From positions 18,557 to 82,556 of the forward strand of contig CAMWXE010000011.1 in NCBI GenBank assembly GCA_947178145.1: 64,000 bases of DNA, given 5' to 3'. A program made the position numbers and the translations under genes. The notes below the pieces were generated by a model, which was given only the letters and a program-made list of their open reading frames with translations, was not told where the DNA came from and ran no database searches. The DNA comes from an uncultured Lachnospiraceae bacterium. Its GTDB lineage: Bacteria > Bacillota > Clostridia > Lachnospirales > Lachnospiraceae. Shown piece after piece: positions 1-64,000 of the stretch. Within the stretch, counting starts at the first letter, position 1. Each line of letters opens with the position of its first letter.

Positions 1-1562
1 ATCGTTCCGCGCAGAATCAGGCTGGTTCCGCCGTAGTATGCATCGCCCACATCAAGGTCAGCTGACAGCTTGTTGCCCGATCCATCCTCGATGATATAGC
101 GGTATGTCGGCAGGACATCCGATATACTTCTATTGTTCCAGTCAAGCATGCTGATCTGCTCGCCCTTCTTATAAAAACCATATCCGTTTCCTGTCGAGAA
201 GTTGGTCACAAACGGAAGGGATGTGATTGCGGTACGCTCCACCACATATGTAGAGATACCACGCCAGTCTGTGTCACCTTCTGCATTGATTTCTGCGGAA
301 GGGTCGCCCTTGGAATTAACCCACAGTTTATTTTCCTTTTTCCAGAAATCCTGTATCATCTGTGAGGAAAAATACGACCAGCTTGGGCAGTAAAGTCCCA
401 ATGACGTATACGTTCCTCCATCTGGATTCTCAAACAGGTTCCACTTGATCGGTGTGTCATAACCGTTGCTCTGCAAGTCAATTCCGGCATATAAATCATA
501 CGGATCAATCTGATTCTCTTCTGCCAGTGCCGCGGACGCTTTGAGCAGTTCGTCTGGTGCAAGGGAGTCCGTTGTCCACCAGAAATTCAGGAACATGGCA
601 TCCGCTACAGACGCGTCCTCGTCATTTTTCAGATATGCGATATTCTTCTCCGTCAGCGCATTCTGCCAGTCCATCTCGCCATCCACTGTCATAGAATCAT
701 AGTACACGAGCTCCAAATCCGGCGCTTTTTCCTTATAGTAAGAAAGAAATCCCTGCATCTTCGCCGCATGTTCCTTTGTCAATGGCTCTGTGTCCGTTCC
801 CTCTGTCTCCTGATTGATAAACCAGCCATCGAATCCATATGTGTTGGCAACTTCAATCAGTTTATCCACAACCGGATAGCTTCCGTCATCCGACTGCTGC
901 AGAAGGTCATCCAGCCATTCCATCTTTCCGCCATGTGCGGTCTGTGGCATAAATACCGTTCCAATGACCTTCACACCATTCTTGTGTCCTGCATCCACTA
1001 CATCGGCACTCGGTGCCACAATTAATCCCTCTCCGGAAGAACCGCCCCAGTACACCAGCAAATCCACATACTGCCAGTAGGAGAAGGCGTTTGCCTCCGC
1101 CTTGTTCAGTCCATGCGGGGAGTTTCCGCTGGTGCTGCCGTTCATGATGGAGATTGCCATAATCTGTGTATCTTTATTCTGTGTGGCGTTTACCGTGTCA
1201 AGTGATGCAATGTCCGCGCGCTTTGCAAGCGGTACGGTACTGACGTTAAAGATCAGATCTTCATCGTCTGCAGCCTTCCACTCCAGCAGCTGTGCCGGAA
1301 ACCAGTAAGATGCTTCCGGCTGGCGTGTCATGGTAAGCTCCTTGTTTCCGTTCTCCTCTGTCACGGAGTAGTTTGACACGGACGCTGCCTGCTGTTCTGT
1401 CTCTGGCTCAGGTGCCGCTTCCGTGCTGACTTCCGTCTGTACGGGCTCCTGTGATGCCGTCGTCTGTGTGTCCTGCTCTGCATTTCCGCAGGCTGCCATG
1501 CTGAGCATCATGGACGCCGCCACAATAATGCTGATAATCTTTTTATTATAATTTTTTCGCAT
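1..1562 (-). CDS. GH85 endo-beta-N-acetylglucosaminidase, predicted lipoprotein (3' end truncated by window edge)
   Basis: Own translation of the minus strand from ATG at 1562 (RBS AAAGGAGA): MRKNYNKKIISIIVAASMMLSMAACGN..., then YWGGSSGEGLIVAPSADVVDAGHKNGVKVIGTVFMP, FDGWFINQETE (GH85 NxE motif) and TAITSLPFVTNFSTGNGYGFYKKG. Open to position 1; absent from the supplied ORF track. Confidence 0.93.
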   Translation of the reverse strand, partial: MRKNYNKKIISIIVAASMMLSMAACGNAEQDTQTTASQEPVQTEVSTEAAPEPETEQQAASVSNYSVTEENGNKELTMTRQPEASYWFPAQLLEWKAADDEDLIFNVSTVPLAKRADIASLDTVNATQNKDTQIMAISIMNGSTSGNSPHGLNKAEANAFSYWQYVDLLVYWGGSSGEGLIVAPSADVVDAGHKNGVKVIGTVFMPQTAHGGKMEWLDDLLQQSDDGSYPVVDKLIEVANTYGFDGWFINQETEGTDTEPLTKEHAAKMQGFLSYYKEKAPDLELVYYDSMTVDGEMDWQNALTEKNIAYLKNDEDASVADAMFLNFWWTTDSLAPDELLKASAALAEENQIDPYDLYAGIDLQSNGYDTPIKWNLFENPDGGTYTSLGLYCPSWSYFSSQMIQDFWKKENKLWVNSKGDPSAEINAEGDTDWRGISTYVVERTAITSLPFVTNFSTGNGYGFYKKGEQISMLDWNNRSISDVLPTYRYIIEDGSGNKLSADLDVGDAYYGGTSLILRGT

Positions 1563-1591
1563 AATATATTTGTCTCCTTTAAATCTAACAA

Positions 1592-4500
1592 TTAACAAAT
1601 CTTTACTGTCACTACTTCATACGGCTTCAGCACGACTTCAATTTCCCTGCCCGCCACAACAGCCTCGCATTCTGTTTCCTCCAGCAGATTACAGATATAT
1701 GCTTTGTTGAAATCCGTGTTTACTGTCAGCTTTGTCTTTGTGTATGCATTTTCTGATTCGTACATACGAATGACTGTTCCGTCTTTGTCCTCGGCATTTT
1801 TGATCGTCTCGATCACGACGTTTGCATGCGCCACGGATGCGTAGGAGTATGCTGCCTTCTCCTGCGTCTGTGTCTGTACGAGCAATGGCTGATTCAGCTT
1901 GTATGCCTCTGCCACTGTTCCGGCGGCACGCCATCCTTCGGCATGCGGATAGATCGCATACGTAAACTCGTGCTCCTCCTGGTCAGTGGTCGGATTCGGC
2001 TCGATTCCTGATTTGATCAGTGTCAGTGCCATATTGGAGTCCTTCACGGAATGTCCATACTTGCAGTCATTCAGCAGGGAAACTCCATAGTGTCCCTCAG
2101 AGAGATCCATCCACTTCTGTCCGCAGCTCTCAAAGCGCGCCACATCCCAGCTCGTGTTCTGGTGGGTCTTTCTGGTCAGATTGCCAAACTGTATGTCAAA
2201 CGCTGCCTCGTCTGTGTGCACTGCCACTGGAAAATGCACTTTCAACAATGTCTGATGTTCCTTCCAGTCAACATGGGTCACAAACTCAATCCTGCGGCTG
2301 TCTGCATAGAATATAATCTGCTGCTGGATTGTAGACTGCGATGCCTTCCTCGTAATCTCAAGCACTGCACGCACTGCACCAATCTCTGTCCACTCCATGT
2401 GCTCCACATTGTCTACATCCCAGTATTTTTCTGTATAATAGATATCAATATCCCAGTTGTCAAAGTAAATCGGCTTATCCTCATACATGCGCAGAAGGTT
2501 TGCCCGCTCTCCCTGCTGTACTACCTCGCGGTCATTTTCCTTGTCATAAATGCTGGTGAACAATCCCTGCTGGTCAAACGTAACTGTGTAGAACGGTGTC
2601 TCCAGCTGATACTCCCCAGTCAGTGTAAACGGAGCCTTTTCGATTTCACACGCTGTATCGCTCACTGTGAACGACCTGTAGCCCTTTGACGGCAGATTGC
2701 GCACAAACGCCACGCTTCCGTCCTTTGTCTTCTGCACCGGATAGACCACACCGTCCGAATCCACAAGTGCACTGCCCTCGAGCGCGCCAAGATTCACAAT
2801 GTCATCCCTTACCTTGCCTGTCGTATTGAAAATCGTGACTGCCTCTCCGCTTCCAGCGATTGCTTTGCTGCGCTCCGCAGTCATTGATGCAAGCTGCTCT
2901 GCCAGTCTGCCGTACTCCTCCTTCGTCACCTCATAAACCTCATGGATGGATGATCCGGGAAGAATGTCATGGAACTGATTCAGCAGCACCACCTTCCACA
3001 TTGCATCCAGCTCTTCCTGTGGATATGCCATCTCTGGCGCTGTCAGTACAGACAACAATTCCAGATCCATCAGACCCAGCTCGGATTTCCGATTAGAACG
3101 TTTGTTTCTTGCCATGGAAGTCAGCGTGCCTCTGTGATACTCAAAGTAGAGCTCTCCCTCCCACACCGGAAGCCGTTTGCTGCCGCTGACGCGCTCATTC
3201 AGCTCGTCAAAGAAAGTGCGCGCAAATGCCTGACGAACTTTTGGAATGCCCTTGACACCCTTTTCCATACGAATCGATGTCTCCAGCATCTCCCTTGTCG
3301 GGCCGCCGCCGCCGTCGCCATAGCCGTAAGAGATCAGAATATCATTGTTGATATCCTTATTCTGATAGCGCATCCAGCCACCCATAATCGCGTCGGGATG
3401 AAGCATTCCGTTGTAGGTTGTGAAGAAATCCTTGATGGGCTGATTCACACCTAATGTCGTAATCAGATGTGTCAGTACCTCGGTTCCGTCAATACCTCTC
3501 CAGCGCATCGTGTCATAAGGGATTTTGTTAAACTGGTTCCATGCAAGCTTGGTAGTCATAAAATAATCGATCCCGCACTTTTTCATAATCTGCGGAAGTG
3601 CACCGGAATAGCCAAATACGTCCGGCAGCCACAGGATGCGGTTGTCCACGCCAAACTCTTCCCGGAAGAAGCGCTTGCCATGCATAAACTGGCGCACGAG
3701 GGACTCTCCTGAGGTCAGATTGCAGTCTGCCTCCACCCACATGCCGCCTTCCGGCTCCCAGCGGCCTTCTTTGATGCGCTCCTTCGCCTTCTCGTACAGT
3801 TCCGGATAGCGCTCCTTCAAAAATGCATAGAGCTGCGGCTGGCTTGACATAAACTTGTAATTCGGATACTCCTCCATCAACTTCAAAACGGTTGCAAAGC
3901 TGCGCCCGGTCTTCTCCCTTGTCTGAGCCACCGTCCACCACCATGCGACGTCGATGTGTGTGTGCCCAATACAGGTTGCAATCACGTCCTGATAGCCTGC
4001 CAGATCGGAATACAATGCCTTGTCAATATAGTCCGAAGCCTCGGATAACGTGCGGTAAAACGCCTCGGAGTATGGAGTACGAAGATCGAGGAAATTCACT
4101 GTCTGATTCAGTATTTCTTCGATGTCTTTGCGGTTCTTGTCATCCTCCTCCATTCTGGAAAACGCTGCGAGCGGCACCCACAAATCATAGTAGAGCTTCT
4201 CAATCTTATCATCAACCTCATGCATCTCCACGATCAGGTTGAACTCTGTGTGCAGTGTTCCTGTATATGCCTGGAGACCGATCTCCAGCACATCTCCCTC
4301 TTTTGCCGACGGGGACAAAAATACATCCCTGTGGTTCATGTCGATGCCCTGTATCACTTCCCCGTTTACAAACAGTAAGAACTGTGGATTCTTTGCATCA
4401 TCCCACTCGTCAATCTGTGTGCGCACATGGAGCCACATCCGCTTTCCATCCAGCTCACGAGGCACCTGATACGTCGTCTTGAACCAGTAGTGACGGTCCT

Positions 4501-4684
4501 TTCCATACCAGTGCATCTTCTGACAGTCAAATTCTTCCCATACTGCCGGGTCCGCCTCCGCTTCCTCGGGGCGTAAGTAATTTCCTTCTTTATACTGCCA
4601 ATTATCAATTGTAAACTTCTGTTTAATTTTTAATTTCTTTAACTCCTCACAGATTACATTGACCCTTTTGTCCAAAAAATGCAT
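1592..4684 (-). CDS. GH38 alpha-mannosidase
   Basis: GHTHIDVAWWWTVAQTREK, EGGMWVEADCNLTSGESLVRQ, WLPDVFGYSGALPQIMKKCGIDYFMTTKL are GH38 hallmarks. Start moved to internal ATG at 4684 preceded by GGAGG; the track start at 4741 is a TTG. Confidence 0.95.
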   Translation of the reverse strand: MHFLDKRVNVICEELKKLKIKQKFTIDNWQYKEGNYLRPEEAEADPAVWEEFDCQKMHWYGKDRHYWFKTTYQVPRELDGKRMWLHVRTQIDEWDDAKNPQFLLFVNGEVIQGIDMNHRDVFLSPSAKEGDVLEIGLQAYTGTLHTEFNLIVEMHEVDDKIEKLYYDLWVPLAAFSRMEEDDKNRKDIEEILNQTVNFLDLRTPYSEAFYRTLSEASDYIDKALYSDLAGYQDVIATCIGHTHIDVAWWWTVAQTREKTGRSFATVLKLMEEYPNYKFMSSQPQLYAFLKERYPELYEKAKERIKEGRWEPEGGMWVEADCNLTSGESLVRQFMHGKRFFREEFGVDNRILWLPDVFGYSGALPQIMKKCGIDYFMTTKLAWNQFNKIPYDTMRWRGIDGTEVLTHLITTLGVNQPIKDFFTTYNGMLHPDAIMGGWMRYQNKDINNDILISYGYGDGGGGPTREMLETSIRMEKGVKGIPKVRQAFARTFFDELNERVSGSKRLPVWEGELYFEYHRGTLTSMARNKRSNRKSELGLMDLELLSVLTAPEMAYPQEELDAMWKVVLLNQFHDILPGSSIHEVYEVTKEEYGRLAEQLASMTAERSKAIAGSGEAVTIFNTTGKVRDDIVNLGALEGSALVDSDGVVYPVQKTKDGSVAFVRNLPSKGYRSFTVSDTACEIEKAPFTLTGEYQLETPFYTVTFDQQGLFTSIYDKENDREVVQQGERANLLRMYEDKPIYFDNWDIDIYYTEKYWDVDNVEHMEWTEIGAVRAVLEITRKASQSTIQQQIIFYADSRRIEFVTHVDWKEHQTLLKVHFPVAVHTDEAAFDIQFGNLTRKTHQNTSWDVARFESCGQKWMDLSEGHYGVSLLNDCKYGHSVKDSNMALTLIKSGIEPNPTTDQEEHEFTYAIYPHAEGWRAAGTVAEAYKLNQPLLVQTQTQEKAAYSYASVAHANVVIETIKNAEDKDGTVIRMYESENAYTKTKLTVNTDFNKAYICNLLEETECEAVVAGREIEVVLKPYEVVTVKIC

Positions 4685-4750
4685 ATATACCTCCATTCCT
4701 GCATTGCTATGCAGAACATTTTTGTTATCAATTATTTTCAATGCTGACTG

Positions 4751-4807
4751 TTAAAAAGGCTGCCGCAAAATTTATCAAAGCTTTCACTTTTTTATTTGCG
4801 GCAGCCT
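4751..4807 (-). terminator. intrinsic terminator-like hairpin between GH130 and GH38 genes
   Basis: AGGCTGCCGCAAA...TTTGCGGCAGCCT perfect 13-bp stem, followed on the minus strand by TTTTT. Confidence 0.75.
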
Positions 4808-4827
4808 GTCCTGGACTCCTACTTGAT

Positions 4828-5814
4828 TCAAACGGGATCCATATAAGCCATCAGACGGTCTACAGTCGTAAATGCAAGCCCAGTCACGGTATCTGCACAG
4901 CCGTAATAAATTGCAATTCTTCCCGTCGCCGCATCTGCAAGCGCCGCACACGGAAATACCACATTGGGCACATCTCCGACACACTCATAGATTTCATGAG
5001 GTCCTAAAATATAATTCTTTGTTCTCTTGATTACCTTCCACGGCTCTTCCAAATCGAGCAGCGCACAGCCCATTCTGTAGACAAAACCGTTGCATGTATT
5101 GATGACGCCGTGATAAATCAGCAGCCAGCCCTCGTCTGTCTCAATCGGCACGCTTCCCGCACCGATCTTGGTACACTGCCATGCTGAGGCATCGCCTTTG
5201 ATTGTTCCCATCACAAATCGATGGCAGCCCCAGTATTTCAGATCCGGGCTCTCGCTCAGGAAAATATCCCCAAACGGCGTATGGCCGTTGTCACTCGGAC
5301 GACTCAGCATATAGTAATTGCCACGAATCCTGCGCGGAAACAGCACGCCATTGCGGTTAAACGGCAGAAATGCGTTTTCCAGCTGGTAGAAAGTCTTAAA
5401 ATCAAAGGTATATCCTACCCCAATGGTCGGATACTCATGGTAACCGTTGCACCATGTGATATAGTACCTGTCCTCTATAAAGCAAACCCTGGGGTCATAC
5501 CGGAAATCCCTCCTGGCCACTTCTGGATGTGCCCCCTGAAATGCGATTGGGTCGTCAGAAATATCCCAGTGGATGCCATCCTTGCTGAATCCAGCGAAGA
5601 TATCCATGCTGATCGATCTGCTGTCACAGCGGAACACACCTGCATATCCATCCTCAAAAGGGACAACGGCACTGTTAAAAATACTGTTGGAATTTTTGGT
5701 TGCAAATCGTTCAATGATAGGATTTGCATGATAACGCCACACTGGCAGTTTTTCCGCTGTTCCTGGATCCTGCCATGGCATATTGGGCAGATTATTTCCG
5801 ATTATTTTAGCCAT
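4828..5814 (-). CDS. GH130 family beta-mannoside phosphorylase (candidate Man-beta-1,4-GlcNAc phosphorylase)
   Basis: [69 protein letters not shown]-like and [22 protein letters not shown] motifs; genomic partnership with GH85/GH38. Substrate specificity is inferred. Confidence 0.88.
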
Positions 5815-5843
5815 TTGCCGACACCTCTGTCTTCTATTATTTT

Positions 5844-7355
5844 TTATTTGCCCATAAACTCGTCAACCTGTCTCTGAGCCTCGTCCATAACATCCTGCCA
5901 TCCTGCCTTCAGCAGTTCTTCTTTGATCTTTGGCACTACGACTTCCGGATCCTGCACACCAGTCATAACCTCACTGCGGTAACGCAGCCAGATCTCACGG
6001 CAGTTTGCCAGCTGGTCGGATACCGGATTGGTATCAAATGTAAAGCCAAGCATTACAGAGGACTCCGCTGCCTCATTCAAAGCCTTAACCTCATCCCACT
6101 GATTAAACTCATCTGTGTCAAGTGTTGTAACAGTAAAGAACGATCCCTGTGTGTAACCTGCCAGCGCCCAGTCGTTGTTGATCTTATGCACTTTGCCGTC
6201 CTCTGTGTACTCGAAGTTCACGCCTTCCTCACCATAGTAGAACAAGTCGCGGAGCTTTGTGTCACAGTTTACCAGATCCAGAAGCTGTAAACACTTTTCA
6301 GGATATTGTGTATTGATAGAAACCATGTTGAGAGAACCTCTAACAGTCTCATTGGAGAGAATTGTCTTCTCAATCTGCTGTACGACAACGTCCTTGCCCA
6401 TCTGAGGACCCCATGAAGTCACGCCTGCGGACTCCCAGCCCTGAGCAACACGCCACATATTGTAAACACGTCCTTCTGTCAGTGTCGCGGCATCCGGATT
6501 GATAATTCCCTTCTGATACCACTCATGTATAATCTTGAGCTGATCCATAATGTCCTGCTCTTCCAGTGTAAAGCATACTCTTCCATCCTGATCGTCGAAC
6601 CGCACACCGAGAATCTGAGTACCAGCTCCAATCTGATCATACACATCAAAGATATAGTACAGGCCGTCGTTCTTCACATATACCGGGTAATCGTTCTTAT
6701 CAGCCTTCAATGTCTCAAAAGTCTCTGTCATGGAATCAAGTGTTATGAGAGACTTGATATCAAGACTGTACTCATCAACCAGCTCTTTGTCCCAGATCGC
6801 ATAATTGGTGATAGAGCTGTCCTTATAGGTAGGAACACCGTAAATCCTGTCCTTTACACGAACACCATCCCAGTACTTATCCGGCATAAGCTCCATCAAA
6901 CCAGGCATATTGGCCTCAAGCAGATCCGTGATATCCGCATATGCACCCAGGTTAATATCTGCAACATAGTTATTACCATTTCCAAATATAATATCATATG
7001 GTTCATTGGTGCTGACGATAATGTTGCGGCGGTTATCCCAGTCACCCCATGGAATCACTTCCATCTCAAGATTCACGCCAATCTTCTCTCCGATATATGC
7101 ATTGACTGACGAAATCCAGGAATCATAATTGGTCGGCATACCATTACCGATCGTCACCCACTTCAGATTTACAATCTCACCGCTGTTACTGCTCTGAGAC
7201 TGTGCGTTGTCACTGCTCTGGCTGCCTGACGAAGATGCTGTATTGTCTCCGCTGCCTGTATTGTTTGCAGTATCTCCACTGCCGCCGCAGCCTGTCAGCA
7301 TTCCCATTGCCATCACTGCCACAAGACCAGATGCTAATAACCTTTTCAACTTCAT
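5844..7355 (-). CDS. carbohydrate ABC transporter substrate-binding lipoprotein (LipO-like)
   Basis: Signal peptide with lipobox MLTGCGGS, low-complexity N-terminal linker, extracellular solute-binding fold; adjacent to two permeases. Confidence 0.9.
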
Positions 7356-7399
7356 AATAACTTCCTCCTTCTTTGCTTGTTTATAAATTTCTTCACACT

Positions 7400-8314
7400 T
7401 TATTCCTTAACCGAACCGATGGTCAGGCCGGAAATGAAATACTTCTGGAAAAACGGATAGGTACATGCAATTGGTACGATGATGACAATCGCAATTGCCA
7501 TTCGCACACTTTCTGTAGGCATGGAAGCCTTGTACTGCTGCAGCGACAGGCCGCCATACGGATTGTTTGCGATGTACTCAATATTCTTTTGTATATTGTT
7601 CAACAAGGACTGCAGCGTCTGCAGATTCTTGTCTTGAATGTACAAGGAAGCTTGGAACCAGTCATTCCAATATCCAAATGCCGCAAACATACCAATTGTC
7701 GCGATAACGGGCTTGGAAATCGGCATTACAATCTGAGACCAGATACGAAACTGCCCGGCACCATCAATCTTTGCCGATTCTATAATCGAATCCGGAACTG
7801 TCGTTCTGAAAAATGTACGGCAGATCGTCACACTGAAGGATGAGCACGCAAGGGGCAGTATCAGCGCCCAAATCGTATTGCTCAGACCTAAAATGTTATT
7901 TACTACCACATAGCTTGCCAGCATACCGCCATTGAATACCATCGGTATGAAAATCAGCCATGTATACAGCTTTTTCAGCTTGAAATTTCTTCTGGAAACA
8001 ACATAACCCATAGAAGTATCCAGCGCAATTGCGATAATGGTACCCAAAATGGTTACCAGAACAGACATAAATGCCGCGCGCAGGATCATTCCGCGTTCAT
8101 TCCACAAAAATTTGTACGCCGAACCGGAAAACTGTGCCGGAATCAGCTGATATCCGCTTACACGAAGAGCCTCCTCGTCAGTGATAGAAATTGAAAACAC
8201 AAACAACAGCGGAATCACACACATCACTGCCAAAATCAGAAACACGATGTTGAACACGATGTTTGTGGATTGTTTAATTTGATTCAATGACTGGCCGCTT
8301 TCTTCTTTTGCCAC
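7400..8314 (-). CDS. ABC transporter permease, YtcP/LplC type
   Basis: Multiple TM segments; EAA-loop region ESAKIDGAGQFRIWSQIVMPISKPVIAT; C-terminal FFQKYFISGLTIGSVKE. Confidence 0.93.
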   Translation of the reverse strand: MAKEESGQSLNQIKQSTNIVFNIVFLILAVMCVIPLLFVFSISITDEEALRVSGYQLIPAQFSGSAYKFLWNERGMILRAAFMSVLVTILGTIIAIALDTSMGYVVSRRNFKLKKLYTWLIFIPMVFNGGMLASYVVVNNILGLSNTIWALILPLACSSFSVTICRTFFRTTVPDSIIESAKIDGAGQFRIWSQIVMPISKPVIATIGMFAAFGYWNDWFQASLYIQDKNLQTLQSLLNNIQKNIEYIANNPYGGLSLQQYKASMPTESVRMAIAIVIIVPIACTYPFFQKYFISGLTIGSVKE

Positions 8315-8329
8315 ATGAACACCCCCTAA

Positions 8330-9313
8330 TTATATAATCCTGTTTTCGTTGTCTAATTTGCTCACAACCCAGTTTGCAAACAGAATCGTGCCACAGCTGC
8401 AGATTGCCTGGAAGAAGGACGCTGCCGCCGTCTGACCGATTGGCGCTGTAGACTGGATCGCATTGTATATATATGTATCAAAGGTCGATACTGTCGTATA
8501 CAATGACGCTGGAATACGTCCGGTCACCTGATAGAACAGACCGAAATCCGAGTTGAAGATCTTACCGCAGTCCAGAATCAGCATCATGATAAATACTGGT
8601 TTGATTGCCGGAAGCGTGATATGTCTTGCCTGCTGCTTCTTGGTGGCACCATCCATAACCGCTGCCTCGTAGAGTGACGGGTCAATTCCTGTGATACTTG
8701 CCAGATAGAGCACCATTCCATATCCCATACCTTTCCATGTATTCAGGAAAATCAGGATAAATGGCCAGTATTTCGGCTCCTGATACCACATGATGCGCTC
8801 TCCGCCGAGCGATGTGATAATTCCGTTGATATATCCTCTCTCCGGTGTCAGCAGTGCATAGACAAAATAGCTGACAACAACCCATGACATAAAGTATGGA
8901 AGGAACATCATCGTCTGATACACCTTGGAACCCTTCTTGTTGCGCATACTGCTCAACATCAGTGCCCCTCCCACTGCAACGCTTGCACTGATAATAATGA
9001 ATGCAATGTTGTAGAGTATCGTGTTCCTCAGAAGCATTGTGAATGAGTTGGATGTAAAGAAATAGCTGAAATTGCCAAATCCCGCCCATTCACTGTGCAG
9101 GAGGTTGTAGATAAATCCATGTCCGCCTTGCTGCAGTTTGTAGTTCTTAAATGCAATGATAATACCAAACATTGGCAGGTATGAAAATGTCAAAAACCAT
9201 AACAATGTCGGCAGTGACAGAAGAAACAACTCCGTGTCGTCACGTGACCATCGCTTCCACCAAGGCTTGCCGGATTTACTCCCCCCTCCGTCAGTCGTTT
9301 TGCGATTTCCCAT
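8330..9313 (-). CDS. ABC transporter permease, LplB type
   Basis: LFLLSLPTLLWFLTFSYLPMFGIIIAFKNYK; EAAVMDGATKKQQARHITLPAIKPV EAA loop. Confidence 0.93.
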   Translation of the reverse strand: MGNRKTTDGGGSKSGKPWWKRWSRDDTELFLLSLPTLLWFLTFSYLPMFGIIIAFKNYKLQQGGHGFIYNLLHSEWAGFGNFSYFFTSNSFTMLLRNTILYNIAFIIISASVAVGGALMLSSMRNKKGSKVYQTMMFLPYFMSWVVVSYFVYALLTPERGYINGIITSLGGERIMWYQEPKYWPFILIFLNTWKGMGYGMVLYLASITGIDPSLYEAAVMDGATKKQQARHITLPAIKPVFIMMLILDCGKIFNSDFGLFYQVTGRIPASLYTTVSTFDTYIYNAIQSTAPIGQTAAASFFQAICSCGTILFANWVVSKLDNENRII

Positions 9314-9477
9314 TTGATTTACCTCCTTCTATTTATGTTTGTCAACGTTATATTAACATTTATAAATTCAAATGTCAATTATATTTTATCTTTTTCATTG
9401 TTTTATCTAACTTTTTGCCGTTTCTTTTGGTTAATATTATTAGTATCCCAATATAACCACTCATAAAGTATACATTT

Positions 9478-9497
9478 TTGACAATAACTTTTGTCAA
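9478..9497. promoter_or_regulatory. candidate operator TTGACAA-6-TTGTCAA in divergent ABC/LacI intergenic region
   Basis: Perfect 7-bp inverted repeat with 6-nt spacer; further TTGTCA half sites nearby. Confidence 0.4.
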
Positions 9498-9655
9498 CAT
9501 TTTATAGTCAAAAACACAATATACCTTATTTACTTTGTATATTTTTTGTCAAAATCATCTAACATTAATGATAACGTCTTAAGGTACTCTGTGCTTTCCA
9601 GCCGCATGAAGAAAAATTAAACAGTTTCTTTCTTTAACATTTGTAAACTAATCTG

Positions 9656-9684
9656 TTGTGTTTTGAGACTTTATGTGTTATAAT
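9656..9684 (+). promoter_or_regulatory. sigma70-type promoter for LacI regulator
   Basis: TTGTGT (9656-9661), 17-nt spacer, TATAAT (9679-9684). Confidence 0.5.
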
Positions 9685-9731
9685 GATATCAATTATTCTA
9701 GATTATTGTCAGAAAGGGGAAATTCTATTCT

Positions 9732-10748
9732 ATGGAAAAAGTTACAATGAAAGATATTGCAGATGCGCTCAATATATCCCGAGTCACTGTCAGTAAAGCT
9801 TTTAACAACCAGGCTGGCGTGTCAGATTCCCTTCGGGAGATGATTTTTGCAAAAGCAAAGGAGCTTGGATATGCCAAACTTCCCTATCAGATATTGGAAC
9901 AGCCCCAGCAGACACAGCGCACAGTCTCCCTGATTGTATCAAGGCCGGACTCTGCACTCTTCTGGACAAACATCATCCACCGTATGGCGCAGGAACTTTC
10001 CAATTACAATGTCAATTTGATGTACACCTATGTTCCTTCTACATACACAAAATCCTTCAATCTGCCCCCCATTCTCACGAATGGGAGTGTCGATGGTGCT
10101 GTCATACTCAATGTCTATGACCCGGTCATTCTGAACATGATAAACGAGCTTTCTATCCCCAAAGTATTTCTTGACTCGGTCCCTTCTCTGTCTGACTACC
10201 AGTTAACGGGTGACCTCGTCCTGATCGAAAGCTTCCGCACAGAGGCTAAAATAACAGATCTGCTGATACAGGACGGCCATACCGAGATTGGGTTTCTCGG
10301 GGATATCGATTACGCATTTACCAACAAGGAACGATACCTTGGCTACTGTGACTGTATGAAAAAGCACGAGCTTGTTGTGCGCTCGGAGCACTGTCTCACA
10401 GGACGCATTGACATCTTTTCTTATGACAAAAAGTTGTATGCGTTTCTGGACGAGCTGCGAAACTGGCCCACTGCTTTCGTGTGCGTCAGCGATTATGTTG
10501 CCAATTTTGTACAGTCCTACATTGACAGCAACCCGCACCGCATACCACACCCGGTTGTGCTCACCGGATTTGACAACAGCGGCGAGTACGCAAATGTTGC
10601 GGGGCGCATCATCACGGCCAACGTTTCGACAGGACTCCTCGGAAAACGGCTTGCAATGCAGTTGATATTCCGCTCCGATCACCCGGATGCTCCACTCGAA
10701 CTGACATTTGTCAAGCCGTCAATCATTATACCATATATAGACAATTAG
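9732..10748 (+). CDS. LacI-family transcriptional regulator
   Basis: N-terminal HTH MEKVTMKDIADALNISRVTVSKAFNNQAGVSDSLREMI; periplasmic-binding-like C-terminal domain. Confidence 0.95.
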   Translation: MEKVTMKDIADALNISRVTVSKAFNNQAGVSDSLREMIFAKAKELGYAKLPYQILEQPQQTQRTVSLIVSRPDSALFWTNIIHRMAQELSNYNVNLMYTYVPSTYTKSFNLPPILTNGSVDGAVILNVYDPVILNMINELSIPKVFLDSVPSLSDYQLTGDLVLIESFRTEAKITDLLIQDGHTEIGFLGDIDYAFTNKERYLGYCDCMKKHELVVRSEHCLTGRIDIFSYDKKLYAFLDELRNWPTAFVCVSDYVANFVQSYIDSNPHRIPHPVVLTGFDNSGEYANVAGRIITANVSTGLLGKRLAMQLIFRSDHPDAPLELTFVKPSIIIPYIDN

Positions 10749-12604
10749 AACTCATTTCTGCCCCGCAGACCGTCTGCATACCAGAACACAATCTCCGCGA
10801 TGTGATGCAGGTCGCCTTCCCGGCTTCCTGCGCGCCATTGCCGCTTATATGCCATAAACCATCGCTCCATCCTGGACGCCAGCCCGAATGCCTTCTCTTC
10901 ATCCCAGGCTTCTCCGCGCTCCTTTGCCGCAAACATTGCACCTGTCTCGTTCCATATCTGTACCGCCTCACCTGCAAGGTCCAATGCTTCCACAAGGGGC
11001 CTTGCTTCCGGTTCCATGCTGACCACTGTCCGTTTGATCTGCTGTAAGAGTGCGCGAATCTTTTGATTTGCCTCCGCTGCAGCGCCTTTTTGTTCTACAG
11101 CCTTCGGCAGCAGACTATCCTTTTCCGGATCGTGGTGCAGCGCATATTTTTCATAGTATACGTTTGCCGCCCACCAGTCAAATATGCTGTGTTTTGAAAT
11201 CTGCGCCATCAGTCCTGCGATGGATCCAGAACTGTCCCCATATTCCAGATGCGAGATCTGCCTGTTCATCTCATCGAATTCAATTTCTTCCTGGTTCCAC
11301 GAAAAGCAGGCGCCGTAGATCATGCCCGGCACAGAAAATTCAGGATCATTGACATGTCCGCAATCGCCCCAGTCCGTATTCAGAATCCCCTCAGCCTGAT
11401 ATTTTCGGGCAAATCCGCACATTCTGGTAATGTTGCGATACGAGTTTTCGATCAGATTCACCCATTGGTTCCAGCCGCACACGCCAGGGCAGAGATACTG
11501 TCTGGCGCCAGCCTGCGCCATAAGGCGGCACTCCTCCTCCCTCTGCATGGGCGCATAGCCCCATGTCAGGCACAGTGTATTTTCCGGAAGCCTGCTGATA
11601 TATTCAGGATTCCTGCAGATAATGTCTCCAAAAAACTGCGGCTGTTTTCCGTGCGCTGTCAAAAATGTACACAACTCATTCACAAACTTGATGTACATCT
11701 CATGGGCACCCTCGCGCAGTGCTGTCTCCTTTGATTTTACGCTTCCCAGATCAAATGTTTCATCGGCACAGATGTTGAATTTGTCCGAAGAAAACAGCGC
11801 CCCGTACTCTGCAAGCATGCTCTTGATGAGTGGCAGCGTCCTCTCATCGGCAGTATTGACTGTGTGATGGCGCATTCTGTCCCAGAACGAAAACGGCTCC
11901 TTCCAGGAATCCTCACGCTCGCACAGATGACCATAGCTTTTCGTCGAGAGAAGCATATACAGATGACCAAAGCTTGCAAGCGCGGGAACCAGCTCGATAT
12001 GACGCTCCCGGCAGTAGCGGTCCAGTTCCAGAATATCCTCCGCCGTCAGCGGTGTTTCATCCCGCCACATTTCTGTTAAATCCCGGAACAAATACGTATG
12101 CTCCACATATAGCTGAAACTGGTTCACCTTATATCGGCTAATGCGGTCAACCATTCTTTTCAGGCCGGAGAGCTTCAACACACGCCCCCTCGTCTCGTCA
12201 AAGAAATACCCGCGGCATTTGATATCCGGCACATCTGCTATCTCCGCACATGCAATCATGCCGCCGCACTGCGCTGCAATCTGGCTTAGTGTCTGCACGC
12301 CGTAGAGCACGGCCGCGCCGTCGCCGCCCGCGATCACAATTCCCTTTTCTGTCACGGAAAGATGATACTCCTGTTCACCAAGACCAGAATCAGTCGTCAG
12401 GAAGATATCCCCCTCCCGACATGCGCCCTTTGTCACCGCGCACTCAATCCCGGTGCTCTTTTTCAGATTCTCCTGCAGAATGGATGCATAGACCATTCCA
12501 TATTCTCCTGCCGTATTGCCGATTGTAATCATGCTGTTCCAGCCAAGCTCATAAAATCCTTGTTTTTGTTCTATCTGTTTGGGTTTTGGCAGCAATTCCA
12601 TCAT
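10745..12604 (-). CDS. GH20-like beta-N-acetylhexosaminidase
   Basis: GYFFDETRGRVLKLSGLKRMVDRISRYKVNQFQLYVEHTYLF, LVPALASFGHLYML, FNICADETFDLG (GH20 D-E pair). Confidence 0.88.
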   Translation of the reverse strand: MMELLPKPKQIEQKQGFYELGWNSMITIGNTAGEYGMVYASILQENLKKSTGIECAVTKGACREGDIFLTTDSGLGEQEYHLSVTEKGIVIAGGDGAAVLYGVQTLSQIAAQCGGMIACAEIADVPDIKCRGYFFDETRGRVLKLSGLKRMVDRISRYKVNQFQLYVEHTYLFRDLTEMWRDETPLTAEDILELDRYCRERHIELVPALASFGHLYMLLSTKSYGHLCEREDSWKEPFSFWDRMRHHTVNTADERTLPLIKSMLAEYGALFSSDKFNICADETFDLGSVKSKETALREGAHEMYIKFVNELCTFLTAHGKQPQFFGDIICRNPEYISRLPENTLCLTWGYAPMQREEECRLMAQAGARQYLCPGVCGWNQWVNLIENSYRNITRMCGFARKYQAEGILNTDWGDCGHVNDPEFSVPGMIYGACFSWNQEEIEFDEMNRQISHLEYGDSSGSIAGLMAQISKHSIFDWWAANVYYEKYALHHDPEKDSLLPKAVEQKGAAAEANQKIRALLQQIKRTVVSMEPEARPLVEALDLAGEAVQIWNETGAMFAAKERGEAWDEEKAFGLASRMERWFMAYKRQWRAGSREGDLHHIAEIVFWYADGLRGRNEF

Positions 12605-12613
12605 ACACCCTCC

Positions 12614-14755
12614 CTATCCTATCTCAATCTCTAATGTTTCGACTGTCTTTCCCGTCAGCTGCGCACTGCGCGGATCGGGCTGCATTCCTCCCACATAAAT
12701 CACACAGCGTCCTTTTTGCAGCGTTTTCTCTCCTTTTTCATTGTAGAGCGTAAACGCATCGGGAGACAGATGAATCGTAACCGTTCGCTCCTCCCCCGCC
12801 TTTAGCGGCAGTTTCACAATGTGCCTGAGCTGTCCGTGCGGCATGTTCGAATGTGCTGCACGCACATACACCTGCACTGTCTCTGTCGCGTCCACCGCCC
12901 CCACATTCTTTACCGTCGTGCAAAAATCAACCCCATCTGCCGTCAATGTCTCCCCGGTCAGAAGCTGTGTGCCGCGATATGCAAACTCCGTGTAGGACAG
13001 GCCATATCCAAACGGATACAGTGCCTCCTGCTGCATATAGCGATAGGTTCTGCCGGCCATCGCATAATCCTCAAAAGCGGGGAGTTCCTCCGTCGTCCGG
13101 TAGAAAGTGACTGGCAGCTTCCCCTCCGGCACTGCGTCCCCGAACAGCAGCTGCGCTATCGCCCTGCCGCCTCTCGCGCCCGGATACCATCCTTGCAGGA
13201 CTGCATCCAGATGCGTGTCTGCCCATGTGACTGCATGCGCGCCTCCCGACAGCAGAATCAGTATCATAGGCTTTCCGCTGTCTTTTGCGATCTCCAGCAG
13301 CTCCTGCTGTACACCAGGCAGATTCAGGTCTGGTTTATCACCGCTTCCGTACTCATTTCCTGCATCTCCCTGCTCGCCTTCCACGCTGGCGTCCAGCCCC
13401 ATGACAGCGATCACGATGTCGCTCTCGCTGCATACCTGGCGAACCTCCGCCGCGCGGTCATTGGCCTGTGCCAGTCTGGTCGTCCGGTCTTTGTACAGGT
13501 GTCCTCCCTCAGAATAAAGAACACGCACACTGTCCCCGACGTAATCCTGAATTCCCTCGAGCACTGTGATATAGCGCGCGGATGTCCCCTCATAATTGCC
13601 GACCAGAGCGCGTCTGTTGTTCGCATTTGGTCCAATTACGCCGATCGTCTTTATCCTGGATTTGTCAAGCGGCAGAATGTGATTTTCATTTTTTAGAAGA
13701 ACGACGGAACGCCTTGCTACCTCCTCATTCAGCTCCTGCATTTCTCTGGAATCGACCACGCGAAACGGAATGTTATCGTACGGATTGTCTCCCTTCTGGT
13801 CAAAGACTCCCAGTTTCATTCTCGCTGTAAAGAGATTGACAACAGCCTCATCGATGCGCGCCTCGTCAACCAGTCCTTCCCTGGCAGCCTGCACCAGAAA
13901 CGCAAACGTCTTTCCGCAGTTTAAATCACATCCGTTATTCATTGCCATCGCTGCCGTATCGGCCGGCGTCGAGGTGACATGGTGTCTCAGGTGAAAATCG
14001 TCAAGCGCCCCGCAGTCAGAGACCACATGCCCTTCAAATCCCCATTCCTCCCGGAGTATGTCAATCAGCAGTCTGCGGTTTCCGCAGCACGGCACACCGT
14101 CAAGCCTGTTATAGGCTCCCATGACTGCCTCCACCTTCGCCTCCTTCACGCAGGCCTCAAATGCCGGAAGATAGGTCTCCCGCAAATCCTGCTCACTGAC
14201 GCATGCATCAAACTCATGCCGCACTTCTTCAGGTCCGCTGTGTACTGCCATGTGTTTTGCACACGCCGCTGTCTTGAGATAATTCTCGTCATGCCCCTGC
14301 AGCCCTTCAATATAGCGCACTCCCAGGCGGCCAGACAGATAAGGGTCCTCCCCGAACGTCTCCTGTCCCCGCCCCCAGCGCGGGTCCCTGAAAATGTTGA
14401 CATTGGGTGCCCAGAAGGTCAGTCCTTTGTATATATCTGTGTCTTTTCCCGCCTGCTGCATGTTGAACTTCGCCCTCGCCTCGGTGGAAACCGCATCGCC
14501 CACTTTTTCCATGAGATCCTCGTCAAATGTCGCAGCCATGCCAATCGCCTGCGGAAAAACAGTTGCCGTCCCGGCTCTGGCAACACCGTGCAATGCCTCA
14601 TTCCACCAGTTATATGCCTTGATTCCAAGGCGCTCTATCGCCGGTGAGCGGTGAAGCGTCTGCGCCACCTTCTCTTCCAGTGTCATCTGTCTGACCAGTT
14701 CCCACGCACGCTCACGGTATGATGTTAACATTTCCTTGTTTTGATTCAGTTCCAT
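12614..14755 (-). CDS. GH3 family beta-glycosidase
   Basis: MTLEEKVAQTLHRSPAIERLGIKAYNWWNEALHGVARAG, FWAPNVNIFRDPRWGRGQETFGEDPYLSGRLG, GHVVSDCGALDD. Start placed at MELNQNKE (14755), preceded by GGAGGACAATTT. Confidence 0.95.
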   Translation of the reverse strand: MELNQNKEMLTSYRERAWELVRQMTLEEKVAQTLHRSPAIERLGIKAYNWWNEALHGVARAGTATVFPQAIGMAATFDEDLMEKVGDAVSTEARAKFNMQQAGKDTDIYKGLTFWAPNVNIFRDPRWGRGQETFGEDPYLSGRLGVRYIEGLQGHDENYLKTAACAKHMAVHSGPEEVRHEFDACVSEQDLRETYLPAFEACVKEAKVEAVMGAYNRLDGVPCCGNRRLLIDILREEWGFEGHVVSDCGALDDFHLRHHVTSTPADTAAMAMNNGCDLNCGKTFAFLVQAAREGLVDEARIDEAVVNLFTARMKLGVFDQKGDNPYDNIPFRVVDSREMQELNEEVARRSVVLLKNENHILPLDKSRIKTIGVIGPNANNRRALVGNYEGTSARYITVLEGIQDYVGDSVRVLYSEGGHLYKDRTTRLAQANDRAAEVRQVCSESDIVIAVMGLDASVEGEQGDAGNEYGSGDKPDLNLPGVQQELLEIAKDSGKPMILILLSGGAHAVTWADTHLDAVLQGWYPGARGGRAIAQLLFGDAVPEGKLPVTFYRTTEELPAFEDYAMAGRTYRYMQQEALYPFGYGLSYTEFAYRGTQLLTGETLTADGVDFCTTVKNVGAVDATETVQVYVRAAHSNMPHGQLRHIVKLPLKAGEERTVTIHLSPDAFTLYNEKGEKTLQKGRCVIYVGGMQPDPRSAQLTGKTVETLEIEIG

Positions 14756-14960
14756 AAATTGTCCTCCTGAAAAGAGATTTGTAAAATATGACAAGAAACC
14801 ATATTGAATGTAACCAAACTACTTTACATATTGTTAATCACACTATAGCAATTTACTTTACATTTTGCAAGCAGAATTTGTAACGGATTCCAATTCTTTA
14901 GTGAATTTGATGTGACTGTTCACTCCGTTCCAGTAACAATTTGATAACTGTCCTGTCATT

Positions 14961-17348
14961 CTATCCCGTGATAAAAGATACCATCCCCAGATCCTTTTCC
15001 TGAAGCCTCCGCAGATTCTCCTCCAGCGAGCCTTCACACAGTTCCAATGCGTAACAGAATCCCCCGCAGCCGGACAAATCCATCCTGAAATTCGTCTCCC
15101 ACGTATTGTTCATAATCCAGCTGTATGCAGGCCGATGGTTATTCTGCTCCTTATTGTCACACAGCAGAATCGGATGGTGCTGCAGCTGCCCCATATAAAT
15201 CAATGGCGTGTCAAAAGTGTTGACCAATATCCCTTCCGTTCCCTTCTGGTACAGCAGGCCATCGTCTGCCATATAATATTCCATATTGCTTCCCGGAAGC
15301 TGGTCAATCCCCGGGCGCATTGCCACGCCGCCATTGTGAATATACAACGCGCTGTCCGGCAAATTCAGGGCAAGCGGCAGATAGACACTCTCGATGTCCT
15401 CACTCAGCGTTTTGGCAATCTGGTAAGTGAACTCAATGCGCGGCATCTTCCTGTACATTTTTATGATAATACTGCTATGCCGGGTCCCTTTCAGTGCAAA
15501 TACCAGTTCTATCCGGTCAAACACCGCGCCGTGATCCAATATCCTGACATCCCGCAGCGTCCCCTGATGCTGTTCTGCATGGAGCCCTCTGATATTGCGT
15601 CCCAACAGGCGGCGCTCCTCATAGATTCCGTTTCGGATCTCTGTACATTCATAGATTGGCGTAAAAAATTTCTCAAAACCGTCCCTGAGCAGCTCTGTTT
15701 TGTCCTTTTTATTCCGGAACGATAAAATCCCTTTCCCAATCTGATACCGGATACAGAACCAGTCATTTTCCAGGCAGTACGGAAGCTGGCAGGATTCCCT
15801 GTCGTAGTCGTTCACAATATCCCGCACCCGTTCTGCGCCCACCCAGGCTGTGCGGGTGTACAGCTTCTGTGACGGCGCCGCCTGCTCCTCATACGAAAAA
15901 AGTTTTTCCTCCCCAGGCTCAAATTCTGCCAGAAAGCTCACCATAACGCCCCTTGGATGTGCACAGAGCTGTGCTCCCAGCACTTGCCCCGTCTTCAAAT
16001 CTGTCACTTTCACACTTGGCAGAGAGAGCGTCTCCACATAAAATTCTACCGGAAATACCCCTTTTCTGCTGCTCATGGAAACCGCCTTTACCTGACCGCT
16101 CGTATTGTAATAGCGCAGAATATCCCCCAGCAGGTGACACTGCTCACTCCTGCGCATCGCACCCGCCTCATGTGTCCTGGAAGCGTAGCTGGTCTTGCGA
16201 ATGTCGAGGTTTGTCACCATCGTGTCATAGGGATTTGTAATCGTGGCGGAATGTCCCCATGTGTGCTCCGCATAGAGCAGGGCGCTCTCCTCCCCCGCTT
16301 CTTTCAGGGCTTCGTTGCAGTGCCCTGTCTTTTCCTCCAGACGGTCGCAGATGTGCGAAATGCGCAGCCCTTCTTTGTAGTGCTTGACCGCATACGGAGT
16401 ACTTCCCACGCCGTTTCCCCACCAGTCATTGATGCTGCCGCGGTACGCCGGCGCGTCCGACGTCTTTTCCCGAATCAGGTCATACAGCTCCTGCAGCGTC
16501 ACCATCCGCAGTGTCACTTCCTCCCCAAAACGCTCGTTGAAAGCGTTTACCACAGCAATGATATCAGGATTGGCCGGCGCATTGTCGGAAAACACACCGC
16601 TGACACTGGTAATATAAAAATCATAAGGATATCCACTCTGCTCATACTCCGCAATGCTTTCTTCGAGCTTTTCGTGCAGGGCTTCCAGCGCAGACGTATT
16701 TCTGTCGCTGCCAAAATAGCTCTCCGTCATGTAGTTGACATTCCTGTTGAACACAATGCCCAGCGCATTTCCCAGGTTATAGTGCTCCCCGCTCCACACC
16801 AGAATCCTGCTGCCATTTTCACTTTCCCAGAAGTAGGGCTTCTGATTCTGGTACAGAGGGTACATTCCATGATGGGTATGGATATTCGTGAATAGAAATG
16901 CGACGCCGTTTTTGATCAGCACGTCCCTTGCACCCATGGAAATTCCGTTGATGTCCGCATTCATTGCCGTCTTTACAGGAAAGCCCTCCCCGGTAAATAA
17001 TCTCTGCATCTTAGCGGTCCTGCGGTCAAGCATCCTGACATCCACCAGATCATTAAAATTCAGATAAGTCGCTGAAATACCGATATTTCCCTTTTTTACC
17101 AGATGGAAAAAATCTGCTTTTTCCGTCGTGGAAGCCGTCTTGAGAAACTGCTCGACGCAGTAGTATGTCTCACAGTTCCACTTAAAATCCCTTTCTGCAG
17201 TGTTCTGCGCATATCCGTTTTTGACCATTGCGATCACATTTCGGATATTATTCACCTGATTGTAGATAATCTGCTCCTGTAAATCCGTATACCCTACGTC
17301 GGTGTGCGAATGGTGTATGATGTACACCTGTCTGATTTGTTTTCCCAT
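14961..17348 (-). CDS. divergent GH38-like (alpha-mannosidase superfamily) protein
   Basis: N-terminal IHHSHTDVGYTDLQEQIIYNQVNNI matches the HxHxDxG metal-site pattern of GH38-like proteins; AEHTWGHSATITNPYDT; no close match to the GH38 protein at 1592-4684. Confidence 0.7.
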   Translation of the reverse strand: MGKQIRQVYIIHHSHTDVGYTDLQEQIIYNQVNNIRNVIAMVKNGYAQNTAERDFKWNCETYYCVEQFLKTASTTEKADFFHLVKKGNIGISATYLNFNDLVDVRMLDRRTAKMQRLFTGEGFPVKTAMNADINGISMGARDVLIKNGVAFLFTNIHTHHGMYPLYQNQKPYFWESENGSRILVWSGEHYNLGNALGIVFNRNVNYMTESYFGSDRNTSALEALHEKLEESIAEYEQSGYPYDFYITSVSGVFSDNAPANPDIIAVVNAFNERFGEEVTLRMVTLQELYDLIREKTSDAPAYRGSINDWWGNGVGSTPYAVKHYKEGLRISHICDRLEEKTGHCNEALKEAGEESALLYAEHTWGHSATITNPYDTMVTNLDIRKTSYASRTHEAGAMRRSEQCHLLGDILRYYNTSGQVKAVSMSSRKGVFPVEFYVETLSLPSVKVTDLKTGQVLGAQLCAHPRGVMVSFLAEFEPGEEKLFSYEEQAAPSQKLYTRTAWVGAERVRDIVNDYDRESCQLPYCLENDWFCIRYQIGKGILSFRNKKDKTELLRDGFEKFFTPIYECTEIRNGIYEERRLLGRNIRGLHAEQHQGTLRDVRILDHGAVFDRIELVFALKGTRHSSIIIKMYRKMPRIEFTYQIAKTLSEDIESVYLPLALNLPDSALYIHNGGVAMRPGIDQLPGSNMEYYMADDGLLYQKGTEGILVNTFDTPLIYMGQLQHHPILLCDNKEQNNHRPAYSWIMNNTWETNFRMDLSGCGGFCYALELCEGSLEENLRRLQEKDLGMVSFITG

Positions 17349-17488
17349 ACATAATCCTCCCTGTTATTGGCGTACCATCAATGGCATTGTATGCGCCAAA
17401 GCATGGTACCTCTTTATTCTGTCATCATACATAAGGCCGTTTTAATTGTCAATACATAAAATTAATTTTTAAAATTTGTCTTTACATA

Positions 17489-17517
17489 TTTACTTTTTCC
17501 CACTGACGCGCTATAAT
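17489..17517 (+). promoter_or_regulatory. promoter of GntR-manA operon
   Basis: TTTACT (17489-17494), 17-nt spacer, TATAAT (17512-17517). Confidence 0.5.
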
Positions 17518-17538
17518 AAAAAACTGTTTAGAATTGAC

Positions 17539-17553
17539 TTGTCAGTTTGACAA
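17539..17553. promoter_or_regulatory. candidate GntR operator TTGTCA-GTT-TGACAA
   Basis: Perfect 6-bp inverted repeat with 3-nt spacer just upstream of the GntR start codon and downstream of the -10. Confidence 0.5.
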
Positions 17554-17579
17554 TAAATTTACCATGGAGGGATACAGTC

Positions 17580-18299
17580 ATGCAGTCACGTTATCTTCAA
17601 ATCGCAGACCAGATACGAAGCCAGATTGCCGGCGGTGAATATGCTCTGGGAGACCAGATCCCCACAGAATATGAGCTCGCAAGGCAGCTGGATGTCAGTC
17701 GCCCTACAGTGCGTCAGGCGCTGGATTTGCTGACCCGGGAAGGGCGGCTGGTGCGGATCAAGGGCAGCGGCACATTTGTCGCCCAGCCCAAACTGGTTCA
17801 TGAATCCACCAGCTTTGTGACCGGTTACAGGGAAGAAAGCCGAAAGAAAAACCGCACCCTGCACACGAAAGTAGTCTGCCTTGAGACACAGCACGCCGGC
17901 GATCAGGTTCGAAATGCTCTCAATCTGCATGCCGACGCGACCGTCACCCGGCTGACACGCATACGGCATCTCGAAAACATGTACGACAATGCACCTGTTG
18001 TATATACAACCTTATATGTGCCGACAAAGCTCTTTCCCGAAATGCCCCAGTTAGACTTCACGAACACCTCTTTTTATGATGCGCTGGACAGCAGACAGCT
18101 ATCGGTCGTCCACGCTTCCCGCAGGCTGGAAATTGTCATGCCTCCCGCTGAAGTCGCAGCGGGTCTCGGGATTACTCCTTTTGAGCCCGCAGCCTATATC
18201 ACTTCCCTCGGCTATACGAAGGAGAAACTTGCCGTGGAATACACAGAGAGCTATTACCCGGCAAGCCGGAGCAGTTTTCAGATCGAAATCAACCGCTAA
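17580..18299 (+). CDS. GntR-family regulator with UTRA domain
   Basis: MQSRYLQIADQIRSQIAGGEYALGDQIPTEYELARQLDVSRPTVRQALDLLTREGRLVRIKGSGTFV; UTRA-like C-terminus. ATG at 17580 preceded by GGAGGG. Confidence 0.95.
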   Translation: MQSRYLQIADQIRSQIAGGEYALGDQIPTEYELARQLDVSRPTVRQALDLLTREGRLVRIKGSGTFVAQPKLVHESTSFVTGYREESRKKNRTLHTKVVCLETQHAGDQVRNALNLHADATVTRLTRIRHLENMYDNAPVVYTTLYVPTKLFPEMPQLDFTNTSFYDALDSRQLSVVHASRRLEIVMPPAEVAAGLGITPFEPAAYITSLGYTKEKLAVEYTESYYPASRSSFQIEINR

Positions 18300-18314
18300 A
18301 CTGGAGGTGTTTTT

Positions 18315-20054
18315 ATGGAGTCAACAAGTACATTTCGCCGTTTTCCTTCTATTAAAATAAGCGGTCACGACAATGCCGCTGCCACAGACTGCAGCGCGAT
18401 TCGGGCACGATTGTCTGACCGCTGCCAGAATCGCAAAAAAACGGTTCTTGTAGCAGAGTGTTATCCCGGTGTCAACCAGGAAGAACTGCGGACACTGCTC
18501 ACTTTTCCGCAGACAGACACGGTCATTCACAGCGATGATCTGGCACTGCTGCCTGGGGAAATCGACGCGCAGATTGATCGGGATATCACTGACGATCCGG
18601 TATTTGGAATTATGACAACCAGACGGCTGGAGGAATTCTATCCCCTGGAAAATCTCAAAGAGGCTCGCCGCCGGATTGACAGTGCCCGCTCTGGCATCGT
18701 ACTGGTATACGGTGTGGGTGCCTCTCTGGTGTGCGACGGTGATATCTGCATTCTGGCAGACATCACGCGCTGGGAAATCCAGCTGCGCTACCGCCGCGGA
18801 CTGTCCAACTGGCGAACCACACATACCAATCTTCCACGCAATGAAAAATATAAAAGAGGATTTTTTGCCGAATGGCGCTGGGCGGACCGCATCAAGGACA
18901 GGCTAATCCCCAAGATTGACTTTTACCTGGATATGACAACAGAGCAGGCTCCCGGCATGGTCTGCGGCGAAGCGTACCGCGATGCCTTAGGACAGGCTGC
19001 CAGACAGCCCTTCCGCATGGTTCCCTATTTTGATCCCGGCGTCTGGGGCGGCGACTGGATGAAAACGCATTTTGCCTTGCCGGAAAATGGCAGCAACTAC
19101 GCGTGGAGCTTTGACGGCGTACCGGAGGAAAACAGTCTGTTGTTGGATTTTAATGGGACAATGATTCAGACACCTGCGTTGAATCTGATCTATTCCTATC
19201 CCCGTCAACTGCTGGGCGACCGGGTTCACGCGCGCTTTGGAAAAGAGTTTCCGATTCGTTTCGATATGCTGGACACGATGAATGGGCAAAACCTGTCCCT
19301 GCAGGTTCACCCTCTGACAGAGTATATTCAACAGAACTTTAATATGCACTACACGCAGGATGAAAGCTACTACCTGCTGGACGCACAGGGAGATGACGCA
19401 TGTGTCTATCTTGGCATTCGGACAGGGACGGACGCACAAGCCATGATACAGGCTCTGACAGAAGCTCAGAATGGAGACAAACCATTTCCCGCAGAAGAAT
19501 TCGTCAACCGCATTCCTGTGAAGAAACACGACCATCTGCTGATCCCTGCCGGAACGGTCCACTGCTCCGGCGCTAACACGATGGTGTTGGAAATCAGCGC
19601 CACGCCCTACATTTTCACGTTCAAATTGTGGGACTGGGGGCGGCTGGATCTTGACGGCAGGCCCAGACCAATCCATCTGGACCATGGGGCAGCCAATATA
19701 CAATGGTATCGCAATACAGAGTGGGTGAACGAAAACCTTGTGAACGCTGTCACTACTGTATATGAAAGCGAACAGGGTACCGTGGAACGCACTGGGCTGC
19801 ACGAGCGGGAATTTCTGGATACATACCGCGCCAGCACAGCAGCAGAACTTCCAATCCTGCGAAATGGCAGCGTTCACATGCTGAATCTGGTGGAGGGCGG
19901 ACGCGCTGTGCTTGTCAGCGAGGATGGCTATTTTGCGCCCATGGAACTACACTATGCGGAGACTTGCATCGTACCCGAAGCCGCCGGGGCCTATCGCATC
20001 TGTTCCCCTGACAAAGCACCGATTCGAATGATGATTGCCTGCGTCCGCGGTTAA
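18315..20054 (+). CDS. class I mannose-6-phosphate isomerase with long extra N-terminal domain
   Basis: C-terminal ~390 aa: GGDWMK, LSLQVHP, DESYYLLDA, HDHLLIPAGTVHCSGANTMVLEIS cupin-type PMI motifs; N-terminal ~190 aa not PMI. Confidence 0.85.
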   Translation: MESTSTFRRFPSIKISGHDNAAATDCSAIRARLSDRCQNRKKTVLVAECYPGVNQEELRTLLTFPQTDTVIHSDDLALLPGEIDAQIDRDITDDPVFGIMTTRRLEEFYPLENLKEARRRIDSARSGIVLVYGVGASLVCDGDICILADITRWEIQLRYRRGLSNWRTTHTNLPRNEKYKRGFFAEWRWADRIKDRLIPKIDFYLDMTTEQAPGMVCGEAYRDALGQAARQPFRMVPYFDPGVWGGDWMKTHFALPENGSNYAWSFDGVPEENSLLLDFNGTMIQTPALNLIYSYPRQLLGDRVHARFGKEFPIRFDMLDTMNGQNLSLQVHPLTEYIQQNFNMHYTQDESYYLLDAQGDDACVYLGIRTGTDAQAMIQALTEAQNGDKPFPAEEFVNRIPVKKHDHLLIPAGTVHCSGANTMVLEISATPYIFTFKLWDWGRLDLDGRPRPIHLDHGAANIQWYRNTEWVNENLVNAVTTVYESEQGTVERTGLHEREFLDTYRASTAAELPILRNGSVHMLNLVEGGRAVLVSEDGYFAPMELHYAETCIVPEAAGAYRICSPDKAPIRMMIACVRG

Positions 20055-20089
20055 ATGGCTTCTCACTGCAGCAACGCCCCACTCCTCGA

Positions 20090-21181
20090 TCAGGAGGGGT
20101 GAGGGCATTTTCCGACAGGATAATCCCTGACCAGCCGCTCCACCTTCTGCATCTCCTGCGCAATGCGAATCTTTCTCGGACACGCATCCATACAAGGCAT
20201 CTGCGCACACTCCCGACAGCGTTTCGCGCTCCCGGCAATCCCCAATCCAAGCTTTTTTAATGCCCAGTAATCCTTTCCCATATGAAAGTACTGATACTGG
20301 CGAAACAGCGTATGAATTTCTGTTCCATGCGGACACGCACACCGCTGACACCTGTCACAGGGAATTGGATTGTACTCCTTTTCCAGCACGGAAAGCACCT
20401 CCTCAAACGTTGGAAGCAGTGTTCTGTGCGTTATTGTATCCCGCCCCATGGCAGCGTCCACCTGCTCTTTTGTCCCAAGTCCGATTAATACGCTTGACAC
20501 AGGATAGGACCGCACAAAGTCAATCAGCGTCCGCACCGGAAAGCGCGCCGGGAGAAGCCCTGCGGCAAACACCTTGTTGACCAGGAAACCCTTGCTGCGA
20601 AAGCGTGTCTCTTCCCGGACGCGGTCCAGCATTCCCCGTTCCAACAGATTTCCGCTGCCCTGCAGCACATCGACCCGGTCATCCTGCGCCCCTCGTAGCA
20701 GAATGTCATAGTAGTGCGTCGCAATCCCCGCATACCGGATCATTCCCTCGGCTTTGAGCTCTGCGAGCGCGTCCAGCGCACCGCCCCTGCCAAACACTTC
20801 CTCCTCATGCTCTGCGTCAACCTGATGGACAAAGTATAGGTCCGGCGTCGTGCCGAGATTTTCACAGGAAATTTCCACGGCCTGATACATCTCACTGCCG
20901 CCAAAAAAGCGCGCTTTGTCCGAAATGATAATGTTGTCCCTTCCCACAAGCGCCGCAAATTTTCCAAGCTTTATCTCCGCGTCGCCGTATTCCGGAACAA
21001 TTGCCGTGTCATATAGATTACAGCCCAGCCGATATGCATGTTCCATCACTGCAAGCGCCTCTTGCTCGTCCAGATTAAAATAGTCCGGCAGAACGGGAAC
21101 ACTTCCCTGCAGGACAGGAATCGTGCCAAAGCTTATTTCCGATACGCTCAGTCCTGTGTCCCCTAATTTCCGGTAATACAT
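20090..21181 (-). CDS. aldo/keto reductase family protein with C-terminal cysteine-rich (4Fe-4S-like) region
   Basis: MYYRKLGDTGLSVSEISFGT start; CDRCQRCACPHGTEI and CRECAQMPCMDACPRKIRI cysteine clusters. Confidence 0.88.
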   Translation of the reverse strand: MYYRKLGDTGLSVSEISFGTIPVLQGSVPVLPDYFNLDEQEALAVMEHAYRLGCNLYDTAIVPEYGDAEIKLGKFAALVGRDNIIISDKARFFGGSEMYQAVEISCENLGTTPDLYFVHQVDAEHEEEVFGRGGALDALAELKAEGMIRYAGIATHYYDILLRGAQDDRVDVLQGSGNLLERGMLDRVREETRFRSKGFLVNKVFAAGLLPARFPVRTLIDFVRSYPVSSVLIGLGTKEQVDAAMGRDTITHRTLLPTFEEVLSVLEKEYNPIPCDRCQRCACPHGTEIHTLFRQYQYFHMGKDYWALKKLGLGIAGSAKRCRECAQMPCMDACPRKIRIAQEMQKVERLVRDYPVGKCPHPS

Positions 21182-24100
21182 TTTTCCGCCTTCCTTTCTG
21201 CCTCACAGGATATGTGTGCACAAAAAAACGCCCGCTCTCCAACCTGCACGCCCTCCGGCACCTGTATTTCAAGAGCACCCTTGCAAAACGCAAAGGCCTC
21301 TTTGCCAATCCTTTTTAATGTGGATGGAAGCTGTATCTTCCGCAGACTGTGGCAGCGGTAAAACGCCCTGTCCGGTATCTCCTCCACACCCTCTGGTATC
21401 CGTATCCCTTCTAATGAAGTGCAATTCTCAAAAGCACGTGCGCCGATTTGCCGGAGATACTCTGACAATTCCACACAGCGCAGGGCGCCGCAGCCGGAAA
21501 ACGCATGTGCTTCAATGCACTTCACGCCGTCTGCCTGTCTGACCTCCCGCAGCCACTTACAGCCTGCGAAAGCACGTTTCCCAATCTTTTTCACCGTCTC
21601 TGGAAATGTGATTGTCGTCAGCAGATTCCCGTCCTGAAAGGCACCCTCCCCAATCTCTGTGATGCCATAAGCAAGCCGGATCCTGGAAATATTTCCAGTG
21701 CATTCCATGAGCACACCTTTTTCGTCAGTCTTAAAACAGTTCAGGCTGTCCATCACCGCCTGCTTTGCCAGCGGCGGCAGTTCCCTCTCCCGGTCTGCCA
21801 GCCCTGTAAACTGCACAACCGTCCCATCCTGTAAAATCAGCTCCCGTAAATTGATACAATTCCGAAATGCATACGCCTCTACCTGCACATATTTGCGTTG
21901 TTGTTTCTCAGTCGTTCCTGTTTCATTGTAAGCCTTTTCACTGTCATCCTTCAAACATTCCTCTGCGCCTGCAAAACGAATCCGCTCAATATCCAGACCG
22001 TTTGCAAACGCCCAGCCGCACACAAGACGGATATTCGCCGGAACTGTCACGTCCCCCGCGCAGCCAGAACCGTCCAGCAGCATATCCCGCACTACCACCA
22101 TAGGCGACTCCCTGCGCCTGTTTGTCATCCAGGCCGTTCCGTGAAATGCCCTTGCGCCGATATCGGTCACGCTCTCCGGTATCTCCACCTGCTCCAGCAT
22201 CATCGCGTCGCGGAACACCTCCGCCCCAATCCTTTGTATCCCCGCTGGAATCCGCACCACACGCGCCGCTCCCCGGTATCCGACCAGATTTACCTCCTGT
22301 TCAACCAAAAAACAGCTAAACGCACTGTGAAACAGAGCCCGTACCATCTCGGGAATATCCTGTGCCGTAATATCCGCATAACTGCCAAACACCCATTCTT
22401 TTCCCATAGATACAATCCGCCGGAGTGCTGTGCAGCCTGAGAGTGCATATTCCTTTAATTGAATCTGCCCCATAAGATCAATCCTCTCCAGACCACTGCA
22501 GTCCTCCAGTCCGTGCGCCATCAGGCACGCTCCATCCCGAAACGCTGCGCATTTCAGGCTTTCACAGCCCGCAAAAGCGTATTCCCCGATTTGATTTGTG
22601 GCAGCAAAGTCAAAATTCCGCAGACGCTTACAGCCGCTAAAACAAAATTCCCGCACCTCCCTGACATGATCGCACAGACAGTTCTCCATGCTGGCACATC
22701 CCATAAAAAGGCGCTTCTCCAGCACTTCCATCTGTGGAAGCCGCGCACTGACAAGCGCGGTGCACCAGGCAAAAGCCGCCTCCCCTATTTCACGGGCATC
22801 GCTTTCTATTTCTTTCAGGGAAGTACACTTTTCAAAAGCATGTGCTTCTATTCTGTATAATCCCTCGGACACACGCTGTACTCTGGGCAATACAACTTTC
22901 TCAATACCACCGCACCCAAAGAATGCGCCCTCACCAATCCACCAGACACTTTCAGGAAATACCACCTGACTGACTACACGGTTCCCCGCAAACGCATAGG
23001 GCGCAATCCCCTGTATCCCTTTAGGCAAAATCACTTTGCCCGCACATAACATTCCTGAAACTACCAAATTACCCACAACATGAAGCCCATTCTCCAGCCG
23101 CTCTCCCAGCAATGTATCTGCAAAAGCACGCTCTCCTGCCCACAGCACCGGATTCACTGCCCCCGGCATAAGCGCGGTGCACCCTGACAACGCCTCCCTG
23201 CCAAGCGCCTCCACCTGTTCCAGACAGACTTCGCGCAGCTTCCCGCATCGGTAGAAAGCGCGTTCCCCGATAGAACGCCATCCCATGCCCGCCGAAGCGC
23301 CGGATTCCCTAGCCGCCACACTTTTCTCCAATCCATCTGCCTGTAAAACTTCGCCAGAAAAATAACGCTCCTGACAGAAAAATCCGAAGACCTCCTCCAG
23401 CGCAGCACACCCTGAAAACACCTCGGCTTCCAAACGCGAAATACAAGACGGCATCCACACCCGCCGAAGCGCCCTGCACCCCTTAAATGCCGCTGCGCCG
23501 ACTGACTGTACCCGCGAAGGCAGATGTACCTCTGTCATCTTCGTATTCCCATAAAAGGCTCCGCCTGCCACAATCCGCACACACTCAGGAATCCACACTT
23601 CCCCTTCAAGCTGCTGCCCGTCCCACAATATGGCGTCTGCACACACTTCCCTGTCCGGGAGCTGTCCGCCCGCAAAAATACCATCCCTGTCATCTGACAT
23701 GCGCTGTCTCCACTGTTCCAGAAAGGCAGTCCCCTCCATCGCGTGTCTCCCCACGGATTCCAGGGTTTTCGGCAGCACAACACGCTCCAGCGCCGCACAG
23801 CCGTATGCAAACCTGTCAGGAATATGACGCACGCCCTCCTCAAGAACCAGCGACTTTAACCTGGCACAGCCCCCAAACACGTCTGCACCATAATGTTTTC
23901 CCGTCTCACGCCCGCCGCCGGATATCCACGCCCTCTGCAAATTGCTCTTTGCAAAGGCCAGACTCTCCACCGTCTCCGTTCCCGCCGGAATCCGCACCTC
24001 CCGCAGACCGCTGCGGTAAAACGCCATTTTTCCTATAGAGGCAAGGCTCTTCGGCAGTTGAATCTTTTTCAATCCGGAACAGCCATAAAAAGCGCTCTCC

Positions 24101-25569
24101 CCAACCTTCTGCAGCCCTTCCGGTAGCTGAATTTCCTGCAGCGCACGGCAATGGCGGAATGTCCTGTCCTCCAAAACATCGATCTGTTCCGGAATCTCAA
24201 TGCGCAGCAGCTTCACACAGCCCTCAAACGCCCCCGCGCCAATCCTGCAAAGTCCTTTTGGCAGCGCGATGGTCTGCATCAGGAGACACCCACGGAAAGC
24301 CTCCGCGCCAATCTCGCGCAGACTTTCGGGCAAAATCACCCTGTCTATGGTCTCAATCCCCGCAAAGGCCTCCTCTGCAATCCGCGTAATGCCCTCGGGC
24401 ATGACCACTCTGGACTCCGCCCCCAGGTACTGCAATAAGATCGTTCCACTGACCCTGAAATTTCCCAACACTTGTCTGTGTATCACACGAACCAGTTCTG
24501 GAACCGCTGAAGCTGCCGCCAATGTCCCCTCCCGAACCGCACTCTTATCCTTATCCGGGCAGGCGCATTCTCTCCCTGTATCAGCCTGTTTCGTTTCCCC
24601 GTCAGAAAGCCCCGTATCTGTCCTGTATATGTCATTTAGCCCGTGAAATGTATACTCTGCCCCGTCACACGTCCGAACGGACTTCAGTGACGTGCAGTTG
24701 CGAAAAGCATCCTCGTCAATCTGCACACTGTTTCCGCCAAATGTTACCTGCTCCAGGCCGATACAGTTGCGGAAAGCGCGGCTCTCGATGCGCCTCAGCG
24801 ATTTCGGAAGCCTGATGTCCACAATGCCCCGCATATCATAAAAACTGCTCTTTGCGAGGACTTCTATCCCCTCTGGCACTTCGATATGCTTGATATTTAC
24901 CCGAAAGCGTACTAATGTTCTCCCCTCCAGCTCCATCATGCGCTCGAGGATATCCCGCACGACCAGTTCGACCAGCGGGGACACTTTGAACGACCCCGCC
25001 ACCACTTCCACTACATTGGGGATACAAAACGTTTCCACAGATGCACGCAAGTCCGCGCCGCCCGGATTCTCATCACCAGACGTTACACAGGAAATTTCCC
25101 TGACGCGCCCGCACCCCGTAAAGACATCGCAGATACACCGCACATCCAGCTCCTGCGATATCACCAGCTTTTCAAGCGATGTCCCATTTGCGAGCGCCTC
25201 CATGCCAAGCCATTTCACACCTGGTATCTGCACTTCTCTCAGACTGTCGCAGTACAAAAAAGCACACTCCCCCAGCTCCTCCACAGAGGGCGGCAGAATT
25301 GCCTGCCGCAGCGCGTGGCAGCGGTGGAACGCATAGCGGCCAATGTACGATACCCCGTCCGGGATTACGACCTCCTCCAGTTTCCGGCATCCCTTGAACG
25401 CATCTCCCATAATGCAGTTCAGGCCAGATGGCAGCACCACCTTTTTCAGGGACACGCAGCCCTTAAACGCGCCCTCTCCGACCGTATGGATTCCCTCTGG
25501 AACCTGCAGCACTTCCTCCCGCCCTGTATAACGAACCAACACTCCATTTTCAATCTGATAATCTTCCAC
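21163..25569 (-). CDS. giant LRR_5/BspA-like leucine-rich repeat protein, 1468 aa, no obvious signal peptide
   Basis: Dozens of ~23-aa units of the form IGEGAFQDGNLLTTITFPETVKKIGKRAFAGC; starts MEDYQIENGVLVRYTGREEVLQVPEGI, with no hydrophobic leader. Confidence 0.93.
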   Translation of the reverse strand: MEDYQIENGVLVRYTGREEVLQVPEGIHTVGEGAFKGCVSLKKVVLPSGLNCIMGDAFKGCRKLEEVVIPDGVSYIGRYAFHRCHALRQAILPPSVEELGECAFLYCDSLREVQIPGVKWLGMEALANGTSLEKLVISQELDVRCICDVFTGCGRVREISCVTSGDENPGGADLRASVETFCIPNVVEVVAGSFKVSPLVELVVRDILERMMELEGRTLVRFRVNIKHIEVPEGIEVLAKSSFYDMRGIVDIRLPKSLRRIESRAFRNCIGLEQVTFGGNSVQIDEDAFRNCTSLKSVRTCDGAEYTFHGLNDIYRTDTGLSDGETKQADTGRECACPDKDKSAVREGTLAAASAVPELVRVIHRQVLGNFRVSGTILLQYLGAESRVVMPEGITRIAEEAFAGIETIDRVILPESLREIGAEAFRGCLLMQTIALPKGLCRIGAGAFEGCVKLLRIEIPEQIDVLEDRTFRHCRALQEIQLPEGLQKVGESAFYGCSGLKKIQLPKSLASIGKMAFYRSGLREVRIPAGTETVESLAFAKSNLQRAWISGGGRETGKHYGADVFGGCARLKSLVLEEGVRHIPDRFAYGCAALERVVLPKTLESVGRHAMEGTAFLEQWRQRMSDDRDGIFAGGQLPDREVCADAILWDGQQLEGEVWIPECVRIVAGGAFYGNTKMTEVHLPSRVQSVGAAAFKGCRALRRVWMPSCISRLEAEVFSGCAALEEVFGFFCQERYFSGEVLQADGLEKSVAARESGASAGMGWRSIGERAFYRCGKLREVCLEQVEALGREALSGCTALMPGAVNPVLWAGERAFADTLLGERLENGLHVVGNLVVSGMLCAGKVILPKGIQGIAPYAFAGNRVVSQVVFPESVWWIGEGAFFGCGGIEKVVLPRVQRVSEGLYRIEAHAFEKCTSLKEIESDAREIGEAAFAWCTALVSARLPQMEVLEKRLFMGCASMENCLCDHVREVREFCFSGCKRLRNFDFAATNQIGEYAFAGCESLKCAAFRDGACLMAHGLEDCSGLERIDLMGQIQLKEYALSGCTALRRIVSMGKEWVFGSYADITAQDIPEMVRALFHSAFSCFLVEQEVNLVGYRGAARVVRIPAGIQRIGAEVFRDAMMLEQVEIPESVTDIGARAFHGTAWMTNRRRESPMVVVRDMLLDGSGCAGDVTVPANIRLVCGWAFANGLDIERIRFAGAEECLKDDSEKAYNETGTTEKQQRKYVQVEAYAFRNCINLRELILQDGTVVQFTGLADRERELPPLAKQAVMDSLNCFKTDEKGVLMECTGNISRIRLAYGITEIGEGAFQDGNLLTTITFPETVKKIGKRAFAGCKWLREVRQADGVKCIEAHAFSGCGALRCVELSEYLRQIGARAFENCTSLEGIRIPEGVEEIPDRAFYRCHSLRKIQLPSTLKRIGKEAFAFCKGALEIQVPEGVQVGERAFFCAHISCEAERKAEKCITGN

Positions 25570-25579
25570 CTGTTATCCC

Positions 25580-26551
25580 TCACACCGGATTGTCTGCAAA
25601 AATCAGCGCGATCACTTCCCGCAGTTCCTCCAGACTTCCGCTCCCAAACAATCTTTCCTTGTACCGTTTCGTCCCTTTTCGCTTCTTCATCATATAAGAG
25701 GCAAGCTTTTTCATATAGCTTAACGCAAATGTTTCCTCATAATACCGCGCAGTCAGCTCCATCTGTTCCGTCAAAATCTCAAATGCTGTCCTGCCACATT
25801 TTTTGCCTGTAAGCTCGCTGAATATAAAAGGATTCTCCAGTCCATACCGCGCCACCATAATCCCGTCTGCCCCCGTGCGCTCCATCATCTTTGCCGCGTC
25901 CTCCACGGAGAAAATCCCGCCGTTTGCGATGACCGGAATCGACACCGCCGCCTTTGCGTGCGCAATCTCCTCCCTGTGCGGTTCGCCTTCGTACATCATG
26001 CTCCGGCTCCTGCCGTGAATGGTAATCATGTCCGCCCCCGCGTCCTCACACACCCGTGCAAACTCCGCGGCAAACAGCTCATCCTCCCGAATCCCGACAC
26101 GGCATTTCACAGTCACAACCTTTCCGCTCCGCTTGCAGCCCCGGATGACCGCCGCCGCTCTCTTGAAATCCTGCATCAGCGCGCTCCCCTCACCACTCTT
26201 GAACACATTGGGCACCGGGCATCCCATATTGATGTCAATGATATCGAAATCTCTCAAAAGCGCACTCTTTGCCATGCGCTCCATCACGGCCGGATTGCCG
26301 CCGAGGAGCTGGACTGCCTTGACGGGCTCGTCCTCTGTCGTCAGCAGGAGGCGGTTTGTCGCCCTGTCCTCGTATTTCAGCGCGTTTGCACTGCACATCT
26401 CCGTGAAGCACAGACCGGCTCCAAGCCCATATGCCAGCATTCGAAACGGATAGCAGGTATATCCTGCCAGAGGCGCCATCAACACATTTGACGGCAGAAG
26501 CAGGCCGCCGACGCGGATTGGTCTAATGTCGCCGGTTTGCATTGTGTGCAT
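25580..26551 (-). CDS. dus: tRNA-dihydrouridine synthase
   Basis: LMAPLAGYTCYPFRMLAYGLGAGLCFTEM, DIIDINMGCPVPNVFKSGEGSALM, TIHGRSRSMMYEGEP, IPVIANGGIFSVEDA. Confidence 0.95.
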   Translation of the reverse strand: MHTMQTGDIRPIRVGGLLLPSNVLMAPLAGYTCYPFRMLAYGLGAGLCFTEMCSANALKYEDRATNRLLLTTEDEPVKAVQLLGGNPAVMERMAKSALLRDFDIIDINMGCPVPNVFKSGEGSALMQDFKRAAAVIRGCKRSGKVVTVKCRVGIREDELFAAEFARVCEDAGADMITIHGRSRSMMYEGEPHREEIAHAKAAVSIPVIANGGIFSVEDAAKMMERTGADGIMVARYGLENPFIFSELTGKKCGRTAFEILTEQMELTARYYEETFALSYMKKLASYMMKKRKGTKRYKERLFGSGSLEELREVIALIFADNPV

Positions 26552-26747
26552 AATTCGTCCCCCTCGCTTTTTACATTTCTCGACAGTTCTTTCATAATTA
26601 TACCTCCTTTTTTATTCTTTGTAAAACAAATTTCTAAAGAATAGTTTATGAAAGTCTTAAAAATCTAAAAATATATTTGACAAATTCAAACAGAGTGGTA
26701 TTATAGTATAGTAACTGTTCAATAAAAGGAGAAGGAGAAGTTATATT

Positions 26748-27689
26748 ATGAAAAAGAAATTTTTGGCACTTATTTTGACTGGAGTGCTGGCAATGTCAGC
26801 AACTGCATGTGGCGACAGCAACAAGGATGCAGGTTCATCCGTGAATACAGTGAATACCGATTCACGGACAGAGACACAGGACGACACTGCTCTTCCTACA
26901 GAGCAGGCAACCACTGAAGCACAGCCGGATGGAGATCCCATGGAAGAGGCAATGAAAAACATGGAATCTGTTACCAGCATGGAAGCACAGATGATCATGG
27001 ACATGGATATGACCATAAGCGCTGACGGACAGGAACAGGCAATAGAGACATCTACGGTTATGGACATGGTTTATTTTAATGATCCGCTGAAGATTAAAAT
27101 GGATATGACAATAGACATGGGCGATCAGGGAAGCATGAGCATGCAGGTCTACGCGGAGCCATCTGAGAGCGGAACATACAACCTTTACATGTATGACGGC
27201 CAGAACTGGTCAACCAGTGAATCGGCTGCGTCTGATCTGGTAGATTATGATGCACGCAGCAATATGATGGGTTACATTGGTGATGCCTCCGTGTATACAC
27301 AGGAGGGAACAGAAGAGGTAAACGGGTCAAATGCATATAAGTATTCCTATGTCCTGACAGAAGAGGAAATGAAAGAGCAGATGATAGATTCCGGTGCACT
27401 GGATTCCGTTAGTTCCCTCGGACTGGATGTCACCCAGATAGACAGCATGCTTGACAACTTAGGAGAAGTTACCGCATATGTCTGGATTGATGAGGCATCT
27501 TTGTATCCTGTGAAGTATGAGATGGATATGACGGAAGTTATGGATAACCTGATGACAAATATGCTTGCAGCAATGGGAGAACAGGCGGAAGGAGTAAGTA
27601 TGCATGTTCCAGAGATGAAAGTCGTAATGACATGCTCTAATTTTAACAATGCTGCAGACTTCACCGTTCCTGATGAGGCGAAGAACTAA
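26748..27689 (+). CDS. Met-rich lipoprotein (DUF6612-like)
   Basis: Lipobox MSATACGDS; preceded by AAGGAGAAGGAG RBS; repeated MDMDMT / KMDMTIDMGDQGSMSMQ segments. Confidence 0.75.
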   Translation: MKKKFLALILTGVLAMSATACGDSNKDAGSSVNTVNTDSRTETQDDTALPTEQATTEAQPDGDPMEEAMKNMESVTSMEAQMIMDMDMTISADGQEQAIETSTVMDMVYFNDPLKIKMDMTIDMGDQGSMSMQVYAEPSESGTYNLYMYDGQNWSTSESAASDLVDYDARSNMMGYIGDASVYTQEGTEEVNGSNAYKYSYVLTEEEMKEQMIDSGALDSVSSLGLDVTQIDSMLDNLGEVTAYVWIDEASLYPVKYEMDMTEVMDNLMTNMLAAMGEQAEGVSMHVPEMKVVMTCSNFNNAADFTVPDEAKN

Positions 27690-27710
27690 GATACACAATC
27701 CTATGGGTTC

Positions 27711-27751
27711 AAAATATGGGTGGTATACTTTTGTATACCACCCATATTTTT
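27711..27751. terminator. bidirectional intrinsic terminator between lipoprotein gene and sbcC
   Basis: AAAATATGGGTGGTATAC-TTTT-GTATACCACCCATATTTT: perfect 18-bp stem with 4-nt loop, A/T tracts on both sides. Confidence 0.9.
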
Positions 27752-27766
27752 GTTGTCAGCTATGTT

Positions 27767-30700
27767 TTAACCAAGCCGCCATCCCACGCTGCTTCCTGTC
27801 TCGTTTTTGGTGACAACGAGCTGGCTGTCAATCTCCTGTTTGAGCTCAGACACATGGGAGATAATGCCAATCAACCTGTCACCGCCCGCCATTTCTTTTA
27901 AAATGCGCACTGCCTGACCTCTGGAATGCTCGTCGAGCGATCCGAATCCTTCGTCGATAAACATCATGTCGAGATTGACGGCTCCGCTGCCCTCCTTGAT
28001 CTGGTCCGCCATACCAAGCGCAAGCGCGAGCGCCGCCATGAAGGACTCACCACCGGAAAGTGTCCTGACCTCACGCTTCCTGCCTGTCACAAGAGAGTAA
28101 ACCATCAGATCCAATCCCTCATTCCTGACCTTGCTGGCTTCGTCTGTGTCCTTGATCATAAGCTGGAACTGCCCCGCCGTCATCTTCGCAAAGCGCTTGT
28201 TTGCGGCCGTGAGAATCTTTTGGAGATAATACCGCTGCACAAATGTTTCCAGATCCATCTTGTTCTGTTTATTGACATTTCCCGAAATCATTCTGTACAG
28301 GCTGTCGAGCTTTGTGTGCTCGCTGATTGTCCGCTCACGCTGCCGCATCTGCGATTGGAGCGCGGCGAGCACTTTCTCGTTTGATACGGAAATTCTTGTC
28401 CGCTCATTGATTGCGCTGTTTATTTTTTCATACCGTTCCCTTAAAATACGGATATTCTGCTGTATCCGCTCAATATCTGGCTTTTTGCTGTCTTTGATAA
28501 TTCCCTCTGCCGTCGCCTTCTTTGCCTTTGCCGCCTGTGCTTTTTCATGGTACTCTTTGAGCTGCCTCTGCCACTCAGAGAGCGTCTCGCGCGCGTAAAG
28601 TTCTGTCATGCGCTGCCACTCCCTTGCACATTCTGCGCCCTTTTGCTGCAAAAGCATTTCATATGCGGATTTTTGCTGTTTGGCGCGCGCTTCCCTCGAC
28701 GGAATTGTATTTCTGTATTCCTCAATCAAAGACAGCGCCTTCTCTTTCTCGCTGTGTGCTTTCCTGTTTGCCTTGTCCTTGCCCTCGTACTCCTTTTTTA
28801 TGACTGCAAATTCGTCCTCCGCCTGTTTTTTGGCGAAATCTGCATCAACTCTTGCGGCAAATCCAGTGTTGTTTGCAAGCTCTGTCAGGGCGGATTCCAA
28901 ACCCGATAAATCCTGCTTCAGTTCTGTTATCTGCGCGTTTATTTTATCCAGTTTGCCTTGCAGTTTTTCCATGTTCCGGACGCATTGTTCCTGTTCGCTT
29001 TTTTGCGCTTCAAGGTACTCCATTCGTTCTTTGCAGTTCTGAGCTGTCTTTTTCACCTCGCTGCTATATGTCTCAAACGCCATCAAAATGACATCCCTGT
29101 CACTTATCTGTATGCCGAGCGCTTCACATACTTTCCCGCACTCGGATGCATATTGGCTGCGCTTGTTTTCCAGCGTTGTCCTCAGCTCATTTGCCTCGAG
29201 GGACTTCTTCTGCTGCCGCTGGTTCCAGTCCTCGCTCATCTTGCGGGCCGCCTCCACGTCACTCTGTGTCGGAACCTGAAAATCCTCCGGCATTCTGTAC
29301 GGTGCCGGATGGACACGCGAACCACACACTTTGCATGGTTCTCCGTCGACGAGTGCTCTCGCAAGAATTCCAGCCTGCTCGTTTAAAAACAGACGGTTCA
29401 TTTGCTCATAATCGTCTCGCTTTTCATAGTAGGATGCCTCTGCCTTCTGAAACTCCTTCTGGCTTTTTAGAAGTTTTGTCTTCCACACACCGATGTCCTT
29501 TTCCAACTCCAACAGCGCATCAATGTCTTCACGGACCGCTGCGCTGTTCTCAAGCGCATTCTCCGCCTTCACCAACTCCGCATACGCATCGTTGTAACCT
29601 TTTAAATCCTCGACGCATTTGTCCTGTTTTTCTCTTATGTCCGCAAGCTGTGACTCCAGCTTCTTCTTCTCCTTCTCAACAGCCAGGCACTTTGCTGTTT
29701 TCTCCTTTTTTTCACCCTCAGCCTTATCCCTTCTGTCAAAAAGACGCACTGCCTCCTCCGCCTTCTGACTGATTTCATGCAGTTTTTTCTTTCCGTCCTC
29801 ATACCGTGCAGCGACCTCCTCACAGGACGCAGCAGCATCCGCGCAGCGCTCCTCCAGCTCTGGCAGTGTTTTCTCCTTATCGAAAAGCTTTTGCTTCACG
29901 TCAAGCAGCGCGTGCTCTGCCTCCTGATACAGCTGATAAATGGGCTTAATCTCATACGCTTCCCCCAGCATAGCAGCAAGCCTGTCCTTCTCCCGCATCT
30001 CCTTCTCAAGTGCCTCGCACTCCGCAAGAACTGCCTGTGCACTCTCATACGCCGCAAAGGCATCCATCAGAGTCTTTGCCTTCGCGTAATCGCTCTGTGC
30101 CGTCTCAAGCGCCTCTTTGACCTCATTGCGCTCAGTCGACAGCAATGACAGCCTGGCCTCAGAATCCCTGCAATACGCCTCCAGGAGTATCAAATAATCG
30201 CCAAGACAAGTCAGTTTTTCATTTTTGATATTGTCAGAAAGCGCTTCCATCTCCTCATAGTTTTCAAAATCTTCCGTGACGGTGACATGTGTAATCTCGT
30301 TGCGGCATGTGGTCCGTATGATGGCGATTTCCTTCTCTTTTGCCTTTTTTCTGTCCTCGAGAATATGCCGGATCCGCTCGTAGAGCTCCGTGTTAAAGAG
30401 TTTTCGGAAGATCTCCTTCTTGTCATCCGTCTTTGCGCGCAAAAGCTCCATGAACTCCCCTTGCGCAATCATGGCAACCTGCATGAACTGCTCCCTGGTG
30501 AGCCCCACAATCTCCTCAATTTTCTCGTCGACATTCCGCTCTGCGTACGCGCTTTTGTCTGGAAGAATCAGCTCCACAGAACCTTTCTCTTCAATCGCTT
30601 CCTTTCCTGTGCTCCCGCGTCTCTTTGCAGGGCGCAGGTGCTTTGGCACACGCCTCACTGTGTACTCCGGCGCCCCCTCCTGCGCCGACTTCGCAAACCG

Positions 30701-30946
30701 GAATGTAACCTGCGGCGTATTCTCGTACGACGTGAAATGGCTCTGCAGCAGCACACCCTCTTTTTTGTTATACAGCGACCCCGTCTGACCATAGAGCGCA
30801 AAGACAATCGCGTCAAAGATTGTCGTCTTTCCCGCCCCTGTATCCCCGGTAATCAGAAATAAATTCTGTGTTGTCTTTGTAAAATCTATCGTCGTCTCGC
30901 TGCCATATGAACCGAACGCCCTCATTGTAAGAGTCAATGGTCTCAT
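27767..30946 (-). CDS. sbcC: exonuclease SbcC
   Basis: MRPLTLTMRAFGSYGSETTIDFTK...FLITGDTGAGKTTIFDAIVFALYG (Walker A), long coiled coil with CKVCG zinc-hook, TLSGGESFMAALALALGMAD, DMMFIDEGFGSLDE. Start set at 30946 (ATGA overlap with sbcD). Confidence 0.96.
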   Translation of the reverse strand: MRPLTLTMRAFGSYGSETTIDFTKTTQNLFLITGDTGAGKTTIFDAIVFALYGQTGSLYNKKEGVLLQSHFTSYENTPQVTFRFAKSAQEGAPEYTVRRVPKHLRPAKRRGSTGKEAIEEKGSVELILPDKSAYAERNVDEKIEEIVGLTREQFMQVAMIAQGEFMELLRAKTDDKKEIFRKLFNTELYERIRHILEDRKKAKEKEIAIIRTTCRNEITHVTVTEDFENYEEMEALSDNIKNEKLTCLGDYLILLEAYCRDSEARLSLLSTERNEVKEALETAQSDYAKAKTLMDAFAAYESAQAVLAECEALEKEMREKDRLAAMLGEAYEIKPIYQLYQEAEHALLDVKQKLFDKEKTLPELEERCADAAASCEEVAARYEDGKKKLHEISQKAEEAVRLFDRRDKAEGEKKEKTAKCLAVEKEKKKLESQLADIREKQDKCVEDLKGYNDAYAELVKAENALENSAAVREDIDALLELEKDIGVWKTKLLKSQKEFQKAEASYYEKRDDYEQMNRLFLNEQAGILARALVDGEPCKVCGSRVHPAPYRMPEDFQVPTQSDVEAARKMSEDWNQRQQKKSLEANELRTTLENKRSQYASECGKVCEALGIQISDRDVILMAFETYSSEVKKTAQNCKERMEYLEAQKSEQEQCVRNMEKLQGKLDKINAQITELKQDLSGLESALTELANNTGFAARVDADFAKKQAEDEFAVIKKEYEGKDKANRKAHSEKEKALSLIEEYRNTIPSREARAKQQKSAYEMLLQQKGAECAREWQRMTELYARETLSEWQRQLKEYHEKAQAAKAKKATAEGIIKDSKKPDIERIQQNIRILRERYEKINSAINERTRISVSNEKVLAALQSQMRQRERTISEHTKLDSLYRMISGNVNKQNKMDLETFVQRYYLQKILTAANKRFAKMTAGQFQLMIKDTDEASKVRNEGLDLMVYSLVTGRKREVRTLSGGESFMAALALALGMADQIKEGSGAVNLDMMFIDEGFGSLDEHSRGQAVRILKEMAGGDRLIGIISHVSELKQEIDSQLVVTKNETGSSVGWRLG

Positions 30947-32103
30947 TCTGCTGCACCTCCTAACGCCTCGTTGATGACGGACTTCATAATATCCTGCTCC
31001 TCCTCGTCCATATCCGGTATAAACTGACAAATCAGCTCGTACGGGGAAGTGCATACTGGCTCCGCCATCTCGCCAGATATGCCCTTCTGCCTGGCATACT
31101 TTCTCTGTATCTCCAGCCTGTTTGGAAATGCCATTGCAATCCGCTCCTGTATGTCAAAGATTTCCAAATCCTTGTCATCCGTGAGAATGATCTGTACATA
31201 ATCCTCTGACGTCTGTTTCAGCACATTCTCAAACGTGTCTTCTATGACGATGACCTTGCGACTTGGCACAAGGGGAAGTTTTGTGATTTCTGGTTCCTCA
31301 CCCTTTCTGCCGAGCGCAATCATCAAAAGGCCCTTCTCCTGATTTGCCTCGCTGACCGAGTAGGCAAACGGGGTACCACAATAGCGGAAGCGGTCCTCCC
31401 CCACTGTCATCGGTTTGTGGATATGTCCGAGTGCCGCATATTCAAAGGGTGCCAGCACGTCGCTTGCCACCACATCAACGTTTCCTACCGCCGTAATCTC
31501 CGACTCCATACGCTCAATCTCCTCCACTTTTTTGCCGGGCGGCAGATAAAACTGATGACTCACAAGCACATTGCGCTCCTTTTCATTCACATTTTCGCGC
31601 GCAAAGAGCCGGTGCAGCGCATCGTTATAGCTGTATGTGTTGTTTGCCGTGTCGCTCTCGTCAAATGTTCCTCTGATGACAGACGGCTTGCAAAAGGGAA
31701 GCAGATAGAAATTGACCGTGCCATACTCGTCGTCGAGCGCCACCTTCTCTATCGATTCCCCAGGAGTGCGCGGTGGTATTCCCACCATATGCACCCGCTG
31801 TTTTGCCAGCAGAAAGTTCAGGTAATCTATCCGCTGGGCACTGTCGTGGTTACCGCTTATAATCATGATTTCCGCTTTGTCAGCCGCATCGCACAGCGAC
31901 TCCAAAAAGCTGTCAAACAGCTGCACCGCCTCCGCGGACGGCACAGCCTTGTCATAGATGTCCCCGGCAATCAGAATCGCGTCTGGCTGGTATTGCCTCA
32001 CATAGTCTGTAATCTGTGCAAACAGCTCTTCCTGTACTTCCCGCAAATCATGATTGTACAGCTTTATGCCGATGTGCAGATCTGATAAATGAAATAACCG
32101 CAT
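30943..32103 (-). CDS. sbcD: exonuclease SbcD
   Basis: MRLFHLSDLHIG, ILIAGDIYDKAVPSAEAV, MIISGNHDSAQR calcineurin-like phosphoesterase motifs. Confidence 0.96.
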   Translation of the reverse strand: MRLFHLSDLHIGIKLYNHDLREVQEELFAQITDYVRQYQPDAILIAGDIYDKAVPSAEAVQLFDSFLESLCDAADKAEIMIISGNHDSAQRIDYLNFLLAKQRVHMVGIPPRTPGESIEKVALDDEYGTVNFYLLPFCKPSVIRGTFDESDTANNTYSYNDALHRLFARENVNEKERNVLVSHQFYLPPGKKVEEIERMESEITAVGNVDVVASDVLAPFEYAALGHIHKPMTVGEDRFRYCGTPFAYSVSEANQEKGLLMIALGRKGEEPEITKLPLVPSRKVIVIEDTFENVLKQTSEDYVQIILTDDKDLEIFDIQERIAMAFPNRLEIQRKYARQKGISGEMAEPVCTSPYELICQFIPDMDEEEQDIMKSVINEALGGAAE

Positions 32104-32191
32104 TTGTCTTTTGTATCCTTTCTTTATAAGTATTCCTGTTTATATATCTCAGAAACTATTACAACCAGTTTACCACAATAATTCCATCAGG

Positions 32192-32225
32192 AAAACCCCA
32201 GAACGGTTATCCGCTCTGGGGTTTT
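32192..32225 (-). terminator. terminator downstream of glgP
   Basis: AAAACCCCAGA...TCTGGGGTTTT hairpin. Confidence 0.85.
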
Positions 32226-32266
32226 TCATTCTGTCCGGGCAGCAGTCTCATACTCCTTTTACTGCA

Positions 32267-34537
32267 TCAGTTCAGTTTCCAGATATCCCTGTTGTACTCC
32301 TCTATCGTTCTGTCAGATGAGAAGAAACCTGCCTTTGCAATATTAACAAGCATCATCTTCTCCCACTTTGCCTCATCCCTGTAGTCCTCGAACATCTTAT
32401 CCTTCGTCGCAATATAATCCTCAAGATCCAAAAGTGTCATAAACCAGTCTTTGTTGATGAGCTCATTCTTCAGCCTGTTCAGGCGCTCCTCGTTGCCGAC
32501 TTTCACCACTTCGCTGCTTGTGATAAAGTCAACCGCCTCCTTGATCACACTGCTCTTGTCATAAAAGCTCCTTGACACATAGTCCGCCTTTGCATAGTGC
32601 TCAATTACCTGCTCTGACTTCTCGCCGAAGATGTAGATGTTGTCATCGCCCACAAGCTCATGTATTTCCACGTTTGCACCGTCACTTGTTCCGAGCGTCA
32701 CAGCACCGTTTAACATAAACTTCATGTTGCCTGTACCGCTTGCTTCCTTCGATGCCAGTGAAATCTGCTCAGAGATATCACAGGCCGGTATGAGCTTCTC
32801 AGCATAGCTTACATTGTAGTTCTCCACCATCACGACCTTCATATAATCCTTCACATCCGGATCATTGTTCACAATCTCCTCCAGGCACAGCAGAAGGTGG
32901 ATGATATCCTGTGCGATAATGTATGCGGGCGCTGCCTTTGCACCAAAGATAAATGTAATCGGTGTAGAAGGCTTCCTGCCTCCCTTGATTTCCAGATACT
33001 TGTGGATAATGTAGAGCGCATTCATCTGCTGGCGCTTGTACTCATGCAGTCTCTTAACCTGAATGTCAAAGATGGACTCTGGGTTGATATCCTGCCCTTC
33101 GTTCTCCTTGAGATAGGCTGCAAGCTCTTCCTTCTTGGTCTTCTTGATTGCCTTGATTTCTTTCAACAGCGCTGCGTCGTCCAGGTGCTCCATCAGCTTC
33201 TCGAGCTCTGCCGCATTCTTCTTGTATCCAGCTCCAATGGTCCTGGTAATACATGCCGCAAGCTCCTTGTTACATGACAGGAGCCATCTTCTGAAGGTAA
33301 TACCATTGGTCTTATTATTAAACTTCTCAGGATAAATCTTGTAGAAGTTGTTCAGCTCTGTATTTTTGAGAATCTCTGTATGAATCGCAGCCACGCCATT
33401 GACTGAGAATCCATAGTGAATATCGATGTGAGCCATGTGAACGCGCATATTGTCATCGATAATCTGTACGCTGGGATCTTTATATTTGATAGACGCTCTC
33501 TTGTCTAACTCCCATATAATCGGCATCAGCTGCGGAACGACCTTCTGCAGATATTTTACAGGCCACTTTTCAAGCGCTTCAGCAAGGATTGTGTGGTTTG
33601 TGTATGCACAGGTTCTGCTTACCACATCAATCGCCTCGTCCATGTCAAATCCTTCCTCTTCGGTGAGAATGCGAATCAGCTCAGGAATAACCATTGTCGG
33701 GTGTGTATCGTTGATCTGAATGACAGCGTGGTCATACATCCTGTGCAGATCATAGCCATTGTCCTTCATTTCTTTCAAGATCAGCTGTGCGCCGTTGCAC
33801 ACCATGAAATACTGCTGATAAATACGGAGCTGCTGGCCTGCCTCGTCTGAATCATCCGGATATAAGAATAACGTAAGGTTCTTGTCGATATCTGCTTTGT
33901 CAAAATCAATGCCGTCCCTGACAATGCTCTCGTCAATTGTCTCGATGTCAAACAGATGCAGCTTGTTCATGCCCTGCTCATATCCGATTACATCGATATC
34001 GTACAGTCTCGACATCACCTTCTTCTTTCCAAAGAATACAGGGAAAGAAATATCTGTCTTGGTGAGCCATGACTGCTGCTCAATCCAGTCGTTTTTCTCC
34101 GCGGTCTGTTGTCTGTCCTTAAACACCTGTTTGAACAATCCAAAATGGTAATTTAGACCGATACCATCTCCAGGAAGTCCCAGGCTTGCAATGGAATCCA
34201 GAAAACATGCCGCAAGTCTTCCCAGTCCCCCGTTGCCAAGTGATGGCTCCGGCTCAACCTCCTCGATGCGGCCAAGCTCCCTGCCCTCCTCCTTGAGCGC
34301 TGCGTCGAGCTCCTCATAGATGCCAAGATTAATCAGGTTGTTTGACAGCAGTTTTCCGATCAGGAATTCTGCAGAGATGTAATAAATCTTCTTGCTTCCC
34401 TTGATCACGCCTTTTTTGTCCATCATATCCTTTGTCATGCTGAGGATTGCGAAATAAAGCTGGCTGTCGTCAAGTTCCTTGATTGTCTTGCCATACATTT
34501 TCTGTACTACTGCTTCCAAATTTGCTTTTACGTTCAT
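32267..34537 (-). CDS. glgP: glycogen/starch phosphorylase
   Basis: [53 protein letters not shown] (PLP region). Start set at [11 protein letters not shown] (34537) with AAAAGGAGC RBS. Confidence 0.97.
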
Positions 34538-34651
34538 ACCTTTGCTCCTTTTCCTGCTGCTGTATGCAGCATTCTTTAATTCATTCATGGTTTCTAAGTA
34601 TCCTATTTTATTGCACATATTGCTGTGCACCGTTTCCGTTCTTATCATTCT

Positions 34652-35653
34652 TTATGAAATCACATCCAGATATTTGATGCGAATCAATTTGTGAGGCGCC
34701 ACGATGTCCTGTCCGCTCCCACCTTCCATCAACCGCGCGAGCTCTTCCACTGCATTGGAAGCAATCTTCTGGAAATCCTGCCGCACTGTGTGCATCTGTT
34801 TGCCTGCGTATCCCATCAGGCTCACCCCGTCAAATCCGCACACTGGTCTGTAAATATCCATATCGATCAACGCTTTCATCGCACCGATCGCCATCAGATC
34901 TGATGCGCAGACGATCGCATCCTTGCTTCTCGCGTACTGCATTGTCAGCTTTCTCGCCTCGAGTTCGCTAAAATTTCCTGTTCTGACCAAAACACACAGC
35001 CCCAGCTCTTCTGCCAGCCTGTTCATTCCAATCAGACGTTCTTCCGACACATAGCCGTTTTTCTTTCCAGATAGATATAAGACCTTTTTGTAGTTTTTTC
35101 CCTCCAGAAATTTCTTTGCGACTTCATACTGCGCCCTTGTGTTATCAATATGAATACTCGATGTATTTTCACTGACCCCAGGGGCATCGATCAACACACT
35201 CTTGAACTTACCGGTTTCCACCAGCTGCCTTAGTGTGATGTCCTCCTTGGACAGATCGCAGATAACCAGCCCTTCTATGCCCTGTGACTGAAAGTACCGG
35301 GTCATCTCCTCCAGATTCATCTCAGCAATCATGGTAAAAAACACTGTAATGATATCCATGTTTTTCTCTTTTGCCTTGTTGATCGCTCCGATTATATACT
35401 GCATTGGTATCTCGTCTACTGTCTGCGCATGCCTGTTTGCGTCGAGCACCAGCGCTGTTCTCCCTGTTTTCTTGGAAGATAATGCTGAGGCAATTGTATT
35501 TGGAACAAATCCAAGCTCTGCGATCGCCCTGTTAACCTTTTCCTTTGTCTCATCACTCACATTCGGATAGTGGTTTAATACCTTTGAGACTGTCGAGATT
35601 GCTACACCTGCCCGCTTGGCTACATCTCTTATGGAAACCAAATCATACATCAC
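34652..35653 (-). CDS. LacI-family transcriptional regulator
   Basis: VSIRDVAKRAGVAISTVSKVLNHYPNVSDETKEKVNRAIAELGFVPN. Confidence 0.95.
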   Translation of the reverse strand: MMYDLVSIRDVAKRAGVAISTVSKVLNHYPNVSDETKEKVNRAIAELGFVPNTIASALSSKKTGRTALVLDANRHAQTVDEIPMQYIIGAINKAKEKNMDIITVFFTMIAEMNLEEMTRYFQSQGIEGLVICDLSKEDITLRQLVETGKFKSVLIDAPGVSENTSSIHIDNTRAQYEVAKKFLEGKNYKKVLYLSGKKNGYVSEERLIGMNRLAEELGLCVLVRTGNFSELEARKLTMQYARSKDAIVCASDLMAIGAMKALIDMDIYRPVCGFDGVSLMGYAGKQMHTVRQDFQKIASNAVEELARLMEGGSGQDIVAPHKLIRIKYLDVIS

Positions 35654-35703
35654 CTTCTTTTATAATCCTGTATAAATGAAAAATTGTTTTACAAATTCTC
35701 ACA

Positions 35704-35731
35704 AGAAAACGTTTTCCAGAAAACGTTTTCT
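35704..35731. promoter_or_regulatory. tandem LacI-type operators AGAAAACGTTTTCC / AGAAAACGTTTTCT
   Basis: Two abutting copies of the palindromic core GAAAACGTTTTC upstream of the LacI gene. Confidence 0.75.
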
Positions 35732-35733
35732 TA

Positions 35734-35762
35734 ATCATACAACAAAAATAACGGTTTGTCTA
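35734..35762 (-). promoter_or_regulatory. promoter for LacI gene (TAGACA-17-TATGAT)
   Basis: Minus-strand TAGACA (35762-35757), 17-nt spacer, TATGAT (35739-35734), immediately upstream of the tandem operators. Confidence 0.55.
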
Positions 35763-35772
35763 CCGTTATTTT
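35745..35772 (-). terminator. hairpin downstream of cheY-like gene
   Basis: AAAATAACGGT-TTGTCT-ACCGTTATTTT perfect 11-bp stem with 6-nt loop. Confidence 0.65.
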
Positions 35773-35795
35773 CATTTTTTCCAATTTTTTTTATT

Positions 35796-36155
35796 TTATC
35801 CTAATACTCTCTGTATTGCGGCAACCACCCGGTCGGCCTCAAACGGTTTCACAATAAAGTCTTTTGCACCATTCTGAATAGCCTGCGCCACCATTGCCTG
35901 CTGTCCCATCGCCGAACAGATAATAACCTTTGCCTTCGCATCCAGCTCCTTAATGCGCTTTAGCGCATCGACCCCGTTCATCTCCGGCATAGTAATATCA
36001 AGCAGCACGACATCTGGCTGGAGTTCGGTATATTTCTGCACAGCCTCCACACCATTTCCAGCTTCTCCTGCAACCGTATGACCATTCGCCTCAAGAATCT
36101 TTCGGATTGTCACCCTCATAAAAACAGCATCATCCACTATTAATATCTTTGCCAT
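35796..36155 (-). CDS. CheY-like single-domain response regulator
   Basis: MAKILIVDDAVFMRVTIRKILEANGH...DVVLLDITMPEMNGVDALKRI...KVIICSAMGQQ...KDFIVKPFEADRV; start at 36155 with GAAAGGTGG RBS. Confidence 0.95.
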   Translation of the reverse strand: MAKILIVDDAVFMRVTIRKILEANGHTVAGEAGNGVEAVQKYTELQPDVVLLDITMPEMNGVDALKRIKELDAKAKVIICSAMGQQAMVAQAIQNGAKDFIVKPFEADRVVAAIQRVLG

Positions 36156-36285
36156 CGCACTTCCACCTTTCAAGCATTTGTATGTCATTGTATCATAGTT
36201 TTCGAAATTATCAAACCTTTTTCCATAATTTTCATATTGAGACGGCTTGATATGATGCATGGAAATGACAATTCTCAAAATTTTA

Positions 36286-38397
36286 TCAGGACTTATCCAC
36301 AATTGCGATTACAACCGAGCGCGGATACATAATAATCGTATCGTTTGCCACCCATTTCGTCAGCCTGTGGTAGTCTGTATCTGTCGTGTGTTCAAACTCT
36401 GTGTTCATAATAATACGCCACTTTCTGCCCAGCGGAAGGTTCGGGAGCTGCACTTCCTCTTTTTCCCAGTAAGCATTTACGCCGATGTAAATAATATCAT
36501 CCTCGCGATTTCCTTCCGTTCGCCCTGCAAACATGATTCCAATCGTGCGCGTATCTGGTCCGCAGTTGCTGTTCCACGCCCTCTTATTGTGTATTGATAC
36601 CTCTGGAAAACCACAACCGCTTGGGCCGGAGCGGCCTCTTAAGATCGGATGATTCTTGCGGAGGTTAATCATGAATTTACAGAACTCAAACATCTCGCTG
36701 TACTCTTGCTTGCGGTTCCAGTCAAGCCACGATATGATATTGTCCTGGCAGTACGCGTTATTGTTGCCAAACTGCGTGTTGCAGAACTCATCCCCCGCAA
36801 GGAACATCGCAGATCCCCGGCTGCACATCAGAATAGCAAACGCATTCTTGCGCAAACGATTTCGCAATGTCAGGACTTCCGGATTGTTGGTGTCACCTTC
36901 CACACCGCAGTTCCAGCTATTGTTATCGTTTGCCCCGTCCGTATTGTTCCAGCCGTTCTTCTCATTGTGCTTTTGATTATATGCGTACATATCATACAGT
37001 GTAAATCCGTCGTGGCAGTTCAGGAAATTGACTGTGGCATTCTCACCGCGGTTTTCCTTTCCATACAGGTCGAGTGAACCCGTGATGCGGTTGATGGCTG
37101 CCTGCGCCATGCCATAATCACCTTTTAAGAAACAGCGCATATCATCGCGGTATCTTCCATTCCACTCTGCCCAGCGGTTCCATGACGGAAAGCTTCCCAC
37201 CTGATAAAGTCCGCCTGCGTCCCACGCCTCGGCGATCAGCTTTACATTTCCAAGCACCGGATCAAACGCCAGACTCTGCAGCAGCGGCGGCTTACTCATC
37301 GGGGATCCATCCTCATTTCGTCCCATGATGGAGGCAAGGTCAAATCGAAAGCCGTCCACCCTGTAGGAAACTACCCAATAGCGCAGACATTCCAGAATAA
37401 ACTGCTGCACAATCGGATGATTACAGTTCATAACATTACCGCATCCGCTAAAATTGTAATACTTTCCATCAGGAGTCAGCATATAGTAAATGTTATTGTC
37501 GATTCCCTTGAAGGAAAAGCACGGCCCCATCTCGTTTCCTTCTGCTGTATGGTTAAACACAACGTCAAGAATAACTTCTATGCCATTAGCATTCAATTCA
37601 TGGATCAGGCTCCGAAACTCATTGCCTGCCTTGCCTGCCCGCGTGTCTGAAGCGTAAGCAATATTTGGTGAAAAAAAGCACACCGGACTGTACCCCCAGT
37701 AATTGAGGAGCTTTTCCCCATCAACAATCCGCACATCCTCCGTCTCGTCAAATTCAAAGACTGGCATGAGTTCCACCGCGTTGATGCCAAGCTCCAGAAG
37801 ATAGGGGATCTTCTCACGAATGCCCTCATAGGTTCCCCTGTGCTCCACCCCCGAAGATTTATCCTGTGTGAATCCTCTCACATGCATTTCATAGATAATC
37901 ATATCCTTCGGCTCTAAGCTGGTGTTTTTGAAATTTCCCCAGTCATAACCGCTGTCCACTACCCTTGCCTTGTACATCCGGTCAGAGACAGGTTTCTCCT
38001 TGCCCCATATTTCCTGTCCTGCAACGGACTTCGCATAAGGATCTAAAATATATTTTGTCTTGTCAAACAACAGTCCCTTTGTGACATTGTACTCCCCGTC
38101 AAACTGATATGCATACTCAAAATCCTTGGGCTTCAATCCATATACTACCATGGAGTATGTGCCTCCCATGCGGCAGGATTCTGGAAACGGCAGCACTGCA
38201 TATGGCTCATGTTCGCCCACATGAAACAGACACAGGTTGCAGGATTTCGCACCATTGGAATGAATGGTAAAATTCACCCCCTCATCCACCCTAATTGCTC
38301 CATTTTCCAAAAATTTCCCGGGCCGGATCGGAAAACCGGCTACCTCATCTGTAGGTGGATAATATTTTCTCTCTAATCCCGAACCGATATACCTCAT
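36286..38397 (-). CDS. glgX: glycogen debranching enzyme / isoamylase (GH13)
   Basis: GINAVELMPVFEFDE, GIEVILDVVFNHTAEGNE, YRVDGFRFDLASIMGR, NFLNCHDGFTLYD. Confidence 0.94.
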   Translation of the reverse strand: MRYIGSGLERKYYPPTDEVAGFPIRPGKFLENGAIRVDEGVNFTIHSNGAKSCNLCLFHVGEHEPYAVLPFPESCRMGGTYSMVVYGLKPKDFEYAYQFDGEYNVTKGLLFDKTKYILDPYAKSVAGQEIWGKEKPVSDRMYKARVVDSGYDWGNFKNTSLEPKDMIIYEMHVRGFTQDKSSGVEHRGTYEGIREKIPYLLELGINAVELMPVFEFDETEDVRIVDGEKLLNYWGYSPVCFFSPNIAYASDTRAGKAGNEFRSLIHELNANGIEVILDVVFNHTAEGNEMGPCFSFKGIDNNIYYMLTPDGKYYNFSGCGNVMNCNHPIVQQFILECLRYWVVSYRVDGFRFDLASIMGRNEDGSPMSKPPLLQSLAFDPVLGNVKLIAEAWDAGGLYQVGSFPSWNRWAEWNGRYRDDMRCFLKGDYGMAQAAINRITGSLDLYGKENRGENATVNFLNCHDGFTLYDMYAYNQKHNEKNGWNNTDGANDNNSWNCGVEGDTNNPEVLTLRNRLRKNAFAILMCSRGSAMFLAGDEFCNTQFGNNNAYCQDNIISWLDWNRKQEYSEMFEFCKFMINLRKNHPILRGRSGPSGCGFPEVSIHNKRAWNSNCGPDTRTIGIMFAGRTEGNREDDIIYIGVNAYWEKEEVQLPNLPLGRKWRIIMNTEFEHTTDTDYHRLTKWVANDTIIMYPRSVVIAIVDKS

Positions 38398-38636
38398 AAC
38401 TTAACATCCTCCCTTGATATCATTTTAACCAATTATACAGTGTTTAGAATCTATAATAAAATAATCCTGCCATTTTTTACATAAACTTTGTGAAAGTCAA
38501 CAGAATATATACTCTAATTTTACATGATTTCCCAAATTGGTGCAACATTTCAATTATTTTTGCACATTTTAACCACAAAAGTGCAAAATCTGCCCCACAT
38601 TATTGTAGAAGTTATTCACTATGTAACCTTGTACAT

Positions 38637-38682
38637 AAAAGGACTCCCTGGCAATATCAATGATTGTCAGAGAGCCCTTTTT
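38637..38682 (-). terminator. terminator downstream of kduI
   Basis: Minus strand GGGCTCTCTGACAAT...ATTGCCAGGGAGTCC followed by TTTT. Confidence 0.75.
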
Positions 38683-38690
38683 CCAGATCG

Positions 38691-39551
38691 TTACATTAAA
38701 TCCTGCATGCGCACTCCGTCCATATCGTCAAAGTCCTGATTTTCTCCCACCATACCCCAAATAAAGGTGTATGCGCGGCTGCCGCTTCCTGAGTGGATTG
38801 ACCAGCTCGGCGAGATCACAGCCTGCTCATTTCTCATCACGATATGTCTTGTCTCCTGCGGTTCCCCCATATAATGCATCACAAATGCGTCCTCGGGCAT
38901 GTCAAAATACAGATAAACCTCCATGCGCCTGTCATGTGTGTGGCATGGCATCGTATTCCATACGCTTCCGGGTTTCAACGCCGTCATGCCCATAACGAGC
39001 TGGCAGCTCTCAACCTGTCCCGGAAGAATGTACTTGTTGATCACCCTGTGGTTTGCGTCCTCGAGACAGCCGAGCTCTACCTTGTTCTCGTCCCTGATAA
39101 TCACCACATCCTCCGACGCCTCGCCCTGCGGCCTGATCAGCTTAGTCGGATAGGTCTTGTGTGCCGGCGCACTGTTCAAATAAAATTTTGCCGGATTCTT
39201 CGCGTCAACGGACTCAAATGTGATATCCTTAGATCCCATACCAATATACATGCCTTCCTTATGGCCCACCTCGTACTTTTTGCCATCGACCGTGATGACT
39301 CCTGCCGGTCCGATATTGATGACGCCGAGCTCACGTCTCTGACAGAAATACTCTGCGCGAAGCTCGTCCCCGGCGGTCAGTGCGATTGGCTCTACCGGCA
39401 CTGCCGAACCTGTGATAATGCGGTCGATGTGGCTGTACACGAGCTTGATCTCTCCCGTCCGGAACAGGTCATCGATCAGAAACTCCTCCCTGAGTCTCTC
39501 GGTCGTGTAGTACTTTACGTCCTTTGGCGAAGCAGCTGTTCTCAATTCCAT
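38691..39551 (-). CDS. kduI: 5-dehydro-4-deoxy-D-glucuronate isomerase
   Basis: MELRTAASPKDVKYYTTERLREEFLIDDLF, FCQRRELGVINIGPAGVITVDGK, MPCHTHDRRMEVYLYFD, SPSWSIHSGSGSRAYTFIWGMVGEN. Confidence 0.97.
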   Translation of the reverse strand: MELRTAASPKDVKYYTTERLREEFLIDDLFRTGEIKLVYSHIDRIITGSAVPVEPIALTAGDELRAEYFCQRRELGVINIGPAGVITVDGKKYEVGHKEGMYIGMGSKDITFESVDAKNPAKFYLNSAPAHKTYPTKLIRPQGEASEDVVIIRDENKVELGCLEDANHRVINKYILPGQVESCQLVMGMTALKPGSVWNTMPCHTHDRRMEVYLYFDMPEDAFVMHYMGEPQETRHIVMRNEQAVISPSWSIHSGSGSRAYTFIWGMVGENQDFDDMDGVRMQDLM

Positions 39552-39617
39552 GATTCATTTTCCTTCCTTTTCAAAGATTGTTTTATAGAGTGTTTTAAAA
39601 ATATCTCACCAGTATGC

Positions 39618-39631
39618 TGTAAGTACTTACA
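39618..39631. promoter_or_regulatory. candidate operator TGTAAGTACTTACA
   Basis: Perfect 14-bp palindrome in kduI/LacI divergent intergenic region. Confidence 0.45.
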
Positions 39632-39775
39632 TTTTATCGCACCCACGACAAATAGTCAATAAAATATTAGCATTATCACTTGATTTTCAGTCATTTTCAT
39701 ACTATAATTTATTTAAATTATGGTAGTGCTTTCATAACTTGTTACATTTGAATTTATCACTCCATCCGGGGAAAG

Positions 39776-40792
39776 GTGGATACTCTCATGACAATATACG
39801 ATGTTTCTGAGAAAGCCGGTGTATCCATAGCAACTGTATCGCGCGTGTTGAACGGTTCCAACAACGTCAGTGCCCAGACGCGCCAAAAGGTTCTGGCCGT
39901 GATCGAGGCATGCGACTACACGCCGAACGCTTTTGCAAGAGGACTTGGCTTAAACTCGATGAATACGATCGGCATTCTGTGTGCCGACTCTTCCGACTTA
40001 TATCTTGCCAATGCCGTATACCATATCGAGCAGGAATTGAGGGAGAACAACTACAACTGTATCCTCTGCTGTACGGGTTACAAGCTTGAGGACAAACAGA
40101 AATACCTGAATCTTCTCGTCAACAAAAAGGTTGACAGTGTGATTCTTGTGGGCTCTAATTTCGTGGCGGACAACAACGCCGAGAACGATTATATCCGCGA
40201 GGCCGCCGGGGAAGTCCCAATCCTTTTGCTCAATGCGGACTTTGACTGTGAGAATGTATACTGCAGCCTCTGCGACGACTTCAAGTCGACCATGCAGGCC
40301 ACTTCCTATATTATAGAGACAGGCATCGAGGATATCCTTTACCTGTACAACTCAAAATCTTTCTCTGCCCTGCGAAAGCTGTCCGGCTACCAGAGCGCAC
40401 TCACGCAGAAGGGACTCCCGCTGCGCATGGAGTACATGCAGTATTTCCCGGGAAATCACGCAAACCTTCCGGCGATCGCAGACTTCCTGGCAGACCTTGA
40501 CAGCTCCCTCAGATACAGGGCTGTCGTCGCCGCGGACGACAATCTCGCCATCGGTGCCGTCAAGTTTGCGCACAAAAAAGGACTGTCCGTACCGGACGAG
40601 CTGTCCATTGTCGGCTACAACAACTCAATTCTCAGCACCTGCTGCGAACCGGAGCTGACCAGCGTCGACAACCGTCTCGAAACCCTGTGCCATCATATCG
40701 TAAAGACGCTGATCGGCATACTCAGCAACAAGGAAATGCCCCAGAAGGTCATCTTCTCCGGCGAACTGATTAAAAGAGGTACAACTCTTTAA
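39776..40792 (+). CDS. LacI-family regulator (likely hexuronate-responsive)
   Basis: MTIYDVSEKAGVSIATVSRVLNGSNNVSAQTRQKVLAVIEACDYTPNAFARGL; between kduI and uxaC. Confidence 0.95.
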   Translation: MDTLMTIYDVSEKAGVSIATVSRVLNGSNNVSAQTRQKVLAVIEACDYTPNAFARGLGLNSMNTIGILCADSSDLYLANAVYHIEQELRENNYNCILCCTGYKLEDKQKYLNLLVNKKVDSVILVGSNFVADNNAENDYIREAAGEVPILLLNADFDCENVYCSLCDDFKSTMQATSYIIETGIEDILYLYNSKSFSALRKLSGYQSALTQKGLPLRMEYMQYFPGNHANLPAIADFLADLDSSLRYRAVVAADDNLAIGAVKFAHKKGLSVPDELSIVGYNNSILSTCCEPELTSVDNRLETLCHHIVKTLIGILSNKEMPQKVIFSGELIKRGTTL

Positions 40793-40821
40793 AATATATA
40801 TAATAAAACGGAGGAATCATC

Positions 40822-42237
40822 ATGAAATCTTTTATGGATAAGGACTTTTTGCTCCAGACCAGGACGGCGAGCGACCTTTTTCACAACTACGCAGAAAAGA
40901 CACCCGTGCTCGACTACCACTGCCACATCAATCCTGCAGAGATTGCAAACAACCGCAAGTTTGACAACATAACGCAGGTGTGGCTTGGCGGCGACCACTA
41001 CAAATGGCGCTTTATGCGCTCCTGCGGCGTAGACGAGAAATTCATCACGGGCGACGCGTCGGACAAGGAGAAGTTCTTCAAGTGGGCCGAGTGTGTCGGC
41101 AAGGCGATCGGCAACCCGCTCTTCCACTGGACACACCTCGAACTGCAGCGCTACTTCGGCTACACAGGCGTGCTCAACAGAAAAACTGCGGAGGAAGTAT
41201 GGAATCTCTGCAATGAAAAACTCAAGGATGACAGCATGAGCGTGCGCGGTCTGATCAAGAGCTCAAACGTCACGCTGATCTGCACGACCGATGACCCGGT
41301 TGATTCGCTTGAATACCACAGGCAGATTGCGGCTGACGATACCTTCGATGTGCAGGTGCTTCCCGCATGGAGACCAGACAAGGCGATGAATATCGAGAAG
41401 CCGGACTATTTTGACTATCTCGCAAAGCTTGCCGATGTGAGCGGCGTTTCCATCAACACATTTGCCGATTTGAAAAACGCACTGCTCGACAGGCTTGACT
41501 TCTTTGCTTCCATGGGCTGCTCTGTATCTGACCACGCGCTCGAGTATGTGATGTACCAGCCTGCTTCCGATGACGAAATCGAGGCGATTTTTGCCAAGAG
41601 AAAGAGCGGCGCGGCTGTCACAAGACAGGAAGAACTCCAGTACAAGACTGCGTTTATGCTGTTCGTCGGAAAACAGTACCACAGATTAAACTGGGTTATG
41701 CAGCTCCACTATGGCTGTAAGAGAGACAATAATACACTGCGCTATGACCAGTTAGGCCCCGACACCGGATATGACTGCATCAACAACTACGCGCCTTCTG
41801 CAGAGCTTGCAGACTTCCTGAACGCACTCATCCGGACAGACGAGCTTCCAAAGACCATTATTTACAGCTTAAACCCGAACGATAACCAGGCGATCGGCAC
41901 AATCCTCGGCTGCTTCCAGGATTCCACTGCCTGCGCAAAGATTCAGCAGGGCAGCGCATGGTGGTTCAACGATCACAAGACCGGTATGCAGGATCAGATG
42001 ATCTCCCTGGCCAACCTTGGTAACCTCTCAGGCTTTGTCGGCATGCTAACAGACTCCAGAAGCTTCCTCTCCTACACCAGACATGAGTATTTCAGAAGAA
42101 TTATGTGCAATTTAGTCGGAAACTGGGTGGAGGACGGCGAATTCCCTGACGACGCTGAGATTCTTGAGGAAATTGTAAAAGGTATTTCTTATAATAATGC
42201 GGTGAATTATTTTGGATTTGATTTAAAGACGGTATAA
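40822..42237 (+). CDS. uxaC: glucuronate isomerase
   Basis: MKSFMDKDFLLQTRTASDLFHNYAEKTPVLDYHCHINPAEIANN, GMLTDSRSFLSYTRHEYFRRIMCNLVG. Confidence 0.97.
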   Translation: MKSFMDKDFLLQTRTASDLFHNYAEKTPVLDYHCHINPAEIANNRKFDNITQVWLGGDHYKWRFMRSCGVDEKFITGDASDKEKFFKWAECVGKAIGNPLFHWTHLELQRYFGYTGVLNRKTAEEVWNLCNEKLKDDSMSVRGLIKSSNVTLICTTDDPVDSLEYHRQIAADDTFDVQVLPAWRPDKAMNIEKPDYFDYLAKLADVSGVSINTFADLKNALLDRLDFFASMGCSVSDHALEYVMYQPASDDEIEAIFAKRKSGAAVTRQEELQYKTAFMLFVGKQYHRLNWVMQLHYGCKRDNNTLRYDQLGPDTGYDCINNYAPSAELADFLNALIRTDELPKTIIYSLNPNDNQAIGTILGCFQDSTACAKIQQGSAWWFNDHKTGMQDQMISLANLGNLSGFVGMLTDSRSFLSYTRHEYFRRIMCNLVGNWVEDGEFPDDAEILEEIVKGISYNNAVNYFGFDLKTV

Positions 42238-42251
42238 TAATATATACAAGC

Positions 42252-42295
42252 ACGGCAGCGCCAGTGATTACATAGTCAACGGTGCTGCCGTTTTT
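42252..42295 (+). terminator. terminator downstream of uxaC
   Basis: ACGGCAGCGCC...GGTGCTGCCGT followed by TTTT. Confidence 0.85.
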
Positions 42296-42390
42296 ATTGC
42301 TGTTATTAAAATTTTTATATTCAACTGAGAAAATTTACGTTATAATATTGACATAGAACAATACAAAAAGTATCGAAGGCAAGAACACAT

Positions 42391-42669
42391 ATGAATTTGA
42401 ATTTTGAATGGGATGAAGAAAAAGCAGAAGCAAATATAAGAAAACATGGCATTTCTTTCGAGACAGCTGCAAAAGTATTCTTAGACGAAAACCGTGTTGA
42501 AATTTATGATACAGCACATAGTGAGATTGAAGAGAACCGTTTCATAACAATCGGTATGGCCGATGAAGTTTTATTTGTTGTATATACGGAACGCCAGCCA
42601 AATATTCGACTGATTTCGGCAAGATTAGCCAATACAAGAGAAAGGAGATTATATTATGGTATCGTTTAA
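42391..42669 (+). CDS. brnT: BrnT-family toxin
   Basis: NFEWDEEKAEANIRKHGISFETAAKVFLDENRVEIYD, IRLISARLANTRERRLYYG. Confidence 0.9.
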   Translation: MNLNFEWDEEKAEANIRKHGISFETAAKVFLDENRVEIYDTAHSEIEENRFITIGMADEVLFVVYTERQPNIRLISARLANTRERRLYYGIV

Positions 42670-42949
42670 ATTGGAGCCGGGAGCCCAACTATCAAATGAG
42701 GAAAAGCAAATGCTAAGAGAAGCCAAAAAACGTCCTATCGTTTACGATGCTGACTCTCCTGAGTTAACTGGCGATATGGAAAAAGCATTTATCGCTGCGA
42801 GAAAAGAAAAACCCTATAAAGTTGAACCGCTTACTGTCTATGTTTCTCCTGCAACAATAGAGAAAGCTAAATCCATTGATGGAAATTATATCGAATTATT
42901 AGGGCGTTTATTAGATAAGGCTGTCAACGAGTATACAACGATGTACTAA
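42656..42949 (+). CDS. BrnA-like antitoxin
   Basis: Overlaps the brnT 3' end; small protein with C-terminal ribbon-helix-helix-like LTVYVSPATIEKAKSIDGNYIELLGRLLDKAV. Confidence 0.65.
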   Translation: MVSFKLEPGAQLSNEEKQMLREAKKRPIVYDADSPELTGDMEKAFIAARKEKPYKVEPLTVYVSPATIEKAKSIDGNYIELLGRLLDKAVNEYTTMY

Positions 42950-42957
42950 AATGATAA

Positions 42958-43612
42958 CTAGCTGCCGCATATACGTGGCAGCTGCTTCACATCATCTACT
43001 GACAATCCATCCTCTTCCATACAGTCTGCTACAGCATGAAGCCCCTCCATGGCCCTACGCAATACTCTCAGTGGGTCTTCCTGCGGCATCGGAAACATAT
43101 CACACTCAACCAGATCCACATATGGCAGCTCGTCCTCACTCAGTTCATTGATCTCATCAATACTCATAAATCTGATCTGCCTCATTACATCTTCATCCTG
43201 ATCTATGAGATAGTCATCTGGAACTGGCGCAACCAGTCTATCAATGTTATGACAATACGTCTGTAAGGAACTGTTAAGAATTAACTTTGCAGATGACGCA
43301 GTATAAATCTTTTTATGCAAGGCGGAGGAATGAGGCGTACTGGGGTACGCCGATTGACGACAACGCGGCATAAGAAGATTTAGACAAGTCAGATGTAAAG
43401 ATTAATTCTTTAACAGTTCCTAAATATACACGCAGCAGTGATGGCATCTTCACATCGTATTCCTGCTCAAACGCATCTAACATCTCATCTGTTACCGTAG
43501 AAGGAGTCAGCAGATCTTCCGTAATCACTCCCCTGTCGATCAACGCCTGATATGCACCTTTCACAAAAGCCTTTTCGTCAAAAGCCTTTTCCGGATCTGA
43601 TCCCATATCCAT
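42958..43612 (-). pseudogene. SUKH (SMI1/KNR4)-like gene split by a 154-bp MITE-like insertion
   Basis: 5' part MDMGSDPEKAF...TVTDEMLDAFEQEYDVKMPSLLRVYL and 3' part QTYCHNIDRLVAPVPDDYLIDQDEDVMRQ...LPRICGS are in frame once 43267-43420 plus one TAA copy are removed. Family call is by motif resemblance only. Confidence 0.7.
43267..43420. mobile_element. MITE-like non-autonomous element, 154 bp, long imperfect TIRs
   Basis: Ends GGAACTGTTAAGAATTAACTTTGC... and (complement) GGAACTGTTAAAGAATTAATCTTTAC...; flanked by TAA (43264-43266) and TAA (43421-43423); central hairpin GGCGTACTGGGGTACGCC. Confidence 0.88.
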
Positions 43613-43718
43613 CTCTCCTCACATTGTAATTTGTATTATCATAACATAATCAATACCATTTATCAATATACAACCCTATTCCAAACGAAAGTATTCGCAA
43701 ACAAATGTTGAGATATTA

Positions 43719-45038
43719 TTAAAATTTCACTGTAATCTCCAACATTCCTTCTGTGTATGCTGCCGAGATGCTCCCTCCCATACGCTCTGTCAGAAGTTTG
43801 GCGATCGAGAGTCCGAGCCCGGTACAATTTCTTCCGGTCTCCACTGTATAGAAACGGTCAAAAAGACGCTCGACAGACACCCAGTCCAGATTTTGCGCAC
43901 TGTTGCCAAACATAATCGTACCATCCGGAAACAATTCAACGGTCAGGACAGCACGCTCTGAGCGGATACAGTCCCTCTGTGAAATGCCATCTGACAATAT
44001 TATACTGTCTGATGATATCGCACCATCTGATGACACTGTACCGTCCAATGGTATTGTATTATCTGACGATGTTGTACTGTCCGAAGGTATTATACCATCT
44101 GACGGTATTGCAGGTTTACTGTATTTGACAGCATTGTCCAGTATATTGCAAAAGATCCGTCTCAGCGCTCCTGCGTCCAGAAACCGCACTACTTCCTCGT
44201 CCGCGATCGCAATCCGCGGCTCAATCCTGTTCTGTGTGAAGATATCATAGTAGGACAGCAGACAGTCTGCAAGAAAACGATTTAGCACCACCCTTTCCCT
44301 GCCTGAATCCTCTCCGGTATCAACTGCCGCCTGCTGATATCCTGTATGTTTCCCAGACACGGATAAAATGATAGAATAGCGAAAGAGTTCTTCTGTCAGC
44401 GCACACATTGCATCCGCCCTGTTTCGTATCTGCGCAAGATAATGTGTCATTTGCTCTGTAGACTGCAGACGCTGCGATGCACGTTCCCGCTCCGGCACCG
44501 ATATAGCACTCTCAGGCGATTCCTTCCGGCTCCTTTCCCCAAGTACATTGCGTCCCGACTCCTGTGCAGATGCAACTGGTGCAGCACCCCCGGGCGATTC
44601 CTTCCGGCTCCTTTCCCCGGGTGCACTGTCCCCCAGCTCCTGTACCGGGGCAGCAGCCTCTGCCGCCTCCATCTCCGCTTCCGCAAGTTCCAGATAACCA
44701 TAAATCGCAGTGAGCGGCGTGCGCAGGTCATGGGAAATATTTGTGACCGCTTCTTTGAGCTCCTTGTCGCCATTCTGGTATCTGCGCCGCTGGTCATACA
44801 GGATCTTCAATTCCTGATTCAGCTGTCTGGCAAAAGCCTTAAGATGCCTGTCATTTCCCGACACATAGATGCCATTGTTGGTGTCCTCACTCAGACGGTC
44901 ATGGAACTGCCCGCCAATCTCTTTCACCCCCTGATACAGCAACGCTATTTTGACTGCCAGCACAATGACAAGCGCGACCGCTGCAATGCAGACAAACTTC
45001 CATGGAAACATCGCTCTCTTCCCCTCTGTCAAATCCAA
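43719..45038 (-). CDS. sensor histidine kinase with repeat inserts
   Basis: N-terminal TM; VTNISHDLRTPLTAIYGYLELAE (H-box), RIFCNILDNAVKYSKP (N-box), FDRFYTVETGRNCTGLGLSIAKLLTERMGG (G-box). Confidence 0.94.
   Translation of the reverse strand: MDLTEGKRAMFPWKFVCIAAVALVIVLAVKIALLYQGVKEIGGQFHDRLSEDTNNGIYVSGNDRHLKAFARQLNQELKILYDQRRRYQNGDKELKEAVTNISHDLRTPLTAIYGYLELAEAEMEAAEAAAPVQELGDSAPGERSRKESPGGAAPVASAQESGRNVLGERSRKESPESAISVPERERASQRLQSTEQMTHYLAQIRNRADAMCALTEELFRYSIILSVSGKHTGYQQAAVDTGEDSGRERVVLNRFLADCLLSYYDIFTQNRIEPRIAIADEEVVRFLDAGALRRIFCNILDNAVKYSKPAIPSDGIIPSDSTTSSDNTIPLDGTVSSDGAISSDSIILSDGISQRDCIRSERAVLTVELFPDGTIMFGNSAQNLDWVSVERLFDRFYTVETGRNCTGLGLSIAKLLTERMGGSISAAYTEGMLEITVKF
43977..44102 (-). 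repeat. 18-bp tandem repeat (about 7 copies) inside histidine kinase ATPase domain
   Basis: Minus-strand units TCAGATGGTATAATACCT / TCGGACAGTACAACATCG / TCAGATAATACAATACCA / TTGGACGGTACAGTGTCA / TCAGATGGTGCGATATCA / TCAGACAGTATAATATTG / TCAGATGGCATTTCACAG, encoding SDGIIP-like hexapeptides. Confidence 0.85.
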
Positions 45039-45068
45039 ATCTCTATTTCAAATCCCTTTTTCAAATCT

Positions 45069-45959
45069 CTATTTCAAATCCTTTTTCCGAAATATCAGTA
45101 TTCCGCTGCCGGAGAGCACTGCAACTGCCGCCAGCGTGCCACACACCTGCAGTCCCGAAAACCTGTCATAACCGCTTTCCTCCTCGTCCAACGCGCAGGA
45201 GAGCGCCAGCGAAGTGGGCAGTACCGCCGAAATACATTCGTATACCTTCCGCTCTGTCCCGCTCAGATACTTTGGATTGGGGACTGTCTCAATCACCGCG
45301 TCATCCTGAAAATTATCCTCATAGGCATACTTATATTCACCTGTGCCGGGAATGGATATCCGCTGTGTCATTTCCGGCTGCATCAGACCTTTGAGCGCCG
45401 ACGCGCCTGCTGCCAGAAGCAATATCGAAAGCATCGCATTGGCTAAAACCGCCTTCGACTTATCAATTACCACCATCGAAATCAACACGGCAACTGCTGC
45501 GCTCGTGCAGATTGATAAAAGTGAAATTGCAATGGTTTCCGCCGGTCTGTACAGTCTGCTCCACACCATGTCTCCCACCAGCATTGTCCCCGCTGTCAGC
45601 GCTGCCAGCGTGTAGGCTGCAAACTGCGCAATCCCCGCACACAATATGGTAATCAGGTTTGCCAGATACACCTTCACTCTGCTGTGCCCTACGCTGAGCT
45701 TATTGCGTATCGCCCCGTCGCTGTACTCTGTCCCTATGAAAAATCCGCTAAAGCACGCTATCGTGATCCCGATAAAAGTCATTTCGTTAAAAAAATAACT
45801 ATTTCCATTCTCAAATGGATATCCGTTCCGGGTGTTCACTTTCAACAGATAGTACGCCAGAACGCCCCACGCAAACACCCCCGCTTCCATAATCCAGAAA
45901 AGCCTGCTGCGCCGGAGCCTTGCAAAGTTTGCCGACAATAGATTACGCATCTGCCTCAC
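45069..45959 (-). CDS. ABC-2 type transporter permease
   Basis: MRQMRNLLSANFARLRRSRLFWIMEAGVFAWG; multiple TMs; GTEYSDGAIRNKLSVGHSR motif typical of ABC-2 permeases. Confidence 0.88.
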   Translation of the reverse strand: MRQMRNLLSANFARLRRSRLFWIMEAGVFAWGVLAYYLLKVNTRNGYPFENGNSYFFNEMTFIGITIACFSGFFIGTEYSDGAIRNKLSVGHSRVKVYLANLITILCAGIAQFAAYTLAALTAGTMLVGDMVWSRLYRPAETIAISLLSICTSAAVAVLISMVVIDKSKAVLANAMLSILLLAAGASALKGLMQPEMTQRISIPGTGEYKYAYEDNFQDDAVIETVPNPKYLSGTERKVYECISAVLPTSLALSCALDEEESGYDRFSGLQVCGTLAAVAVLSGSGILIFRKKDLK

Positions 45960-46857
45960 CTCCCACCAGATTCATATAGTAGGTCTCGAGGCTCTCGTTC
46001 TTCTCGTGCATCGATATCGTCTCGCATCCCGCCGCGTCAAGCGCATGGACCAGATCCGCCGCCTTGACTGTTCCATAGATGTCCGCCTCTGTCGCCGACG
46101 CCACTTTATATTCCAATCCAATTTTGTCAAGCACCATGCACAAGAGCTTCGTGTCGCTCACTGTCAGCCGCGTACACTTTCTGCATTCCGCCTCCAGCTC
46201 AGCAGCACTGATCTCCTTCACCATGCTGCCCTTGTCGATAAACCCATAATGTGTGGCAAGCCGCGACAGCTCATCGAGGATATGGCTCGATATGAGTACT
46301 GTGATCTGCCTTTCGCGGTTTAATCTGAGAATCAGCTCCCGCATCTCTATGATTCCCTGCGGGTCCAGACCATTAATCGGCTCATCGAGCATCAGAAAAT
46401 CAGGCTCCCCGCACAGCGCAACCGCAATGCCAAGCCGCTGGCGCATTCCGAGCGAAAAATTCCGCACCCTCTTTTTCCCGGTATGTTCCAGTCCCACAAA
46501 CGCGAGCAGCTCATCAATCCCGTCAAAGGAAGGCATTCCGAGCACGCGGTACTGCTCCCTGATATTTTCCCTTGCCGTCGCATCCAGATACACCGACGGC
46601 GTCTCCACCACCGCGCCCATTCTGCGGCGGCAGCTGTCAATCCTCTTGTCTGTATTGCCCACACCGTACAGGGTGAACGCTCCCGCTGTCGGCAGCTGCA
46701 GACCACAGATCAGGCGTATCAGCGTCGTCTTGCCTGCTCCGTTTTTCCCCACAAAACCATAGATTGCGCCCTTGGGCACATGCATGGACAGGCCATTGAG
46801 CGCCTTAAAGTCCTTGTAGCGCTTGCTGAGCGCGTTTGTTGTCAGACAGTAATCCAT
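45943..46857 (-). CDS. ABC transporter ATP-binding protein (BcrA-like)
   Basis: VGKNGAGKTTLIRLICGL (Walker A), NFSLGMRQRLGIAVAL (signature), FLMLDEPINGLDPQG (Walker B). Confidence 0.96.
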   Translation of the reverse strand: MDYCLTTNALSKRYKDFKALNGLSMHVPKGAIYGFVGKNGAGKTTLIRLICGLQLPTAGAFTLYGVGNTDKRIDSCRRRMGAVVETPSVYLDATARENIREQYRVLGMPSFDGIDELLAFVGLEHTGKKRVRNFSLGMRQRLGIAVALCGEPDFLMLDEPINGLDPQGIIEMRELILRLNRERQITVLISSHILDELSRLATHYGFIDKGSMVKEISAAELEAECRKCTRLTVSDTKLLCMVLDKIGLEYKVASATEADIYGTVKAADLVHALDAAGCETISMHEKNESLETYYMNLVGGEADA

Positions 46858-47038
46858 CTTTCTTTACCTCCTTGTAACCATCCAGTGTCTTATCCTGCAC
46901 CGGACAGTTCCCGCGTTACAGTTTTGTGTTGCAGAGCTGTAACGCACCTTTATTATTTTCTTTACACGAACAGATTAACTTAAAATTTTCAAGAAACCAG
47001 TAAAGAAAACAGTAAAGATTTCGTAAAGATTTTAGAAT

Positions 47039-47884
47039 TTACAACTTCAGGCGGAATCCAATCCCCCATACCGCCTCGATGCAATCCCCTTCCCCGATTT
47101 CCTGCAGTTTCTTCCGGAGATTGCTGATGTGCTGTTTTAAGGAACTGTCGGTGCAGTCCGGCGTATCCAGACTAATGCAGTCGAGAATTGCGGACTTGGA
47201 GAAAACCTGTCCGGCATTCTGCATCAGAAATCGCATAATGGCAAACTCTGTCCGTGTCAGGCGGACTGACACAGCACCATCCGCAGCGCCCCCTCCATCT
47301 GATGAAAGCCTGCCTGTTAAGCGCTTTTTTGATGAAACCTCGCGCAGCACAAGGTCGAGCGCGAGGTCTCCTGCAGTCAGTTTTTTCTCATTCAAATTCT
47401 CATCAGGATTTTCATTCTGTTGTTCACTCTGTCCAGGCGCAGTCCCCGCAGACACATTCCTTCTGCGCAGCTGCACTGTGATGCGCGCCAGCAGCTCCCT
47501 GATTGCAAACGGCTTTGTGATATAGTCCGCCGCGCCGCCAAGCAGCGCCTCCACCTTGTCATCCACACCTACCTTCGCGCTGATCACGATAACCGGAATA
47601 TCCTGAATCCGTGGCAGCAGCGCCTCCCCGGTCATGCCGGGCAGCATTAAGTCCAGCAGAATCAAGTCCGGCTTTTTTCCAGCTTTTTCATCCGCCAGCA
47701 GATACAGTGCCTCCGTGCCGGAGTACGCGCGGCAGGTCTGATACCCCTCCCGGCAAAGACTCTCCTCGATGATGTCCCCGATATGCACATCGTCCTCTAT
47801 GATCGCTATCCTGCACGCACGTTTCTCAGAGTCAGACTCTGTCCGCCCCATATCCTGATCTGCGGTGTTTAACGCTTTTCTCAC
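47039..47884 (-). CDS. OmpR/PhoB-type response regulator
   Basis: RIAIIEDDVHIGDIIEESLCREGY, DLILLDLMLPGMTGE, ITKPFAIRELLARI; C-terminal winged helix LTRTEFAIMRFLMQNAGQVFSKSAILD. Start GTG overlaps the GH2 stop; a downstream start is also possible. Confidence 0.94.
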   Translation of the reverse strand: MRKALNTADQDMGRTESDSEKRACRIAIIEDDVHIGDIIEESLCREGYQTCRAYSGTEALYLLADEKAGKKPDLILLDLMLPGMTGEALLPRIQDIPVIVISAKVGVDDKVEALLGGAADYITKPFAIRELLARITVQLRRRNVSAGTAPGQSEQQNENPDENLNEKKLTAGDLALDLVLREVSSKKRLTGRLSSDGGGAADGAVSVRLTRTEFAIMRFLMQNAGQVFSKSAILDCISLDTPDCTDSSLKQHISNLRKKLQEIGEGDCIEAVWGIGFRLKL

Positions 47885-49728
47885 AATTTCAAAACCCTCC
47901 GGTCATATGTCATGATACCGTTCGTCTCCTCCTCGATATCGGTGAGCTGTGTGTACACGGATGCACACAGCCCTTCTTCTCTCAGCTCCTCAATCTTTTT
48001 CTCAAAAACATTGTACGCGTCCCGCAGCGCTTCTCTGTCACTATGGCTTCCATAGCCAAAATACCTGTCGGAATAGATGTGTCCCTCCACCGCAAACGAG
48101 ATTCCGCCAAACTCCGATATGACATACGGCTTTTTCCCCTTTTTCGCAATCAGCTCAAAGAAATAAATATGCTCGCTCTTCACATCGCCCGCGTCCTGGT
48201 CAAACCAGCCGCTGTGGGCGTCGATGATGCGCGTGCTGTCAATCCCGCGCACCATATCCGTATTCTCCTTCGCGTCAAACTGTCCCCAGCCCTCATTGAA
48301 CAGCACCCAGGTGCATATGGAAGTACAATTGTACAGCTGGCTGACTGTCTCGACACACTCCTTCTTCCATTCCTCCCTGCCGTTTTTGTCCGCCCTTGAC
48401 GTGTAGCCGTAGTCGTTGTCACGCTTACGCCGGAGCGGAAACAGCACCGTCGGAATATAGCAGGTTTTTACCAGGTTGTAAGTCGTTCCGCCGTTGATCA
48501 TATCCTGCCAGACAAGCATTCCGAGCCTGTCACAGTGATAGTACCAGCGCATCGGCTCTATCTTGCAGTGCTTCCGTATCATGTTGTACCCCTTTGCCCT
48601 GGCTGTCTCAATGTCAAAAATCATCGCCTCGTCGCTCACCGGCGTCAGCAGGCTCTCGGGATAATAGCCCTGGTCGAGGATTCCCTTCTGAAAATAGGGC
48701 TTGTGATTCAGACAAAGTCTTGGCGTTCCGTCCCTGTCCGGCTCCGCGGAAAAACAGCGCATGCCAAAATAGCTCTCCACCATGTCCTCACCGTAGACAA
48801 TCCTGAGCTCATACAAAAATGGATTTTCCGGCGTCCAGCTCTTCTTGTCCGGTATCTCCATTGTAATCAGCGCCTTTTTTTCTGGCAGAACAGCTGTCTT
48901 TTTCTCTCCGGCTATCTGATTTTTGTCAAACAATAGAATTTTACACGGAACGGCCGCACCTGCCCCATGGAGCGCCGCTTTATCGGAAGCCGCATTTTCG
49001 TCAGGTGTTTCTCCAGAAATCGTCTGATTGGAAGCAATCTCAATGACAACGCGGTCACTGTCATAGTCTGGCGTGATGCGCAGCTCCTGGATATAAATTT
49101 CCGGCACCCACTCGCACCATACCGTCTGCCACAGGCCGCTCTGCGCAGTGTAGAACATCCCGCCGTTTTTGAGCATCTGCTTTCCTCTTCCGTGGTAAGA
49201 AGTGTCGCTCTTATCCTGTACACAGAGGCGGAGCGTATTTTTCCCGGCCTGGATATATTCCGTTATATCTATGGAAAATGCCTGATATCCGCCCGAATGC
49301 GTGCCCGCCAGCGCGTCGTTGACATAGACACGGCACCGCTCGTCGCAGGCACCAAAGTTTAAGAGCAGCCGCTTTCCCTCTGGAATCCTTGCAATCTCAA
49401 GCTTGCGCTCATACCAAAGATACTCGTCTGGCTGCAGCTGGCGCTGCACACCGGACAGATACGTCTCCGGCGAGAACGGCACACGGATATCACCATCCCA
49501 TAGCACAGGTCTGGCATCGTCACTCGTGATTGCGTATTTCCAGATGCCATTTAAAATCGTATAATTTTTGCGCGCCATCTGCGGTCTCGGATACTCTGTC
49601 AGCACAACCTCTGTCTGTTCCTGCACAATGCGCTCTCCCCACGGCGTCATCAGCTGATTGTGCTTCTGCTCTCCTTTGTCCAAGATCTTATTTAGTTGAA
49701 GCGTCTCGAGCATTTCTCTGATTTTCAT
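47881..49728 (-). CDS. GH2-family glycoside hydrolase
   Basis: EYPRPQMARKNYTILNGIWKYAI, FGACDERCRVYVNDALAGTHSGGYQAFSIDIT, YNMIRKHCKIEPMRWYYHCDRLGMLVWQDMINGG, CTWVLFNEGWGQFD, PYVISEFGG. Confidence 0.93.
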   Translation of the reverse strand: MKIREMLETLQLNKILDKGEQKHNQLMTPWGERIVQEQTEVVLTEYPRPQMARKNYTILNGIWKYAITSDDARPVLWDGDIRVPFSPETYLSGVQRQLQPDEYLWYERKLEIARIPEGKRLLLNFGACDERCRVYVNDALAGTHSGGYQAFSIDITEYIQAGKNTLRLCVQDKSDTSYHGRGKQMLKNGGMFYTAQSGLWQTVWCEWVPEIYIQELRITPDYDSDRVVIEIASNQTISGETPDENAASDKAALHGAGAAVPCKILLFDKNQIAGEKKTAVLPEKKALITMEIPDKKSWTPENPFLYELRIVYGEDMVESYFGMRCFSAEPDRDGTPRLCLNHKPYFQKGILDQGYYPESLLTPVSDEAMIFDIETARAKGYNMIRKHCKIEPMRWYYHCDRLGMLVWQDMINGGTTYNLVKTCYIPTVLFPLRRKRDNDYGYTSRADKNGREEWKKECVETVSQLYNCTSICTWVLFNEGWGQFDAKENTDMVRGIDSTRIIDAHSGWFDQDAGDVKSEHIYFFELIAKKGKKPYVISEFGGISFAVEGHIYSDRYFGYGSHSDREALRDAYNVFEKKIEELREEGLCASVYTQLTDIEEETNGIMTYDRRVLKL

Positions 49729-49987
49729 GTATAATCACCTCCCGGCAATGTGAATCTGTCCTGATTTCTGTAATGTCTCAATCAAATAAGGAACCTTGTT
49801 TATTTGATACCAGTATACTCTGTTTTTACCGCAATGACAAGGCAGGAATCCAAACATCCCCAAATTCAGGTTGACATCAGTCAACCTGTTTGCTATACTA
49901 TAATTGTTCGACATAAGTAATACAAAATCAATCAATAGCGACATCCATGATACCTGCATTTGATATGAAAAAAGGAGGTCTGTCATT

Positions 49988-52042
49988 ATGCTGAATCAGA
50001 TCATAACATCAACCATACTAATTTTATTCCTCTTACTCCTCTCCGTCTTCCTGGAAAGGAGAATAAACCCCTGCCTGAAATACGCGCTCTGGCTGCTGGT
50101 TGTTGTCAAATTACTGATTCCCCTCCCATATTTTGAGACGCATCTGAGTGTCCTGAATCTCGTCAGCCGGATCAGGCCGGAAAGCGCACCACACCGATTC
50201 ATTGACAATGGTTCCGCCAACTTCCCCGGCACACTCCCGGAAACAGAACCAGATCAAAGCGCCGGCACCGACGCAACCCCTTCCGCCTCCCAGGAAAGCC
50301 CTGACCAGAGCACTTCTTTTCAAGGGAATGCTTGTCAGGAAAATACTTTTCAGAAAAATGCTTTTCAAGGAAATTCTTTTCAGGAAAACGCTTTTCAAGA
50401 TACTTCCTCTCAGGAGAATGCTTCTCAGGACATTTCCTTTCAGGCGAATTCCTCTCAAATGATGTTCTTTCCCAAAATAGCGGGAATTCTCACTGCGCTA
50501 TGGATATGCGGTATTTTGCTGTGCGGCGGGACTTTTCTGTGGAGCGGCCTGCGGTTTCAAAGATGGCTGCGGCACAACCGGATCTTCACCGGAATGTACA
50601 TGGACAGACTTTCCATTTATGAAGTCCCCGGACTTGGCACCCCATGCCTGGCCGGAGTCTTTGCGCCTGCAATCTATGTCAACAGGGAACATCACTTTGA
50701 CAAGGTGCAGCTTTCTTACATATTGGCACACGAGTACACACATTTCAGACACGGGGATCACATCTGGGCTGTCGCAAGATGTATCTGTGTCGCTATATAC
50801 TGGTACAATCCCTTTGTGTGGCTGGCGGCGCGCAGGTCTGCCAGCGACGGCGAGCTTGCCTGCGATGCGGGAACCTTAAAGCAGATCGGGGAGGAAAACC
50901 GCATCTTATATGCCAAAACATTAATCCTGGCAGCAAATAATCTGTCACAACAAACAAATATGCGCATTCCCGGATACCGAACCGGCGCCGCAGGAGGTAT
51001 GAAAGAGATGAAAAGAAGGATAAAACTGTTGAAAAACAAACCCCGCACCAGACTGATCACCCTTGCAGTGACGCTCATACTCTGCTGCGGCATGATCGGA
51101 TGCACTTATGGAAGTGCGGCAAATGACAATCGCGGCGGCGCACAGGTTTCACCCGAACTGACAGACACCCTGCCCCCAGCCGCGCAAACGGACACACAGA
51201 AAACTGAATCTGAAAACGAAACTGAAATGCAAACCGAAAGCAACACCGCAATCGAAATCGAAACGGAAACCGAAACTGCACCCGAACCAGAATCCGCTTC
51301 CCCGGAAAGCATGGTCTATCACAATACCACCCTGTACCGCGCCCCGGAACCTGGCCAGGTATGTATCCTTGTCCAGCCCTCCATGGTCAGGGACTATCTG
51401 GACTACTACTACATCCCATCCGGCGACGCACAAGACCAGCTGCAATCATTGATGGCGCGCACGGAACCCGACTGGCAGAAAAACAGCGATCACTCTATTA
51501 TAGCAGGACAAAATCTGAAAGAAACGGGATACCAACTGTACTATGAGGATAGAATCTATACGGTCTTTGAGGGCGGATATCTCTATACAACCGATGTTGA
51601 CGAGGAGCGCGGCGGCGTGGAATCACTGGTCCGCAGCGAAGCGCTCTGTGACCTTACACAGCAGCTTCTGTCGGAAAACCTCGGCTATGAACCGGTCGAC
51701 ATCACACAGATCCATGATATTGTATCAGCGAGATTAGATGTGTGCAGCATCTTTACTGACTGGGAATTCTACAGCCAGACCATAACAGACCCGGATACTC
51801 TCGCCTTATTTGAAGACTGGTTCTGCAATGCCAGATATATTTTATGGGGCGCCGGATGCGGTAATGAGAATGCCTGTCTGGAACTGACGCTCTCCGACGG
51901 AAACGTCATCAGGCTGTCCATGGCGATAGACAGCTGCAGCAATTTCGGCGTCAATGGCGTCTACTATGACTACCGTCCGAAAGCTTCTTGGGATAACACT
52001 GCATTTTACCATTTATTTGACGAGATCCCCTGGAACGCCTAG
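49988..52042 (+). CDS. M56/BlaR1-like membrane metallopeptidase-sensor with repeat linker
   Basis: TM segments; YILAHEYTHFRHGDHIWAVARC (HExxH) and YWYNPFVWLAARRSASDGELACDAG typical of M56; unusual FQENA pentapeptide linker. Confidence 0.9.
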   Translation: MLNQIITSTILILFLLLLSVFLERRINPCLKYALWLLVVVKLLIPLPYFETHLSVLNLVSRIRPESAPHRFIDNGSANFPGTLPETEPDQSAGTDATPSASQESPDQSTSFQGNACQENTFQKNAFQGNSFQENAFQDTSSQENASQDISFQANSSQMMFFPKIAGILTALWICGILLCGGTFLWSGLRFQRWLRHNRIFTGMYMDRLSIYEVPGLGTPCLAGVFAPAIYVNREHHFDKVQLSYILAHEYTHFRHGDHIWAVARCICVAIYWYNPFVWLAARRSASDGELACDAGTLKQIGEENRILYAKTLILAANNLSQQTNMRIPGYRTGAAGGMKEMKRRIKLLKNKPRTRLITLAVTLILCCGMIGCTYGSAANDNRGGAQVSPELTDTLPPAAQTDTQKTESENETEMQTESNTAIEIETETETAPEPESASPESMVYHNTTLYRAPEPGQVCILVQPSMVRDYLDYYYIPSGDAQDQLQSLMARTEPDWQKNSDHSIIAGQNLKETGYQLYYEDRIYTVFEGGYLYTTDVDEERGGVESLVRSEALCDLTQQLLSENLGYEPVDITQIHDIVSARLDVCSIFTDWEFYSQTITDPDTLALFEDWFCNARYILWGAGCGNENACLELTLSDGNVIRLSMAIDSCSNFGVNGVYYDYRPKASWDNTAFYHLFDEIPWNA
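50318..50452 (+). repeat. 15-bp in-frame tandem repeat (about 9 copies)
   Basis: Units TTTCAAGGGAATGCT / TGTCAGGAAAATACT / TTTCAGAAAAATGCT / TTTCAAGGAAATTCT / TTTCAGGAAAACGCT / TTTCAAGATACTTCC / TCTCAGGAGAATGCT / TCTCAGGACATTTCC / TTTCAGGCGAATTCC. Confidence 0.9.
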
Positions 52043-52071
52043 ACGCGCCCTGCCATACAACCATGGACGCA

Positions 52072-52935
52072 CTAAAACAGTCTCAGCTGCTCATACTTCT
52101 GCGGAAACTCCCACAGATAGGCAAAACAGGCGTCCACATCATGTACGATGCCGTTCTTCTCACATTTTTCCCGGAACAGTGCCATCAGTTCCCGACTCCG
52201 GTCACTCGGCACTTCGTAAGCGTGTCCGTACTTTCTGCGGTACTGTTCCTTCATTCCCGGAAAATGCCTGTCCAGTGCGGCATAGAAATACTCCCTGTCG
52301 CCGTCGCGCAGCGTCACCCCCATGCCAAAGCAGATGATGCCATACACCTTCGCGTCAATGCAGTAGTCCAAAATCCCCTCAATATTCTCTCTTGTGTCAT
52401 TGATGAACGGGAGGATTGGCGACAGCCAGACAATTGTCGGTATCTGATGATCCCGAAAGATTTGCAGTGCCCTTACCCGCTCCTTCGTCGTGCATACATT
52501 GGGTTCCAGCAGTTTACAAAGTTTTTCATCGTATGTCGTCAATGTCATCTGGACGACGCACTTTGCTTTCCTGTGGATGCTTTCCAACAAATCCAGATCC
52601 CGCAGAATCCGGTCGGACTTCGTCTGTATCGCCACACCATACTCATAGCGGTTGATTATTTCCAGACATCTCCTTGTCAGGTTCAATGTCTCTTCACAGT
52701 GCATATAGGGATCGCACATCGCCCCTGTCCCAATCATACATTTGCTGCGCCTGGAACGGAGCGCCCTCTCCAGCAGCTCCGGCGCGTTCTGCTTGACCTC
52801 GATATCCTCAAAATCGTGTGTAAAGCCATAGCATGTACTCCTGCTGTCGCAGTAAATACAGCCATGTGTGCACCCCCTGTACAGGTTCATGCCGTTTTTT
52901 GCGGACAGAATCCCTTTCGCGTCTACAAAATGCAT
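52072..52935 (-). CDS. SPL-family radical SAM protein
   Basis: MNLYRGCTHGCIYCDSRSTCYGFTHDFEDIEVKQNAPELLERALRSRR (CxxxCxxC), GTGAMCDPYMHCEETLNLTRRCLEII. Start set at MHFVDAKG (52935). Confidence 0.9.
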   Translation of the reverse strand: MHFVDAKGILSAKNGMNLYRGCTHGCIYCDSRSTCYGFTHDFEDIEVKQNAPELLERALRSRRSKCMIGTGAMCDPYMHCEETLNLTRRCLEIINRYEYGVAIQTKSDRILRDLDLLESIHRKAKCVVQMTLTTYDEKLCKLLEPNVCTTKERVRALQIFRDHQIPTIVWLSPILPFINDTRENIEGILDYCIDAKVYGIICFGMGVTLRDGDREYFYAALDRHFPGMKEQYRRKYGHAYEVPSDRSRELMALFREKCEKNGIVHDVDACFAYLWEFPQKYEQLRLF

Positions 52936-52945
52936 TTCCAGCCTC

Positions 52946-53884
52946 CTATCTCTCAACCGTTTCCTTTTTCTCCGGGTTATTGCCCTTACATTCCGCCCTG
53001 TACTGAACAGGTGTTTTGCCGGTCGCTTTCTTAAATGCCTGGGAGAAATAGGACTGTGAGGAAAAGCCCAGAATCGTCGAAATCTGGGAAATGGAATGCG
53101 ACGTAGAGCCAAGCAGCGACTTCCCCTCCTCGATTCGCTTCTGGAGAAGATACGTAATGGGGGATACCCCCATATATTTTGTGAAGGCATGCGCCAAGTA
53201 ATATTTGTTCATATGCGAAAAGGACGCCAGCGTATCGAGCGTAATGTTCTCCGCATAGTTTGCATCCAGATAATTTTTAATCTGGGCGCACTCCCTGTTT
53301 AAGAGGACATTGCTACTCTGTACGATGGACAGATTGTTGTTTCGGAGCATGCACAGCAGGATCACTTCCAGCAGGTTCTGACAGACAGCTTCGTAGTTCT
53401 CCTCCTTTTTGGTAATCTCCTCCAGCATGATATTCAGATAGGCATACACATAGGAATTCTGCGTATTGTATTTGTACACATCCCCCGACGCAGTCTGCAT
53501 GAGGATACTGTCCTGTACCGAGGCGATCTTCTCAAACGAGAACGCAAGCCCGTCAATCCCCAGCACAATATATTCAAGGGGCGTCGTGTACAATGATTTC
53601 TCGGTGTGCTGCACATGCGGGTTTATAATGACCATGTCATTTTTGCACACGGAGAACTCCATGCCCTCCGTGATAAACGTTCCGCTGCCATGCACTACGT
53701 AAAACAGCTCGCTGAACGGGTGCGAGTGCAGAATGCTCTGCCAGTCCCCCTCATACTTTGAGGTCGAAACATATAAAAGTTTTACTCCGTCAAAACCGGA
53801 AGGTTTATCGTTTTCTATACAGTGTCTGGTGTTTCCCATGGCATCGCCTCCCATATCGGATGAATCCACATGCATACTCCGCAT
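52946..53884 (-). CDS. AraC-family transcriptional regulator
   Basis: N-terminal cupin (HSHPFSELFYVVHGSGTFITEG), C-terminal ITLDTLASFSHMNKYYLAHAFTKYMGVSPITYLLQKRIEEGKSLL...GFSSQSYFSQAFKKATGKTPVQYR. Confidence 0.95.
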   Translation of the reverse strand: MRSMHVDSSDMGGDAMGNTRHCIENDKPSGFDGVKLLYVSTSKYEGDWQSILHSHPFSELFYVVHGSGTFITEGMEFSVCKNDMVIINPHVQHTEKSLYTTPLEYIVLGIDGLAFSFEKIASVQDSILMQTASGDVYKYNTQNSYVYAYLNIMLEEITKKEENYEAVCQNLLEVILLCMLRNNNLSIVQSSNVLLNRECAQIKNYLDANYAENITLDTLASFSHMNKYYLAHAFTKYMGVSPITYLLQKRIEEGKSLLGSTSHSISQISTILGFSSQSYFSQAFKKATGKTPVQYRAECKGNNPEKKETVER

Positions 53885-54353
53885 TACAGTTCCCGTCTAA
53901 GAATCACTTCTATATAACAGATATACCAGAATTTAGATATTTTGTCCACACACTTTATATCCCAAAAATTTCTAAAATTTATTTCTTTTGATATTTTGTG
54001 AATCCGGTACATTTCAGAAAGAACAAAATTTTCTTTCCAGCGCAATCGCATTAGCAATATGTATAGAATCTTTTGAACGGATACAAATCCAATATTCATT
54101 TTGCACAATGCGTATAACAACTCATTTTTCTTTTTAAATAAAAATATCTAAAAGCAAGATTTATAAAATTTCCAGCAATAATCAGATTGAATATGCGGAA
54201 TGCTTTCGCTATACTGAAACCATACTTAATAATTACTTATGGCAGCGTTCTATTTCGCCATACCATATGTATCCCTACAGTTTCTGTGTACCTGTTTATC
54301 ACCAGGTGCATAGAATGCTCCCGGATACACACCTTAAAAGGGAGGGACTATTT

Positions 54354-55787
54354 ATGAAATCGAAAAAAGTTGTTTCATCGTTACTCGCAGCTGCTATGGC
54401 TACATCACTTCTCGCCGGATGCGGCAGTTCAAACGATACGCCAGTAACAGACACCACACCGGCGGATAACTCCGCAGCAAGCAGCACGGCCGACTCAGCT
54501 CCGGCGGAGCAGACACCGGCTGAAAACACAGAAAATGCAGACAGTACGCCAACATACGAAGAGCAGACATTAAAAGTAGCCGCTTTTGAGGGCGGATACG
54601 GCGCAGATATGTGGTCAGAGGTTGTGGCAGCATTTGAAGCTTCCCATCCCGGCGTGACCGTGGAGCTAACCATCGACAAGAAACTGGAGGATGTCATCAG
54701 CCCGGCCATGAAAGCAGGTGACTATCCAGATGTAGTACACCTTGCAACGGGACGTGAGGCAGCCCTGACAGAGACTTTGACAAAAGAGAAGGCACTGCTT
54801 CCACTGACAGATGTCCTTGAAATGACTGTTCCCGGCGAAGACGTGAAAGTGAAAGACAAAATCGTTCCCGGTTTCCTCGACACACTGGCAACCAATCCTT
54901 ACGGAGACGGCGTGACCTACTATGCACCGATGTTCTACAGCCCCTGCGGACTGTTCTACAATGCGGGGCTCTTCACCGAAAAAGGCTGGGAAGTTCCCAC
55001 GACATGGGAGGAAATGTGGGCGCTCGGCGACAAGGCGGCCGAGGAAGGCATCGCACTGTTTACCTACCCCACAACCGGATATTTCGATGCATTTACATAC
55101 GCGACACTGTCGTCAGCGGGCGGTTCTGATTTCTTTAATAGCTGCATGACTTATGAGGACGGCATCTGGGAAAGCGACAACGCGACAAAGGTATTTGAGC
55201 TGGTCGGACAGCTTGCACAATATACAGAGGGCACCACGGTTGCCAACGCGAACAATGATAACTTTACAAAGAATCAGCAGCTCATCCTTGACAACAAGGC
55301 AATCTTCTGCCCGAACGGCACATGGCTTCCCGGCGAGATGGCTGACGCACCGAGAGCTGATGGTTTTGAGTGGGGATTTATGGCAATTCCTGCAGTGAAC
55401 GCAGGCGGTTCCGGATGCTCTTTCTGCTGGTTTGAACAGATGTGGATTCCTGCGGCAGCACAGAATCAGGATATGGCAAAGGAATTTGTGGCATATATGT
55501 ACTCTGACGAAGCGGCTGCAATTTTTGCAAAGTCTACGGCGATTCAGCCAATCACAGGCGTGAGCGATTATCTCGAAGGCGATAACAAGATGTTCTACAG
55601 CATCTATGACAACGGCGCAACTGCTGTTATGGGCGGATTTGCATCGACTGCACCAGTAGAGGGTGTCAACATGCTCGATACACTGTGCGGAACAGTCAAC
55701 AGTATTGTGAGCGGTGACAAGACCGTTGCTGAGTGGCAGGCCGCTGTGGAAGAAGTAAGCGACAAATTGAGAGCAGCAATGGAATAA
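54354..55787 (+). CDS. carbohydrate ABC transporter substrate-binding lipoprotein (candidate GNB/LNB-binding)
   Basis: MKSKKVVSSLLAAAMATSLLAGCGSS lipobox; family 1 extracellular binding protein features; start with GGGAGGG RBS; upstream of GH112. Confidence 0.92.
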   Translation: MKSKKVVSSLLAAAMATSLLAGCGSSNDTPVTDTTPADNSAASSTADSAPAEQTPAENTENADSTPTYEEQTLKVAAFEGGYGADMWSEVVAAFEASHPGVTVELTIDKKLEDVISPAMKAGDYPDVVHLATGREAALTETLTKEKALLPLTDVLEMTVPGEDVKVKDKIVPGFLDTLATNPYGDGVTYYAPMFYSPCGLFYNAGLFTEKGWEVPTTWEEMWALGDKAAEEGIALFTYPTTGYFDAFTYATLSSAGGSDFFNSCMTYEDGIWESDNATKVFELVGQLAQYTEGTTVANANNDNFTKNQQLILDNKAIFCPNGTWLPGEMADAPRADGFEWGFMAIPAVNAGGSGCSFCWFEQMWIPAAAQNQDMAKEFVAYMYSDEAAAIFAKSTAIQPITGVSDYLEGDNKMFYSIYDNGATAVMGGFASTAPVEGVNMLDTLCGTVNSIVSGDKTVAEWQAAVEEVSDKLRAAME

Positions 55788-55796
55788 GGTTTTAGG

Positions 55797-55833
55797 AGCG
55801 CCCCGAAGGTTTCTGCCTTTGGGGTGCTTTTTT
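55797..55833 (+). terminator. intra-operon hairpin between substrate-binding protein and permease genes
   Basis: AGCGCCCCGAAGG-TTTCTG-CCTTTGGGGTGCT followed by TTTTT. Confidence 0.85.
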
Positions 55834-55849
55834 CGAAATAAATGGAGGT

Positions 55850-56749
55850 ATGAATGTGAAAAAGAGCAAAGAACGTTCCATTTTTATTACCATATGTGTA
55901 GCGCCGGCAGTCATACTGTTTATTATCTTTATGCTGATTCCCACGTTCAACGTCTTTAAGATGTCGCTGTACAAATGGGGCGGCTACTCCAACAACAAAG
56001 AATTTGTCGGATTGAACAACTTTAAAATCCTGAGTGAGGACACGAATTTTTTCCGCTCCTTCCAGAATACCGTCCTGCTGATTGTCTGTGTGACCATCGT
56101 GACGATGGCGCTCTCCCTGATTTTTGCGGCAATCCTCTCCCGCGAGAAGATCAAAGGGCAGAATTTTTTCCGGATTATATTTTACATCCCGAATATTTTG
56201 TCTGTAGTTGTCATCTCAGCGATCTTCTCGGCAATCTATGACCCGAACAGCGGACTTCTCAACAGTATCATCGGCATCTTCAGAAGCAGCGAAAAGACGC
56301 CAATCCTGTGGCTTGGCGACCAGAAGCTGGTCATCTACAGTCTGGTGATCGCGATGATCTGGCAGGCGATTGGCTACTATATGGTCATGTATATGGCGAG
56401 TATGGCAAGCGTGCCGGAAAGTCTGTACGAATCCGCCAATCTGGAGGGCGCGGGCAAAGTACAGCAGTTCTTCTCCATCACACTGCCGCTGATCTGGACA
56501 AATGTACGGACTACCCTGACATTCTTTGTCATCAGTTCGATCAATCTGAGTTTCCTGATTGTCAAGGCTTTGACAAACGGCGGTCCCGACGGGGCGACAG
56601 AAGTATTTTTAAGCTACATGTACAAACAGGCGTACACCAACTCCTCCTACGGATACGGTATGGCAATCGGTGTCGTCGTATTCCTGTTCTCCTTCGGACT
56701 GTCGGCACTCATCAACTTTGTAACCAGGCGGGAACCGCTGGAATTTTAA
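55850..56749 (+). CDS. sugar ABC transporter permease (MalF type)
   Basis: LIPTFNVFKMSLYKWGG, EDTNFFRSFQNTVLLIVCVT, YESANLEGAGKVQQFFSITLPLIW EAA loop. Confidence 0.94.
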   Translation: MNVKKSKERSIFITICVAPAVILFIIFMLIPTFNVFKMSLYKWGGYSNNKEFVGLNNFKILSEDTNFFRSFQNTVLLIVCVTIVTMALSLIFAAILSREKIKGQNFFRIIFYIPNILSVVVISAIFSAIYDPNSGLLNSIIGIFRSSEKTPILWLGDQKLVIYSLVIAMIWQAIGYYMVMYMASMASVPESLYESANLEGAGKVQQFFSITLPLIWTNVRTTLTFFVISSINLSFLIVKALTNGGPDGATEVFLSYMYKQAYTNSSYGYGMAIGVVVFLFSFGLSALINFVTRREPLEF

Positions 56750-56758
56750 AGGAGGGAA

Positions 56759-57646
56759 ATGCCGATGCGGGAAAAGAAAGAACTGAATTTCAGCAAATTA
56801 TACAAAATATTTATCTATGCTGCCCTGCTGGCGCTCGCCATCAGCATCGTAGTGCCGGTCGGATGGGTGTTTCTGGCATCCATCAAGGAAAATTCCGAAT
56901 TTTACGGAAATCCATGGACACTGCCCAAGGGCATCTATTTCCAGAACTTTATCGACGCCTTTGAAAAGGCAAAGATGGGTGAGTACTTCATGAATTCCAT
57001 ACTCGTGACTGTGCTGGCGCTTGCCATTCTGCTTGTGGTCGCGCTTCCTGCCGCCTACGTGCTTGCCCGCTACCGCTTCTTTGGGAGCAAAATTATCAAC
57101 ATCCTGTTCATGGGCGGGCTGTTCATCAATGTCAACTATATTGTCGTACCGATTTTCCTGATGTTTGTCGACGCTGACAAATTTTTGAGAAATCACATGG
57201 GAAACGGCTTTTTCCTGAACAACCTCTTTGTCGTGGCGCTTGTGTACGCCGCCACTGCCCTTCCGTTTACCATTTATCTGCTCTCCGGCTTCTTTGTCAC
57301 AATACCGAGGGATTATGAGGAGGCTGCTTATATGGACGGAAGCAGTTACTTCCGGACTATGGTGCAGATTATGATGCCGATGGCGCTGCCCAGCATTATC
57401 ACGGTCATCCTGTTCAACTTTCTGTCCTTCTGGAATGAGTACATCATCTCGATGACCCTGCTCACAAAGGACTCCAAAACGCTTCCGGTGGGATTGATGC
57501 AGCTGATGCAGGCGCAAAAGGCAGCCGCAAATTACGGGCAGCTCTACGCCGGTCTTGTCATCGTAATGCTGCCGACTCTGATCCTGTACATTCTGGTTCA
57601 GAAGAAACTGACACAGGGCATGAGTCTGGGCGGCTTGAAAGGATAA
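56759..57646 (+). CDS. carbohydrate ABC transporter permease (MalG type)
   Basis: EEAAYMDGSSYFRTMVQIMMPMALPSIITVILF EAA loop; C-terminal KKLTQGMSLGGLKG. Confidence 0.94.
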   Translation: MPMREKKELNFSKLYKIFIYAALLALAISIVVPVGWVFLASIKENSEFYGNPWTLPKGIYFQNFIDAFEKAKMGEYFMNSILVTVLALAILLVVALPAAYVLARYRFFGSKIINILFMGGLFINVNYIVVPIFLMFVDADKFLRNHMGNGFFLNNLFVVALVYAATALPFTIYLLSGFFVTIPRDYEEAAYMDGSSYFRTMVQIMMPMALPSIITVILFNFLSFWNEYIISMTLLTKDSKTLPVGLMQLMQAQKAAANYGQLYAGLVIVMLPTLILYILVQKKLTQGMSLGGLKG

Positions 57647-57662
57647 TGAGGGAGGTATGGAT

Positions 57663-57827
57663 ATGAAACAGATCATCAGACTATTGTACCTGCTGGTATT
57701 TATCGCCAGCATGGCATTGATTATAACAGGCCAGCGCAATATCGGACCGGCCGGGCTTCTGACAATGCTTGTCGGTCTCGCCGGAATATTAGTTCTCCTC
57801 TATCTTTACAACAAAAAATATCAATAA
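57663..57827 (+). CDS. 54-aa small membrane protein (DUF6903-like)
   Basis: Own translation: MKQIIRLLYLLVFIASMALIITGQRNIGPAGLLTMLVGLAGILVLLYLYNKKYQ*; RBS GAGGGAGG upstream; two predicted TM helices; not in the ORF track because it is shorter than its shortest entries. Confidence 0.8.
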   Translation: MKQIIRLLYLLVFIASMALIITGQRNIGPAGLLTMLVGLAGILVLLYLYNKKYQ

Positions 57828-57863
57828 ATCGATGATAAAATACGAAAAAAGGAGGCCGCCAAA

Positions 57864-60059
57864 ATGAATATGGAAAACACTGGCAGACTGACGCTGCCGA
57901 CAGATGTGGATATGGTTGATGAGACACTGCGCCTGAAGAATCTGCTGGGCGCAGATGCCCTGCGCGACTGCGACGGAACGACCATGCCCGAAGAGCTCCT
58001 GAACCAGAACGCCAAGATATATGCAACCTACTACACCACCCGCAAAGACAACAGCTGGGCAATGCAGCACCCGGAGGAAATCCAGCAGGAATACCTGATC
58101 AGCGACCGCGTCACAGCGCGGGGGGAAAGCCTGCGCATCCAGCTCATGAAAGGATTTCATACCGAACAGCTCAAAGTAAACACACTGGACTCCCCAAAGC
58201 GCTGGTGGGAAGTGATCGACCGGACGACCGGCGAAGTGGTTCCGCCTGAACGCTGGGAATACGACAGCGCGTCGGGGGAAGTTGTGATCGAGACCATTCC
58301 GTACCACCAGTACACCGTCAGCTTCCTTGCCTTTCTGATCTGGGACCCGGTACATATGTATAATTTTATCACAAACGACTGGAAAGATGCGCCCCATCAG
58401 CTGACCTACGATGTGCGGCAGCCCAGGACACAGGCCTATGTCAAAGAAAAGCTGAAAAAATGGTGCGAGGACAATCCCAATATTGATGTCGTGCGCTTCA
58501 CCACCTTTTTCCATCAGTTTACCCTGACCTTCGATGACCAGAAACGGGAAAAATATGTGGAATGGTTCGGCTACAGCGCCAGTGTAAGCCCTTATATCCT
58601 GGAACAGTTCGAAAAATGGGCAGGCTACCCGTTCCGTCCGGAATACATTGTCGATCAGGGCTACCACAATTCGACCTTCCGCGTTCCGTCCAAAGAATTC
58701 CGGGATTTCATCGAGTTCCAGCAGATTGAGGTCTCCCGTCTGGCAAAAGAACTCGTCGACATCGTGCACAGCTACGGCAAGGAGGCAATGATGTTTCTGG
58801 GCGATCACTGGATCGGAACCGAACCCTTTGGAAAATATTTTGCAGACATCGGTCTGGACGCCGTCGTAGGCTCGGTCGGTGACGGTGTCACGCTGAGAAT
58901 GATCTCTGACATCAAAGGGGTGAACTATACCGAAGGACGGCTGCTCCCGTACTTTTTCCCCGATGTCTTCACGGAGGGCGGTGACCCGATCGGTGAGGCA
59001 CAGGACAACTGGCTGAAGGCACGCAGGGCGATCCTGCGCTCCCCTCTGGACAGAATCGGATACGGCGGCTATCTGAAGCTGGCGGCCGAGTGGCCGGGGT
59101 TCATAGACCAGATACAGAAAGTGGTCGATGAGTTCCGTCAGATACACCAGAATATGCAGGGGACAGAATCGTACACTGCACCGTTCAAGGTTGGCATCCT
59201 GAACTGCTGGGGCAATATCCGGCGCTGGATGTCAAACCAGGTACACCACGCGCTGTGGTATCGGGAAATCTACTCCTATGTGGGTGTGATCGAATGCCTG
59301 AGCGGAATGCCCATCGACGTCGAGTTCATTGACTTTGACCAGGTGCGAAACGGCATCGATTCCGATATCCGGGTGATCATCAATGCCGGCGACGCCTACA
59401 CATCCTGGAGTGGCGCCGAAAACTGGAAGGACGAAAAAGTCGTATGCGCCATCCGCCGGTTTGTGGACGAGGGCGGCGGATTTATCGGAGTCGGCGAGCC
59501 GAGCGCTTACCAGTATCAGGGCCGCTTCTTCCAGCTCAGCGACGTGCTGGGCGTTGACAGGGAGCTGGGATTCTCCATGAGTACTGACAAGTACAACACC
59601 CAAAACCGCGACCACTTTATCCTGGAAGATATTCCCGGTGAGATTGATTTCGGCGAGGGAAAGAGCCGTATCTATGCGCAGGGCAGACATTACCAGATTC
59701 TGGATATGGACGGAAAGTACAGCCGTCTGGTAGTCAATGAATACGGAAACGGCAGAAGCGTTTATTTCACAGGGCTCCCGTACTCGCCCCAGAACTGCCG
59801 CATTCTGCTGCGCGCCATCTACTACGCCGCGCACCGGGAAGACGAGATCCGGAAATATTATGTCACAAATGTCGATACGGAACTTGCCGTCTTCGAACAG
59901 ACCGGAAAAATCGCTGTCATCAACAACTCCAGACAGCCGCAGAAAACCGATCTGTATGTACACGGATCCCTGTTTTGCCAGCTCGAACTTGCCCCGATGG
60001 AAATGCAGTGGATCGATTATGAAAACAGCGTGTCCGGCGGGAATGGAGGTTTGTCATGA
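57864..60059 (+). CDS. lnpA: GH112 1,3-beta-galactosyl-N-acetylhexosamine phosphorylase
   Basis: GRLTLPTDVDMVDETLRLKNLLGADALRDCDGTTMP, TVSFLAFLIWDPVHMYNFITNDWKD, FTTFFHQFTLTFDDQKREKYVEWFGYSASVSP, MMFLGDHWIGTEPFGKYFADIGLDAVVGSVGDG. Confidence 0.97.
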   Translation: MNMENTGRLTLPTDVDMVDETLRLKNLLGADALRDCDGTTMPEELLNQNAKIYATYYTTRKDNSWAMQHPEEIQQEYLISDRVTARGESLRIQLMKGFHTEQLKVNTLDSPKRWWEVIDRTTGEVVPPERWEYDSASGEVVIETIPYHQYTVSFLAFLIWDPVHMYNFITNDWKDAPHQLTYDVRQPRTQAYVKEKLKKWCEDNPNIDVVRFTTFFHQFTLTFDDQKREKYVEWFGYSASVSPYILEQFEKWAGYPFRPEYIVDQGYHNSTFRVPSKEFRDFIEFQQIEVSRLAKELVDIVHSYGKEAMMFLGDHWIGTEPFGKYFADIGLDAVVGSVGDGVTLRMISDIKGVNYTEGRLLPYFFPDVFTEGGDPIGEAQDNWLKARRAILRSPLDRIGYGGYLKLAAEWPGFIDQIQKVVDEFRQIHQNMQGTESYTAPFKVGILNCWGNIRRWMSNQVHHALWYREIYSYVGVIECLSGMPIDVEFIDFDQVRNGIDSDIRVIINAGDAYTSWSGAENWKDEKVVCAIRRFVDEGGGFIGVGEPSAYQYQGRFFQLSDVLGVDRELGFSMSTDKYNTQNRDHFILEDIPGEIDFGEGKSRIYAQGRHYQILDMDGKYSRLVVNEYGNGRSVYFTGLPYSPQNCRILLRAIYYAAHREDEIRKYYVTNVDTELAVFEQTGKIAVINNSRQPQKTDLYVHGSLFCQLELAPMEMQWIDYENSVSGGNGGLS

Positions 60060-61195
60060 GTACCGTAAAGCCATCCTGCACCGGCATCGGCGAGGCGATC
60101 GCGGCCTTTGGGATTGAAACCGCAATCAACGGCAGGCTGATCCAAAGAAATCCTTATGGAAACGGTCATATCAATGACACATTTCTCCTTCGCTATGAGA
60201 CGCCGGACAACAGCGAAAAAAGATATATCCTGCAGCGCATGAACCATGACATTTTCAAGAATCCCCCGCTGCTGATGAAAAACATTGTCAATGTCACAAA
60301 TCATCTGCGCAGCATCATCTGCTCCCGCGGCGGAGATGCAGCGCGTGAAACATTAAATGTGCTAAAGACAAGAGATGGGGAAAGCTTCTTTCAGGACAGC
60401 GGCAGTAATTACTGGAGAGTCTTTCCCTTTATAGAGCGCTCGCTCTGTCTGGAAAAGGCTGAGGGTGCAAAAGACTTTTATGACAGTGCTGTCGCTTTTG
60501 GAAATTTCCAGAAAATGCTGGCAGACTTTCCTGCAGAGACGCTGCACGAGACCATTCCCAATTTTCACAACACGCCCTCCCGCTTTCAGGATTTCGTGCG
60601 CGCTGTGCAAAACAGTGACAAAGGTCGCGCTGCTCTCGCCGAAAAGGAGATTGCATTCGCACTTGACAGGGAACAGGAGACATCCGTCCTGACAGACCTG
60701 CTAACCAGAGGCGAACTGCCGCTCAGGGTGACGCACAACGACACCAAGCTGAACAACATCCTGTTTGACGCGGACACAGGAAAAGCGCTGTGCATCATTG
60801 ATCTCGATACCGTTATGCCGGGACTTTCCCTCTATGACTTTGGGGATTCCATCCGTTTCGGCGCGAGCACAGGAGCCGAGGACGAGATTGATCTGGACAA
60901 AGTGTCACTGGACTTATCCCTGTTTGAAGCCTTCACAAAAGGTTATCTCGAAGGCTGTGACGGGAGTCTCACCGCAAAGGAAATCGAGATGCTTCCCATG
61001 GGCGCAAAGCTGATGACCTACGAGTGCGGCATCCGGTTTCTGGCTGATTTCCTGACAGGGGACACGTATTTCAAAGTCCATCGGGAGAATCACAATCTGA
61101 ACCGGGCGCGGACACAGTTCAAGCTGGTCGCAGACATGGAAGCGAAATGGGACGAAATGACAGCGCTTGTCGGGAAATGTGCTATGTCTGTTTAA
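60056..61195 (+). CDS. nahK: N-acetylhexosamine 1-kinase
   Basis: GHINDTFLL, LRVTHNDTKLNNILFDADTGKALCIIDLDTVMPGLSLYDFGDSIRFGAS aminoglycoside-phosphotransferase-fold motifs; overlaps GH112 stop. Confidence 0.95.
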   Translation: MSTVKPSCTGIGEAIAAFGIETAINGRLIQRNPYGNGHINDTFLLRYETPDNSEKRYILQRMNHDIFKNPPLLMKNIVNVTNHLRSIICSRGGDAARETLNVLKTRDGESFFQDSGSNYWRVFPFIERSLCLEKAEGAKDFYDSAVAFGNFQKMLADFPAETLHETIPNFHNTPSRFQDFVRAVQNSDKGRAALAEKEIAFALDREQETSVLTDLLTRGELPLRVTHNDTKLNNILFDADTGKALCIIDLDTVMPGLSLYDFGDSIRFGASTGAEDEIDLDKVSLDLSLFEAFTKGYLEGCDGSLTAKEIEMLPMGAKLMTYECGIRFLADFLTGDTYFKVHRENHNLNRARTQFKLVADMEAKWDEMTALVGKCAMSV

Positions 61196-61212
61196 TATTA
61201 TTTCGATACAGT

Positions 61213-61341
61213 TCGTTACTATTCACGGCTTGGGAGCCGCTCATAGTAACGATTCGGGGCGATATTCAAAATTTTGCTTCGCAAAAATCGCCCCTCACTC
61301 CTGAATCATGTTCTCACGGAATGCGCAGTTCAGCGCATTCC
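61213..61341. repeat. cluster of three strong hairpins, possible small dispersed structured repeat
   Basis: TCGTTACTA..CGGCT-TGGG-AGCCG..TAGTAACGA; GGGGCGAT...ATCGCCCC; GGAATGCGC-AGTTCA-GCGCATTCC. Confidence 0.6.
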
Positions 61342-61359
61342 TGACCCGCGAACAGTAGA

Positions 61360-61395
61360 TACAGTTCAGCTTTGCTGGACTGTATTTTTTATTTT
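61360..61395 (+). terminator. terminator downstream of nahK operon
   Basis: TACAGTTCAGC-TTT-GCTGGACTGTA followed by TTTTTT. Confidence 0.85.
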
Positions 61396-61442
61396 TCTTT
61401 GCTATTTCGTCTGCAAAGTGGTAGTATATTACAGTATACACC

Positions 61443-61554
61443 CAATGTCATTTACTTAAGACCTTAATACCCAGGGTTTGTGAACAAATACAATGATTTA
61501 TTGGGCATTTTCCAGTACAATTTGTTGGTCAAATGCCTTAAGTTAATGACATTG
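61443..61554. mobile_element. MITE-like element, 112 bp, with TIRs and 9-bp target-site duplication
   Basis: TIRs CAATGTCATTTACTTAAG / CAATGTCATTAACTTAAG; flanked by GTATACACC (61434-61442) and GTATACACC (61555-61563). Confidence 0.9.
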
Positions 61555-61588
61555 GTATACACCACAAAACAGAAATGAGGGTACTCTC

Positions 61589-62287
61589 TTGAAAACCAAA
61601 GACTATCAAAACGGCGTGCGCGACGGAATCGCCGTGGCACTGGGTTACTTTGCCGTATCATTTACATTTGGAATGGCATCTGCTGCCGACGGATTGAGCG
61701 TTCTGCAGGCAGTGCTAATCTCTCTCACGAACGTGACTTCCGCCGGGCAGTTCTCGGGGCTTGCAATTATCGCTGCGGGCGGAACCTACATCGAGATCGC
61801 ACTGACACAGCTGGTCATCAATCTGCGCTACTGCCTGATGTCCTTCTCCTTAGCACAGAAATTAGACCGCGCTGCACCGCACCGGCACCGCTATCTCATG
61901 GCCTACAGCGTGACCGATGAAATCTTCGCGCTGGACGCAAGCCTTGACAGTGCGCTGTCTCCTGCATATCATTATGGCATCACGAGCGTTGCCGTTCCCG
62001 GCTGGGTGCTGGGGACACTTGCGGGCGCGGTGTCCGGAAACATTCTTCCCGCCTTTGCAATCAGTGCTCTCGGCGTCGCCATCTACGGAATGTTTCTCGC
62101 CATCATCATCCCGCCCGCGCGGAAAAACCGCACGGTATTGCTCGTCGTTGTGTCCGCGATGGGAATCAGCTTTTTGTTCTCAGTCCTCCCGGTGCTGAAC
62201 AAAGTCACATCCGGCTTTGTCATCATTATCACGACGGTGGTGACAGCAGGCATCGCGGCATGGCTGAGACCTGTCGAGGAAGCATAA
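61589..62287 (+). CDS. azlC: AzlC-family branched-chain amino acid exporter subunit
   Basis: YQNGVRDGIAVALGYFAVSFTFGMAS, TNVTSAGQFSGLAIIAAGGTYIEIALTQLVINLRYCLMS, AYSVTDEIFAL. Confidence 0.95.
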   Translation: MKTKDYQNGVRDGIAVALGYFAVSFTFGMASAADGLSVLQAVLISLTNVTSAGQFSGLAIIAAGGTYIEIALTQLVINLRYCLMSFSLAQKLDRAAPHRHRYLMAYSVTDEIFALDASLDSALSPAYHYGITSVAVPGWVLGTLAGAVSGNILPAFAISALGVAIYGMFLAIIIPPARKNRTVLLVVVSAMGISFLFSVLPVLNKVTSGFVIIITTVVTAGIAAWLRPVEEA

Positions 62288-62330
62288 CCGAGCTAAAGCG
62301 TATTTGATAATACCAAAGGAGAATTTGAAA

Positions 62331-62648
62331 ATGACACACAATATCTATCTCTATATCCTTGTCATGGCCGGCGTGACATACTTAATCCGCATGCTTCCGC
62401 TGGCGCTGTCCAAAAAGGAAATCACGAACATTTACATGAAGTCCTTCTTATATTATGTACCCTACGCCTGTCTTGCCGCCATGACCTTTCCGGCAGTCCT
62501 GTACTCCACCGCAAGCATATACTCTGCACTTGCCGGACTCCTTGTCGCTGTCATCGCGGCTTATAAAGGGAAGCGTCTGCTCACCGTCGCCCTGCTTGCC
62601 TGCGCGGCCGTGTTTATCGCGGAGAGAGTCTTGCCTTTTCTGCCCTGA
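62331..62648 (+). CDS. azlD: AzlD-family transporter subunit
   Basis: MAGVTYLIRMLPLALSKKEI, FLYYVPYACLAAMTFPAVLYST. Confidence 0.93.
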   Translation: MTHNIYLYILVMAGVTYLIRMLPLALSKKEITNIYMKSFLYYVPYACLAAMTFPAVLYSTASIYSALAGLLVAVIAAYKGKRLLTVALLACAAVFIAERVLPFLP

Positions 62649-62923
62649 TATTCCTTCTGCGCGTGCTTCTCCGCTTTTTTCTTCCTCTTATTTGCTGCAC
62701 GTTCATTCTATTCAATGCTGCGCTCATAAGAAATAGAGGGAGATTCCGCAAATCACCGCCATTTTTGCTTTGCATGGTGTTGTAGGTAATAGAGGGAGGA
62801 ATTGCGGCGGGCTGAACTGCGAAAGTTTGTCAAGGACTGCGAAAGGCTTTATGAGCAGAACCGGGGACAGCAGGGAGCAGAGATTATCCCTTTTCCCCGC
62901 CAGCCAAAAGAAAGGAGGACAAT

Positions 62924-63298
62924 ATGGCACAGCAAATTTCTGAATCCGAATTGGTACTAATGAAAATCATTTGGAAGAATGGAGGGGCGGCTTTATACTC
63001 CGTCATTATGGAGAAATTGGAAAAAGACAAGAACGAATGGAAGAATAATACCGTACTCACGCTGCTTTCCCGACTAGGAGAAAAAAAGTTCTTGAAAGTC
63101 AAAAAAATAGGCCGGAAGAATGAGTATGTGGCTATGATAACAGAAGCAGAATACCAGACCATGCAGACCCACAGCTTTCTTGATAAAGTCTACGGCGGGA
63201 ATGTGAAAAACTTAGTGTCAACCTTGTTGCGGCAGGATATTCTTTCGGCAGACGAATTGAAAGAGATTGAAACATTTTGGAGAAAAGAAAATGAATGA
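62924..63298 (+). CDS. blaI: BlaI/MecI/CopY-family repressor
   Basis: ISESELVLMKIIWKNGGAALYSVIMEKLEKDKNEWKNNTVLTLLSRLGEKKFLKVKKIGRKNEYVAMI. Confidence 0.95.
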   Translation: MAQQISESELVLMKIIWKNGGAALYSVIMEKLEKDKNEWKNNTVLTLLSRLGEKKFLKVKKIGRKNEYVAMITEAEYQTMQTHSFLDKVYGGNVKNLVSTLLRQDILSADELKEIETFWRKENE

Positions 63299-63500
63299 AT
63301 TTATAAAAATATTATTGTCACTGTCTGTTTCCGGCGCACTGTTACTGCTTCTCATTTTGGGATACAACTGGTGCATATGCAGCACCTTTCACGAATAAAG
63401 AAATAGAAACAATAGAAATAAAACAGCTCTCATTGCAGCCCGCATCACATGAGGAATACGGACAATATTCGTTCAAAAAAGGAGATGTGGTATCGGTAGA
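63291..63500 (+). pseudogene. internally deleted blaR/M56 remnant
   Basis: MNEFIKILLSLSVSGALLLLLILGYN then stop after WCICSTFHE; another frame continues TTGAYAAPFTNKEIETIEIKQLSLQPASHEEYGQYSFKKGD, suggesting N- and C-terminal pieces joined by a deletion. Confidence 0.6.
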
Positions 63501-63508
63501 TATAAGGG

Positions 63509-63961
63509 AGTGTCGGCACATGGAAAAGTTATTTTGCCGGGTGTATCGCCAATGCCCTTATGGAGTGTGAAGTATCTGTCTGCATGACAAACTTTGCGGC
63601 GATACTCAACGACCTTGCCGCCAACTTCAAAGACCGCAACGAATATATCTCCCACCTTTGCAGCTTCCCCTTTCTTATCCTTGACAATTTCGGCATAGAG
63701 TGTGGCACGGAATACGGGCTTGAACAAGTCTATAACGTGATTGACAGCCGATACCGCAGCAGAAAGCCGTTGATAGCCGCCACAAATTTGACGCTGGAAG
63801 AATTGCAGAACCCGGAGGACACCGCCCATGCCCGCATTTATGACCGCCTTACGGAAATGTGCTGCCCCGTCTGCATTACCGGTGAGAATTTCAGAAAAGC
63901 CAAAGCACAGGCAAAAATGGAACGCCTTAAAATGCTGCTGAACAGAAAGCTTCCTGTATAA
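63509..63961 (+). pseudogene. decayed DnaC/IstB-like ATP-binding protein (mobile-element origin)
   Basis: GSVGTWKSYFAGCIANALMECEVSVCMTNFAAILNDL...FPFLILDNFGIECGTEYGLEQVYNVIDSRYRSRKPLIAATNLTLEEL; no start codon upstream of the Walker A region; Walker A/B positions look substituted. Confidence 0.7.
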
Positions 63962-64000
63962 TATAAAGTGTAAAGGGAGTTGACTAAAGAAAATACCTCA

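Follow-up and report, generated by a model that had tools for sequence, protein, structure and literature searches.

How did the SUKH-1-like gene on the minus strand of this locus come to be interrupted, and what does the interrupting sequence carry? The original prediction, made from the letters of the window (the whole 64-kb stretch of DNA analysed here), was that a 154-bp MITE-like element flanked by TAA had split the gene. An element of this description occupies 43267-43420, one TAA preceding it at 43264-43266 and a second following it at 43421-43423. The features to which we refer below are as follows.

42979..43263, minus strand: second portion of the interrupted gene (QTYCHN...DDVKQ), its 3′ third absent, placed by tblastn of the 262-aa orthologue.
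43264..43266, no strand: left target-site duplication, TAA; one TAA at the G004 and G002 empty sites.
43267..43420, no strand: 154-bp non-autonomous MITE, with copies bearing TWA duplications in its own and related genomes, and an empty site.
43267..43277, plus strand: left terminal inverted repeat tip, GGAACTGTTAA, the same as the tips of the ISAzo13-family IS at G017:C292.
43321..43366, plus strand: conserved structured core, GGCGGAGGAATGAG...GATTGACGACAACGC, common to elements with different ends in Bacillota and Actinomycetota.
43334..43351, plus strand: terminal hairpin GGCGTAC-TGGG-GTACGCC within the core.
43410..43420, minus strand: right terminal inverted repeat tip, GGAACTGTTAA read on the minus strand.
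43421..43423, no strand: right target-site duplication, TAA; one TAA at the empty site.
43421..43612, minus strand: 5′ portion of the interrupted SUKH-1-like gene, as far as ...LLRVYL, matching the orthologue in G004 at 94%.

The element has the features by which a MITE is recognised: terminal inverted repeats (11 bp, GGAACTGTTAA, at both ends), a target-site duplication, no transposase gene and many dispersed copies. Folded from end to end as a single hairpin, it reaches -38.2 kcal/mol, compared with -11.4 ± 2.5 kcal/mol for shuffled sequences (z = -10.6), and this hairpin and end-repeat structure is not a product of chance. Two relatives retain the empty site. In G004, a single TAA without the element stands at the site, which reads CTGTAAATATAC, and both flanks share 96% DNA identity with the window; in G002, there is likewise one TAA, no element and an unbroken reading frame. 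The translations across the two sites, LLRVYLQTYCH in G004 and LLRVYLQTYSH in G002, are uninterrupted. Other copies in the element's own genome are flanked by TAA or TTA duplications, which most copies have, and the tip together with its TWA occurs 82 times in that genome, versus 14 for a reversed-pattern control, and 116 times in four relatives, versus 2 for the control. In G012, which is another species, a copy that matches all 154 bp exactly lies at a different place with its own TAA, and its transposition or transfer must therefore have been recent. Thus, the predicted insertion is borne out by dispersed TWA-flanked copies, by empty sites in two relatives and by a plausible parent IS (described below); other copies do exist in its own genome and in relatives, and G004 and G002 carry an uninterrupted orthologue that does not contain the element as coding DNA. 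The insertion itself is an ordinary event. The same genome also contains tip-only derivatives of 30-66 bp (L132, L133, L134, L135 and L138) that keep these ends and the TWA flanks, several being nearly perfect palindromes, and other MITE subfamilies of 113-177 bp (L005, L006, L008 and L129-L131) that have the same ends and different central hairpins.

Which transposase might have moved this element? A parent was sought among tip matches paired at IS-like distances. First, an element of 1333 bp at G017:C292 lies between two TAA triplets, is bounded by GGAACTGTTAA at each end and contains a broken transposase matching PF07592 (ISAzo13; E = 3.7e-46). Second, a 1321-bp element at G014:C9, flanked by TTA on both sides, shows the first 8 bases of the tip at one of its ends and encloses an open 414-aa frame of the ISAzo13 family (PF07592). 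Third, a shortened ISAzo13-family element in G006 shares the subterminal sequence AAAATAACTTGTGCA with L033, a MITE of the same kind. ISAzo13 has been reported to produce 3-bp target duplications (PMC10045372). Given the same 11-bp tips and the 3-bp duplication, an ISAzo13-family IS is the likely parent, and we infer that a transposase of this family moved the MITE. The sequence that this MITE's subfamily has in common with the ISs found is limited to the first 11 bp and includes nothing subterminal. The candidates for the parental transposase lie in other genomes; in the element's own genome an ISAzo13-type transposase exists only as a 49-codon remnant; accordingly, the helper has been lost, was missed in the draft or resides elsewhere. 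The element resembles ISAzo13-family ISs, and IS-derived MITEs in general, in its 11-bp tips, 3-bp TWA duplication, palindromic form and absence of an internal gene; it differs in that its interior is a shared core, not the remnant of an IS deletion. A literature search for a published ISAzo13-derived MITE found none; one of the papers searched mentions both terms but describes no such element.

Other candidates for the parent were rejected. None of the PF01609 (IS4/IS5-like) transposases has the tips, and in the one case lying near a tip the IS had itself inserted into a MITE. That IS, at G022:C8:54715-56487 (L077 1716-3488), has the ends CAGACTGTAGACAAAG and interrupts a MITE that is otherwise identical; it entered the terminal hairpin of that MITE, and the 20 bp of this hairpin, AGGCGTACTGGGGTACGCCG, were duplicated on insertion. 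L127, a 1016-bp stretch of the element's own genome bounded by tips, probably consists of two unconnected fragments, and no transposase can be recognised in it.

The centre of the element is less ordinary than its ends. The hairpin GGCGTAC-TGGG-GTACGCC, singled out in the original prediction, is present at 43334-43351, and the whole centre, GGCGGAGGAnnGAG-hairpin-GAYYGACGACAACG, is common to MITE-like hairpins that have other ends, arms and target sites (CTAG). Within the same genus, L003, L011 and L016 have a GCAAGGCGGAGGAATGAG-hairpin-GATTGACGACAACGCGGC middle between other ends, with CTAG at both borders; on Streptomyces plasmids, the core recurs between unrelated GC-rich arms; and the core with CTAG flanks and unrelated arms is found in Streptomyces, Nocardioides, Gordonia, Pseudonocardia and many Bacillota. 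Across 84,980 species genomes, a pattern scan returned at least 120 core stretches, and the matches listed lie in Actinomycetota and Bacillota. A covariance model detected 12 copies of the core in the element's own genome, 4 to 57 copies per genome in twelve genomes taken from the pattern scan, and, among 300 genomes of the phylum, the core in 12, one of these being the element's own. Among plasmids, the strong, full-length matches are all from Streptomyces, and the plasmid records examined have no annotated feature at the places of the elements. No core match was found in 5,426 E. coli genomes, no significant one in phage records, and 3 pattern matches were found among 2.9 million viral contigs. 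A search of G030 and G000 for the parent of the CTAG-type elements found none. Rfam contains no family that matches by covariance model, and literature searches with the core sequence, for MITEs in Streptomyces or Lachnospiraceae, and for RNA-carrying MITEs, returned nothing relevant; a core shared across MITE families therefore looks new. An open frame does run through one end of the element, as had been pointed out, but it is not a conserved coding feature, because the core measures 45, 46, 47 or 49 nt in different copies; these lengths vary out of frame and rule out a coding role for the core.

What structure does the core adopt? In 72 non-redundant copies, the arms have no conserved base and yet pair in one fixed register, which begins at the third base outside the core. 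An alignment of 59 copies has 89.1% of its cells paired, compared with 32-46% when the partners are slid by 1-3 columns, and the covariation score is 0.776, compared with 0.234 after shuffling; since palindromic elements covary anyway, arm covariation alone shows only palindromy. More informative is the internal loop, which can be read as GCG-GA-G-GA-NN-GA / GA-YY-GA-C-GA-CAA-CGC, that is, as three tandem G.A steps, and which may resemble a part of 16S rRNA. The single pair between two of the G.A steps is G-C in nearly all copies, the exceptions being A-T (L039, L324 and L342), C-G (L043) and G-T (L341), and the N1-Y2 pair of the loop is G-C in 60 copies, A-T in 51, G-T in 33 and A-C in 4. An exact pattern served to collect the largest set of cores, so that the invariance of the searched bases is partly a matter of data selection; a set of copies found by BLAST and the covariance model agrees with it. 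In hairpin pairs 1-6, there are 43 G.T and 3 A.C combinations, where column shuffling expects 50 and 29; this comparison is weakened by the outer region of the terminal inverted repeats, which is also skewed to G.T (111 versus 54 A.C), and by the relatedness of the copies. A G.T on one strand is an A.C on the other; thus, the fold of one strand seems to be selected, as for RNA. It appears that a single strand's fold, as RNA or ssDNA, is under selection, with G.U tolerated and A.C not.

In our reading, the centre of the element carries a conserved module, a rod that is capped by a hairpin and contains three tandem G.A steps, and its folded single strand (a transcript or ssDNA) appears to be under selection. 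Such a module could be a protein- or ribosome-binding RNA structure, or an ssDNA structure, that helps the element to spread or persist, and MITE families with different ends may have come to share it. The broader proposition, that the core is a new kind of structured nucleic acid, in which a short hairpin tops three tandem sheared G.A steps and one strand's fold is selected, and that it travels as a passenger among MITEs of different transposases in Bacillota and Actinomycetota, is one to which we give an even chance. For its function, a structured RNA seems most likely, the alternatives being an ssDNA structure and an old relic.

Could the core be a leftover, now without function, of one old MITE lineage whose ends drifted apart as they came to serve different transposases? 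The total length is fairly constant across families, mostly 153-168 bp, and families within the genus also share an outer GACGCAG/GACAAG region, as such descent would predict. However, the arms are without any similarity whereas some 25 core bases are nearly invariant in two phyla, in the covariance-model copies as well, and compensatory changes occur within the loop; we therefore consider a functionless relic rather unlikely. Somewhat less probable again is that the core acts not as RNA but as ssDNA at replication forks, where it might, for instance, guide insertion or excision. In six genomes in which dnaA was placed, the core strand runs toward dnaA in 32 of 40 copies (two-sided binomial p = 0.0002, post hoc), and in 20 of 26 copies once the genome of first sighting is removed. 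Against this, the orientation bias was noticed post hoc in a small sample, with some genomes in several contigs, and the strand that is longest single-stranded on the lagging template would be the complement of the core strand. Moreover, DDE transposases of this kind work on double-stranded ends. The orientation of the pattern-scan loci relative to genes, assessed with a simple gene caller of our own, shows 24 copies on the same strand as the flanking genes and 25 on the opposite strand, with 29 copies in convergent and 8 in divergent settings. This absence of strand bias argues against a cis-acting mRNA role, and a cis-regulatory role on sense transcripts was rejected for that reason.

How does the putative structured module compare with known systems? 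ERIC, RUP and Correia are MITE-like intergenic hairpins, and ERIC is abundant in E. coli. The elements described here resemble them as short, palindromic, non-coding sequences with many intergenic copies and strong RNA-like folds; they differ from ERIC in that their core is without a match in the E. coli genomes, and from all three in that those families are limited to narrower groups. Stem-loop repeats on Borrelia plasmids have compensatory stem changes and have been argued to be RNA-level motifs (Delihas, PMC2674063). The likeness lies in repeat sequences with compensatory changes in their stems, whereas here one core with a conserved asymmetric internal loop is found in elements with different ends in two phyla. 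Structured RNAs in Rfam likewise have covarying stems and an invariant internal loop, the difference being that no family matches the core. Should the core prove to function as an RNA or ssDNA structure, MITEs in two phyla would have in common a passenger that survives when one transposase is exchanged for another, the persistence of these hairpins would be explained, and the invariant loop would be a handle for finding the binding partner. The covariance model already finds such elements in draft genomes.

We return to the gene. The intact orthologue in G004 (262 aa) scores 28.2 bits against Pfam SUKH-1 (PF09346; cut-off 25.4), which upholds the predicted identity of the split gene as SUKH-like, and the truncated copy in the window alone scores 17.5 bits. 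The tblastn match of the orthologue to the window stops at residue 159, at position 42979, and the last ~103 residues were not found anywhere in the 64-kb window. The predicted restoration of the frame on excision holds only formally: deletion of the element and one TAA does join LLRVYL to QTYCHN, but the rejoined frame has 165 aa, compared with 262 aa in the orthologue, and the whole gene is not regained. No excision event was seen, the empty sites belonging to other species, and removal of the insert would leave the gene in the window without its last ~100 residues. The SUKH-1-like gene is a pseudogene that has been broken twice, by the insertion and by loss of its 3′ third. The non-autonomous MITE inserted at a TAA inside the gene, duplicating the TAA, and was presumably moved there by an ISAzo13-family DDE transposase; the pseudogene has, besides this, lost its 3′ third. 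We are confident, with some reserve, of the reading as a whole, namely that a MITE carrying a conserved structured core was moved by an ISAzo13-family transposase into a SUKH-1-like pseudogene.

An assembly or contamination artefact at the interruption is highly improbable: the genome is reported to be 6.8% contaminated, but both flanks continue into sequence 95-96% identical in a relative, with an exact one-TAA join, and identical elements occur elsewhere in other assemblies, each with its own duplications. That these 154 bp simply belong to the coding or regulatory DNA of the SUKH gene, as the extension of the frame from the gene into the element might suggest, can be practically discounted, given that the element is missing from both orthologues and found at dozens of other places.

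The place of the missing SUKH-1 3′ third is occupied by intact brnT/brnA-like genes (42391-42949), whereas in G004 the intact SUKH gene is adjoined by only short remnants of such genes; the region has therefore been rearranged. The stretch 42391-42949 comprises a brnT toxin gene (PF04365, 1.8e-28) and, after it, a 97-aa frame where the antitoxin gene would be expected. At 43997-44110, the C-terminal half of a histidine-kinase-like gene contains a degenerate 18/36-bp tandem repeat (SDG.I.SD).
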